This document shows, in pieces, positions 1-64,000 of a stretch of 64,000 nucleotides of DNA. The notes under the pieces are model-generated. The model was not told the origin of the DNA. It did not search any database and saw nothing but the letters and a program-made list of their open reading frames with translations. This stretch comes from Sipunculus nudus (Eukaryota; Annelida; Sipuncula; Golfingiida; Sipunculidae). The position numbers and the translations under genes were made by a program. Location: NCBI GenBank assembly GCA_026874595.1, contig CM049311.1, forward strand, positions 46,441,676 through 46,505,675, in the 5' to 3' direction. Each line of letters opens with the position of its first letter. Positions within the stretch are counted from its first letter, which is position 1.

Positions 1-1517
1 TTCCCCAGAAACAGAACTGAGTATGCAATGTGCTGATTGATTAACTGGCAGCAAAGTAATTCTCAAAGAATTCCATTTATGAATTTAAAATGAGATGCGA
101 CAAAAAGTTAGTGTTTTATGTTGCCATATATTACTTATTGTCTCATCTGACTGCCCTTATTTAGAATTAACTGTATTGGACTGAGAAGAGGAAGATGTAA
201 CAACTGGATACAAAACTGTATTTACACAACACAAATTCATGTGACCTCTGTGTCTTTATCATAACTACATCTCTACTAAGCATATGGACAAACATGTTTT
301 ATCACTATATAGAACACCATTACATTTTGCAGCTCATCAAAGAAAGGCAGTTTCTATGCAAAATTAACATACCTGCTTCACTGCTTCACATTAACTAAAA
401 TTTTCATAAATAAACATGTTATAACCAACAGGAAAGGTTTATAAAGATATCATTTTTACCCTAGATTTGCCATTGCAAGGGGTCTGAAAAAGGGTACTAG
501 ATTATAGTAGTCTTTAGCTTTAGCTTTTGACAGGTTAATACCAAAAAATATATCATGATTAAGACTGACAGAAAATAAATAAAGGGAGTTAGGAAACTTG
601 AGGACAATATTTCTAATCTGAAAACTTGAAGTAATTTACTATAAAATGTCCATACATGACAATGTAGCTGATGACAAAGGGGTATTATAATGAAGTGACC
701 AGGAATGAAAGTGAATTGAACTTTTACAATGAATTGTCAGCACTTAAAACAGTAACAGTAAAGACAAGCAGTGGAGTAAGCAATCAGAGACTATGACAAC
801 ACTGGTGCTTGGCTGGCTCCTGGGGAAAGTATTAATACCGTTACTAATAATTAGTCCTGCAGGTTCACTGAATTAATCAATCATGAATAGAAATGCATGT
901 TGAGGCCAACTGAGGTCAAATACAGGAAGAAATACTGACTATTAGCATCAGATTATTGGTAAAATATGGATGTCTTTTATGACAAGAATTATAAAAGCCA
1001 TAAAATCGATTTCAATACTGGCCCCTTGAATTTTGTTTGGCCAAGGTTATGAAATTATAAAAGACTGCCATGCATTTTCTTGATATAGCCATGTAACAAT
1101 ATACTCTACATGTTCTGAATGTATTTAACTAGATATGAAATATCTTAAAGGACACTTAAAATCTTTAATAAAGTTTTTCTCACCATTAAGTAAAATAGAC
1201 AAGTAGCCAATGGGCCATATGGCACTTTTTAATGTTAAAGATTTTAAATATATTTAAAATAAGCATAAGTAAGTGTATTCATTCAGTGTTCAATTGACTG
1301 TGGGATTGTAAATTTTTTTCTATTTTAATTTCCCCTATATTCAGTGGCTATATATTTATTGATGCTCATGTGCATTTCAAATTTAAATACCCTATAAAAA
1401 TCATAATTTTGAAAGTCAATTGCTGAATCAAAGGAAACTCTGACATGGCTCATAGATATTCTGTATCTTAAATAGATATGCAAGAACAACGTATTTAAAG
1501 GGATATTTTGGATGTGT
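1..1517. other. AT-rich sequence without recognisable features
   Basis: No exon-like segment with paired splice sites, no RNA gene and no clear repeat was found here on either strand. Short open frames such as the one at 1325-1531 on the minus strand have no recognisable domain and lie in AT-rich sequence, so they are treated as chance. Confidence 0.5.
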
Positions 1518-1905
1518 GTAACCACCTGCATTTTTTATGCTGTCTTATCAAATTCTTAATCTAAATTTGAACATCTGCAGAGCTACATTTCCGTCTGTTA
1601 CTACATGACAGGCCTGTAGCACTCACTTCCTATCATGTTATTTTGTATCCTGGTGTCACCCAGGCCAGGTGCCTTCTGCACCCGCTATTTAATGTGTAAT
1701 CAGCCCCATTGCTGGGCCATGACACTGAGGAACCACCTGAAAGGGGCACATTTGTTCCTAAGTGATACACAGGTGTCTTCAGGGTGCTCACCATGGGTGG
1801 GTGCAAACTGTGAAAAATCTCACTGCTGCTCAGCTAATCTATAACTTCACATCCTCCTAGCTGTGAGTCCTGTGCTCTATCCCCAGACCACATACAGAAG
1901 ACAGC
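1518..1905 (-). mobile_element. Diverged tRNA-derived SINE copy
   Basis: This stretch aligns along its length with 52069-52478. Shared landmarks are the tail with atgctgtcttat, the core cctggtgtcacccaggcc and the block ttgctgggccatgacac followed by gaggaacc. In the other copy the end at the higher coordinate is a tRNA-like head read on the minus strand. Here that head (about 1840-1905) is degenerate and its B box cannot be recognised. An old, inactive copy is the likeliest reading. The family name is not known to me. Confidence 0.65.
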
Positions 1906-3255
1906 TCAGAACAAACCTTTTTCATAAAAAAAATAAAATTATTTTTTTTTAAATTAAAATCTTTAAAACAAACAAATTGGTTTTGGAAAACCCATTTAAA
2001 ACATGCCATTCTAAGCTTTAGCTCAGATTTTGTACATACCAGCAGCTCTCAACATAAACGGTTAACTGCTTGCTCGGAAACAAGTTGAAGTTCGAGAAAA
2101 TGGTGGTATATAGGGCAATCAAAAGTCATCTCCTACTTTCCTTGACAGACTGGGCAAGTGGGCTCATGATAAATCTTTACCCAAAGGCCTGAATCTCAAC
2201 TGATCTTCAGTCGGCCATTTTCTTTCTTCAAGGAAAAAAAAAACATATTTATCATATATCCCGAATTTGCATTACCTTTGGTTATATGTATAATTACAAA
2301 AGACATACATAATTAACAAACATCTGGTCATGTTTATTGTCTAACATACAAAACAAGGGACCTATGGGTCACGGCACTCAGCTGTTATATATGATAAAAA
2401 AATATGATTTAGAAATGAGGCACATGCTGGTTTTGTGTGGTAATAAATATAAGCTGTATTATGAGTTGTTGTTGTTTAGCTTATGTATGATTTTGATAGT
2501 ACCTTTGGAGACAGGGAAGAGGATTGATTTCATTTATTTTATTAACAAATGGCGTACTTTTGTCACACAGATATTGACTTCGCCATATAACTTATAATCA
2601 GAACATATAATATAAGAGTTTAACTATTTATTTAAAAAAATTACAAATATTGTCCCAAATATAATTTTTATTAAAAATAATAAGAGAATCGTATGATTTT
2701 TTAAAATGAAATATAACTGAAATGATTATTAAAATAATATTAAAGAATATATTCATGAATGCATTCATGAATAAATTTTGAAAGTTTTTGCACTGATATT
2801 CATATACTTTCATTTTTACCTGAATTCCCATTCTTTATGCAAGAAATTTTATAATGGAGTACATATTCATATTCGTATTTAAATACAATTAAATAGTATT
2901 AGCACCATGTCTGGTATTTATTCAGTTTTCACCAAACACTGATGTTGAGAATCCAGAATATACAAAATTCACACATTTAAATAATGATCATAAGGACCTA
3001 GTTTTATGGCTTTTATTTATATTAAAAAAAATAAATGTAATATATTCATTTTGGACTAATTTCACATCAATGTACACACTAGACACAGTAGGAATCTAGA
3101 TTAATATTATCAACTGCATCTTTGTCTATCATTAATTTCCTTCATATGATCCCTGATTAGTAATGAATAATATGATTTACTTTTTTATCATTAAAATTGA
3201 ACTGAAAAATACCATAGGTGACTGCATGGTGTTATTTGGAATAGGTGACATTCTA
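1906..3255. other. AT-rich sequence with one family-A 5' end
   Basis: Mostly AT-rich sequence. At 2350-2384 it holds the conserved 5' end of the A/B repeat class: AACAAGGGAC, a near palindrome CCTATGGGTC and cactcagctg. What follows does not match other copies, so this is a truncated or diverged copy. The open frame at 2337-2597 starts within that motif and is treated as spurious. Confidence 0.45.
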
Positions 3256-3260
3256 TCCAT
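3256..3260. repeat. Target-site duplication TCCAT, left copy
   Basis: TCCAT lies directly before CCCCTTACC here, and again at 7490-7494 directly after GGTAAGGG. The pair delimits the 3261-7489 element. The copies are exact over 5 bp. The left terminus has one C more than the right, so the boundary is uncertain by one base. Confidence 0.55.
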
Positions 3261-3275
3261 CCCCTTACCAAAATG

Positions 3276-3592
3276 GAAAGTACTCACATATATGTGCCTT
3301 ATATGTCCCTTATAAGGGCCTTATATGTCCCTTATAAGAGACATATAAGGCACATATAAATGCTAATTATGTGAGTTATATGTATATGGCAGCTATATGT
3401 TTAGTCAGGCATTGTTATATGTGAGTTATAAGGGAGTTGTATGTTTGTTATATGTCAGTTATAAGGGAGCTGCACATCAGGCCATTCTGTACAGTTCATT
3501 TATATGTGACTTGTATGGGAGATATAAGGGAGTTGAATGTGAAGGGGTTCTGTATATGTCAGTTATATGTCAGTTATAAGTTTATATACTGT
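3276..3592. repeat. Left array of CATATATG/TTATAAGG palindromic units
   Basis: Irregular tandem units of about 20 bp mix acatatatg, agttataagg and ccttatatgt. Perfect CC(A/T)6GG sequences (CCTTATAAGG) occur at about 3307 and 3330. The block gtgccttatatgtc is followed by its complement gacatataaggcac near 3340, giving a fold-back. The right array at 7095-7475 is built of the same units. The small open frame at 3397-3579 is a product of the repeat. Confidence 0.75.
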
Positions 3593-4272
3593 GAGCTTAC
3601 TGTTCTATAAGATAGGACTTAGACACTTTCCAAGGGAACACAAATGCTGCAGAAACTTCTAAGTCCCAGCTCCATTATGGTTTTAAGAAAATGAATTATA
3701 ATTTAATAATAAATACTGAAGAAGTATGTTAAAATGGGTATCAAAATAACCAGCTTCCTCAGAACTTTATGTATATTAGAAAAATAATACTATAAATAAT
3801 TTTTTTTTTTCATCTGATGTATACATTAAGAGGTATAACATACCTATAGTAATCATGCATGCAGTAAAACATCATTTACTCAAAACACAATACAAAAAAA
3901 TAATTTGACTATATTTCACAATGGTTATAATTTGTGCCCTTGATAATTATAAGAAAAAATAATTCTTTTGGAATGTAGTGTATATACAAACACTACAGCA
4001 TCTAATTGCAATTGATAACTACTTCATAAATACAGAACAAAGGGTATTGATGTAGTGTGCCACTGACCAATCATGGGAATACATAGGCATTAACCTAATA
4101 TCATATTGGTTTTAGAAACAGCTCACCACCCACACATTCCAGCTGTAAAATATTGCCATTGAAAATCAACAGCATTGATAAAAGCAGAGGTACTTAAAAA
4201 AATAAGTATCTGCATTCTTATTGTGACAATAACCAGCATTCTAATCAGTAAATTTCTCAAGTATATGTAACA

Positions 4273-4285
4273 CCCCCCCCCCCCC
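4273..4285. repeat. Poly-C tract (13 C)
   Basis: An uninterrupted run of 13 C in the presumed 5' flank of the internal transcription unit. No function is inferred. Confidence 0.9.
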
Positions 4286-4362
4286 TTAGCAGACAAGCTT
4301 GCTGTACAAGCTCTCTCTACAATGGACCTTTGACCTTACTGTACCCTGCCCTGGAATAGTGG

Positions 4363-4370
4363 TGACGTCA
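4363..4370 (+). promoter_or_regulatory. Full palindromic CRE, TGACGTCA
   Basis: A perfect 8-bp cAMP-response element consensus. It sits about 170 bp upstream of the first splice donor (4533) of the candidate transcript, a position that suits a promoter element. No TATA box is evident nearby, so the transcription start is not fixed. Binding by CREB/ATF factors is known for this motif in animals; its use here is inference. Confidence 0.45.
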
Positions 4371-5975
4371 CATGAATACTGTACAGGCTGTGCACAACAA
4401 AGGCATGCAGAGTCAGTTTACATCTGAATGATAACATCCGGTAACCGTTAAGGGAGTACACACTTTGAAGAGAAGTTCTTTGTCAAGCTGCTCAAGCAGA
4501 AGGGGAATGTATAGCTAAAAAATGTCTCATTGGTGAGTAATCTTGCATTATTTAAGTTATTTTTGCATAGTAAACCAGTGATTGCATAAAGATGACTTCA
4601 CCTATCTTGGTTTGCCCTGAAAAAAAACAGAATTTGTGTGTTTCAAGATAACATTTCCTATTTGGTGGCCAATTTTTACAAAATAACATATTTTTGACAA
4701 AAAGCTGATGCTGTTGCCCCTATATAGTGACATTGTGCATGTTCTATGCACCAACAGGAAGTTAAGAACATCCTTTTCAGTGATGCTATTTGCAATTCGG
4801 TGTGAAAAAATCAAGAGTCAGCAGCAGGCCCCAAAGTTTACATATTGATGTAATTTCTTAATGTCCCCTACCTGTGGAAGGGATGATCAGTTAGCCTACA
4901 TAAAGCTTAATCAGCACACAAATGCTATGAGTACCACATACTACCATTTTATTTGTTGAACCTATGGCTATTGACCATGTTATTATTTAGCTGAACTCTG
5001 GGTCATGAAAAAAAAGCTGCTACAAGGTATAGATGTTCCTTTTCATTTTCCAAATTGACTTGAATTTTTTGTCTTGCTTGAGTGCCCAAAAGTTATAATA
5101 TGGTTAAAAATTGTTAATTATACAATGTTCATAAGTTTTTCTTTCAGGCAAAGTAAACATTAAACACTGTTGATCATTGCTGAATTTACAGCCACTGTCT
5201 CAATTTTGGTGAATGCTTTTTTTTTATAAAATTGAAGAGCGGTTTGCTGTACTCAACCAAAACATTTCAACTAATCTAAAAAATTAATCAAATATTTTTT
5301 ACTATTGGAGTCTTTCACACAAAAACTCCTAAATTAAGCTTTAATTTCATAATATGCCCTTCTACATGTCATTTACATATACTGTAAACACCAATTTATT
5401 AACAATTTGATACATAACACAGTATGTTTCATAACAATCCACAAACCATTCATAATCATATGTATGAATTTAATCTGAATTTGACATCAGGTCAAGAACA
5501 CCCTTTTAAAGGTCATGAGCACTTTAACTTTAATGGGCCTGGTCCTCTGACTTTCATTTGAGGTTTCTTCTGACATACTAGTATTCACTTTCATTACAAA
5601 AGAAAAAGCATAATAATTTGGGAATTTGTTTCACTAAGGATCAGATGATTTCATAAGGTACTATTTTGATTCCCAGAGAGAAATCAAATCTGGTTCAATT
5701 TAAAGGTTAATCAAAAGTGCATTTTTAGTCTACCTTGAATGATTTCTTTTTATATGTACATGTAGTAGTGCCATTTCACCATAAAAGATCAAGAAGTCAT
5801 TTTGAACATCATTGATGTACTGTTTTAGTAATTTTATTGATGTGAGGCCCTTTTTTAGTCCATTTGTCTACTTAAATGTTAAAATATGCAAGACTCCATG
5901 TTCTTAATTATTTATTTCCAACAACCTTTGTTTCTATGATTTGTAATGGTTTCTTTACTTTTCCAGTATGAAGAA

Positions 5976-6672
5976 ATGGTGCAGAAAGTAAAAGGAGAGC
6001 CCATATATCTCCAGCCCTTGCAAGAATTGTCTGGTAAGCATATTCAGTTAATCATATAAAGTAACATTTAAATCTTTTAGCAAATGGGAAATGTTATGAA
6101 TTGTAAGTTTTTTTTATCAAATAGCTGATATAGCTTACCATATTTGAAGTGCAAATTTGGTGGTTAACATTTATTGTGCATATGGGATATAAATATATTA
6201 TTATAAACTGTTTACATGTTAAAATTGTTTCAACTGAGTAACCTACTTTCTGAACCTATGAGCATCTTTAGGCCACAGTGTCTGTCCTGTGACCAGTATA
6301 TTTGATAATCTGTAATGTTTGTATATACTCTGTATAACTGGAAAACTCTTCCTGTGTTAGTAATTGAGAAGTCCAACTGTATTTACTTATAATCCTAAAT
6401 GTTAAACAGGCATATTTTCAGAACATTGAAAACCCCTATATAGAGAGCAGATGTACTTTCAGTGAAATAAATTCTTTTCCTTTTTTGACTTGTGTGTTGC
6501 CTCCAGATAAGGTAAACTACTATAAATGTTAAGAAAAGCAATACTAAGCATCAATGTCAAAAGATATTCTTTAAACTTATTTAATAAGATAATTAATGTA
6601 AGCAATAATGACTATATGTGTATACTTAGACTGGTAACATTTGTTTTTGCAGGTCAAACAGGAGGGGACTGA
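5976..6672 (+). CDS. Small spliced open frame (25 aa), unrecognised
   Basis: Two coding segments are joined: 5976-6033 in exon 2 and 6653-6672 in exon 3. The start ATG has a strong context (gaaATGG). Exon 2 is open in only one frame throughout, and the split glycine codon G|GT keeps the frame into exon 3, where TGA follows at 6670-6672. The predicted peptide begins MVQKVKGEPIYL and ends GQTGGD. It has no signal peptide, membrane segment or known motif. In the same frame exon 1 has a TAG 18 bases before its donor and no ATG after it, so no longer N-terminus can come from exon 1. I do not recognise it. A larger protein with unseen exons or a noncoding RNA are both possible. Confidence 0.25.
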
Positions 6673-6809
6673 AAAGGATTTAGAGTGTGGCAAGGGTGTA
6701 TATTTCCTTCCAGCCTTCATTCTCTAAAAGGACAACACTCTCAAATCTGACTGAACCAGGGAGTTTTAAAAATCTTATGAAAATATTATTTTCAGTTTAC
6801 AAATGTGTA

Positions 6810-6815
6810 AATAAA
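6810..6815 (+). terminator. Poly(A) signal AATAAA of the candidate transcript
   Basis: AATAAA lies about 140 bp after the exon 3 stop codon and is followed by a T- and GT-rich stretch (about 6825-6865), the usual arrangement for animal 3' end formation. Confidence 0.45.
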
Positions 6816-7094
6816 CATTAATTTTGGCTCTTGTATTTTCTTACTTTTATGTTTCATGTTTTTGCGTCCATATGACTGTGTGAAGTTGATGACCCCCAGT
6901 GTGACTGCAGGCCAGCATTGATTTCAAGGAATTGCACAGTGCAGGAAGCTCACCACACACACACAAACCTTAATTTCTATCATCTACCGTAATTCCTTGT
7001 GGAATAAAGAAAAGGGTAAACACCTTTCAAAACAGAACATACAACAGACAGTAACTGAGCTATTGACAAACAGTACAGAAGGTGCATACACTGA

Positions 7095-7475
7095 CTTATA
7101 TGTGAGTTATATGTCACTTATAAGGGACATATATGGCACTTATAAGGCTCATATATGTCACATATATGGGAGTTATAAGGCACATATATGTGAGTTATAA
7201 GGCACATATATGGGACATATATGGGAGTTATAAGGGACATATATGGGACATATATGGGAGTCATAGGGGACCTATATGTGGAAGCCTTATAAGTGACATA
7301 TAAGGCCCATATATGTGACATATAAGGCTCCTACCTAATTTGCATATAAAATCCATATACCGGACATATATGTGACATATATGCGAGTTATAAGGTTGGA
7401 TATAAGGGACATATATGGCACATATATGTGCCTTATATGTGCCATATAACTTTCACATATATGGCACTTATAAAA
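7095..7475. repeat. Right array of CATATATG/TTATAAGG palindromic units
   Basis: About 380 bp of units such as agttataaggcacatatatg and gggacatatatggg in several orders, with many self-complementary cores (CATATATG, TTATAA). It is the counterpart of the array at 3276-3592 in inverted context. The open frames at 6997-7200 (plus) and 7118-7321 (minus) are repeat products with a recurring Tyr-x-Ser/Pro-Tyr pattern. Confidence 0.8.
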
Positions 7476-7857
7476 ATTTTTGGTAAGGGTCCATAAAAGA
7501 TTCTTATATCATCAGTAAATGCAAGTTAATTTCCTGTTATTATAAACTAACAAATTCCTTTTCCATTTTTCTTTAATTTGTTATTAAAAAACAATAAAAA
7601 TTTATTAATTTATTGTTTATTGTTATGTTGTTGGTTAAAACTACTAGATGAGTTGGGTTGGACACCTGGATCAACTGTGGCTGGCCATAGGCTGTCTGGC
7701 TGCCCCAGTGTATGCCTCACCTCAAGCATGCATAATTTGCTGAAAGTTCAACAAGGTCAACATATAGGTGACTCAAGAGGGGCTGGAGAGAGCCAAGGTC
7801 TGACATGGTCTCATAAAAAAATTAATAAAAGTTACAATTTTTGGCCAATTTCTGTCA

Positions 7858-9075
7858 GCTTTCTAAACTAAAAAGCTGAAATCCTTATGTGTGCACGATA
7901 TGAAAATTATATCAACAGTGCTCTCAGGAAACAAACATGCCATGGTCAAAGTTGGGCAAAATTTAAGGTACTAATTTTATATTTATACTAATAACTTATA
8001 AAATTTGAAAAATTCAGAACTAATTTTGGGTATTCAATTGAATCTTGGTTAAATAATGTTACATCCCTGACAAAAAATCTCTAGCTTCAGCAATCCCCTT
8101 GTTAAGGGAGTAAATATTTTTCATGATTTTTTTTACAAAGTGCATTATGTTTGGGCCCATAACGTAAAACAATTACGCAATACTGACATCATTTCTGGCA
8201 TGTGCATAGAGAATGTATAGAAAAATATGTATATTATATATGATTAAAGTCAGATCAGTGGTTTTGATATTAGGCAGTCTTGAAGTGTAACAATGGGTAT
8301 TTAATGGAAAAATGAAGTTTTTCATTAATATTTTGAAGGTATTAAGTCCTAGTGACCAAATTCTTTGCATGGTAGGGGATTTTGGAGACAACTAATTGTA
8401 TGCCAAATTTTAAGAACTGCATGAGAGCTAAAGCTGGGGATCTGAGCTCTTGCAAACTGCATAACACTAGCTTGATGTAAACAATATGTTACATGGTGCT
8501 TGAAAATCTGAATAAAATCTACAGTTTTTGATCAACTGGTTTCAAATTTTTGGTGTTAACAGACAAAATGCTAACAAAAACATGCTGTGAAAATTAAACC
8601 AACAGTACTTACAGGAAAAAAAACGTGCCGTGGTCAAAGTTGGGCAAAATTTAAGGTACTAATTTTTTATTTTTGTTTATATTTTAAAAATTTAAAAGAT
8701 TTTGATCTAATTTTGGGTATACAATTTAATTTTGATTAATTAAAGTTATATTACTGGAAAAGCTTTAACATGTTTTGTGTTAAGTGATCAAATATCTTTC
8801 CTGCATTTTACAAAATGCATTATGTTTGGGCCCATAACTTTTTAAAATTATATAATACTGACATAATTTCTGGCATGTACATAGGAACTATATAGAGGAA
8901 TATTTATGGCAAATATGAGGAAAAACAGATGTGTGGTTTTGATATTAGGCAGTCCTGAAGTATGAACATAGGTTTTTAATAAAAAATTGAGGTTTTTCCT
9001 TAATTTCTCAAAGGAACTTATAGTCAGCTGAGCTAAAAAATCATGTGGATCACACTTTGTGTTCATGGCTACCAT
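7858..9075 (+). repeat. Two partial family-A copies in tandem
   Basis: Copy 1 (about 7858-8425) and copy 2 (about 8495-9075) share long blocks offset by about 688 bp. Examples are tggtcaaagttgggcaaaat (7943 and about 8631), tgtttgggcccataac, gattttgatattaggcagtc-like blocks and tttttcattaa. Both lack the family's 5' and 3' terminal hairpins. Related copies lie at 12200-14094, 19891-21248, 34135-34898 and 41661-42916. The minus-strand frames in the interval are not genes. Confidence 0.75.
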
Positions 9076-9216
9076 TACTAATTTTTGTGGGGTAAGTAAA
9101 GCTTAAGGTATGGTAAGTTAAAGCTAGATGTTACCTCCCTGAACCAATCAATTTTCTAAACACACCCTCACACAGTTGTGAGATCATAATAAGGTTTAAA
9201 TTAATTCCCTTTACAG

Positions 9217-9358
9217 GGAAGAAGATAAGCTAGGACATATGAAGCCTGACATGGTCACCATCACAGCAGAGCAAGATGGGGTAATTGATATTCATGTCTT
9301 TCCAGCAAGCAGACCTTGGCTTAACAGAGGCTGGGGAAGATGGAGAGGAGAGAGGTGA
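9217..9358 (+). CDS. Candidate 3' coding exon, unrecognised
   Basis: After a pyrimidine-rich acceptor (ttccctttacag|G) an open frame of 46 codons runs to TGA at 9356-9358. It needs two bases from an upstream exon. The peptide contains MKPDMVTITAEQDG and ends in a Trp/Arg-rich tail (NRGWGRWRGER). A poly(A) signal AATAAA follows at 9444-9449. Joined to the exon ending at 6033 it would shift frame, unless a second AG five bases downstream were used as acceptor, so a link to the 4.4-6.8 kb unit is unproven. Codon content looks less random than the surroundings, but an open frame of this length can arise by chance. I do not recognise the protein. Confidence 0.25.
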
Positions 9359-11058
9359 CCATTGGACTTACATTTATATGCTGAGAGGTAGAGCAGAGGG
9401 AGTCCTGCCACAAGGAGAATACTCCTGCCTTAACTGTTAACTCAATAAATAATCTTATCTTCATCCAACTCTTTGTTATCATAACTTGGCAGGGCTGAGT
9501 ACTGCAGTTTATCACATAGAACACAAGGAAGGTTCTTTGTAGTCCCACTTTATGAATAAAGATTGTGAGATACAATCAATGATCTAGATACTGATACTCA
9601 ATTTTCAATGCACCTTTACAGTCAGTTTAGACAACTTTAGGCTAAAAACACATTTGTCCAAGGCTGAGTTCAAAACCACTGAGTCCGTGTAATCATTTAA
9701 ATGTAGATGAAATGTTACAAATAAATTTAATACAAATGAGATTAGATAATATCACATGCCATTGCCATTAACATTGTCAGATGCAAATGTAGTTAAAAAT
9801 ACATTAACAACTGAACTCTGCTTTGCCTGATGATAAAATATATGTATTGCCAAAGGAACTACTAAAACCATTATGGAAGAATTATTTCATGGTTCTGAGT
9901 GAGGCTTTTTTTGTGATTATTATTCTGAGTCCAGCTTATTATTCATTCTAACATTATTTGGGAGAGGTCTGCATGAATTAATCCAGGAATGGTTTGAACC
10001 CAGCCAATATTTCAATATTTTGCATGGGCTTAGCTAGAGACACTGGCATAAACAATTGTTGATAGATGCTGACAAACCTTTCATGATATATAAAATGTCT
10101 ATATATTTCCCCAGACTGATGAGAAAATACAGAAATTAACCCTTAAGGCCACACTTGTCATCATTTATGACATTTTAAGACCAAAACAGACCTTCCCTAC
10201 TGCATGAGGAGCCAAGTGCCAATACTGTCACTTATTATGTAGATTATCAGCTCCTTATAATTTAGTGCCAATACTGTCACTTATTATGTAGATTATCAGC
10301 TCCTTATAACTGCATTTGCATTTTAAGCCAAACTTGCCATCCATGTGGATGTATTTATGATACTCTTACTGTGTAATTAAAAAAGTGGACCTCTTGCGAT
10401 GAGTATATGGATCATGAAGTAAAATGTAACGGTCTAATTTTTATGAAAGGAAGGTTGCAATATTTATCTTAAACAAGAACAGACTTCTCTTTTTTATTGT
10501 CAGCACTGCAGTAAAAAAGCCATTGCAGAAAAGGCAACTAATTTTTCTCAATAGCACTTTTAATCAATGCTAGCTGTAATCTTTTCTGATTTGCAGTATT
10601 TCTGCACTAGATTAAATATTTATTAACACATTTTTCAACTTCTTTGAAAAGTTTTGAAAAAAAGTTGTCAGATGATATATATATTGTTGCTAAAATTAGT
10701 CTCTCTCTCTCCTTCTTTGTTATTAATGTAGTTAACATTTGTATTCAGTCAGCTAACCCTACTGACAAAACAAGCTCGCTTAGTCTCATCACATCACTGT
10801 TACAAGGGACTGGGTTGTGGTGCTGCTTTCAGAGAGTCCTGGGGCTTGTCTGGATGTGTACTGATCACTGAGGTGGAATGATTCAGATTCTAACAAGGAA
10901 AATGAGTTTCGATCCTTGTGTAAACACTGACAAACCACTGATAATTAACCAGGTAAGAGCTTGGTATTGTACACACAGGTCAGGTATGTGACTTGGAAGC
11001 AGACAAATTAAACAGAGGTTAAAGCTTTCCTTCAACATACTTTTGTGGCTAGATCCCA
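9359..11058. other. Unassigned sequence with one short direct duplication
   Basis: No recognisable gene. The only clear structure is the 46-bp duplication listed separately. A segment at 10732-10952 lies between a polypyrimidine acceptor and a strong donor (CAG|GTAAGAG); its best frame is open for 49 codons from the acceptor to a TGA near 10880. It could be a noncoding exon, but no partner exon was found. Confidence 0.4.
10215..10309. repeat. 46-bp direct duplication
   Basis: Two identical 46-bp copies beginning agtgccaatactgtcac, at 10215-10260 and 10264-10309, are separated by three bases (period 49 bp). This is a recent local duplication with no further meaning that I can see. Confidence 0.95.
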
Positions 11059-11654
11059 CTAAGGGACCAATGGGTCATGTCGCTCAGCTGAATTTTGAAA
11101 TTTTAGCAAATGCAAAATAAACTTATTTCTGTTGTTTTACAAATATATTAGCATTTGAAAAGATAAATGAAAATGAAACCCTGTAAATTATAAAATAATG
11201 GCAATGAGCTAAAGTTTAAAAATAAACATTAATTTATAACCTGAAATAAAATGCTGTAAAAAATTTGAATGAGCAATAACAAAATTTAATAGGCATGTTA
11301 AATCAAGCTATTTAGGTATAAATCACCTTCGCACTGTGTATTAAATGAAACTTGTGGCCTGAAACCATTTAATAATGCAAAAAAGAAAAGTGGGCCGAAG
11401 TGTTATATGAAAGGATACTTTTCATATTATTCATAAACAAAAAATGTGTGAATGTAATTAAGTTTTCATATGTTGAATATATGGCCATATTAAGCTAAAA
11501 ATTAATCACACGAAAGTTTGCCCAATATTCCAGATTAACAAAGTTCAATAGTATCATTCATAACAAGGCCTAGCAAATTTTAAGAGATATAAATGAAGTG
11601 CCACAAAGTATTTATATCTTATTAAGTCTTAAAACATGTCTATGAGCACTTACA

Positions 11655-11953
11655 TTAGGTCCTAAAATTTTATCACATTTGAATATTAGGATTCAAATCC
11701 TGATTTTTTTTTAAATTTCAAAATTGTTCAAGTCTCAACAGAAAGTGAATTTAACATTGAAATAACAAGATTCATCTTGTTTCTTTGTCCTGTGTATTAC
11801 ACAAAGTAGTTAGGTCCTAAAATTTTATCACATTTGAATATTAGGATTCAAATCCTGATTTTTTTTTAAATTTCAAAATTGTTCAAGTCTCAACAGAAAG
11901 TGAATTTAACATTGAAATAACAAGATTCATCTTGTTTCTTTGTCCTGTGTATT
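11655..11953. repeat. 144-bp perfect tandem duplication (period 155)
   Basis: The copies at 11655-11798 and 11810-11953 are identical as read by eye, including a 9-T run. They are separated by 11 bp. The perfect identity suggests a recent duplication within an older A copy. Confidence 0.95.
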
Positions 11954-12508
11954 GAAGGGGTGGGTGGGAGTAGGAGTTTTATTGTATATGTCTGTCAATA
12001 GAATGGGGTGGAGGTAGTCGGGAGGGACAGAGAAAGAAAGAGAGATTGAGAGCAAGGCTCTACAAAGTAGTTACTGCAGACAGCCTGACTCAGCTCACCT
12101 AAACTGAGGGAGCTGGCTAGAAGTTCAGCGATTACATCACAGCCTGGGGAGCTGAGGGCTAGCTCTAGCAAGCACACTGCATACCACTGTTCTATGCTGG
12201 CTTGATGTAAAAATACTTGACATGGTTCTTGAAAATTTGAAAAAAATCTAAAGTTTTTAAATAATTGGTTTCAAATTTCAGATTATAAAAGATTAAATCC
12301 TTATGTGTACAAGCTGTGAAAATTAAATCCACAGTGCTTACAGGACGAAAATGTGCCATGGTAAAATTTGGGCAAAATTTAAGGTACTTATTTTTCATTT
12401 ATGCTAATAACTTAAAAAAATTACCAAATTTTGATCTAATTTCTTGTATACAATTAAAACTAAGTTCAATATACTTTTATGCTTGAAATAAGCTCACTAG
12501 CTTAAAAA

Positions 12509-13662
12509 ACTAGAATACCGGTAGTCGACAAACGACTACCTGTATCCACCAAAATCAGAGTGGAACGGGTGAAGTGAGGCATGTATTGAGTGGCAAGGGG
12601 AAATAGAGTGAGGTGTGTTGCATATTAGCATGGCTGTGAGCAGCCAAAACTCTTATGTAGGTTGTGCCACCTACCACAAAATCAAGAAAGCCTTCCAAGA
12701 TGTATACATATGCAAAATTATAGGCAGAAAAGTCAAACCACTACCACGGCAGACAAACAGGACTCGTGCAAAAATGATGGCAGGTAGCAGCACCAATTTT
12801 GTGTATGATTAAGAGCTATGTGAGATCTACACACATGCGAAATTTCAGGGGGATATGTCCAACCAGTCCTGAGATATAAGCCTGAATGTCCTCAGTGTTA
12901 ACATAAATGTAGGTGGTGCCACCTGCCAAAAAAACTGAGAAAGGTATCCAAGATGTATAAACACGCAAAATTTTAGGCAGATAAGTCAAACCACTACTGA
13001 GATATGAGAGATTTTAGCCCATGGTAGACAAACAGAAGGACTTGTGCAAAATTGGTGGCAGGTGGCACCACCAATTTTGTGTATGATAAGAGCTATGTGA
13101 GATCTATACACATGCAAATTTTCAGGAAGATACATTAAACCAGTCCAGAGGTATAAGCATGGATGTCTGCAGCATGAACATGAATGTAGGTGGTGCCACC
13201 TGTCACAAAACCAAGAAAGCTATCCAGGATGTATACGCATGCCGAATTTCAGGTGAATTAGTCAAACCAGTACTGCAGAGATATGAGTGACTTTAACCCA
13301 AGGCAGAAGAACAGATGGACACTGTGCAAACATGGTGCAGGTGGCGCCACCATATTTTGTGTATGTTATAAAGCTATCCAAGGGCTACATTTGTACAAAA
13401 TTTTTTCCTGATCGGTCAAACAGTTCCTGAGATATGTGGGTTTATGTGTGGAAACGGACGCACAAATGGATGCTGGGCAGAGAGGAAAGGTTAGAGGTCA
13501 ACGCCAATTGGTTAGGCACCAGTTCACTTGTGACCCAATAATTTTTGTAAGTTTAGGAAAAATCAGTCCAGTAGTCTCAGAGGAGTTCTCCGGAAAAGAA
13601 TGCGGCGGCAGCAGAACCTGGTCAAAGACATAGTACCTGCAAAACTTCTTTTTGGTGGATAC
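12509..13662 (+). mobile_element. Family-D element inserted in family A
   Basis: It starts ACTAGAATACC, followed by a perfect hairpin GTAGTCGACAAACGACTAC (12521-12539). The body is about three units of 255-275 bp, each with a GGTGGYGCCACC-type palindrome, a phrase like tatccaagatgtatac and a phrase like cctgagatatgag. It ends near ggtggatac in an A-run. A-family sequence on either side (gctcactagctt and tatatatttcctgaa) is continuous when D is removed. Other copies are at 49822-51949 (minus) and 53219-53655. Confidence 0.7.
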
Positions 13663-14094
13663 AAAAATATTATGTTAATTGAGTATATATATTTCCTGAA
13701 TTTTGACAAAGTGCATTGTGTTTGGGCGCATAACTTCAAGAAATTACACAATTGTACTGACCTAAATTCTAGTTTGTACATAGCAAATGTACAGAGGAAT
13801 AAGTTTCTCAAATAAGTTAAAAAACAGATCAATGGTTTTGATATTATGCTGTCTTGAAGTGTAACAATAGGTTTTTAACGGAAAATTGAGGTTTTTCCAA
13901 AAGGTCTTGAAGAAACAAAGATATATATAGTGACCCAATTTTTGGTATGGTAGGAGATTTTGGGGATATCTAATTCTATTGTAGGTCCAACGGTTTCAAA
14001 ATGTGCCCTTTGAATGGACGGACACCCAAACGGACCGATGGACAAAGGACCATTGCTATAGCTCAGATGGTTTATAGTCGGCTGAGCTTAAAAT

Positions 14095-14884
14095 AAATTC
14101 TGTAAGATGAAACCATGCTTGTTTTTGAGAAGCCACAGCTAGCTATTAGTCTGGGCATATTAATTCTTTAAATTGACCCCATATTTGTTTTAGAAAATAT
14201 TCTAATTAAAGTGAGTGGCTGGCCCCCTCACGATATTTAAGTGAAAAATTCAGAGCAAAGCAAGGGCCACACAGACTTGCCCCAGCTTCTAAATATGACC
14301 TGCTGGCCATCCATTGATTCATGGTTTACTTTTGACAAAAATATGGCTAATCATAATTAATCATTCTTATTAATATTTTCCCTCATTTCCCAAACCTTAC
14401 AAACACTATGAGGCCTTTTTAAATATATTCATCAAGACTGGCGTTTAAGTCTGTATCAATCATCACTAATTAATTCAATTAATTTCATGGTTTTAAATCA
14501 GCTGCTCATTTCAAACAGGGATGATAGTCAACTGTGATATGAGGACAGTAAATTGATAATTTAAGGACATTTCATAATTGTGATCAAATTTCTGTAAATG
14601 AAATATCTTCAGAAAATTAAAATAGCTTACTGCAGTCTGACCTAATTTGATGTGATATCTGGAACAAAACAGGGCTGAACACAATGGTAATACAGATTAA
14701 GGACTACAGGAATTCAATAAGAAAGAAAGAACAATTATGTTACATCGGCAGTAACCACCATATTACAAGTGGCAAATTGGACTGGATAATACATTGATGA
14801 TGGTTTACCAGAGCATTACCTATGATTAGAATAGATAAATGACAAATAGTCATCAATAAATCATATGATAAGTGCCGTTTGAGT
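14095..14884. other. Sequence without recognisable features
   Basis: I see no repeat of the families described here, no RNA gene and no convincing exon. Confidence 0.45.
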
Positions 14885-15000
14885 GCAAGTCTAAGTCAAG
14901 GTGACTCAAGTCCAAGTCCAAATCCTTTAGGTTCAAGTCCAAGTCTACTTTCTTTGTGTCTGAGTCATGTTTAATCTGAGTCCAAGTCTTAGTCCAAAAC
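14885..15000. repeat. Degenerate CAAGTC simple repeat
   Basis: About 115 bp of imperfect aagtcc/caagtc units, including gactcaagtccaagtccaaa and gagtccaagtcttagtcc. Confidence 0.8.
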
Positions 15001-15121
15001 AAATATCATTAAAAAGCAATTTAACATAAAAATTTCAGATTATCATGTACATTTGAAGTTAGTTCACACATACTTTTACTGTAATGGTTATTCTTATTTA
15101 TAGCTCTTGCTGGCTAGTCCT

Positions 15122-15244
15122 ACCCTAGCAGGCACTGGACGTTGATTCAACATTAATTCAACGTTGTATACGGCAATTCAACATTGAAATCACGTTGAAT
15201 TAACGCTGAATTAACGTTGCATTAACATCCAGTGCCTGCTGGGA
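15122..15244. mobile_element. Short fold-back MITE with CAACGTT units
   Basis: The left end AGCAGGCACTGGACGTT and the right end AACATCCAGTGCCTGCT are inverted repeats differing at one position, and the inverted similarity continues inward through ttaattcaac. The interior is made of attcaacgtt/aacgttgaat units with AACGTT palindromes. The total is about 123 bp. No clear target duplication was identified. It is too short to encode anything. Structures of this kind are typical of MITEs. Confidence 0.75.
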
Positions 15245-15716
15245 CATGACTGAGGCACTGATAGGGTATTATTAAACAAGGGCCCTTTAACTCTGAAGCT
15301 GTATAACCAGTGCTCTCTGATTATAACATTTTTTTACGAAGCAGAGAAGTTGAAGTTATATTGATTTATTCAGAAATTTTGAGCTGGATAAGCTAAAAAT
15401 AAATATTAATCAAGAGCACATAAACTTCCAATGTATAACATTCTTAAGGAAATTGATTTTCAAATTACTTATTCAAATAATTAAGAAAAAATACATTCCA
15501 TAATGACATAAGTTTACCCTTCAAATAATTAAGAAAAGTTCATCCAAAAGTAATTGTATTAAGTTTACCCTTCCTCAGGAAATGTTATAGCTGTCTACTC
15601 AAACAAAACTATATGCAACTAGATATTTCATGGCACCCCAGGTGCCACATTATCCCCAGACAATTAATTCCCCCCTTTAAGAATAGCCCCCCCCCCCATC
15701 TTCAGCAACAATTAAT

Positions 15717-16857
15717 ATCAGACCACTCTCATAGAAAAGGTGACTCTCATAGAAATGGTTAATCACCCCAATTTCAATATACATCATCCACTAATCCATG
15801 TCTATGTATATGCATAATATGAAAGAAATGTGTCTATTAGTTTTTGACTTATAATGCTCAAAGCACTGTAAAGTAACAATGATGGGGTATTAGACGGCAC
15901 AAAATAAGTAAAATGAATAACAGGTGGCACTACAAGTTTCCGGTACATGACAACACTATCCAAGATCTTCAGTCAAGTTGATTTTTGGACCAATCCATGC
16001 ATCCCTTATCGAGATATTAATGATTTTGTGTGATTTTCACCATATATGGCAATATTTAAGGTCAAGGCCACACCACAGAAAAGGTCATGACCCCAATTTA
16101 TATACACATCATCCCATAACCCATGTCTTTGTATATGCATAATATGAAAGAAATCTGTCCATTAGTTTTTTACTTATAATGCTCAAAGTACTGTTAAGTG
16201 TCAATGATGGGGGTATTAAATGGCATGAAAACAAGTAAAAGAATAACAGGTGGCACCACCAGTTTCCAGTTCATGACAACACTATCCAAGATCTTCAGTC
16301 AAATTGATTTTTGGACCAATCCATGCATCCCTTATTGAGATATTAATGATTTTGTGTGATTTTCACCATATATGGCAATATTCAAGGTCAAGGCCACTCT
16401 CATAGGAAAGGTCATGACCCCAATTTAAATAAACATCATCCCATAACCCATATCTATGTATGCATAATATAAAAGAAATCTGTCCATTAGTTTATACATA
16501 TAATGCTCACAGTACTGTCAAGTGGCAATTTTGGGGGTATTAAAAGGCACAAAAACAAGTAAAGAATAATAGGTGGCGCCACAACATGACAACCCTATCC
16601 ATGATCTTCCATCAACTTGATTTTGGATTCAATCCATGCATGATTTCTTGAGATATTTTAAAGAATTTGTGTGATTTTTCCCCAAAAATTGACCTATTCA
16701 AGGTCAAGGACACTCTCCTAGTCAAGGTCATGACCTCTTTTTTTAGAGGCGTTGTCCTCTAACCCATATCTATACATATACCAAGTTTGGTAAAGATCTG
16801 TGAAATGTTTTTTGAGTTATTGCACTAACAAGATTTATATGCGGCGGAGGGACCAGC
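15717..16857 (+). repeat. Tandem repeat, period about 325 bp, 3.3 copies
   Basis: The phrase catcatcc..taacccatgtctatg recurs at 15782, 16107 and 16434 and, diverged, near 16750, giving spacings of 325, 327 and about 317 bp. Each unit also holds aggtggcaccacc-like sequence (15927, 16247, 16570), ccaatccatgcatccctta and gagatattaatgattttgtg. The last unit ends with ccaagtttggtaaagatctg and tgcggcggaggg. The unit layout resembles families B, C, D and G although the sequences differ. Confidence 0.8.
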
Positions 16858-17023
16858 ATGAAAACATAGTATCCCCTGACTTTGTTTTGGGAAACAATAA
16901 ATCTTTATTCTGACTCAAAAACATCTTCCTCTCAAAGAATATATTATGGTTGAGATAATGAACATTCTCAGTGTCAAGATAGTTTAACATCATGGCATAA
17001 TAAAAGGGAAGAATAGAAGGGTC

Positions 17024-18472
17024 CAAGACACAGCATGCATTAAACCAATGCCATTATCAATGAATTACTTGGGAAAGTCTGTTCTTGGTAAGCAATATAC
17101 ATGTACATGAAGAACAGTCTAAAAGAAACAATCTTCAACCAAAACAGTTTTCTGTATGCTGAAGGACCTGAAGAGTTCAATTAATTCAAGAGAATATTGA
17201 GAAATATACATAAATTGAATAAATGGACTTCAAAATATACCGCCCTGGTCCAACTGAAACCCTGATAGGAATCCTAACCAGCCCATACAGTTGGGTTTCA
17301 CTGAATTTTACTTAATCATTTTGTGGAAAGACAATTGGATGTTACAACATAAATCACTTGCATCATTTTTGTTGACAACAAACTGGTCAAATGGATGAAA
17401 GAATATGAAAGCACAGCTTAGTGAAATTGTAGTATTTAATCCGATTATTTGACCATAAATAAATAATGTTACATAGGTTACATTGTTGGAAGATATTTCT
17501 TAATTATTATTCACAATTAAATTCATGTGGTGTTCATTTGGCCATGTTGTCAGTCATCACCATGGACAAAGGTGAGGTTTGTACTGCTAGTCCAACAGAG
17601 TTATAACTTTGTGTGTGCAGTTAAAAGTTGTAGAAGGACAATATAATAGATAACAAAATAAAAAGTTTAACAATATTAATCCCATTGAGGGGAATGTTTT
17701 ATTTTGCACTTCATCTGTATTTTTCTTGGTTATTGGGTGAGCTACGAGTATATGATTTTCATCCATAATCGTTGTTTACTCAGCACATACAGTGCCCAGC
17801 AGTCTGCAATTTGCCAACACCTACAAAATATTTGTTTGGACAATAAATTCATGTCATCAAAGTACATATCATGTATGAATTATTACAAATATATATAAAC
17901 TTTTTTACTTCAACCAATTGTATATCTACAATTTGCCTTGGCCTGTTCTGTGTCTTGGCTGGGTTTTTCAATGAACGGACAATAGAAAATATAGAGGTCA
18001 CTCCATTTATATCAAGGGCAGCAACAAATTATGTACTGAGTGTAATATCTGTAGATAAAACCTGATTTCATCATTACCCTTGTTGCAAACTGGATGTAAT
18101 GATTTTCACTATTAAATGGTCTGTAGGCCACAAAAATATATAGTTTGTCTAGTGACATCAGAAAAAACCTAAAGAAAAAATCTGTCAAAATAGCCAGATG
18201 TAAAATCTTCCTAAATATAGGCTGACAGGCTGTCCTCACAGCCGCTGAACGGCTATGACTGTAAGAACCAAAGCATATATGCCCCTCATAAGCCCTGGAA
18301 TTCAATATTAACCCCTGACTTGGCATTAGTCTTACCAGGGCACTAGATCAAACAGGCAACCTCCCTGCATCGATGCTGATTATCGCATGCTCTTCTCCTC
18401 CACCTCATACAATTTCCTCATCTATTTTCACTTCCAGCTGCTCTGTGGGCTTCTGTGAAACTGAATTGCAGA
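17024..18472. other. Sequence without firm features
   Basis: No repeat family was recognised. One item deserves a note: caccATGGACAAAG|GTGAGG at 17558-17577 is an ideal start context directly followed by a consensus donor, which would make a first exon coding only Met-Asp-Lys. No downstream exon in phase was found. Open frames at 17704-18326 have no recognisable domain. Confidence 0.4.
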
Positions 18473-19885
18473 GTCCAGGCAAGGTCAAGTCATGCTGTGT
18501 CATGTGGCAGAGCAGAGTGGCAAGGTCAAGTAAGTCATGCTGTGTCATGTGGTAATGCAGAGTGGCAAGGTCAAGTCATGCTGTGTTGTGTGGCAGAGCA
18601 GAGTGGCAAGGTCAATTAAGTCATGCTGTGTCATGTGTTAATGCAGAGTGGCAAGGTCAAGTCATGCTGTGTCATGTGGCAGAGCAAAGTGGCAAGGTCA
18701 AGTCATGCTGTGTCATGTGGCAGAGCAGAGTGGCAAGGTCAAGTCATGCTGTGTCATGTGGTAGTGCAGAGTGGCAAGATCAAGACATGCTGTGTCATGT
18801 GGCAGAGCAGAGTGGCAAGGTCAAGTCATGCTGTGTTGTGTGGTAGTGCAGAGTGGCAAGGTCAAGTCATGCTGTGTCATGTGGCAGAGCAGAGTGGTAA
18901 GGTCAAGTCATGCTGTGTCATGTGGCAGAGCAGAGTGGCAAGGTCAAGTCATGCTGTGTCATGTGGCAGAGCAGAGTGGCAAGGTCAAGTCATGCTGTGT
19001 TGTGTGGCAGAGCAGAGTGGTAAGGTAAAGTCATGCTGTGTCATGTGGCAGAGCAGAGAGGCAAGGTCAAGTCATGCTGTGTCATGTGGTAGTGCAGAGT
19101 GGCAAGATCAAGACATGCTGTGTCATGTGGCAGAGCAAAGTGGCAAGGTCAAGTCATGCTGTGTCATGTGGTAGTGCAGAGTGGCAAGGTCAAGTCATGC
19201 TGTGTCATGTGGCAGATCAGAGCGGCAAGGTCAAGTCATGCTGTGTCATGTGGCAGATCAGAGTGGTAAGGTCAAGTCATGCTGTGTCATGTGGCAGAGC
19301 AGAGTGGCAAAATCAAGTCATGATGTGTCATGTGGCAGATCAGAGTGGTAAGGTCAAGTCATGCTGTGTCATGTGGCAGATCAGAGTGGTAAGGTCAAGT
19401 CATGCTGTGTCATGTGGCAGAGCAGAGTGGCAAAATCAAGTCATGATGTGTCATGTGGCAGATCAGAGTGGTAAGGTCAAGTCATGCTGTGTCATGTGGT
19501 AGTGCAGAGTGGCAAGGTCAAGTCATGCTGTGTCATGTGGTAGTGCAGAGTGGCAAGGTCAAGTCATGCTGTGTCATGTGGCAGAGCAGAGCGGCAAGGT
19601 CAAGTCATGCTGTGTCATGTGGCAGAGCAGAGTGGCAAGATCAAGACATGCTGTGTCATGTGGCAGAGCAGAGCGGCAAGGTCAAGTCATGCTGTGTCAT
19701 GTGGCAGAGCAGAGTGGCAAATCAAGTCATGATGTGTCATGTGGCAGATCAGAGTGGTAAGGTCAAGTCATGCTGTGTCATGTGGTAGTGCAGAGTGGCA
19801 AGGTCAAGTCATGCTGTGTCATGTGGTAGAGCAGAGCTGCAAGGAGAATTCAGTCACACTGTGTCATGTGGCAGAGCAGAGTGGC
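18473..19885 (+). repeat. 41-bp minisatellite/satellite array, about 34 copies
   Basis: The unit is gcagagcagagtggcaaggt followed by caagtcatgctgtgtcatgtg. Variants include gtagtgcag, gcagatcagagtggtaagg and caagatcaagacatg. Stretches show higher-order structure: a three-unit, 123-bp block repeats at 19255 and 19378. The consensus has no stop codon on the plus strand, and 41 is not a multiple of 3, so all three plus frames stay open and give overlapping open frames of up to 183 codons with a 41-residue repeat. These are not genes. Confidence 0.97.
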
Positions 19886-19890
19886 CTTCC

Positions 19891-21248
19891 ATACACATAT
19901 ATTTTATTATTTTTAAATCACAAATGTTTAAACTGAATTAAAAAAAAAATAATGCTACAACACAGCATATTCATGGTTATTTCTTGAATCACTATTGAAA
20001 AGTTTTTTACACAGGAGTTTTCAGTACATGCTTTATTTTATTCATCAAAATAAAAGATTCAGTAAATCTGATAAAATAAAAACATCTTTTCAAATAAATT
20101 ATACACACTGTTGGTTGAATGAGGGACAAACAATATCATTTTGCTATTTACTATCTCAGCTATAATTTATTTCTGGAATTAATAGTCAATTTCACACCTG
20201 GTGAAGTTTTTACTCTTCTGAAGTAAGGAATTACTTATCTGATGAACAGCCACACTTTCATAGCAATACACCACTTTGTGGACACAATTAAATGTGCACT
20301 TTAATCATTGTAACCCTGGTGGTACTATACAAAATCTAAAATGTAGCATAGCCTAGAATAAGAATGAATCAAATACAGAAAATTATAAAATTTCATCTTG
20401 TTTATGCACCAGCTGTGGGGGAGGGGGGGGGGCAGTGCAGGGCAGAGGGGAAGCCTGCTAGTAGTGGCTAAGCTGAGCAAAGGCAAAGCTGCCTGGAGAG
20501 GGTTACATAACGCAAGTGAAGGCTGTATTACTAGGTGGATTTGATGTTAACAACACTTGACATGGTGTATAAAAACTTGAATAAAAGCTTCTCTCTTCAA
20601 TCAATTCCTTTGAAATTTCAGATTTTAAAAGATTAAATCCTTATGTATATATGTTGTGAAAATTAAATCAACAGTGCTTACAAAGAAAAAACGTGCTGTA
20701 GCCAAAGAAGGACAAAATTTAAGGTATTGATTTTTATTTATGCTAATAACTTAAAAAAATTGCAAAATTCAGATCTAATTTTGGGTAAACAATGGAATCT
20801 TGATTAAATAAAGTTATATCCCTGAAAAAAAAAGTCTCCAGCTTCAGCAATTCTCATGTTAAGTGAGTAAATATATTTCCTGAATCTTAAAAAATGTATT
20901 ATATTTGGGCCCACAACTTCAAAACAATAAGCAATACAAATTTTTGGTATGTTCAAAGAAAATGTATGGAAGAATATGAACACTAAATATAATTAAAAAA
21001 AGATAGGTGGTTTTGATATTAGGTAGCCTTGAAGTTTAACAATGGTTTTTTATGGAAACAGAAGTTTTTCCTTAATGTTCAAAGGAACGAAGCTCTAGTG
21101 ACCCAATTTTTGGTGTGGTAGGAGATTTTGGGGACATCTTACTGTATGCAAAATTTTGGATTCATAGGTCCAACGGTTTCAAAACGTGCCCTGTTAACGG
21201 CTGGACAGCGGACAATTGACCACGACTATAGCTCAGATGACTTATAAA
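19891..21248 (+). mobile_element. Long family-A copy, 3' truncated
   Basis: It aligns collinearly with 41661-42916. Shared blocks include cacatatattttattattt, ggttgaatgagggacaaaca, ggacacaattaaatgtgcac, a poly-G tract (about 20415-20431) and tttgggcccacaac. Near its end it holds ctatagctcagatgactta (21225-21243), the first arm of the class 3' hairpin, after which the match is lost. Its left end abuts the 41-bp satellite directly. Confidence 0.75.
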
Positions 21249-22597
21249 ATCTAAAAGCTAGGAGAGAGATGTGAAGCTGGTGTATCTCTGTCTTCCCTGG
21301 TAGGACAATGGCAGATGTTTGGCATACTAGGATGGAACTGACTTCAACCTAGGTAAACTAGCAAGTTATTGATCTCCATTTCAACTTGTACCCGGTGGAA
21401 GTTATGACCATTGACATGAACCAAGAGATACCTTCTATGATTGTTATGTTCTGTTAAGTATATGTGAAACTGTGATCTTCAACCAGAAGATGAAGCTAAA
21501 TCTACAGGCGGAACGTGTAACCTACAATGTTCACCAGCAGTCTGTAACAATGTGCATGACATTCAACTACAATATGTAACCATGATAAACAACCAGAATG
21601 TGAGCCATAATGACAACAGGAACTGGTGTCTATGAATTGTCTGGAAAATAAATAAAAGTCCCAAAATCATTCAAGTTGGACCAAAATCTAATCAGCTGTG
21701 AAGACCCATAACAACTGCCTTTATAATAGAAGTAGACCCCATAAAGTTTTTTTTTTAATATCCCTGCGCATAGATATTGTTTACAGACAGACAGATTACT
21801 ATATCTGCTGAGGGGGGATTTCAAGAGATCTAAATAGCATACCATAACTGATTCTACAAAAATATGACACAGTTATGACCCTTTAACCCGAGCAGAAAAT
21901 AGTGATCCACAAAAGTTCAGGGGATGGTGTTTATAAAGTAAGAAAATTTTACAGCCTATATACACTAGTTTGTTTACATAAAGCACATCTGAAGAGAAAC
22001 TGGTTGACACAAGGTACATTAATGTCCATGGGGACTCATGTCTGTGTAATAAGAAGGCAGCTGTAGGACATTCATCATGTGATATACGTCCCCTGAAGGC
22101 ACATACACCATCCTATAGTGCCAGCCTAATGTAGATGTAAACCTCCCTCCTGAGACAGGGGTCATTTACATCAGAGGGATCAGTTCTATAAAACATTACA
22201 CACAAGTCCCTCCCCATGCTTCCTCTCACATATAAAACTGACAAACTGTGGATATGATAGACTCACATATATGTATGGATATGTATGCTCACATAGCCAA
22301 GTTATAAGAATTACCACACATCATACACATGTTGGACTATATACCACTCCTATATGTTTCACACACACTGTACTGTTTGCTTAAAGGTGCCCATTCCTTT
22401 ACTTGTAGTCATATTAGGTATACATTGTTCTCTCCTGGATAAATATATAGTACCTGCAAAGATTATGTTCTAAACCATTTCCTTACACATAAACACAGCA
22501 GAAATAAACTTGCACCAGGCCAGATTGGTGGCATGAAAGAAAACAAACACAAGTGCCCTGCTTTGTTGTCATAAATCAAGATTCAAACCAATCAAAC
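21249..22597. other. Sequence without recognisable features
   Basis: No gene, RNA gene or recognised repeat family. The minus-strand open frame at 21630-21845 has no domain I recognise. Confidence 0.45.
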
Positions 22598-24159
22598 AAC
22601 AAGTGGTCCATGGGCAATGATGCTCAGCTGAATTTGACTGGGTGCTCATTTCTTTTATTAATGTTTTATATTGTCTGTGAGTAGCCTATGGCTAATAATA
22701 CTATTTTGACAAATACTATTAGAATTAAGTGACCAAATTTCAGGATTCAACAGAGATTTGCCAAGGACCCCTCTGGATTTTACAATAGAAAGTTCCAAGG
22801 AAAATGGATACAATTTATACCCTATCTGTCTAGCTGCTCAAAGCATGGTTCTGGTCAACAGCTCGCAGAATATAGGTCACCATGACCTAATTTCAGGTTT
22901 CTGGGGAGTTTTGCCAAGGACCTTCCTGGATGTTATGTTAGAAGAGTCTAGGACTAATGGATACAATTTGTGCCCGGTCTTACTGCTCAAAATCATGTTT
23001 CTGGCAAGTAGCTTGCAGAATATAGGTCAACATGCACTAATTTTAAATATTAAAGGAGATTAGCCTAGGACCTATGCCTAATGCAATTACAAATTGTACC
23101 CATCCGACATGCAGGGTGCTCAAAACATGTTGGCCTGTAACGTGCAGTTTTCCAGTTGGATTTGCCGAGATCTCCCTGGATGTTGTGTTAGAAGATTTTA
23201 GGGCTTAAGGATACAATTTGTACCTAATCTGACTGTATTTGACAGGTATTATAAGAATTAAGTGACCTGATTTCAGGATTAAAAGGAGACTTGCCAAGGA
23301 CCTCCCTGGACTTTACAACAGAAGGTTCCAAGGAAAATAGATACAATTTATACCCTGTCTGTCTGGGTGCTCAAATTCATATTTTTGGCTCATAGCTCAC
23401 AGGACATAGCCTATCAGGTCACCATGACTTAATTGCAGGCTATCAAAGAAATTTGTCTAGAACCTCCCTGGATGTTGCGTTAGAAGATGTAAGGCCTATA
23501 ATAGATACAATTTGTGACTGTCTGCGTGCTTATATGACATATCTTTTGTGATAGGTCGCTAATGTCAGGTTTCCAAGCTAGGACATTTCCCTAGGACCTC
23601 CCTAAATGTCATGTTGGAGAATACAAGGCCTAAGAACTAGTCAATTTGCTTAGAAACTTTCATGAATTGTGTTAGAAGATTCTAGGCTTCACAGATACAA
23701 TTTGTCCCCATCTGACATTTAGGGTGCTAATTATATGTCTCGTCTCAATCTGCTCTCCTCCTCTCTGTCAACAAGGTATCACAATTGTGGATTCCGCAAC
23801 AAGGTGCTCATATGACATCTTTTCCCTATAGGTAGCAGAGTATAGGTCACATTGACCTAGTTTCAAGCTTCCAAGGACATTTGCCTAGGTTAGAGGATTC
23901 TAGGCCAAATGGATGAAATTTGTGCCCCGTCTGACTGTTTGGGTGCTCAAAATCATGTTTTCGGCCTGAGGTCACAATTTATAGGTCACCATGACCTAAT
24001 TTCAGGTTTCCAAGGAGATTTGCCCAGGACCTCCCTGGATGTACAGTAAGAAGTTTCAAGGTCTAACGGTTACGATTTGTGCCCTGTTAAAACCGGACAG
24101 ACGTTGGCAAAGGGTGATCGCTCTAGCACGATATGACTTACAGTCAGCTGAGCTAAAAA
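22598..24159 (+). mobile_element. Full-length family-B element
   Basis: The 5' end is AACAAG then tggtccatgggcaatgatgc and tcagctga. The 3' end (about 24131-24159) is the hairpin whose second half is tcagctgagct, followed by AAAAA. Between them, units of about 130-160 bp repeat the phrases ggacctccctggatgtt, ttagaagattctagg, atacaatttgtgccc and aatataggtcaccatgacct. A run with gttaaaaccggacagacg precedes the 3' hairpin. It has no coding capacity. At 1.56 kb it is the most complete uninterrupted B copy here. Confidence 0.75.
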
Positions 24160-24289
24160 TCAATGAAACCAATCTATCCTTTTACAAGAAAGAAAGAACA
24201 ATACCCTAGGATAATTCTTGTGAAAAATTAAACCATTCAGCTTCACAGTTTAATCAAAAAACATTTGTAAGCCAAATGAGGCTAAAATT

Positions 24290-25150
24290 ACAAGGGTTTG
24301 CCTGTTAAAATCAGGTAGATGTAGGTGGCACCACATAAAACTGCAATTTTAAATTTGAGTCATGTGACCAACATTTGAATAAAACTTGGTGATGCTAGCT
24401 CCTGTTGTTTTGGAAATTTTAATGTTATAGTATGCTTTCTTGCCCAAATGACTAAGTTCGAAATCCTGTAACTCCGCCAAAATTCATCATACCAAAACCA
24501 TTTGAACAAACTTGAGAGAGCTTGTCTCTGGGATCATTTCAGTGAAATATTGAACAATGTGGCTGAATGATTTCAGAGAAGAAGATTTTGCATAAAATTT
24601 GTGGATGCTACCTCCTGCTATTCCTGAGAAATTATGGGTTAATGTTATGATGACCCCTGTACAAAAAAGGTTGATGCAGGTGGCGCCACCAATACCTCAG
24701 TTTCAAATATGACTCATGTGACCAACATTTGCATAAATTTGTTGATGATAGCCAGCCATTTCTGAAATTGTAATTTCAGTATGCTTTTTTTGAAGAAATT
24801 AATGACTAAGTTCAGCTTCCTGTAACTCGGCAAAAAAAACAAACTTGAGAGAGATTTTTCCAGGAATCATTTCTGTGAAATATTTGACAATTTGGCTGGA
24901 CAGTTTCGGAGAAGAAGATTTTTCAAGCTTTTTTAGCTTTTTCCCTATAACATCTAGGTAAATGCAGACAGCAAAATTTAAGCAAAATCCAATATTTTTT
25001 TATATGAATAATTATTTGCATAAAATTGGTGCATAAAATTGGGGATCATGATGCTTGCTCCTGCTGTTTTGGGGATAGTTTGGGTTAATCAATGGACAAC
25101 AGACGATGGCACACCATTGCATTAGCTCACATGTTCACTAAAAATATATG
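24290..25150 (+). repeat. Family-G tandem repeat, period about 354 bp
   Basis: The block catgtgaccaacatttg recurs at 24361 and 24715. Each unit has ggtggcgccacc or a variant (24323, 24679), agttc-like text, aacttgagagagctt and cagagaagaagatttt. The third unit is degenerate. The end has gacaacagacgatggcacac and ttagctcacatgttcac followed by an A-run, echoing the class 3' end. Confidence 0.7.
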
Positions 25151-25200
25151 ACTACAGACGGACAGCTGAAAAATGATCAACAGAATTTAACTAATCATGC

Positions 25201-25269
25201 CTGAGGTTGTGGAGACAGATAATATCTGCCCGAGGTTGTAGAGACAGATCAGATATAATATCTGCCCGA
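25201..25269. repeat. Short local duplication
   Basis: ctgaggttgtggagacagat followed by aatatctgcc is repeated as cgaggttgtagagacagatc and ataatatctgccc, giving two imperfect copies of about 35 bp. Confidence 0.75.
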
Positions 25270-25966
25270 TTTGAAACTGGATGATGTACTTGTTTGTCAG
25301 ACCCGGAACATATAATAATGATCATGTTGAACCTGGGTTCACTAACAATGGCCAAGTAATTGGTCTGAGCCTCGAGCCATAAGAACTATCTCAAAACAGG
25401 CGTATAAATAAGTCTGACAAAGGAGTTGTTGTCTGAGACATAAGCTCAATGTATAAGACTTTTGCTCTACACTGCAGTCTGTTTTTTCAGCAAGAAAATT
25501 TTGATCTCATGAAGGTCTAGTGCAGTCATAATTGGATAACATATATGACAATACAACATATTGTACTTGGATAAATAATGTTATAAAAATAATGTTATAA
25601 CATGGAACCCATGGGTCACTGTGCTCAGCTGAAGTTGACCTTGAAGATAAAATCTAAAACTAGATGTGTCAGAACGACACAAATGCCCCCGATGGGTGAA
25701 ATTAGAAACATTTGTTAAATTTTGTAAAAAATTTTTTAAGTGCAGGAGGTGTTGTATGGTCAAAAGTAGGTCAATAAGGGCAAAATGCAAACTCGATCTG
25801 TAACGGGTCATCATCAAGCAACACACCAAAAATCAGGCCAGTATCTGCAGGCATTGTAAAAAAAGTCCATACATGAGCATTTTTCATAAAAATTTCTGTC
25901 TTTCATGAAATTTTCTATGTTCAGTATCTGTCATATGGTCAAAAATTGCATTGCGAAACCAGAATA

Positions 25967-26746
25967 TTAGCAAAAGCTGATAATCAGTTATATATTCAAA
26001 TTGGAGAGCTATGTACCATGTTTCATAACAATCCACCAAATACTTCCTGAGAAAAAAACTCCTAAGTTTTTTTCTATACTAAGCTCTGTGACCTTGAAAA
26101 GTAGGTCAAAATCACCCATCTTTGAACTTGACCAAGATTGTGTAAATATCATGCAATAGCACTGAAGAAATGAAGTTCCTGTGTTGAATACCTTTGGACA
26201 TATCATGCACAAAAGGCCAAAATTGAAAAATCTGATAAAAATTCATTAAAAAATCTGAAATTGTAGGTGGTGCCGCCAAAATTGTGACCATCATTCCAAA
26301 TGATCATAGTAAGTTTTGTGAAAATCCACACAATGGTTCCTAAGATATAAGCTTCCGAGTGTTTTCGTATAATCAGCTCTAAAACAAAGAAAAATAGGTC
26401 AAGGTCACCCATCTTTGCACTTGACCAAGATTTTGTTGATATACATCTTAACTGATGTAATAAAATTCCAACGGTGAATCTTTTTAGAGATATATGGCTC
26501 ACAAGGCCAATATTGAAAAATCTGATAAAAATTGATTAAAAAATCAGAAATTGCAGGTGGCACCACCAAAATTGTGCAGCACGTACAATGATCATAGTAA
26601 GTTTTGTGAAAATCCACACAATGGTTCCTGAGAAAAGTTAACAGACGCGGGACGGATGGACGCCGGACGGCACGACAGACGGACGGACAGACAGACAGCT
26701 TGGGTGACGACAATAGCCCATCAGCCTATGAGCTGAGGGCTAAAAA
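25967..26746 (+). mobile_element. Family-H module nested in C
   Basis: It opens with ccagaatattagcaaaagc (ACTAGAATATTAGC in the other copies). It contains two roughly 280-bp units with ggtggtgccgcc (26270) and ggtggcaccacc (26559), each with gatcatagtaagttttgtg and aatggttcct(g/a)aga. A run of ggacggacagacagacag follows, and it ends with a hairpin TAGCCC..GGGCTA (26713-26742) plus an A-run. The same insertion point in the C unit (gcattgcgaa | aacggctgtaca) is found at about 48003 and 59136, so H entered C once and was then copied with it. Confidence 0.65.
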
Positions 26747-27054
26747 CGGCTGTACATTTTTCATGAAAATTTCTATGGAGCCCTAAAAGAATCAAAAGTA
26801 GGTCAACCGAGACGAAACGCCAACTCAATCTGTAACTGGTCATTATCTGCCCACACACCAAAAATCAGGGCGGTACCTTTGCGGAAAAAAAGTGTGTACA
26901 TGGGTATGTGTCATGAAAATTTCTATTTTTCATGAAATTTTCTAAGTTAAGGAGCTGTAAAACGGTCAAAAGTAGGTCAACAAAGACAAAACATGAACTC
27001 GATCTGTAACTGGTCATTATCTGCCCACACACCAAAAATCAGGCCAATATCTGC

Positions 27055-27700
27055 TAGTGGCGGGCCGATCATTGAGTTTTATCGAAAGTCAGTTGGTTTG
27101 CTGCCACATTCAAGCGCTCGATTACCAAAGGCAACTATCGATTACATCATAAGAATGGTTGTTTTTTTTCCCGAATGCCTTTGTGTTATAGGCTTAAATT
27201 ATTCTTCCATTTTTTACTACATTCTGCGCTTCAAAAAATGAGTCTTTATTACCAAATAACTTCCGTATGTAACTGAATTTAACACAGTAGATGTGAAAAG
27301 GGAGGACTTAATAAACCTCTGTGAACTGGCAGGGAGCTGCAGAATTAGCGGGGAGTTTTGTAACGAGATGTACATTGCACAATATGGGCGGTATAGTGTT
27401 ATACTGCTACATAAATTCTCCAGGTCTATGCAGCAAGTAGATGTCCTGGATTGTGGTTTAATTCTTGATCATTATAAATAATTAAAGCATATATTATGAA
27501 TAATAGGAAAATATAAAATAAGGTAAACATTTCTTTACTTATGGTAGAATTACTTAGACATGCGGGCTGAATTAAGAAAGTAGAGTTTCACAGAAAATTG
27601 CATATTTCTTTATATTTGCTGAACCGATTAATAATCGATCATCGATCGGTTTGCCCAAACCGATGATCGATTATGAAAAAGGAACCGACTCCCACCACTT
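27055..27700. mobile_element. hAT-like non-autonomous element, 646 bp
   Basis: It is flanked by perfect 8-bp duplications ATATCTGC (27047-27054 and 27701-27708). The ends are TAGTGGCGGG and, complemented, AAGTGGTGGG. The host C unit reads through when the insertion and one duplication are removed. An 8-bp duplication with CAGTGG-like ends is the hallmark of hAT transposons. Near its right end is a strong fold-back, ATAATCGATCATCG against CGATGATCGATTAT (about 27629-27675). Open frames at 26993-27241 and 27293-27481 overlap it and show no transposase motif that I recognise, so it is probably non-autonomous. Confidence 0.8.
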
Positions 27701-28079
27701 ATATCTGCAGGCATTGAGAAAAAAAGTCCGTACATGTGTATGTGTCATGAAAATTTCTATTTTTCATGAAATTTTCTAAGTTTAGGAGCCATAAATTGGT
27801 CAAAAAGTAGGTCAACGGGGACAAAACGTGAACTTCATCTGTAACTGGTCATTATCTGCCCACACATAAAAAATCAGGCCAATATCTGCAGGCATTGTGA
27901 AAAAAAGTCTGTACAACTGTTTGATTTTGGAAGGACAAAAGGACGGACATGGGTAAACCTATATGCCCCGGCCACTTTGTGGCTGTTGACAGGCTGTTGA
28001 CAGTTCAACATTTTACACATTTGTCTAATGATATCTAATTTTATTAATATTCTTTTTTTATATTTTATTATATGTATAC

Positions 28080-29164
28080 AGTTGCTTTAAAGTCCCCAAC
28101 CCACAGGCAGAAATACTTGATTTGGGGGGGGGGGGGGGGGTTATGATGGGAGTTACAACGCCTCTGTCTCTGTATATATTTCCTTCAAATTATTAATATT
28201 TATGCTATAGCAATAGAACTATTGTTCACAGTGCCAAGGAGCAAGGACTTAGTGGGGTGGGGGAAGGGGATTGTGGGAGTTACAATACCCTTGCATATAT
28301 GTACAGGATATGAAATTAAATAAATCAGTGCTTACAGGAAAAAAAAATTTATTCATAATTATTAAATATTTAAAACAGGCAGAAAGCTAGAGAAACAAAG
28401 CAAATTCCCATTCTTCTGAGCCAGGAAATTATGAACAATTTTTACATAAATTCCTTTTTTTATAACATCATTTTTTTCCAGGTTTGAAAATGTAACTATA
28501 CATTTAGAGTATAATATATATATGTGAATATTTCAGTTGATTCACATTTCTTAATTGCATCAACATATATATCTAATAAATCAGGTTTATAGTACCTGTC
28601 AACAGAATGGGGTGGAGTGAGGAAGGGAGGCATGGGGTGAGAGAGAGAGAAAGAGATAGAGAAAGAGAGCTAGACTGCCATAGAAAGAGAGAAAGGGAAA
28701 GAGAGAGAGGAGAAAGGCTCTCTTGTAATTACTGCCTGACCCAGCCTGACCCAGACACTCACAGAAGCAGTAGGCAAGGAGTGAAGGTGTTATGTAACAG
28801 CCTAGAACGATGATAACCAATGACTTGATGTAAACATTCAAGACATGGTGCTATAAATATGGGTCACTGTGCTCAGCTGAAGTTGACTTTGAAGGAAAAA
28901 ATCGAATATAATATTAAATGGAGATCAAGTCTAAGAGGAAAAGGTAATATATGCCATGGCTGGTTGACATGATTGGTTTGTATTGATGAGTAAGAAATTG
29001 TTGCAAATAATATTTTGTGACCAAACCATGCATTCTCTAATGACAAAATTGAAGCATGTGAGCAGTTTGTGAACATAAGATGTATATTATTACCATAATC
29101 ATTGGCTGGCTTTTTGAAAAAATTGTTGAAAGTTCAGTAGTTTACACATTTGCTCAATTGGATC
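28080..29164 (+). repeat. Diverged copies of the 1.26-kb unit and a GA-rich stretch
   Basis: 28080-28460 resembles the following triplicated unit (aagtccccaacccacaggc, a poly-G tract at about 28123-28140, gggagttacaa, aaagcta). 28606-28720 is GA-rich (gagagagagaaagagatag), as in the A copy at 11951-12060. 28855-28885 repeats a truncated A-type 5' end (gggtcactgtgctcagctga). Open frames on both strands at 28599-28841 follow the GA-rich repeat and are not considered genes. Confidence 0.55.
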
Positions 29165-32100
29165 TATTTTACATAATATATATTATTAAATATATGTATT
29201 TTTTATTTTATAAAATGTATACAGTTGAAATATAACTGATGTCCCCAGTCCCCAGATGCAAGGACTTGGTGGTGGTGGTAGTATATGGGGGGGGGGGGGG
29301 GGGGGGGGAGGGCTGGAATAATGGGAGTTACAACATTTCTGTGTTATAGTGTATATACATATAGGATTTCCACTTAATTCAACAATACTTACAGGATTAA
29401 ATAGTTCATTCAGAATAACATAATATTTAAAAAAGGACAGACAGACTGTTAGACAAACAAAGCTGATAATATATTTTAATATTTTAAAGTTTTTCATCTG
29501 CAATATTACACATCTGAATACATAAGTTGCTTTCAAATTTCAGACTTTAATAGCTTAAATCCATACACATACAACATATGAAAGTTATTTCAACAGTGCT
29601 TAGAGGCAAAATTTCATAATTAATATATATATTTAATGATAATTGAGAGATGATGGACAGACAGAGCCGTTCCATTCTCCTGAGGCAAGAATATGTTTCA
29701 ATTAGATCTTGATTTTTTCTAATCCAATTTGCAATTATAACTGATGTCCCAGTGCAAAGGTGACGGTGAGGTGCAAAGGATCAATGACAGCTGGGGGGGG
29801 GGGGGGGGGGGAGGATTATTAACACTTTTGCATATACATTCAGGGCAAACAAAGCCTGATCTCCAATTCTGCTGAGGCTCCAAAATAATAAACACATGTT
29901 TGTATTAGATCCTCATTTTTTTTATTTTAAGTTTAATTTGTATACATTTCCAATATAACATATATTTCTGAATATAAACGTTGATTCATATTTCTAAATT
30001 GCATCATCATATATCTCAATCTTGTCATATAACACCACATCATGCATACAAATGTATATTTATATATTCATGGGGGGGGGGGGGGGGGAGGGGGTGTGAT
30101 ATGAGAACAATCTTACACCTGTCACAGCAGGGGATCTCCCCTAGTGACTGTAACAAATCAGGAACCCTGGCATAGCTGACTTCCAGTGACCTGGAGTGGC
30201 CTACCTGCATCTGGAACAAAGCAAGTGACTACAATAGAACCTCAAGATAAAATTCAATAACTAGAATAATTTTCAAACTTTTGTTGGATTCCTAGGTCTT
30301 ACGGTTTCAAAACGTGCCACATCTACGGACGGAGGGATGGACAGACGACGGACAATGGACCATGACTATAGCTCAGATGACTTAAAGTCAGCTGAGCTAA
30401 AAAGGACAGACAGACTGGTAGAGAAACACAGCTATATATTTTACATAATATATATTATTAAATATATGTATTTTTTATTTTATAAAATGTATACAGTTGA
30501 AATATAACTGATGTCCCCAGTCCCCAGATGCAAGGACTTGGTGGTGGTGGTAGTATATGGGGGGGGGGGAGGGCTGGAATAATGGGAGTTACAACATTTC
30601 TGTGTTATAGTGTATATACATATAGGATTTCCACTTAATTCAACAATACTTACAGGATTAAATAGTTCATTCAGAATAACATAATATTTAAAAAAGGACA
30701 GACAGACTGTTAGACAAACAAAGCTGATAATATATTTTAATATTTTAAAGTTTTCCATCTGCAATATTACACATCTGAATACATAAGTTGCTTTCAAATT
30801 TCAGACTTTAATAGCTTAAATCCATACACATACAACATATGAAAGTTATTTCAACAGTGCTTAGAGGCAAAATTTCATAATTAATATATATATTTAATGA
30901 TAATTGAGAGATGATGGACAGACAGAGCCGTTCCATTCTCCTGAGGCAAGAATATGTTTCAATTAGATCTTGATTTTTTCTAATCCAATTTGCAATTATA
31001 ACTGATGTCCCAGTGCAAAGGTGACGGTGAGGTGCAAAGGATCAATGACAGCTGGGGGGGGGGGGGAGGATTATTAACACTTTTGCATATACATTCAGGG
31101 CAAACAAAGCCTGATCTCCAATTCTGCTGAGGCTCCAAAATAATAAACACATGTTTGTATTAGATCCTCATTTTTTTTATTTTAAGTTTAATTTGTATAC
31201 ATTTCCAATATAACATATATTTCTGAATATAAACGTTGATTCATATTTCTAAATTGCATCATCATATATCTCAATCTTGTCATATAACACCACATCATGC
31301 ATACAAATGTATATTTATATATTCATGGGGGGGGGGGGGAGGGGGTGTGATATGAGAACAATCTTACACCTGTCACAGCAGGGGATCTCCCCTAGTGACT
31401 GTAACAAATCAGGAACCCTGGCATAGCTGACTTCCAGTGACCTGGAGTGGCCTACCTGCATCTGGAACAAAGCAAGTGACTACAATAGAACCTCAAGATA
31501 AAATTCAATAACTAGAATAATTTTCAAACTTTTGTTGGATTCCTAGGTCTTACGGTTTCAAAACGTGCCACATCTACGGACGGAGGGATGGACAGACGAC
31601 GGACAATGGACCATGACTATAGCTCAGATGACTTAAAGTCAGCTGAGCTAAAAAGGACAGACAGACTGGTAGAGAAACACAGCTATATATTTTACATAAT
31701 ATATATTATTAAATATATGTATTTTTTATTTTATAAAATGTATACAGTTGAAATATAACTGATGTCCCCAGTCCCCAGATGCAAGGACTTGGTGGTGGTG
31801 GTAGTATATGGGGGGGGGGGGGGGGGAGGGCTGGAATAATGGGAGTTACAACATTTCTGTGTTATAGTGTATATACATATAGGATTTCCACTTAATTCAA
31901 CAATACTTACAGGATAAAATAGTTCATTCAGAATAACATAATATTTAAAAAAGGACAGACAGACTGTTAGACAAACAAAGCTGATAATATATTTTAATAT
32001 TTTAAAGTTTTCCATCTGCAATATTACACATCTGAATACATAAGTTGCTTTCAAATTTCAGACTTTAATAGCTTAAATCCATACACATACAACATATGAA

Positions 32101-32947
32101 AGTTATTTCAACAGTGCTTAGAGGCAAAATTTCATAATTAATATATATATTTAATGATAATTGAGAGATGATGGACAGACAGAGCCGTTCCATTCTCCTG
32201 AGGCAAGAATATGTTTCAATTAGATCTTGATTTTTTCTAATCCAATTTGCAATTATAACTGATGTCCCAGTGCAAAGGTGACGGTGAGGTGCAAAGGATC
32301 AATGACAGCTGGGGGGGGGGGGGGGGGAGGATTATTAACACTTTTGCATATACATTCAGGGCAAACAAAGCCTGATCTCCAATTCTGCTGAGGCTCCAAA
32401 ATAATAAACACATGTTTGTATTAGATCCTCATTTTTTTTATTTTAAGTTTAATTTGTATACATTTCCAATATAACATATATTTCTGAATATAAACGTTGA
32501 TTCATATTTCTAAATTGCATCATCATATATCTCAATCTTGTCATATAACACCACATCATGCATACAAATGTATATTTATATATTCATGGGGGGGGGGGGG
32601 GGGAGGGGGTGTGATATGAGAACAATCTTACACCTGTCACAGCAGGGGATCTCCCCCAGTGACTGTAACAAATCAGGAACCCTGGCATAGCTGACTTCCA
32701 GTGACCTGGAGTGGCCTACCTGCATCTGGAACAAAGCAAGTGACTACAATAGAACCTCAAGATAAAATTCAATAACTAGAATAATTTTCAAACTTTTGTT
32801 GGATTCCTAGGTCTTACGGTTTCAAAACGTGCCACATCTACGGACGGAGGGATGGACAGACGACGGACAATGGACCATGACTATAGCTCAGATGACTTAA
32901 AGTCAGCTGAGCTAAAAAGGACAGACAGACTGGTAGAGAAACACAGC
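29165..32947 (+). repeat. Triplicated 1.26-kb unit
   Basis: Three head-to-tail copies start at about 29165, 30437 and 31688 (spacings 1272 and 1251 bp). They are nearly identical except for three poly-G tracts per copy: 22, 19 and 17 G in copy 1; 11, 13 and 13 in copy 2; 17, 17 and 16 in copy 3. Each copy contains an A-class 3' end (ttacggtttcaaaacgtgcc, ggacagacgacggacaatgg and the AGCTCAG..CTGAGCT hairpin, for example 30370-30398). The repeated minus-strand frames at 29186-29536, 30480-30797 and 31731-32054 arise from this triplication and encode a poly-proline run from the G tract. They are not regarded as genes. Confidence 0.9.
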
Positions 32948-34134
32948 TCATAATATATGAAGTTTCCATTATTTCTTTAATTCTTTTATTTCAGTTTAAC
33001 ATCTGCAATATTACTCATATGAATATATAAATTGCGTTCAAGTTTCAGACTTTAATAGCTTAAACCCATACACATACAGCATATAAAAGTTATTTCAACA
33101 GTGCTAACAGGAATAATTTCATAATTAATATATATTAAATGATAACAGAGAGATGATGAACAGACAGAGCTGATCACTTTATGTTCCATTCTCCTGAGGC
33201 AAGAATATGTTTCAAATATATTTTATTTTTTTCTAATCCAATTTTTTGTAAAATTAAATAAATATTTACACATTTGCAGTAAAAACAAATGTCCCAGTGC
33301 ACAGGTGCCAAGGAATCAATAGCAGCAGAGGGAGTGGGGATGGTGGGATTTACAACACTTCTGCATATACAGACAGGGCAAACAAAGCCCAATCTCCAAT
33401 TCTGCTGAGGCAGGAAAATAATGAACAAATTTTTGTATTAGATCCTCCTTTTTTATCACATCACATTTCTTTTTAATTTAAGTTTATCTTTCTATACATT
33501 TCAATTATAACATATACATCTGAATATAAAGGTTGATTCATAATTCTAAAATTGCATCATCATAAATCTCAGTCTTGTCAGATAACACCAAATCATGCAT
33601 ACAAATGAATTTATTTTTTTACCACAATGATAAATTTGCAAAACTATAAATATCTATAAATAATACTTGATTCAGATTTCTCAATTTTGAATTGTGCCTT
33701 TATTTATCCATAGTTTGCTTCATATTTAACAAATTTATGCATTCTGATTGGTTTTATTACATTTTAATTTGTTAAAATCATTTAAAAGAAAAATGATTTC
33801 TTTATAAATGCTACATTTACACAACATAACATCTTCAAGATTACTCCTTAAATTTATAACTTTTTCAAAAAAAGTTTAGTATATTGGAGTGGAAACAGCA
33901 TTAAATTAAGGAAAAAATGTGCAAACAATAACAATTACTGCATAACACTTGGTGGAGATGGGGATGCGGGAGGGTTTGGGGAGGGGTGGAGTTGATATGA
34001 GAATAACTGTACACCTGTAACAGCAGGGGATCTCCCCCAGTGACCTGTAACAAATCAGGAACTGTGGCATAGCTGACCTCCTTTGCCAAAGAGTGGCCTA
34101 CCAGCATCTGGACAAAGCATGTGATAACAATAGG
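32948..34134 (+). repeat. Diverged continuation of the 1.26-kb unit
   Basis: 33000-33430 and 33900-34130 resemble parts of the triplicated unit (atgtcccagtgcacaggtgc, tctccaattctgctgaggca, cagcaggggatctcccccag, gtggcctacc) at clearly lower similarity. This suggests an older copy from which the triplicated block did not directly arise. The stretch 33440-33890 is AT-rich and similar to the start of the long A copies. Confidence 0.6.
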
Positions 34135-34898
34135 GCCTCAAGAAAAAATTCAACAACTAGCCTAATTTTCAAACTTTTATTTTCAAATTTCAGATTTAAA
34201 CAGATTAAACAGTTGTGTTAACATGCTGTGAAAATTAAATCAACAGTGTACTTTGCTGTGGTCAAAGTTGGGCAAAATCTAAGGTAATGATTTTTTTAAT
34301 GCTAATAACTGAAAATTTACAAAATTCAGATATAATTTTGGGTATACATTTAAATCTTAATTAAACAAACCTATATACTTGTAAAAAAAGGTCTCTGGCA
34401 TAAAAAAATTGTATGTTAGACCTAACATTTAAATCTTAATTTTACAAACCTATATACTTGTAAAAAAAGGTCTCTGGCATAAAAAAATTGAATGTTAAGT
34501 GAGTAAATATTTTCCTAAGTTTTTACAAAGTCCATTAATTATGTTTGGGCCCATAACTTTTAATTACACCAAACTGACTAAATTTCTGGCATGTATATGG
34601 GGAATATAATAGGAGAATACTTCTGGTAAGTATTAAGAAAAACAGATACCGTAAGTGGTTTTGATTTAAGGCAGTCCTGAAGTGTGATAATAGATTTTGA
34701 ATGGAAATTTAAGGTTTTCCCTTAATTTCTCAAAGGAAATAAGTCACAGTGACCCAGCTTTTGGTTTGGTTGGAGTTTTTAGAACATCTAACAGTATGCC
34801 GAATTTTGGATTTGTAGGTCTAACAGTTTCAAAATGTACAAGCAAGTCTAAAGGACGGACGATGGACAATGGACCATGACTATAGCTAAGATGACTCA
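34135..34898 (+). mobile_element. Family-A 3' part, split by the 3.5-kb insertion
   Basis: It carries the standard A order: tgctgtgaaaattaaatcaa, gtcaaagttgggcaaaatc, tgtttgggcccataac, tgacccagcttttgg, gtctaacagtttcaaaatg, an acggacgatggac run and tatagctaagatga. The 3' hairpin is cut at 34898. Its second half, ttatagtcagctgtgctt, resumes at 38405. A 74-bp internal direct repeat (aaacctatatacttgtaaaa) occurs at about 34366 and 34446. Confidence 0.75.
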
Positions 34899-35248
34899 AG
34901 GGGTGAACCCACCAAGGCCGACACGCATCTCGACACAGCGCGACACAGGCCGACACAGAAATCAGGCGACACACACCGACACTTGGTTGAGTCGGTTTGC
35001 GTCGCCTAGCATGTTGTTAAGTGTGTCGTGCAGCCAAAATAACAAACCAATTGACCGACATACCCGCGACACACATTGGGGTTCATGACACGGAGATTAT
35101 CGCGTGTTGGCCGGAAGCCTTTTTAGATTATCTGTTGCAAGTGTTTAGCAATAAAGCTATAGCCACTTTATATTTTATATTTTGAATTTTAAGACTTAAA
35201 CAAGACAAAGGCTCCGATGACAATCGGGCGCGTTTGAGCGATACTCAC

Positions 35249-35381
35249 ATGAGCCCTGTTTTTCAGGAAATATGAGGGGGGCAATCCACCGAGTTCGGGC
35301 AAAAGCCCCGTTCACGATAATGATTAGAGTATAGCCACCAGCCAGAATATAAAAGCCTTTCTCAATATCATTTTCCAACAC
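35249..35381 (-). CDS. Possible captured first exon, unrecognised
   Basis: Read on the minus strand, an ATG at 35381 opens 44 codons up to a consensus donor, AT|GTGAGTAT (intron from 35248). The peptide begins MLENDIEKGFY and has a hydrophobic stretch, ILAGGYTLIIIVNGAFA, followed by RTRW, which suggests a membrane segment with a positive flank. No partner exon was found and no family is recognised. It could be a captured host exon in a transposable element or a chance frame. Confidence 0.2.
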
Positions 35382-35639
35382 ATAATAGGGTATGTATAAT
35401 TTGAGAATAAAAGTTATTTTTGCTTAGTTTTCATAATTTGTTTGAACATTCACGATGAGATGCGCAATTGAAAGAGAATTGATATAAATATTAAGAAACA
35501 AGAAACTGAAACTATGACCTCGAAATCATTAAGTACAAAAGTACGAGTTTTATTCCCCTAAAAAGAGAAGGGGACACATGAAACTTTGTCCCCGTTATAC
35601 TTTGTCCATTTCCCTAAAAAGGAGGGGGACATGCTGCCG

Positions 35640-35661
35640 CCCCCCCCCCCCCCCCCCCCCC
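35640..35661. repeat. Poly-C tract (22 C)
   Basis: An uninterrupted run of 22 C inside the 3.5-kb TIR element. A perfect CRE, TGACGTCA, lies 27 bp beyond it at 35689-35696. Confidence 0.9.
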
Positions 35662-36246
35662 ACGAAGGCCCATGATTACTGACGTTCCTGACGTCAATGA
35701 CATCGATACTTTATATTACATGTTGCTACCATTCAATTAAATATTTATTTATTTTTAATTTGTGATCAAAGTAGTGCATGTATATGGGTTTCTAATTCCA
35801 TCATTTTACCTTTACTTGATTCAAGTGTTAGCGCAACAATTTCCCCAGGTGCTTATATACCGGCCAAAGCTCCTTTTGACTAATGCTTTGAATGATCAGT
35901 GCCTTGAGGTAGGGGTAAATGTTCAACAACTGTAAACTATCAAGACATGGAAAAATCGTATGATTTTCCAGACCGAATATAAAATAATGATGGGAAAGGG
36001 GGAGTGCACAGGGCTTAAACTAGATCTTTGTTTTAATATTCAGTAGTCAATATCCAGTCAAAGGTTAAGGCAACGGGGTTTGGAAAAGTTTCTACTCAAC
36101 ATATCACCTATTTCAAGCCATCTATCAAACGACAAATTTGGCTCATCCTGTGATATGAGAATATATCTACCCCTGCAGTTTTGCTCAGGTTTGTGTTTTG
36201 TTTTAAAGGACCTGCTTTAAAGGACCTGATACATAAAATCAGTTTT

Positions 36247-37791
36247 TTGCTCAGCTGACTTTTAGTCATGCTGAGCTATAGCGATCACTCTTTGTCCGTC
36301 GTCCGTCTGTCCGTTAACCAGGCACAAATCGTAACCGCTGGACCTAGAATCTTGTAACTTGAAATTCTGAGAGGTCCATGAAAAATCTCCTTGGAAACCA
36401 GCAATTAGGTCACTGTTACCCATATCCTTTGAGCTATGGGGCCCCAAAGTACCCCCCCCCCCCAGAATAGTAAAAAAATTTCATACAAATTAAAGCTTCA
36501 ATATCTCATTAAGAACTTCACTGATGGTCATGATTTTTGGCATACATATTGATCATGAGATGTTTCATCAGTTTCTGCAGACTGGTGGCGCCACCTGTAT
36601 TTTTCGATTTTTTACTATTTTTTTTCTCTATTTTTGAGACTTTTAAAAATTTTAACATCTGTTAACATAGCAAAAATCGTAAAGACTGGACCTAGAATCT
36701 TCATTCTTGACATTCTGAGAGACCTATGCAAAGTCTCCATGGAAACCAGAAATTAGGTCTCTGTTACCCTACCCATATCCTTTGAGCTATGGGGCCCCAA
36801 AGTACCCCCAAGAATAGTGAAAAATTTCATACAAAAACTTCAGTATCTCATTAACTACATCAATGATGGTCATGATTTTTGGCATACATATTGATCATGA
36901 GATGTTTCATCAGTTTCTGCAGACTGGTGTCGCAACCTGTATTTTTCGATTTTTTACGAACTGTTTTCTCTATTTTTGAGACCTTTAAAAATGTGTACAT
37001 CTGTTAACATAGCAAAAATCGTAAAGACTGGACCTAGAATCTTCATTTTTGACATTCTGAGAGACCTATGAAAAGTCTCCATGGAAACCAGAAATTAGGT
37101 CTCTGTTACCCATATCCTTTGAGCTATGTGGCCCCAAAGTACCCCCCAGAATAGTCAAAAATTTCATACAAAAACTTCAATATCTCATTAACTACATCAC
37201 TGATGGTCATGATTTTTGGCATACATATTGATCATGAGATGTTTCATCAGTTTCTGCAGACTGGTGGCGCCACCTGAATTTTTCAAATTTTTACAATTTT
37301 TTTTCTCTATTTTTGAGACCATTAAGGATGTAGTTATCTGTCAACAGGGTTCAAATTGTAACAACTGGACCTAGAATCTTCATTCTTGTCATGGAAGGAG
37401 GCCCATGAAAAGTGTCTGTGGAAACCTGAAACTAGGTCTCTGTTACCCATATCCTCCAAGCTATAGGAGTCCAAAGTATCCCTCAGAATAATGATACAAA
37501 AGCTGAAGTATCTGAACAACTAATCCAGAGACCACCATGCTTCTTTGCATGGATATTGACCATTAAGTGTTTTTATTAGTTTCTGCAGACTGGTGGAGCC
37601 TACAGGTTTTTTTTTTAATTTGTTTCTCTATTTTTTGGATATATTAATACAGATACAATCTCAGCCTGTTGGTTAATCTGTTTGATGCTTCAGTTGAATG
37701 GGTATATACTACCATTCAGATGATAAAATTTCCTTTTGCAAATCTCTTCCCAGTCAGCTGAGCATCATGACCTATGGGTCACTTGTTCATT
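36247..37791 (-). mobile_element. Family-B element nested in the 3.5-kb TIR element
   Basis: In reverse orientation it has both class ends: the 3' hairpin at about 36250-36280 (gctcagctgac..gctgagc) and the 5' end at about 37753-37791, whose complement reads AACAAGTGACCCATAGGTCA then tgctcagctga. The body has three clear units and a diverged one, period about 340 bp (ggtcatgatttttggcatac at 36526, 36868 and 37205). Exact GGTGGCGCCACC palindromes lie at 36584 and 37263. A gtccgtcgtccgtctgtccg run (36295-36315) precedes the hairpin. The minus-strand frames at 36262-36447 and 37334-37519 recur in other B copies and are not genes. Confidence 0.75.
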
Positions 37792-38429
37792 AACTGATTT
37801 GGTCTTTTTTATTTATTCAATATCAAGTATAAATGCAGACTATAGTGAATATGCTGTTTATTAAAAAACTAAGAAACATTATATATTCAGAACCTTTATG
37901 CAGAAAATGATATGCACGTACAAAGAAAAATGGAGTGTATCGCAATACGTATTGTACCTAAATAGGCAGACCGATACCCAGTCCTAGGCAGGACCGATGA
38001 TAGACAACAGAAAATTGCCTCCTGATTGGCTGGCACGCATTGAAGTGACCTTGACATTGACCCACTCACTCCAAGTAGTGCTGCATGTCGGTATGTGCCG
38101 TGAAAAGTGTGTCGCACGTCCATTTCCACCGCACAATCCGTGTCGAATTGCGTCGAGAAGAAACCGACGCAACCCGACACGAGTTATTATCGCACGACAA
38201 ATCGAACATGTTCAATCGTGTCACAAGGCCTGCAATGCAAAGCCAACACGCTTCTTGTGTCGTCTGCTTCTCCAAGATGTGTCGTGTGAGCTGGTCCACT
38301 GCCACGACACAGGGGGACGTCGCGACACACCGGACGTCATCTGTGTCGTAAAGCGTGTCGAGAGACGTGTCGGGACGCGTGTCGGCTTTGGTGGGTTCAC
38401 CCTCTTATAGTCAGCTGTGCTTAAATTAA

Positions 38430-38811
38430 TGATAATTTGCGACTCTTCAATATCAGTTAAAGCAGGAAGCTTGAACTGATTATTGGCTGCCATATCAATG
38501 AAATTCAGCCTAAGATGATCTGAGCATACACATGCAACCTAACTATTAAACCACCTTTTACCAGACTTAAGAGAGCACATGCATGCATACCTGTCACAAA
38601 GCGAGAACTGCATACAAACATCTAGGTACCCACAAATGTAAATGAATACTTGTTTGTTTGTCTGTGTATAGCCTGTTTCTAGTCTTCAGGTTCTCATTTA
38701 CAGCCAGATAGCTTGGTTTAATATAATTAGTAATTGATGGCAATTGTAGCTGTGAATATTTTTCTCTCTGTTTGTTAACAATGTCAATATTTCCAAAAGT
38801 TCTCAAGGAAT
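38430..38811. other. Sequence without recognisable features
   Basis: A short unassigned stretch after the resumed A-family 3' end. No gene or repeat family was recognised. Confidence 0.4.
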
Positions 38812-38812
38812 T

Positions 38813-38896
38813 AAAACAAGGGACCCATGGGTCATGGCACTCAGCTGAAGTCTGAAATTTTAGCAAATGTAAAATAAACTGATTTCTATTACTTAT
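38813..38896 (+). mobile_element. Family-A 5' end, interrupted by a solo LTR
   Basis: aacaagggacccatgggtca then tggcactcagctgaagtctg matches the A/B 5' end with the perfect palindrome GACCCATGGGTC. The copy at 41184 continues with attctattgtaatgttttt. Here the same text is split by the LTR, reading ttctattacttat before it and ttataagtaatgttttt after it. Confidence 0.75.
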
Positions 38897-39753
38897 TGTT
38901 ACGGAACCTAATATCAACAGATAACGTATGTGTGATGAACATAAATTTTGTAATGGAGAAAAAAACATCAGATTCTGTAACACTGGGCAGCGTGAAATGT
39001 CTAGGTAATGAATAAAGAAGTCAGTGGTTTTTTGATAACAAATAACTATAATTTATTCTTAAAACAACCCTAACATTACAATACACTTAATCAATACAAT
39101 GACACAGTAAAACAACAGTATAACAGCAAATCAATACAATCACACAACATAATAAACAAAGTGCACAGTACCTTGATACCACCGTCACAGCGACAAGTCC
39201 TTTAAAATGTATAAAGCCGGATGAACAATTCACACAAATCTTCTCAGAGGACAACAGTCCAATGTAATCACAAAATCAATCTACTGTAATCCAAAAGTGA
39301 AATCCTGTCAGTGATCCGAAAGGCAAACTGAAGACTATATAAAAATCTGTCATAAATTAAGAAGAAAAGCTGTAACTGCCGCAATTATAGGAAAAGGTCC
39401 ACTCTTCTGTGTCCGCTGGAATATTCTCTCACCTCTCTCTCTCTGCTCTAAAACACAGCCCCCATTTATAACCTTTCATCCGAAAACTCTAGAAAATTCC
39501 CTTTCAAGAACAATCGAAAAGAACAATACACTTACGAGACGTGAACATTCGAGACAGGCACGGCAGTGAGCTAGTACACTCTGCGCGAGTTTAACCAGTA
39601 CAGATTAAACCGAGTCCGCTGCACCCAGCCAGGCGAGAAAGCCCCAGACGAGCATGACCCCTGTGTTTACACGTCAGACCCATCTTGTGGGCCGGGCTAT
39701 GCAGCCATACACATGTAAGACTGCTACATACAATAAAAAAGACACCTGTAACA
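38897..39753 (-). mobile_element. Solo LTR, 857 bp, with TTAT target duplication
   Basis: The ends are TGTTAC and GTAACA (perfect 6-bp inverted ends, TG...CA). A 4-bp duplication TTAT lies outside both (38893-38896 and 39754-39757). Removing it restores A-family sequence seen at 41184-41260. Orientation is set by a minus-strand TATAAAT at 39464-39470 and a minus-strand AATAAA at 39052-39057, which suggests U3 at 39753-39440 and R/U5 below that. No primer-binding site or coding part is attached, so it is a solo LTR left by recombination. Ends, duplication length and promoter are typical of LTR retrotransposons; the lineage is not assigned. Confidence 0.75.
39491..39523 (-). promoter_or_regulatory. 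Heat-shock-element-like cluster in the LTR promoter
   Basis: AGAAAATTCCC is followed by TTTCAAGAAC and then tcgaaaagaac. The core has GAAnnTTC at 39492-39499 and TTCnnGAA at 39503-39510, two inverted pairs separated by three bases, then further GAA blocks. It lies 21-59 bp upstream of the minus-strand TATA box. Arrays of alternating GAA/TTC blocks are the known binding site of heat-shock factor. Spacing between the two pairs is not perfect, so activity is inference. Confidence 0.45.
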
Positions 39754-39757
39754 TTAT

Positions 39758-41025
39758 AAGTAATGTTTTTATGCTCTGTCACACCAACATGCACACACCC
39801 GAACCTGCTCACAGTTATCCCATAATTAATCAAACTTGATAATATCATTCATACCCATCCAGTCACTTGCTCTGTTCTCGGAAGTGCTGAAAGAAGCGCA
39901 CAATTAAAGACATGGAATTGTGGGGAAAATTGGCCGAGGTTTATTAAAAATAACATTAAAATTTTCATATTCAACATATTCAGCAATTATCCCTTCTTTC
40001 ACACTGACGGGAAGGTGGGGTACAACACGCCATATATATCTGTAGGTCGTAATAAAAGTAAAAGTAGTACTAGTAGAAGTAAAAGTAAACAGTTTACACC
40101 TCAACAAATATACTGTTTAGAAACAATAAACTTTAAAATTTTAACATTAACAAGTAGAACACAGAGTGCTTGAGTCGGTGGCAAAGGGGGTGGTGGTGGG
40201 TTTTTCTTCCAGATAGTACGTTGCTGGTTGTCGTTTTTCCTGACAGATGAATTAATTCACTGGTCGTCGTTTCTCCTGGTACTAGTGGTAGATGGTTGCC
40301 GAGTCCTGGTTGACGAGTGATCTTGTCCCAGCGCGGGCATGTCATCTCAAACAATGACCTGGACTGCTATTGGCTGGTACTTGCTTCCGGTTTGCAGTGC
40401 ATTATGGTCGCCCCAAATCTTTCTTAATATAATATTTAACAGAGTTTTAGTCCAGTTAGAATACGGATGGGGATGTATGTAACATATATTTACTAATCGT
40501 GACCCTTCTTGTCAAATTGAAGTCCTCTGTAATCATTATTCAAATTCTAGCGACCTTGAACTTCCGCCCTAGCTCTTGTAAGTAGTGCCGCCATATTGGA
40601 TATTCGCTCTCTCCTAGTTAATTCCGCGTCTTCATGAACTGGTTATACTGCAGATAAAAATAAACTACTTGTTTCAAATGAATCTGCTTATTTAGCAAGG
40701 TCCTCACACTGCTGGCTATGGGTTTCCATACGTTAAGAGTACCAGGTTTCCCAGAACACAGTGTTACCTTAATTATCGCCCATGGCCGCCGTACTCATAA
40801 CGATGTCCGCCCTCCAAGTATTCTCACTATTTGTCGTGACAGTTTTTAACTCTGATTTTGGTTATTATTACCTTCTTTTTCAACCAGGCAGGTCTTGGGC
40901 TTTAAATATTTGTGTATATACTAGTATTGTTCCCCCCCCCCAGTCTCATTTCCTTTTATTGGTGCCCAACACACAAAACACTGATGGTGTGGCGAGCATA
41001 AAATTATTATCTGCTTGGGGAAGAG
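39758..41025. other. Unassigned, relatively CpG-rich sequence, possibly an insertion
   Basis: A-family text appears to stop near 39773 (aatgttttt) and resume near 41026 (catatatataagcatatgag), so this stretch may be another insertion of about 1.25 kb. No terminal repeats were recognised. It has more CpG than its surroundings between 40180 and 40860. An open frame from 40782 starts with a hydrophobic, signal-like stretch (MAAVLITMSALQVFSLFVVT), but its later part runs through A-family repeat. Two AATAAA-like signals on the minus strand lie near 39938-39950. No function is claimed. Confidence 0.3.
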
Positions 41026-41412
41026 TAATTGTATTTCATATATATAAGCATATGAGAAGCTTAGAAGAAATGGCCCTTTATAGTAAAGTTCTAAATATAT
41101 GATTGCAAAACTAATACTCTGACAAGACTGTCATGAAGAAAAACAGTAAAAGTTTTGAGATACTGTGATGCATATGAAAAAAACAAGGGACCCATGGGTC
41201 ACGGCGCTCAGCTGAAGTTTGAAATATTTGCAAATGCAAAATATTCTATTGTAATGTTTTTCATATATATATATAAGCACATGAGAATCTAAGGGGAAAG
41301 GGGCCCTCCTACTTGGTTTTAGTATAGTTCTAAATAAATGATTGCAAACTAATACTCATGATAAGACTGTCACGAAGAAAAACAGTAAAAGTTTTGAGAT
41401 ACTGTGATGCAT
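41026..41412 (+). repeat. Direct duplication of family-A 5' region
   Basis: About 145 bp (catatatataagcatatgag through gatactgtgatgcatat) occurs at 41035-41172 and again at 41262-41412. The second copy follows a fresh A-family 5' end starting at 41184 (aacaagggacccatgggtca). One A copy was therefore truncated by, or duplicated into, another. Confidence 0.75.
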
Positions 41413-41660
41413 ATCAAAAATTTACAGATGGACAGACAAGTGGACAGAATGGACAAGAGAATAATGCATTTAAGTTCATATTAAAGCCTATTTTTAGCAT
41501 ATCCACTTTTTCCATTAATAGTTTTTATCATATTCATTTTTTTAATCTACAAGTTTTATAAATTTGTATTAAAAAATCTGAAAATATAAGTTAAAATATC
41601 AGAATTGTAAATTGCAATCATTATTATCCACAGTTCAGCTCACATCAGGTCAAATTATGC

Positions 41661-42916
41661 ATTCACATATATTTTATTATTTTTAAATCACAAATGTTTA
41701 AACTTGATTAAAAGAAAATAATGCCACAACATGGCATCTTCAAGATTATTCCTTGAATCACTATTAAAATGTTTTGTACATTGGAGTTTTCAGTAAATGC
41801 TTCATTTTATTCATCAAAATAAAAGATTCAATAAATATGATAAAATAAAAACATCTTTTCAAATAAAGTATACACACTGTTGGTTGAATGAGGGACAAAC
41901 AATATCATTTTGCTATTTACTATCTCAGATATAATTTATAACTGGAATTAATAGTTAATTTCACACCTGGTGAAGGTTTTACTCTTCTGAAGTAAGGAAT
42001 TACTTATCTGCTGACCATCCACACTTTCAAAGCAATGTACACCACTTTGTGGACACAATTAAATGTGCACTTTAATCATTGTAACCCTGTTTGTACAATA
42101 CAAAATCTAAATGTAGCAAAATCCTAGAATAAGAATGAATCAAATACAGAAAATAATAACATTCATCAAGTTAATGCACCATTGGGGGGGGGGGGGGGGT
42201 CAGGGCAGAGGGGAAGCCTGCCAGTAGTGGCCAAGTGCCAAGGCAAGCTGCCTGGAGTGGGTTACATCACAAAGGTGTAGGCTGTATAAGGTGGGCTTGA
42301 TGTAAACAACACTTGACATGGTGTATGAAAACTTGAATAAAAGCTATTCTATTCAATCAATTCCTTTAAAGTTTCAGATTTTAAAAGATTAAATTTTTAT
42401 GTATAAATGCTGTGAAAATGAAAACAACAGTGTTTACAAGGGAAAAAAAAACATGCCATGGCCAAAGTTGGACAAAATTTAAGATACTGATTTTTTATTT
42501 GTGCTAATAACTTCAAAAAAATTTGCAAAATACAGATCTAATTTTATTTAAACAATTGAATCTTGATTAAATAAAGTTATATCCCTGAAAAAAGTCTCTA
42601 GCTTCAGTAATTCTTATGTTAAGTGAATAAATGTATTTCTTGATTTTTACAAGATGCTTTGTTTGGGCCGGCCCCCCATAAATTCAACTCATTATACAAT
42701 ACTGACCAAATGTTTGGTACGTACATAGAAAATGTATGGAAGAATATGCATACTAAATATGATCAAATATAGATGAGTGGTTTAATATTAGGTAATCTTG
42801 AAGTGTAACAATAAGTTTTCAAGGAAAACGAAGGTTTTTCCTTAATATCTCGAACGAAAGAAGTCCTAGTGACCCAATTTTCTAACATCTAAGCGATGCA
42901 AAATTTTGGATTTCCA
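41661..42916 (+). mobile_element. Long family-A copy, 3' truncated
   Basis: Collinear with 19891-21248. It includes a G tract at about 42185-42199, ggacacaattaaatgtgcac, tggtgtatgaaaacttgaat, tttgggccggccccccat and tgacccaattttctaaca. It ends near ttttggatttccaatc, before the class 3' hairpin. The two long copies differ by many substitutions, so the duplication is not recent. Confidence 0.75.
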
Positions 42917-45283
42917 ATCTCCTTTGTATTGACCAATATCTTCTAAGAACTGACCAATTCAACTAATTATTGCTTATGTTTGCCCTTGCATAAATCTCTA
43001 TGGTGCTTATTTTACACCAAGATGTATTTTGGTGATACTAAATGGACAAACAAACAGATCCCACTTTGATTTTAATTGATCTGCCTTATAATTTAAACAC
43101 TTGTCTCTCTGCCAGGGCTTTATATTCACTGTTGGATAAATAAACTCTGCTATAATACTACTATTATTGGTATATAAAACTAAGGTAGTTCAGGTAGTAC
43201 CTGCAGATGCAAGGCCTTTATGTTAAGTTAGTAGATATGGTACTTCAGGTAGTTATTGCAGGTGCCAGGCCTAACAAGGAATTAACCGGGAAATCTTTAT
43301 TTTTATAATTATAATTAGTAACTTTTAAATTTGAAACAGCTAAGCTAATGGGGGTTAATAACCAAAGTGTCTATTTGTGATTGCTCTAATTAAGCAAACA
43401 CAGATGTGAAGAAAGTTCATTTTAAGCAAAATCATGGGAAAAGTGAATTTGACAAAGTAGTAATGATTAAAATAATTTCAAGAGCCTCCATCTTTTTTCC
43501 TTGGTAATAACCAAGACAGATGTGAAAGAAAGCTAGAATTCTCATAATGTTAATTAATACTTCCAGGGGGTAACTTTGTTAATTGGAATTCATGCAAATA
43601 CTGTAATCTTATGGTACACAGTAATTGACATGAGAGTGGTTTATAATGTTGTAAAACACATTTTATCTTGTACCCGGACTGGGCCTGAAAGCACTGACTG
43701 CCAGTTTCCTGTCTGCTTTGCAAGTGGATCAATAACTAGAAACTTTCCAGAGGAGCATATCCCCCACTAAAAGGGAATGACGTGAGATATGTGTACTTTG
43801 GATAACATATCAGAATGAGATATTTTACAAAATTACCAAATGCAGAATTAATGAAGTCACCATGTTAACCAAGAATACAGTGTATTTTTTATGTGTGCAT
43901 GATATAGAATTGTATCAACAGTGTTTATTGGAAAACATTTGCCATCAACAAAGCAGGGCAGAATTTTAGGGGTCGCTATTACATTTAAGCTAATAACTAA
44001 CTTAAACAAGGTTTACAAAATTCTGACCTAGTTTCTGGCATGTGCATTGCAAATAGATTGAGAAATCTTTATGCCAAATTATCAAATTAACAGAATAACA
44101 AAAGTGATGGTTTTGGTAACAGCCGTCTTTAATTAATACAAAATCTTGTATGATATCACTCCTGTAAATGAGTGGAACTGTGCAATCACAGGTGTCAAAA
44201 TAAACACAGCACTTGAGGTATTGCAGTGTGCATTGCAGAGCCACAACACATTGCAATCAGCAGATGCTCTAAGTGACTTGGCCCAAAAAAATGTAAATGT
44301 GTTACGGTTGGCTGAAATACTGTGTTGCGGCTCATAGTCAGGCCTCCAGTCACGCAGCCTTGTTATGGTAGACAGACACATGTGCCCATGAACTGTTTAC
44401 CAACACACAGAGCCATAACAAGGTGTTAAACAGCCATATGCAAGGTACTGGGACTATATGCTGGGATGGATTTGCTGGGAAACATTTGTATAAATTGAAA
44501 TGATAGTTTGAAAAAATAGGCATTATATTGCTCCTGATAATGTCTCTTTAAGATAAACAGTCACCTTTTAAATTTTTTTTATCATCACATTAATGGGTTT
44601 TAGAGTTTCCCCAATTATAGACTAGCTATTCTGACCTATTCTCAAGGTTAAAGACAACTTTGCCTAAATTAGAAGTTTGTGGCACCAGTGTTGACCAGCA
44701 GTGCCGGTCAAATATCTAGTGCCTGCAACATTACCGCAGAAAGGGAATGATTTCCAGCTGAGCTGTTAACAACACTTGTTGTTTGTGGCCCACTTGAGGC
44801 ACTTGATGCAGAGATCCATTAATCACAAATGAAGTCCTTGTAGCCCAGACACCAACAGTCCTTGCCTCTATCTAATTACACCCATTTCTTTGAAGCAATT
44901 TAAAGAATGGAGATCCTTAATATGGAAGCAATCAATTCCAGTTTCAGCACCGGTGCCAATATTTCCAGCAAGTCAATCTTAATTATGCCACATCCCACCA
45001 TTTTATTATTGTGCAGGCTTCCAAACACGAATAGAGTTATCTCCTGCAAACCTTTATTTGTGGCTTTATGTAATTGTGTAAGTACACGCAGGGCCTAATA
45101 GGTTCTGCTGTTGCTTGGTATTGATTAATCTGGCAGATTACGGAGCATTGTAATAATGTTACAGGCTGGCGGGTCAAGAAGTCATCCTGGACATTACATG
45201 TGACCAAACAATCCAAAACAACCTCAAAGCTCATTCATCAAAGTCACTGGGTTCACAGGTCAAATGCAATACTCAAAAATTAA
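42917..45283. other. Mostly single-copy-looking sequence
   Basis: No recognised repeat family and no firm exon. Within 43190-43280 two imperfect copies of a ttcaggtagt..tgcaggtgc(a)aggcct block occur. The part 44690-45240 is less AT-biased and rich in homeodomain-type motifs (tattgattaatctgg, cttaattatgcc), discussed under findings. The minus-strand open frames at 44002-44381 have no domain I recognise. Confidence 0.35.
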
Positions 45284-46400
45284 ACTAGACGACCATAGGT
45301 CGAACGGTTGCCGGAAGTTGAAATGACAAACAGACGGACAGACAGAACAAACTGTCGGTTTTCTAACAATTGAGTGACTTTCAGAGCGACTGGTGAAAAG
45401 TTAGGCCTGTTGAACGACACATATCACACAAAAGAACATGAAAGCAGACATAGCTGACAACAAATGACAAACAGGCAGATATACTGACAAAGTGACACAA
45501 GCTTTAGACCAGATGACTTAACCAGGTTATGGATAAGACTCAGAGAAAGAATATAAGCTATAGTTTATGTAACTGAGGTTTATAGTTTTGAAGATATGGC
45601 CAAAAATTTAATATTTTGGAAGTTCGTGTGCAGCGCCCCCTAGAGGCAATATCCAGAAAATGAAAAATTTATTTCGAGATATTAGTGTAATACATAACAT
45701 GTACCAGTTTCAAAAAGATTCCTTCAAAACTGTGGCCTGAAGAATGGTATATGTAAGACACAAGAACCAGCAAGCAGGCAAAATTGAGGACAACTGACAA
45801 TCAGACAGACATACTGACAAAGTGTCACAAGATTGAGACCAGATCACTTGACCAGGTTATGGAGACGACTCAGGGAAAGAATATAAGTTATACTTTATGT
45901 TACTGAGGTTTATAGTTCTGGAGATATGGGCAAACATGAAATGTTGGGGACGTTCGAATGCAGGGCCCCCTAGCGGGGCCGAAAATGAAAAATACATTTT
46001 GAGATATTACCGTAAGACATAAGATGTACCAGTTTCAAAATGATTTCTGCAAAACCATGGTCTTTAGAATGCTATAAGTAAAATACAAAAACCAGCAAGC
46101 AGGTGACTTTGAGGAGAACTGACAAACAGACAGACATACTGACAAAGTTACACAAAGCTGAGACCAGATGACTTACTCAGCTTATGGAAAAGACCCAGAG
46201 AAAGAAAATAAGCTATAGTTTCTGTAATTGAGGTTTATAATTTTCGAGATATGGCCCAAAAATGATATGTTGGGGAAGTTCGAGAGCAGCGCCCCCTTGG
46301 GGCCATATCTGGAAAATGAAAAATCTGTTTCCAGATATTAGTGTAAGAAATAAGATATATTAATTTCAAAATGATTCCTGCATACTTGTGAAATCTAGGC
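45284..46400 (+). mobile_element. Family-E element, 3' truncated, three 327-bp units
   Basis: It begins ACTAGA followed at once by a perfect hairpin CGACCATAGGTCG (45290-45302) and a short acagacggacagacag run. Three units follow (atactgacaaagtg at 45481, 45811 and 46136; spacings 330 and 325 bp), each with ccagatgactta, gaggtttatag, gagatatggcc, cagcgccccct and ccagtttcaaaa. No GGTGGCGCCACC palindrome and no 3' hairpin were found. The start places it with families C, D and H. Confidence 0.65.
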
Positions 46401-47625
46401 TATCACTAAGAGATATCTCGAAATATCTCATTTGACAAGATATTGTACGAGATATTGCTAGACTTGCAGAATAATCAAACAATACTACTTGTATGCTACC
46501 TGATGCAAAAAACTAGATCTCTGTAGCTTTAAAACTGACAAAGCTAGAAAAATAAGACCCCTTATTTTTCAAATATCATGACTTTTCCCCAAAATGCGTA
46601 ACCATGGTTACCGCAAATTTGAGGCCGCTATACACCAGAAGAAAGGCCTTGGAATGACGATTAAAATGAGCTTCAGTTGAAGTAGATATGACTAATAGTG
46701 ACAAAGACATGAAGATCAAAGATTTCCAGCAAACAATTAACACAGTTATTATCACACTTTTTAAAACAGACCAATCACCATTTGTGAATAGCTGAGATCA
46801 TATCTTAACCTTTTGTGTAGATTTGATACATACTGTGGTTGGCTTTATATCATCATGGTTAAAACTACATGATTTCCACATTTCTAAAGGAGTTGTAATT
46901 TTGCAATATCACCATATTAAAATCTTACACAAAATAAACCAAGACTATATGAATCATTATATCAAATGATATGTGTGCAAATCTGGTCAGGGACCCAGGG
47001 GAATGGGCTGAAATTATTGTTCAATAATTGCAGATAAACTGAGAGATCTGATATCATTTATAATAGCAACCTTTGAACATACAAGATCTATTATGATTCA
47101 TATTAAATATCAATCTTACCTTTTGACCTACCTTCAATGATGGGACCTTTATTCATGAAGGTTTTATTTTTGCAATATTAAACCTTTCATGAATATTGAG
47201 AATTTGAAATCCTCACGAACAAAAAGGCAACCGGATTACTCCATCTTGGTGGGTTGTTAAATTTGTGTAAAAATTATTTACAGATTTCTAATTGATAGCT
47301 TTGCAAGGCATATGAGGTTCCATGGGAATCTGATTATTAAAATTCATATTTTATAACTTTTTTGGTATATTTTTAATGGGCAAAATTTGGAGCTCTGTGA
47401 ATGATCATTTTATTTAAATTCAAATACTAGTGTCAGAACACCAGGTAATTTCTGCTAAGAAAGTACATATGATACCCACTTGCTGATGTAGGGTCTTGTT
47501 TTTCTATTATTAGCTGTTAGTACACACAGTATATGTTAACAAAGAAAAAAACTATATAATCACATGTAGTATGCTGCAAGGTCACTATAGTTGCAAAAGG
47601 CCAGTTTCAAAACTCTGATTTGTTT
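46401..47625. other. AT-rich sequence without recognised features
   Basis: A local cluster of self-complementary words (agatatctcg, aaatatctca, caagatattg, gagatattgc) lies at about 46409-46460. No gene or repeat family was recognised. Confidence 0.4.
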
Positions 47626-49285
47626 GATGTGTCGGAACAACACGAATGCCCCCGCCTGGGGCAAATTAGAAACATTTGTTAAATTTTGTTAAATTTTTTA
47701 AGTTCAGGAGGTGTTGTATGGTCAAAAGTAGGTCAAGAAGGGCAAAATGCAAACTCGATATGTAACGGGTAATTATCAAGCAACACACCAAAAACCAGGC
47801 CAGTATGCAGGCATTGTGAAAAAAAGTCCATACATGTGCATTTTTCATAAAAATTTCTGTCTTTCATGAAATTTTCTATGTTCAGGATCTGTCATATGGT
47901 CAAAAATAGGTTAACTGGGACGAAACGTGAACTCGATCTGTAAGTGGTCATTATGCGCCCACAGACCAAACATTGGGCCAGTATCTGTAAGCATTGCATT
48001 GCGAAACTAGAATATTAGCAAAAGCTGATAATCAGTTATAAATTTAAATTGGAGAGGTATGTCCATGTTTTATAACAATCCACCAAATGCTTCCTGAGAA
48101 ATATCCCCCTAAGTTTTTTTTCTATACTAAGCTCTGTGACCTTGAAAAAGTAGGTCAAGACCACCCATCTTTGAACTTGACCAAGATTTTGTAAATATGA
48201 TGCAAAAGCACTGAAGTAATGAAGTTCCTGTGTTGAATACCTTTGGAGATATCCTGCACAAAAGGCCAAAATTGAAAAATCGATAAAATTTCATTAAAAT
48301 CAGAAATTGCAGGTGACGCCACCAAAATTGGGCAGCACGTACAGACCATCAGTGCCAATGATCATAGTAAGTTTTGTGAAAATCCACACAATGGTTCCTG
48401 AGATATAAGCTTCTGAGTGTTTTTCTATAATCAGCTATAAAATGTAGAGAAATGGGTCAAGGTCACCCATCTTCGAACTTGACCGAGATTTTATCGATAT
48501 ACATCTTCACTGATGAAATAAAATTCCAACGGTGAATCCTTTTAGAGATATCCCCCTCACAAGGTAAAAGTTAACAGACGCAGAACAGACAGATGGACGG
48601 ACGGATAGACCGACAGCTTGGGTGATGACAATAGCCCATCAGCCTATGAGCTGAGGGCTAAAAACGGCTGTACATGTACATTTGTCATGAAAATTTATAT
48701 TTTTCATGAAATTTTCTATGTTTAGGAGCCGTAAAAAGATCAAAAGTAGGTCAACCGGGACAAAAGGCGGACTCGATCTGTAACTAGTCATTATCTGCCC
48801 ACACATAAAAAATCAGGGCGGTATCTATCTGCAGGCATTGCAAAAAAAAGTCCGCACATGTGTATTTGTCATGAAAATTTATATTTTTCATGAAATTTTC
48901 TAAGTTAAGGAGCCGTAAAACGGTCAAAAGTAGGTCAACTGAGACGAAACGCGAACTCGATCTGTAACTGGTCAATATCTGCATACACACCAAAAATCAG
49001 GCCAATATCTGCAGGCACTGCGAAAAAATACCGTACATGTGTATTTGTCATGAAAATTTCTATTTTTCATGAAATTTTCTAAGTTTAGGAGCCGTAAAAC
49101 GGTCAAAAGTAGGTCAACCAGGACGAAACACGAACTCAATCTGTAACTGGTCATTAACTGCCCACACACCAAAAATCAGGCCAATATCTGCAGGCATTGC
49201 GAAAAAAAGTCTGTACAACTGTTTGATTTCTGAATGACGGAAGGACTTCGAAGGACTGAATAACCGACATGGGTAAAACTATATG
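47626..49285 (+). mobile_element. Family C+H copy with truncated 5' end and lost 3' hairpin
   Basis: It starts inside the 5' hairpin (gatgtgtcggaacaacacg) without ACTAGA. The H module runs from about 48003 to 48663, with ggtgacgccacc at 48313 and a gacggacggatagaccgac run. Units of about 180 bp follow (aggagccgtaaaa at 48724, 48907 and 49087). At 49278-49288 the sequence reads actatatgcataaaaat, where full copies carry a GC-rich hairpin between tatg and gcata. Confidence 0.7.
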
Positions 49286-49660
49286 CATAAAAATGAAAAA
49301 AGGAAGAGAGACCAGAAGGAAAAGGAAGAGAGACCAGGAGGAAAAGGAAGAGAGACCAGAAGGAAAAGGAAGAGAGAGAAGAAGAAAAGGAAGAGAGAGC
49401 AAGACTAGAAGGAAAAGGAAGAGATAAGAAGGAAAAGGAAGAGAGACAAGAAGAAAAGGAAGACAGACCAGAAAGGAAAGGAAGAGAGACAAGAAGGAAA
49501 ATGAAGAGAGAGAAGAAGAAAAGGAAGAGAGAGCAAGACTAGAAGGAAAAGGAAGAGATAAGAAGGAAAAGGAAGAGACAAGAGGGAAAAGGAAGAGAGA
49601 CATTGCAAGAAGGAAAAGTGAGACAAGAAGAAAAAGGATGAGAGACCAAAAGGAGGAAGA
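49286..49660 (+). repeat. Long polypurine tract, aggaaaaggaagagag units
   Basis: About 370 bp, almost wholly A and G on the plus strand, made of 20-25-bp units such as aaggaagagagaccagaagg. A longer block of about 136 bp repeats within it (about 49369 and 49505). The long Ser/Phe/Leu-rich minus-strand open frames at 49154-49668 are products of this tract. Confidence 0.9.
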
Positions 49661-49821
49661 TAGGCCAATTTAAGTCAAATTTAACTATTATTATTTAACT
49701 ATTACTATAAGAATGGACATAAATAAATGGCTATATCAGCCAGAACTCTCCCACTCCCTTACCCTTCCTGAGCTTATAAACATCTCAGAACTATTAGAAA
49801 TAGTTGTCTCTTTACTTAATT

Positions 49822-51949
49822 GTATCCGCCAAAAAGTTTTGCGGATACTATGTTTTCAGCTGCACGCCGCCGCCGCGTAGGTGTCCGGAGAACTCCTCCG
49901 TAACCGCTGGGCGGAATTTTACAAAACCTGGGATTATGTTATGCGCCCCGATTTTGTTTTGACCTCTGACCTTTCCTCTGCGCTCTGTGTCCGTTTGTGC
50001 ATCTGTTTCCACACATAAACCCACATATCTGGGGAACCATTTGACAGATCAGGAAATTTTTTATGTACAAATGTAGCCCTTGGAGATCTTTATAACATAC
50101 ACAAACAAGTGACCCATGGGTCATGTCGCTCAGCTGACAGGGAAGAGATTCGCTAAAGGAAATTTTATCATCAGAATGGTAGTATATACCCATTCAACTG
50201 AAGCATCAAACAGATTAACTAACAGGCGAAGATTAAGTCTTTATTTATATATCTCAAAAATAGAGAAAAAATGTGTAAACATTTCTGGTTTCCATGAAGA
50301 CTTTTCATAGGTCTCTCAGTGTGTCAAGAATGAAGATTCTAGGTGCAGTCGTTACGATTTATGCGATGTTAACAGATGACAGCATCCTTAAAGGTCTCAA
50401 AAATAGAGGAAGAAATCGTAAAAAAATCAAACAATATAGGTGGCGCCACCAGTCTGCAGGAACTGATGGAAAATCTCATGATCAATATGTATGCCGAAAA
50501 ACATGACCATCAGTGATGTAGTTATTGAGATATTGAAGTTTTTGTATGAAATTTTTGACTACTCGGGGGGGGGGGGGGGGGGGGGTACTTTGGGGCGCCA
50601 TAGCTCGAAGGATATGGGTAACAGAGACCTTATTTCTGGTTTCAAGGAGATTTTACATGGACCTTTCAGTGTGTCAAGAATTAAGATTCTAGGTCCAGTC
50701 TTTACGATTTTTGCCTTGTTAACAGATGTTCACATTTTGAAAGGTCTCAAAAATAGAGAAAAAAATTCATTAAAAAATCCAACCATACAGGTGGCGCCAC
50801 CAGTCTGCAGGAAGTGATGACACATCTCATGATCAATAGTTATGCCACAAATCATGACCATCAGTCAAGTAGTTAATGAGATATTGAAGTTTTTGTATGA
50901 AATTTTTTACTTTTCTTGGGGGTACTTTGGGGCCCATAGCTCAAAGTATATGGGTAACAGAGACCTAATTTCTGGTTTCCATGGAGACTTTCCATAGGTC
51001 TCTCAGTGTGTCAAGAATGAAGATTCTAGGTCCAGTAGTTACGATTTGTGCCACGTTAACAGATGACAGCATCCTTAAAGGTATCAAAAATAGAGGAAAA
51101 AATCGTGAAAAATCGAACAATCTGTTCGTCTGTCTTAGGTTAAAATCACTCATATCTCTGCAGTGATTTGACTAATTCACCTGAAATTTGGCATGCTTAT
51201 ACATCCTGGATAGCTTTTCTGATTTTATGACAGGTGGCGCCACCTACATTCACGTTTACGCTGCAGACATCCAAGTTCATATCTCGGGAACCGTTTGACC
51301 GATTGGGCCAAAATTTTGCATGTCTATAGATCTCACATAGCTCTTTATCATACGCAAAACTGGTGGCGCCACCTGCAGCCATTTTTGCACAGCTCCCGTC
51401 TATTTGTCTGCCATGGGATAAAATCACTCGTATCTCTGCAGTGGTTTGACAGATCTGCCTAAAATTTTGCAGGTTTATACATCCCCGACAGCTCTCTTGA
51501 TTTTATGACAGGTGGTGCCACCTGCATTCTAGTTTATGCAGCAGACATCCAAGCTCATATCTTGGGAACCATTTGACCGATTGTGCCAGAGTTTTGCATG
51601 TGTATATTTCTCACATAGCCCTTTATCATACGCATAACTGGTGGCGCCACCTTCAACCATTTTAGCACAGCTTCCATTTGTTTGTCTGCCACGGGCTAAA
51701 ATCAGTCATAAACATATAGTGGTTTGACTTATCTGCCTCAAATTTTGCAGATGTATACAACTTGGACGGCTTTCTGGATTTTGTGGTAGGTGGCGCAACC
51801 TACATACACCATTTGGCTTCAGACATCCATGCTAATATGCAACACTTCACTCTATTTCCCCTTGCCACTCAATCCATGCCTCACTTCACCCGTTCCACTC
51901 TGATTTAGGCGGATACACGCAGTCGCTTGTTGACTACCCGTATTCTAGT
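49822..51949 (-). mobile_element. Family-D element split by a family-B insertion
   Basis: Reverse orientation. The 3' hairpin has arms GTATCCGC and GCGGATAC at 49822-49848. The 5' end is at 51949 (complement ACTAGAATACGGGTAGTC). The body has units of 276 bp (tatacatcctggatagc at about 51199, with counterparts at 51476 and 51752) and exact GGTGGCGCCACC at 51233, 51362 and 51640. A B element interrupts it from 50104. The GC-rich block cgccgccgccgcg at 49868-49878 is also present, diverged, at 13600 and 53595. Confidence 0.75.
50104..51119 (+). mobile_element. Family-B element nested in D, 3' end missing
   Basis: The 5' end AACAAGTGACCCATGGGTCA then tgtcgctcagctgac is intact. About three units of roughly 340 bp follow, with exact GGTGGCGCCACC at 50439 and 50790, atgagatattgaagtttttg and ctcagtgtgtcaagaatga. 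A G tract of 21 lies at 50565-50585. The copy stops near aatcgaacaatctg, before any 3' run or hairpin, and D resumes at about 51120. Confidence 0.7.
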
Positions 51950-52068
51950 TTTACTTTGTAGTTTTCTGTTAAATATACTGTACCCTATTTTTAAATCCTG
52001 TTTTTAACACAGTCTTCATTAAATAAATAGTATCTGGATACTTTTTTTTTTATATTTTTTTTGGTGGA

Positions 52069-52478
52069 GGTAACTGCCTCCATTTATTTTAATGCTGTCT
52101 TATATAATTCTTAACCTAAGTATGTACATCTGCAGAGTTTACATTTCGGTTTGGGACTACTTGACAGGGCGGTAGCACTTGCTTCCTATCATTTTTATAT
52201 CCTGGTGTCACCCAGGCCCGGTGTCTACCACACCTGCATGTCGTGGGTGTATAATCATCCCCATTGCTGGGTCATAACACCGAGGAACCGCCCAAAGATG
52301 CACCTGTATGTGAGTGAAACACAGCTGTGGGACACAACCTCCCCATTAAGCCTGCAGAGCGCTCACCCTGGGTGGGGGCCGGCCGTGAAAAACCTCACCA
52401 CCTCGGCTGAGATTCGAACCCACGATCTCCCGGCTTTAAGTCCTGCACTCTCCCCCTGAGCCACAGAAGCAGGTGTAT
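52069..52478 (-). mobile_element. tRNA-derived SINE with intact A and B boxes
   Basis: Read on the minus strand from about 52478, the head has an A box TGGCTCAGGGGG (52452-52463) and a B box GGTTCGAATC (52411-52420), spaced as in a tRNA gene. These are the internal RNA polymerase III promoter of tRNA-derived SINEs. A central block with tgacccagcaatgggg and ggcctgggtgacaccagg follows, then a tail ending near 52069. It lacks a tRNA acceptor pairing, so it is a SINE rather than a tRNA gene. A second, older copy is at 1518-1905. Confidence 0.8.
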
Positions 52479-53218
52479 CTGGATACTTGGTTCCTGGTAG
52501 ATTTGATCTTCTAGCAATTTGCTGGCTTATCTAAATATTCCAAGGAATAGTGCAAGCATGACCAAGGTATGTAAATATCACACAGGTTAACCAAGAGATG
52601 CAGCACTTAAAGAAGGTCAGTAGCCTGTTTCAACAACATATCAGTATACATATTGGCAGCGTGCTGCACCATATAGACATCATCCCTTGTGAGCTCCAGA
52701 CAAGTGCAATCACCAAACCAACAGACAGACCAAATGTGTTATTTTCTGACATAACATATTCGTGCACAAGTCCAACCCACCGACACATGAACAAACATCC
52801 ATCAACTGAAAAAGTACTCTGAGACCACATATATGCCTCCATAAGGATCATAAGCAAACTTTACTTTTTGATGTGTACTTCACAGAAAAAGTGCAGCACA
52901 GTTCACCACCCCATGGCTGGATCATAAGTGAGCTCTAGAACAAAGGCTTCCCTAACACTTGTGAATGTTCAGTTCAGGTCCCCTCTGAGATACAGACATT
53001 AAAACAATGTCTAACAATACAATAGAAAATAATCCCAAAACTCTCACTCCTAAAGGAACACTCCCAAAATTGAATGGATTGTTTTTTGGGTACTTGCCAT
53101 AACCTTTGACAAAATTGCATCAAAATTATTTCATAATAATAAGTTGATAACAAACCTAATGAAAAACAAAACACTTCATCATCTGATAGCTTAGAAACAA
53201 AATATCCATAGCTATCCA
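52479..53218. other. Sequence without recognisable features
   Basis: No repeat family or exon was recognised. The overlapping open frames at 52598-52857 lie on opposite strands and have no domain. Confidence 0.4.
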
Positions 53219-53848
53219 AGATGTATACACATGCAAAATTTCAGGTGGATAAGTCCAACCAATGCAGAGATATGAGTGATTTTATCCCAAGGCAGATGAA
53301 CAGATGGACGCTGTGCAAAATGGTTGCAGGTGGCGCCACAATTTTTAGTGTATGTTATAAAGTCATCCAAGGGCTACATTTGTGCAAAATTTTTAGCCTC
53401 ATCAGTCAAACAATTCCCCAGATATGTGGGTTTTTGTGTGGAAACAGACGAACAAATGGGCGCTGAGCAGAGAGGAAAGGTCAGAGGTCAACTAAAAATG
53501 AGGATGCAGCAGTTCACATGTGACCCAATCATAATTCTGAATTTAAAATAATTCCACCCAGTGGTTACGGAGGAGTTCTCCGGAAAGCTATGCAGTGGCA
53601 GTGGCTGACTGAAAACATAGTATTCGCAAAACTCTATATATGGCGGATACAATGAAGTTGCATTCACCCATTTTCACATTTTCTAGAACCTAGGGACATC
53701 TATAAATCAATGTCAAATTTTGGATTTGTAGGACTAACAATTCCAAATTGTGCCCTGTTAACAGAAAGACTGCCTGACAGTCAGACCGCTAGAAGACTGA
53801 CAAAAGACCATGACTAAAGCTCAGGTAACTTATAGTAAGCTGAGCTAA
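53219..53848 (+). mobile_element. Family-D 3' half inside a family-A 3' end
   Basis: 53219-53655 matches D (tatccaagatgtatacacat, ggtggcgccac at 53330, ggagttctccgga, gcggatac). 53660-53848 matches the A 3' end (ttttggatttgtaggactaa, a weak gacagtcagaccgctag run, then aagctcagg..gctgagctaaaa). The same D-in-A arrangement occurs at 12509-14094. Confidence 0.65.
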
Positions 53849-56052
53849 AAATGTGTTACCATAGAAACAGCAAAATCAGACCATTGTACAGGGAAAAAAA
53901 GAAAGGAATGACAAATAAAATTATCTATAGTTGAAGTGGCTACAACCATTTGTGGCAAAGCTGTAAAAAATACAACTAAAGATGAAATACCTATGCTGTA
54001 ATAGGAACTTTATGAATGGATATATGCCTGTATATAATATTTTGTCTGAGGACTTGTGTACTGTGGATTTCATTATATCCTGAAGCAATCTGTCTGTGGA
54101 CATTTTGGCCCCTACATGGCATTTTGCCTTTGGACATATGTCATGTGGTTTCTGTTTGTACTGAAAAATTGAAACCTTGACACCGAGGATGGTGTACCAA
54201 TGTCCTTCATCACTTCAGAATGGTGAACCAATGTCTCCAGAGATGAAGGAACTGAGGACTGTCCAAGTCGTGACAGAGCAGAATTCAGCTGTTAGTACCA
54301 TCAAGACAGTTGACCCTGAATAAGTAATTCCACTACTGACACCTGCTCAGGTCCATGAGGCTGGGACACAAATCTTCATTATTTGGTTAAATCAAGTCAC
54401 ACAAACCTGTAGGGCCTCTACACCTTCTTTATAAATCAAAGATTCACTGATCATCTAAGTAAACATGTTGAATACAATTGAACTTTGAAGGATTCTGCAA
54501 ACTGAAGAGAGATTCAGCTGCATTGCTGTTTCTTTCAAATTTACTTTTTATGTAAAGTAAATAAAATTCCAGACTTAATTTGTGTATTTTTACCATGTGC
54601 AAAGTAAGATGTAAACACATTATTTGATATTCTATTCCAAAATTTTGATCCTGGGTTAACATGCAGTGTCAACACTGCCAATTATTCACAAGGTCTTCAC
54701 ATTGAACAAGACAATACTGTGTATTCAGAATCACTGATGACATTATTGTATGCTGTTGGCTGAATTTCACAGTAAATTATTTTAAAAGCAAAAGATAACC
54801 TGGATGACTGTAGATGTGTTACATGTAGCTAGATTTCTGTGTGATGCTGGACAGTGCATCACTGTGGAAAAATAAGATGTCACCAATAATACATGTACTG
54901 AAAAAATATATCCAAATATAAATCAAAGCTTAAACAAAAATGCAGTTTTCTTGTCAACTGAATAAGTTAGGTTTAGCAACAATATATCTGTATGGCTGTC
55001 ATTTGTAGATTTGATGGCATAAAGCCTAAACCAAGTTAAATTCTGTTAAAAATATTAATAGAGCCAAAACCTGTATATAGCCAACTTAATTAAGCTGATC
55101 TGCATTTCTGAAAAACAATTTTCTTTATTTTCTTTTCCAGAATATGTATTTTCTTGGCATAAAAAGCCTAACCATAATGCAGTAACTTAAAAAATGAAGA
55201 ATGTCATTACCCAGATCCTTAAAAAGCAGACCTAACAGTTAATCGGTCTGTAAATAGAGCTCTGTTTTTGTGATAGCTTTGACTCATTTTCTGCTGATAG
55301 AGGCAACAAACCTGAGAAACAGGAATCCCAAGGATAACATGTGGCAGCAGAATCATATATTATGATACATATCACACACTCAAACAAACAGTCCATGGAA
55401 CATTTAGGTTTAAATCATAGCTTGGTTAACAGTTATAACCTCTGAATGTAAATTACATGGGCCTGCCTTTTTCATATCTACCATTAAATGTCAGACTAGA
55501 AGACTGCATATAAAGCCAGTTGTATTAAAAACTGTGCAGTATATGACAGAAAGACCAAAATAACTATAACTAAGGGGAGTGGGACCATAAAAGTAATGGA
55601 TGAGGGCACTACTCGGCCCCAATTCTTAAGATGATGCACATTAAGGAATTAAATGACTAGAAAGAGTTTGTTTTTGCAGAGATACATGAATGTATCGCTT
55701 CCCCATGGACCCCTCCCCTCCCCAAATCTAAAGAATAAAATATGCAATACTTCAACATTTTTTGTGTTGATATAAAATATTTATTTCCTCAGATATGACC
55801 ATAAAGATCAAGTTCCATTTAACAAATTTAAAGTTTCATACTCCTTGGTTGTCAAACTCTTGGTTGAAAAGCACTTGGTTGAAAAATTTGGAAAAAATCT
55901 GAGGGAAAAGAATATGTAGTACTTCATCCATAATTGGGTTCACAAATATCTTAGATTTCTGAGATTTGACTTAAAACATGAAGTCAAGGTAATGGGTTTT
56001 TTAATGTCTGTTCAGAGATTCTAGTAGAAACAATTCAAGTATATTAAATTTC
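53849..56052. other. Sequence without recognisable features
   Basis: About 2.2 kb of AT-rich sequence with no recognised repeat family, exon pair or RNA gene. Short open frames at 53921-54103 and 54444-54662 have no domain. Confidence 0.45.
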
Positions 56053-56779
56053 ACACAAGTGACCCATGGGTCATGACGCTCAGCTGACTGACATGTTGAC
56101 AATATGTCCTTGCACAGACAACTTATTAAGGTAATGTAGGTGGCATCATTGTTCATGCAAATTAGCTTAAGTTCATCAAGACCAATAAGCACAACAAATC
56201 TGATGACAAACCAACAGGCCTTTCATGTGGAAACTGGCAATTTGAGTGTATTTTGCATCATTTCTAGGGTGCTAAAACATACCCCAAAACTCTGAGAATA
56301 TAGTTCACTGTGACCCAATTTCAGGTTTCTGGGGAGAACTTTTGAGGAACTCTCAGGATGTCAAGTTAGAAGATTCTGGGCCCAAAGGTTATGATTTGTG
56401 CCCTACTTTGGTATCAAATTTTCAATTATCCTGAGGGGTCCTTATATTTATAAGCCCAATAGCTCAGAAAATATGGGTAACAGAGACCTGAATACACGTT
56501 TCCAAAGATATTTTTATAGACCTCCCTGGATTTTAGGTTAGAAGATTCCAGGTCCAATGTTTATGATTTGTGCCCTGCTTTGGTATCAAATTTTTAATTA
56601 GGCCATCCTTAAAAAAAATTCTCTGTTGGGGCTAACCCGGCCGGTCGAGTTTTTTGGCGAAACAGGCCGGTAAAAATATTGAGCAATTAGAAATGGTTCT
56701 TATTTGATTACAAATAAAGCTGACGCTTATCCCTGTCGCATTAAATGAAAGTTCTCTCGACATTCATACTGTCAACCGA

Positions 56780-56955
56780 CCAATGTTGGCATTTAAACCA
56801 TGTGACACGTCGATTTGCATAAACACGTGCCTGGAACACGCAGATGTTCTTGTGATTGGCGGAGCGATCAAGTGTCACAGCCAAAGAGCCAATAAGAGGT
56901 TCGTAGTAAAAGTTCACCCCATGTGACTTCATTCAGGACTATTTTGGCGGGAAAA
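56780..56955 (+). promoter_or_regulatory. S-phase-type promoter motif cluster
   Basis: In order: CCAAT at 56780-56784, octamer complement ATTTGCAT at 56813-56820, E-box CACGTG at 56824-56829, ATTGG (reverse CCAAT) at 56855-56859, CCAAT at 56889-56893 and an E2F-type site TTTGGCGGGAAA at 56943-56954. CCAAT plus octamer plus E2F is known from promoters of replication-linked animal genes, including histone genes. Their clustering in 175 bp of CpG-rich DNA inside an AT-rich region is what makes this call; activity is inference. Confidence 0.45.
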
Positions 56956-57071
56956 TGTTCACTGCCATCGGGTTGCTTACGTTGGTTTTAATTTTTCAGC
57001 TACAGTCACGGTCGCACCAGAACACGCATAAAATTTTAGCGACCGTCTTTTTTGGTTGTGTTTCTTTTTAA
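56955..57071 (+). CDS. 38-codon open frame after the E2F-type site, unrecognised
   Basis: The ATG overlaps the end of the E2F-type motif. The frame encodes a hydrophobic start (MFTAIGLLTLVLIFQLQ), then a basic stretch (SRSRSHQ) and a second hydrophobic part, ending at TAA 57069-57071. A segment ttttaatttttcag inside it could be a splice acceptor, so the frame may not be used as read. No family is recognised. Confidence 0.15.
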   Translation: MFTAIGLLTLVLIFQLQSRSHQNTHKILATVFFGCVSF

Positions 57072-58757
57072 CTGCCTTTGTTAAATTATTTCATTTTATA
57101 AATTGCCTTTAAAACAAACAGATATTTTCTGACCGTACGGCATTACTTGTTTAGACGTAGACGAGATAGAGATCAACATTGCTCGCTCAGTCATTAATTA
57201 CAGAAAAATAAAAAATGTCAAGCATTACTTCCATTAGGCACCGTGCCTCTCATTGATTTTTTGTTTGTTTGTTTGTTTCTGATTCTTTTTGCTGGTACCT
57301 TATTTACAAGAGGGTTTTAAAAAGTCAAGAAAGTAACAATAGATTGGCAAAAATATATTGAGAAATAAGACTTAATGTCCATGAGTAATCTTACAAATAT
57401 TATAGTATGGACACAACTGCATGCTGGTATATCAGAGTATGACCTGTCAGATGCAAAAAGTCAATGCCAATGAAATTTTGTTTTATTATAATCAAGCAGG
57501 GCATCTGATAACTAGCGATGAAAAGCAAACAAATGTGACCTAGTTTTTAAAACCAAAAACAAATAGAAATGAATACTCCTAAGCCTTTGGGCAGTTAATG
57601 TTATATAATACAAATAGATCATGAATGGTTAATTATATTTTTAGCTTTCAATTACTTTTTTTTCATTTTTACCAAAAAATATAAGGGCTTGTAGTTTTTC
57701 TTGCGGGCCTGTGAAACCTGTATGCATGTCAGCAGTAGTGCTAATTGTTATAAAATGAAAGTCCATGCTGGTGATGAAGTTTAAATAATACACTGGAGTC
57801 TCAGGGCCTGTATTTCGACTGTTTTTTTTTTGTTTTTTTTTAACTTTTGCATGAAATATCATGCACAAATAAGGACTGTATATTGGGGATGCCATTCCAA
57901 ATCACATACTGGCTGTCAATTAAAGGCATCTGCAATTAAAGGCGAGTGGCATAATCAGGGTACGTCCAATATATGGGTTTATCTTTCAAATAAGTACAGT
58001 TTTTCATATATTTGTATAAACATTTTATATATTCTACTACCTTATAAGGCATTGACTTTAATAAATAAAGAGTTAATTTATTACCATCCTTCTTAATTAT
58101 ACCTCTTCATTTGCGAAGGAAATCTCAAATCGCACTCATTCATAAAATTCTGGCACTCACATAAAACACAAAATAAAATTGTCTGCAAATTTATGTGAGA
58201 TCCAGAAAAGGCTTACAATCCTAATTCTAATCTGTGCAATGAGATATACATCAGTTATAATGCTTTCATGATAACATGCTTGACCATTATTGGAAAAGTA
58301 CTTGATCACTTTTCACATACGTGAATATTTGACATGTACATGTACAAAGCATATTCTAAAACATTTTGTACCCGAGTACAAGATTTTAAGCCTGTAATGA
58401 AACACAAAATCTATTCAGAGATACCTTGTTGTACATGTTGAATGGAATACGGGTATGTAATATGACATACACCTCAATTAAGCAAATACCGGTAAAAAAA
58501 GGTATAGTAAACTCCGGATCCTCCTTTAAAAAAAATATTTTTTTCCTCCCTACCTGATGATTTTTTGGGGACCAATGTTAGCCCCAACACAAAAATTTTA
58601 AAGGACAGAGACCTTATTTCAGGTTTCCCTGGAGACTTTTCATGTACCTCTCTTGAGGTAAAGTGGGAAGATTCTATGTCTAGTTGTTACAATTTGAGCC
58701 CTGTTAACAGATGACAGCATCTTTTGAGGTCTCAATAAATAGAAAAAAAAATAGTAA

Positions 58758-61003
58758 ACTAGATGTGTCGGAACGACACGAATGCCCCCGCCTTGGGCAA
58801 ATTAGAAACATTTTTGTAAAATTTGTTAAGTTCAGGAGGTATTATATGGTCAAAAGTAGGTCAACAAGGGCAAAATGCAAACTCGATCTGTAAAGGGTCA
58901 TTATCAAGCAACACACCAAAAATCAGGCCAGTATATGCAGGCATTGTGAAAAAAAGTCCATATATGTGCATTTATCATAAAAATTTCTGTCTTTCATGAA
59001 ATTTTCTATGTTCAGGATCTGTCATATGGTGAAAAATAGGTTAACTGGGACGAAACGCAAACTCAATCTGTAAGTGGTCATTATGCGCCCACAGACCAAA
59101 CATTAGGCCAGTATCTGTAAGCATTGCATTGCGAAACTAGAATATTAGCAAAAGTTGATAATCATTTATAAATTTAAATTGGAGAGGTATATACCATGTT
59201 TCATAACAATCCACCAAATGCTTCCTGAGAAATAAGCTCCTAAGTTTTTTTCTATACTAAGCTCTGTAACCTTGAAAAGTAGGTCAAGATCACCCATCTT
59301 TGAACTTGACCAAGATTTTGTAAATATAATGCAATAGCACTGAAGAAATGAAGTTCCTGTGTTGAATACCTTTGGAGATATCCTGCACAAAAGGCCAAAA
59401 TTGAAAAAATCCGATAAATTTTCATTAACAAATCAGAAATTGTAGGGGGCGCCACCAAAATTGTGCAGCACATACAGACTATCAGTCCCAATGATCATAG
59501 TAAGTTTTGTGAAAATCCACACAATGGTTCCTGAGATATAAACTTCTGAGTGTTTTTCTATGATCAGCTCTAAAATGTAGAAAAATGGGTCAAGGTCAAC
59601 CATCTTCGAACTTGACCGAGATTTTATCGATATACATCTTGACTGATGAAATAAAATTCCAACGGTGAATCCTTTTAGAGATATCCCGCTCACAAGGTAA
59701 AAGTTAACAGACGCAGAACGGACAGACGGACAGACACCGGACAGACAGATGGATGGACGGACAGACGGACAGCTTGGGTGACGACAATAGCCCATCAGCC
59801 TATGAGCTGAGGGCTAAAAACGGCTGTACATTATGTATTTGTCATGAAAATTTCTATTTTTCATAAATTTTTCTAAGTTTAGAAGCCGTAAAATGGTCAA
59901 AAGTAGGTCAACCGGGACGAAAGGCAAACTCGATCTGTAACTGGTCATTATCTGCCCACACACCAAAAATCAGGCCAATATCTGCAGGCATTGCGAAAAA
60001 AAGTCCGTACATGTGTATTTGTCATGAAAATTTCTATTTTTCTTGAAATTTTCTAAGTTTAGGAGCCGTAAAATGGTCAAAAGTAGGTCAACCGGGACGA
60101 AACGCGAACTCGATCTGTAACTGGTCTATATCTGCCCACACTTCAAAAATCACGCCAATATCTGCAGGCACTGGAAAAAAAGTCCGTACATGTGTATAAT
60201 TGTCATGAAAATTTCTATTTGTCATGAATTTTTCTAAGTTTAGGAGCTGTAAAACGGTCAAAAGTAGGTCAACCGGGACGAAACGCGAACTCGATCTGTA
60301 TCTGGTCATTATCTGCCCACACACCAAAAATCAGGCAAATATCTGCAGGCATTGCGAAAAAAGTCCGTTCATGTGTATTTGTCATGAAAATTTCTATTTT
60401 TCATGAATTTTTCTATGTTTAGGAGCGGTAAAACGGTCAAAAGTAGGTCAACCGGGACGAAACGCGAACTCGATCTGTAACTGGTCATTATCTGCCAACA
60501 CATAAAAAATCAGGCCAATATCTGCAGGCATTGCGAAAAAAAGTCCGTACATGTGTATTTGTCATGAAAATTTCTATTTTTCATGAATTTTTCTATGTTT
60601 AGGAGCCGTAAAACGGTCAAAAGTAGGTCAACCAGGACGAAACACGAACTCGATCTGTAACTGGTCATTATCTGCCCACACACCAAAAATCAGGCCAATA
60701 TCTGCAGGCATTGTGAAAAAAAGTCTGTACATGTGTATTTGTCATGAACATTTCTATTTTTCATGAAATTTTCTAAGTTTTGGAGCCGTAAAACGGTCAA
60801 AAGTAGGTCAACCGGGACTAAACGCGAACTCGATCTGTAACTGGTCATTATCTGCCCACACACCAAAAATCAGGCCAATATCTGCAGGCATTGTGAAAAA
60901 AAGTCCGTACAACTGTTTGATTTCTGAATCACGGAATGATGGAATGACGGAATGACGGACATGGGTAAAACTATATGCCCCGGCCACTTTGTGGCGGGGG
61001 CAT
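58758..61003 (+). mobile_element. Full family C+H element
   Basis: The 5' end is ACTAGATGTGTCGGAACGAC, whose GTGTCGGAACGACAC forms a hairpin, followed by aatgcccccgcc. The H module is at 59136-59820. A tandem array of 180-bp units runs 59821-60905 (aggagccgtaaaa-type starts at 59881, 60061, 60242, 60421, 60601 and 60781). The 3' end is a GC-rich hairpin (arms GCCCC.GCCAC and GTGGC.GGGGC) followed by CAT and an A-run. The 5' gaatgcccccgcc and the 3' ggcgggggcat are inverted repeats of each other. This is the best reference copy of family C. Confidence 0.8.
59821..60905 (+). repeat. 180-bp tandem array, six units
   Basis: Units are 180 bp with almost no length drift and read gtaaaacggtcaaaagtagg, cgaaacgcgaactcgatctg, ctggtcattatctgcccaca, ccaatatctgcaggcattgc, gtccgtacatgtgtatttgt and a block of tttttcatgaa. 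Shorter arrays of the same unit lie at 48700-49205 and 61431-62610. Open frames such as 60088-60327 (minus) derive from it. Confidence 0.95.
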
Positions 61004-61347
61004 AAAAATAAAAAAAATATACAGGTGGCACCACCAGTCTGCAGAAACTGATGAAAAAACTGATGAAACACTCCATGATCAATATCCATGCTAAGAATCA
61101 TGGTGATCAATGCATTAGTTCTTCAGATACTTGAGCTTTTGTATCAAATTTTTCATTATTCTGGGGGGTACTTCAGAGCCCCATAGCTTGGAGAATATGG
61201 GTCCCAGAGACCTAATTCAAGGTTTCCAAGGAGACTTTTCATGGACCTATCTGGATGTAAAGTTAGAAGATTCAAGGTCCAGTGTTTACGATTTGTGCCC
61301 TGTTAACAGATGACGGCATCTTTTAAGGTCTCAAAAATTGAAAAAAA

Positions 61348-62648
61348 ACTAGATGTGTCGGAACGACACGAATGCCCCCGCCTTGGGCAAATTAGAAACA
61401 TTTGTAAAATTTGGAAAATTTTTTAAGCTCAGGAGGTGTCGTATGGTCAAAAGTAGGTCAACAAGGGCAAAATGCAAACTCGATCTGTAACGGGTCATTA
61501 TCAAGCAACACACCAAAAATCATGCCAGTATATGCAGGCATTGTGAAAAAAAGTCCATACATGTGCATTTTCCATAAAAATTTCTGTCTTTCATGAAATT
61601 TTCTATGTTTAGGATCCATAAAACAATCAAAAGTAGGTTAACCAGGATGAAACGCAAACTCGATCTGTAACTGTCATTATCTGCCCACACAAAAAAAATC
61701 AGGGTGGTATCTGCAGGCATTGAGGAAAAAAAGTCAGTACATATGCATTTGTTATGAAAATTTATATTTTTCATGAAACTTTCTATGTTCAGGAGCAGTC
61801 AAATGGTCAAAAGTAGGTCAACTGAGACAAAACAAGAACTCGATCTGTAACTGGTCATTATCTGCCTACACACCAAAAATCAGGCCCATATCTGCAGGCA
61901 CTGCGAAATAAAGTCCATACATGTGCACCTTTTTTATGAAATTTTCTATGTTACAGCACCGTCAAACGGTCAAAAATAGGTCAACTGGGACAAAACGTGA
62001 ATTACATCTGTAACTGGTCAATATCTGCCAACACACCAAATTCAGGCCAATATCTGCAGGCATTGCGAAAAAATGTCTGTACATGTGTATTTGTCATGAA
62101 ATTTCATATTTTTCATGAAATTTTCTATGTTCAGGAGCCGTAAAACGGTCAAAAGTAAGTCAACCGGGACGAAACGCGAACTCGATCTGTAACTGGTCTA
62201 TATCTGCCCACACACCAAAAATTAGGCCTATATCTGCAGGCATTGCGAAAAAAAGTCCGTACATGTGTATCTGTCATGAATATTTCTATTTTACATGAAA
62301 ATTTCTAAGTTTAGGAGCCGTAAAACGGTCAAAAGTAGGTCAACTAGGACGAAACGCGAACTTGATCTGTAACTGGTCTATATCTGTCCACACACCAAAA
62401 ATCAGGCCAATATCTGCAGGCATTGCGAAAAAAAGTCATACATGTGTATCTGTCATGAATATTTCTATTTTTCATGAAACTTTCTAAGTTTAGGAGCCGT
62501 AAAACAGTCAAAAGTAGGTCAACCGGGACGAAACGCGAACTCGATCTGTAACCGGTCTATATCTGCCTACACACCAAAAATCAGGCCAATATCTGTAGGC
62601 ATTGCAAAAAAAAGTCCGTACAACTGTTTCATTTTGTGGCGGGGGCAT
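61348..62648 (+). mobile_element. Family-C element without H, damaged 3' hairpin
   Basis: It has the same 5' end as the copy at 58758 (ACTAGATGTGTCGGAACGAC), about six and a half 180-bp units and no H module. The 3' end reads ttcattttgtggcgggggca, so the first arm of the terminal hairpin is missing. It is inserted at the matching A-rich position of the next B unit. Confidence 0.75.
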
Positions 62649-63358
62649 AAAAATCTTTAAAAAAAAAAACGATTAAATACAGGTGGCGCCACCAGTCTGC
62701 AGAAACTGATGAAATACTCAATGATCAATATCCATGCTAAGAATCATGGTGATCAATGCATTAGTTCTTCAGATACTTGAGCTTTTGTATCAAATTTTTC
62801 ATTATTCTGGAGGGTACTTCATAGCCCCATAGCTCAAAGAATATTGGTAACAGAGACCTAATTCCAGGTTTCCAAAAAGAACTTTCATGGACCTCTCAGG
62901 ATGTAAAGAGAGAAGATTCCAGGTCCATCGGTTACAATTTGTGCCCTGTTAACAGATGACGGCATCTTTTGAGATCTCAAAAATAGAGAAAAAAAATCTT
63001 TAAAAAAAAACGATTGAATACAGGTGGCACAACCAGTCTGCAGAAACTGATGAAACACTCCATGATCAATATCCATGCAAAGAATCATGGTCAATGCATT
63101 AGTTCTTAAGATACTTGAGCTTTTGTATCAAATCTTTCTATTTTTCTGGGGGGTACTTCGGAGCCCCATAGAATATGGGTAACAGAGACCTAATTCTAGG
63201 TTTCCAAGGAGATTTTTCATGGACCTCTCCGGATGTGAGAAGATTCTAGGTCCAGTGGTTACAATTTGTGCCCTGTTAACGAACAGACGGCCGGACGGAT
63301 GATGGACAAAGAGTGATTGCTAAAGCTCAGATGACTTACAGTCAGCTGAGCTAAAAAA

Positions 63359-64000
63359 CATAATTGGGTGGTTCAAAAGTTATAGCATTCAAAAGTTACC
63401 TGATTTGACCTTGAAGATAAAATTCAAGGTCAACTGTTTTCAGATTTTTATCAAGAACTTGTGTATCAAATTTGTAGAAAGAATATGCAGTGCTTTGAAA
63501 GAAATCACATTCACAAGAAATACAATAAACAACAAAATTCATTTTGGCTGATTTGAACCAGAAGATCCAGCGCAAGGTCACCAACTCATCCAGGAATTTA
63601 GTTACTACATCTTGTGTATCAACTTTGAGGAACAAAATTTGCTATATCATAAGTTATGGGGTTCCCAATTCTTTTAATTTTAGCTAATTGACCTTGAAGA
63701 TGAAGGTCAAATTCACCAGAGCACCTGACAGAAGGTCGAGTCTTATAAAGACTATTATAATTGCCGCTAGAGCACAATGGAAATATTTCAGCTTGACAGT
63801 GATTAATGCATCACTCAGATGATGAGTTAATTGTAGGAGGTAATGCACTTGTCAATGTGTGTTTGCCGGTATGTCTCTATGACTTCAATAAATAAATGAA
63901 TATTATATCATTTTCTTTAATATTGTTGAAAGTTGGATAAGGTTAAAACATAAATGGTAAAGTTTTTGAAATGAACACATGATTTTCTATGTTGATTGAT
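63359..64000. other. Sequence with a weak dispersed-repeat look
   Basis: The phrases tgaccttgaagat(a/g)aa and cttgtgtatcaa(a/c)tttg each occur twice, about 150-280 bp apart (63406 and 63690; 63459 and 63611). This suggests another degenerate tandem element that continues past the window. No gene was recognised. Confidence 0.4.

Follow-up and report, generated by a model that had tools for sequence, protein, structure and literature searches.

The 4,228-bp element at positions 3262-7489 of the window, the 64,000-nucleotide stretch of Sipunculus nudus DNA analysed here, is most likely a non-autonomous cut-and-paste transposon of the CMC (CACTA/EnSpm-Mirage-Chapaev) type that was moved in trans by the transposase of a larger relative (probability roughly 0.85), since it has no transposase of its own and a relative has similar ends, a 2-bp target duplication and a CACTA/Mirage-type transposase. 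The finding connects an abundant non-coding transposon with a rare relative in the same genome that encodes a transposase; the ends are of a non-CACTA type and the duplication is 2 bp long. Other orphan families with CCCTTAC ends become easier to assign as a result. In the mechanism we propose, the terminal repeats and the subterminal arrays would form the cis-acting part, on which the transposase of the much larger relative would act in trans and make the 2-bp duplication. The interior, with a CRE promoter-like stretch and three putative exons, would be a passenger, originating either as a decayed piece of the ancestral element's second gene or as captured sequence.

Ends, copies and target duplication

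The structural features of the element and its flanks are the following (evidence in brackets).

3260-3261, no strand: 2-bp target duplication TC, left copy (matching 2-bp flanks in 28/33 copies)
3262-7489, no strand: 4,228-bp copy of a non-autonomous DNA transposon, subfamily A (ends, whole-interior matches, left-end matches, pairwise identities)
3262-3274, plus strand: left terminal inverted repeat (end comparison)
3285-3600, no strand: left subterminal array with an 11-bp period and TATATGTGACN/TATAAGGGAGT-like units (autocorrelation; lower divergence between B and D than in most of the interior)
3777-7096, no strand: central 3.3 kb, not clearly similar to the 13.9-kb relative, with approximate borders (end and interior comparison)
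7092-7470, no strand: right subterminal array with an 11-bp period (autocorrelation; 90% identity between the right ends of the B consensus and the 13.9-kb relative)
7477-7489, minus strand: right terminal inverted repeat (end comparison)
7490-7491, no strand: 2-bp target duplication TC, right copy (matching 2-bp flanks as for the left copy)

The element runs from CCCTTACC to GGTAAGGG and has the inverted ends described by a first-pass annotation of this DNA, with CCCTTACCAAAA at 3262 and TTTTGGTAAGGG ending at 7489. That annotation also proposed a genome search with the ends, which bears out its view of a mobile element with other copies: the left-end pattern has 199 genome matches (up to three mismatches) vs. 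0 for a reversed-pattern control, and the whole interior is found at 91-100% identity in 30 places, window copy included, when the best 40 of 479 candidates are scored. What had been called paired palindromic arrays are indeed repeat arrays inside both ends, but by nature they are subterminal repeats with an 11-bp period, about one helical turn; the 11-base autocorrelation reaches 0.53 and 0.63 vs. shuffle maxima of 0.37 and 0.36, and both ends and arrays are beyond chance. The absence of a transposase was also read correctly, as there is no open frame of at least 100 aa inside the element.

The copies fall into subfamilies A to D, with those of A and B being recent given their mean divergence from their own consensus of 0.87% (A, n = 12) and 1.19% (B, n = 8). 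Between B and D, the end regions have diverged by 5.3 and 5.8% and the interior segments by 7.2-11.4%; between A and B it is the exons, not the arrays, that are least diverged, which counts against our preferred explanation. Six long copies (L005, L006, L007, L029, L030 and L031) were considered as autonomous elements and rejected, their extra sequence being located at differing positions and containing no frame longer than 115 aa. One insert is common to L029 and L030, and the usual interior is present in L025-L028. Subfamilies C and D and, via overlap with a second search, the 13.9-kb relative were reached from the pattern CCCTTACGAAAANNH, which has 143 sites vs. 149 in the control (100 of the matches listed). 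Another pattern, CCCTTACCAAAAAV, has 89 sites vs. 31 in the control, with no inverted pair visible by eye.

The 5-bp target duplication TCCAT of the first-pass annotation has to be replaced. Its two copies are at 3256-3260 and 7490-7494, which places the left one a base away from the element end, and the repeat is coincidental. Across 28 copies of the window-element family and five of a sister family, in a comparison that tolerated one changed base in the ends (applied to L006 and L020), 2-bp flanks match in 28 copies and 3-bp flanks, counted from per-copy flags, in 0/33. The exceptions are L011, L020, L030, L031 and L021a, the last with a split right end, so that its flank cannot be compared. 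Ten different dinucleotides occur among the 28 matching copies, demonstrating a 2-bp duplication without a fixed target sequence. A natural test is provided by L021, where a B copy is nested in the right end of an A copy and splits GGTAAGGG into GGTAA and AAGGG, with AA duplicated.

A 13.9-kb relative with a transposase gene

The relative (C12:5839470-5853357, L055 plus L056; 13,888 bp) is flanked by TT on both sides, a 2-bp duplication, and has ends like those of the window-element family, with 74.7% identity to the B consensus over 518 columns on the left and 90.1% over 404 columns on the right. On its minus strand, towards the left end, it encodes a CACTA/Mirage-type transposase split over two frames, matching Transposase_21 (3.2e-13, 49.8 bits, cut-off 28.6) as well as DUF1258 (37.9 bits, cut-off 33.1), the latter corresponding to the Mirage group according to a passage of PMC3985635. 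Assigned by eye from sequence positions, D332, D419 and C438-x2-C441 are followed by H-x3-H and E in the adjoining frame, an order that agrees with the one given for the group in a passage of PMC12730594. Because the transposase is split into two frames, this particular copy may be inactive; among the best 79 of 84 candidates, no other match exceeds 45% identity to its 549-aa part as a closer partner. We infer that the transposase of this relative, or of now-lost kin, moved the copies described here, with the arrays as its candidate binding sites.

The only CRE of the joined locus is at 6768 and is followed by plus-strand open stretches at 6820-7197, 9650-10402 and 11673-11918, a second-gene model drawn by eye. 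These stretches have no Pfam match above cut-off, the third showing a weak BEN match (E 0.0015, 19.1 bits, cut-off 23.2). The middle of the window-element family has no clear DNA or peptide similarity to the relative's interior, and descent by simple internal deletion of the relative is without support, as 3.3 kb have no clear match.

The interior: CRE, splice-like sites and a 50-aa frame

Between the arrays, the element has the following features.

4273-4285, plus strand: poly-C run, directly preceding the promoter-like region (sequence; poly-C also in the sister family)
4363-4370, no strand: full CRE TGACGTCA (kept in 19/21 aligned copies)
4421-4532, plus strand: putative exon 1, 5' border putative, donor GTGAGT at 4533 (GT kept in 21/21 copies and in C and D copies)
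5967-6033, plus strand: putative exon 2, donor GTAAGC at 6034 (alignment; B reading frame stopped here in A, TAT to TAA)
6653-6830, plus strand: putative exon 3 with AATAAA at 6810-6815 (AATAAA in 19/21 aligned copies)

The single full CRE reported earlier is confirmed; the two C copies lack it and the D copy has it in altered form, and a CRE arises in 0.8% of 500 Markov simulations, run for the interior of the window-element family alone. The consensus splice sites and the poly(A) signal fare less well. GT/AG splice-like sites are present at 4532/5967 and 6033/6653, and the four borders are kept in all five sequences of the alignment with C and D copies, but donor-like motifs are no commoner in the interior than chance would have them (4 seen vs. 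2.7 expected, P 0.29); acceptor-like motifs are weakly above chance (P 0.04). Likewise, AATAAA exists at 6810, but its presence in the interior is not above chance (P 0.72).

It is decidedly improbable that the element has a small spliced gene of its own (50 aa) that works, or that it makes a functional spliced RNA. Such a gene would account for the 50-aa frame over the three exons being open in 8/8 B copies and for splice borders being kept in 21/21 copies of A and B and also in those of C and D. However, the frame is open in 0/13 other copies of the alignment with the B copies; by subfamily, it is stopped in A and, in the copies read, in D, with C having both a changed start and a stop. Comparison of the B copies with one B reference copy gives 21 non-synonymous and 4 synonymous changes (shared changes counted per copy). 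This reading is based on 32 rows, leaving out the incomplete L006 and L025; the rows of L022, L031, L047, L053 and L054 are out of register, and the frames of L022, L047, L053 and L054 were taken from separate alignments. An open frame in one subfamily is no proof of a gene, and the 50-aa peptide has no Pfam match. Substitutions between the A and B consensus sequences do favour the exons (5/347 vs. 77/1951 in introns, Fisher p 0.018), but when the exon set is rotated over the interior, the p values are 0.036 (A-B), 0.43 (B-D) and 0.47 (B-C) for substitutions and 0.17, 0.54 and 0.04, respectively, with gaps included. The exons are not consistently better conserved than the introns. No spliced, intronless copy is found among the best 40 of 570 candidates. 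Judged from these alignments, the small gene proposed in the first-pass annotation shows no sign of preservation as a protein gene; given the borders kept in the five aligned sequences, a spliced RNA without protein product may be made.

Classification and origin of the interior

The assignment to the CMC group comes from the ends that element and relative have in common and from the transposase of the relative, a CMC-type DDE enzyme with C(2)C and H(3-4)H ahead of the final E; its frame is split, and the element itself does not encode it. Our 2-bp duplication is within the 2-5 bp stated for the wider CMCT group in a passage of PMC12730594. The termini differ from those of the named types, with CCCTTAC in place of the CA..TG found in most CMC cases and of the CACTA-type termini of CACTA sensu stricto, and plant CACTA elements have a 3-bp duplication, unlike this family. 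The resemblance to CACTA/EnSpm lies in the short direct and inverted subterminal repeats over several hundred bases, a partner transposase that matches Transposase_21 and in which D, D, C(2)C, H(3)H and E, as placed by eye, follow one another in order, the presence in the relative of another open region apart from the transposase, and non-coding copies that far outnumber the coding one; the 11-bp array unit, on the other hand, has a sequence of its own. Likeness to the Mirage group concerns the transposase, which passes the DUF1258 cut-off. Mirage elements have a 2-bp duplication. Counting against the CMC reading are the CCCTTAC ends, the 2-bp duplication, the partner's left end being only 75% identical, and the five of 33 copies without a 2-bp match. 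ISL2EU (PHIS), or a different superfamily that makes 2-bp duplications, would fit that length, but is highly improbable: AT is the target duplication of ISL2EU in a passage of PMC4482050 and is found here in only 3/28 matching copies, on which ground ISL2EU was rejected, and the relative's transposase is of the Transposase_21/DUF1258 kind.

The interior of the element could be the remnant of an accessory gene of the ancestral element, CRE promoter and exons included, with the transposase gene lost. We consider the chance of this to be somewhat short of even. The relative has its minus-strand transposase at the left and plus-strand open stretches after its only CRE, one with the weak BEN match, and a comparable layout is seen in the sister family, whose ends are the same; on the other side are the lack of clear similarity between the two interiors, the stretches without a Pfam match above cut-off, and the CRE that the C copies lack and the D copy has in altered form. 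It is unlikely that, as in Pack-type elements, a CMC transposon took up part of a host gene together with its promoter (CRE, three exons, poly(A) signal) and then multiplied. Capture would explain why the ends match the larger relative and the 3.3-kb middle does not, and why CRE, intron-like borders and poly(A) signal are all on one strand, and the element resembles Pack-type elements in that sequence of another kind, with gene-like signals, is enclosed by ends belonging to an autonomous family. However, the scored matches gave neither a donor gene nor a recognisable captured coding exon, with no donor locus outside the family among the best 40 of 479, 40 of 570 and 150 of 378 candidates, a weak negative since it covers part of the candidates and the check for transposon ends did not extend to every match. 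The peptide without a Pfam match also argues against capture, and the relative's own CRE, ahead of a stretch resembling a second gene, means that a host source is not needed.

The sister family (L032-L036) has the terminal inverted repeat CCCTTACCGAAAA, a 2-bp duplication in 5/5 copies and the layout array, poly-C, two CREs, donor, AATAAA, array. It resembles the window-element family in ends, duplication length, poly-C, CRE and 11-bp period, the last being weaker (0.38 vs. shuffle maxima of 0.36 and 0.32), but interior and array unit are unrelated, and it is of low copy number, with 7 near-complete copies and some fragments among the best 40 of 527 candidates, compared with the 199 left-end matches above. 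Full CREs stand ahead of a plus-strand, spliced-looking unit in an autonomous-sized element and in two non-autonomous families with unrelated interiors; within the window-element family, CRE and unit are present in subfamilies A and B, with the CRE lost or altered in C and D. It is nevertheless quite unlikely that a CRE-driven (cAMP-responsive) putative transcription unit is a regular part of the make-up of these transposons; if it were, the window-element family would have spread cAMP-responsive promoters, together with a small spliced RNA, to perhaps as many as about 200 places in the genome. Both families may have been described earlier. In the sister-family copy on C5, the gap (L037) contains retroelement-like frames; only parts of the sister family are present in L038-L041.

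Ends, copies and subfamilies

The element at window positions 3262–7489 (window C6:46441676-46505675 of the 1.43-Gb genome) is, in our judgement, a member of a non-autonomous transposon family of CMC type whose ends are unusual. The first-pass annotation had proposed a search for other copies with these ends, and a 33-base left-end pattern indeed occurs at 199 genome sites (111 + 88; at most 3 mismatches) vs. 0 for the reversed control. The left end matched many loci (best 40 of 434 candidates scored) and the whole interior 30 places, including the window copy (best 40 of 479). Across 21 aligned copies of subfamilies A and B, with gaps left uncounted, pairwise identity is 97.3–99.2% within A, the window copy's group (L022 and L023 being farthest), 97.0–98.7% within B and 95.0–95.9% between them; the mean distance to the own consensus is 0.87% for A (12 copies, without L022) and 1.19% for B (8 copies). 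Subfamilies C and D are older than A and B. Subfamily D (L053) is 87% identical to B across its full length, and C (L047, L054) consists of shorter elements with a strongly diverged left half. Locus L052 (C4:27578670-27583300) has two same-orientation left ends 4,351 bp apart, the first followed by only ~420 bp recognised as family sequence.

A CCCTTAC start and a GTAAGGG end are common to 33 compared copies with three exceptions: one base is changed in L006 (left) and in L020 (right), and the right end of L021a is split by another inserted copy. The flanking dinucleotide is duplicated in 28 of the 33 (chance expectation ~2), namely 23/28 in this family and 5/5 in a low-copy sister family, and a 3-bp duplication is found in 0/33. 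Ten different dinucleotides are duplicated, and a strong target sequence is thus absent. Locus L021 (C6:70596780-70605390) holds two tandem elements, a B copy having inserted into an A copy at the latter's right terminal repeat; here the duplication can be seen directly, as the split GGTAA / AAGGG duplicates AA. The transposon originally annotated at 3261–7489 thus stands by its many genome copies with the same ends, but its 5-bp TCCAT duplication does not: since copies show 2-bp and never 3-bp duplications at CCCTTAC/GTAAGGG ends, TCCAT is a coincidence, its left copy being one base out of register. CACTA sensu stricto has CACTA termini and a 3-bp duplication, whereas the element has CCCTTAC ends and 2 bp, and that class is therefore ruled out.

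The paired arrays reported near both ends are borne out, with base autocorrelation peaking at 11 in the left (0.53) and right (0.63) arrays, above shuffle maxima of 0.37 and 0.36; an interior stretch of the element lacks an 11-base peak (0.26). We infer that the arrays are transposase recognition sites. Divergence between B and D is lowest in the two end regions (5.3% and 5.8%, vs. 7.2–11.4% in interior segments) and that between B and C at the right end (2.3%); between A and B, the exons of the putative spliced unit differ by 0.0, 1.5 and 1.7%, less than the ends (2.1 and 2.0%).

A transposase-bearing relative and a sister family

The element had been noted to carry no transposase; a CMC-type transposase is carried by a 13.9-kb relative, and the element would behave as CACTA passenger elements do, being mobilised in trans. 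A genome search with PF02992 (Pfam) gave 7 matches, and the one at C12:5842402-5842803 is 2.9 kb away from a CCCTTACGAAAA site. The surrounding element spans 13,888 bp with TT/TT flanks, is 74.7% (left end) and 90.1% (right end) identical to the B consensus and also has the 11-bp period in its ends (0.49 and 0.65). Its transposase reads as follows.

C12:5839470-5853357, whole element of the relative: minus-strand transposase, two adjoining frames (549 and 375 aa)

The 549-aa frame scores above the cut-offs of Transposase_21 and DUF1258, and the family search gave no match for the 375-aa frame. By eye, D332, D419 and C438/C441 follow in order, with H-x3-H and E after them in the 375-aa frame, and this fits the residue order that PMC12730594 gives for the group. 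Given the single frame change between the two parts, this copy may be inactive. Among the best 79 of 84 candidates, none of the other matches to the 549-aa part is more than 45% identical; in order of score, the second is 41% identical over residues 108–544. In the joined locus, the relative also has a CRE (position 6768) ahead of plus-strand open stretches: the first has only a weak DUF5312 match and another a weak BEN match, both below cut-off, and one other has no family match at E up to 1.

The sister family emerged from pattern CCCTTACCGAAAANNV (23 genome sites, control 17), whose sites include five inverted pairs 4.1–5.0 kb apart (L032–L036). These share the terminal sequence and 2-bp duplication of the family under study. 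Their 11-bp period is weaker (0.38 for each end, vs. shuffle maxima of 0.36 and 0.32), and their interior is unrelated and contains two CREs, one altered in L034. Under the Repbase superfamily rule, as cited by PMC4455052 (equal duplication length, at most one mismatch in the terminal 11 bases), the right ends place both families in a single superfamily; the left ends agree with the rule only if a gap of one base is allowed. Pattern CCCTTACCAAAAAV has 89 genome sites vs. 31 for its reversed control, without inverted pairs. In the L033 element, a section of the sister-family interior (~1430–2750) matches many places at ~70%, as an older repeat, and L037 (C5:64432700-64440000) has retroelement-like frames, judged by eye, within a sister-family copy.

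The putative spliced unit and the origin of the interior

A three-exon gene with CRE and poly(A) signal had been proposed inside the element. Its GT/AG borders are intact in 21/21 aligned A and B copies and in five sequences of a separate alignment including C and D copies, and the CRE and AATAAA are each present in 19/21, the CRE being altered in the D copy and missing from both C copies. A 50-aa reading over the three exons is found in 8/8 B copies and in 0 of the other 13 aligned rows; the D copy has an in-frame stop after five codons of exon 2, and C has GTG as start and likewise a stop in exon 2. In a wider set, at least 45 codons are open in 15/32 rows, all type B, with five of the 32 read out of register. 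Changes relative to L018, the B reference, are 21 non-synonymous and 4 synonymous, with shared changes counted per copy. A–B substitutions are fewer in exons (5/347) than in introns (77/1951; p 0.018); rotating the exon set gives p 0.036 (A–B), 0.43 (B–D) and 0.47 (B–C), or 0.17, 0.54 and 0.04 with gaps counted. Donor-like motifs occur at chance level. The 50-aa peptide has no Pfam match, and no intronless copy was seen among the best 40 of 570 candidates scored. Together these results make a protein gene unlikely; a spliced RNA is possible, judging from the sequence.

The ends shared with the relative cover about window 3262–3776 and 7097–7489, and the 3.3-kb middle has no clear similarity to it: the best peptide match has E 0.008 at 27% identity (0.084 for reversed sequences) and the best DNA match spans 36 bases (E 0.003). 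This interior may have been captured from the host or may descend from the second gene of another element. The latter is slightly favoured, because some layout features, such as a plus-strand CRE, are common to the relative and the sister family; a poly-C run of at least 9 before the promoter occurs only in the two non-autonomous families.

Satellites and other repeats

The copies L029 (56–7207) and L030 (55–7541), from different loci, share a similar nested insert, made up of arrayed ~337-bp units, at one internal position, which suggests that the element moved together with it. A satellite of ~337-bp period at window 36322–37490 matches this insert at up to 82%. Tandem Repeats Finder places a 179–180-bp satellite of one unit kind at 48670–49207, 59826–60911 and 61447–62622, and the nested insert of L007 matches the latter two arrays at up to 94%. 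Window 18478–19885 holds ~34 copies of a 41-bp tandem repeat with one frame open over long stretches. At 29186–32057, a nearly identical minus-strand open frame occurs three times (29186, 30480 and 31731), which suggests a repeated block of about 1.25–1.3 kb.
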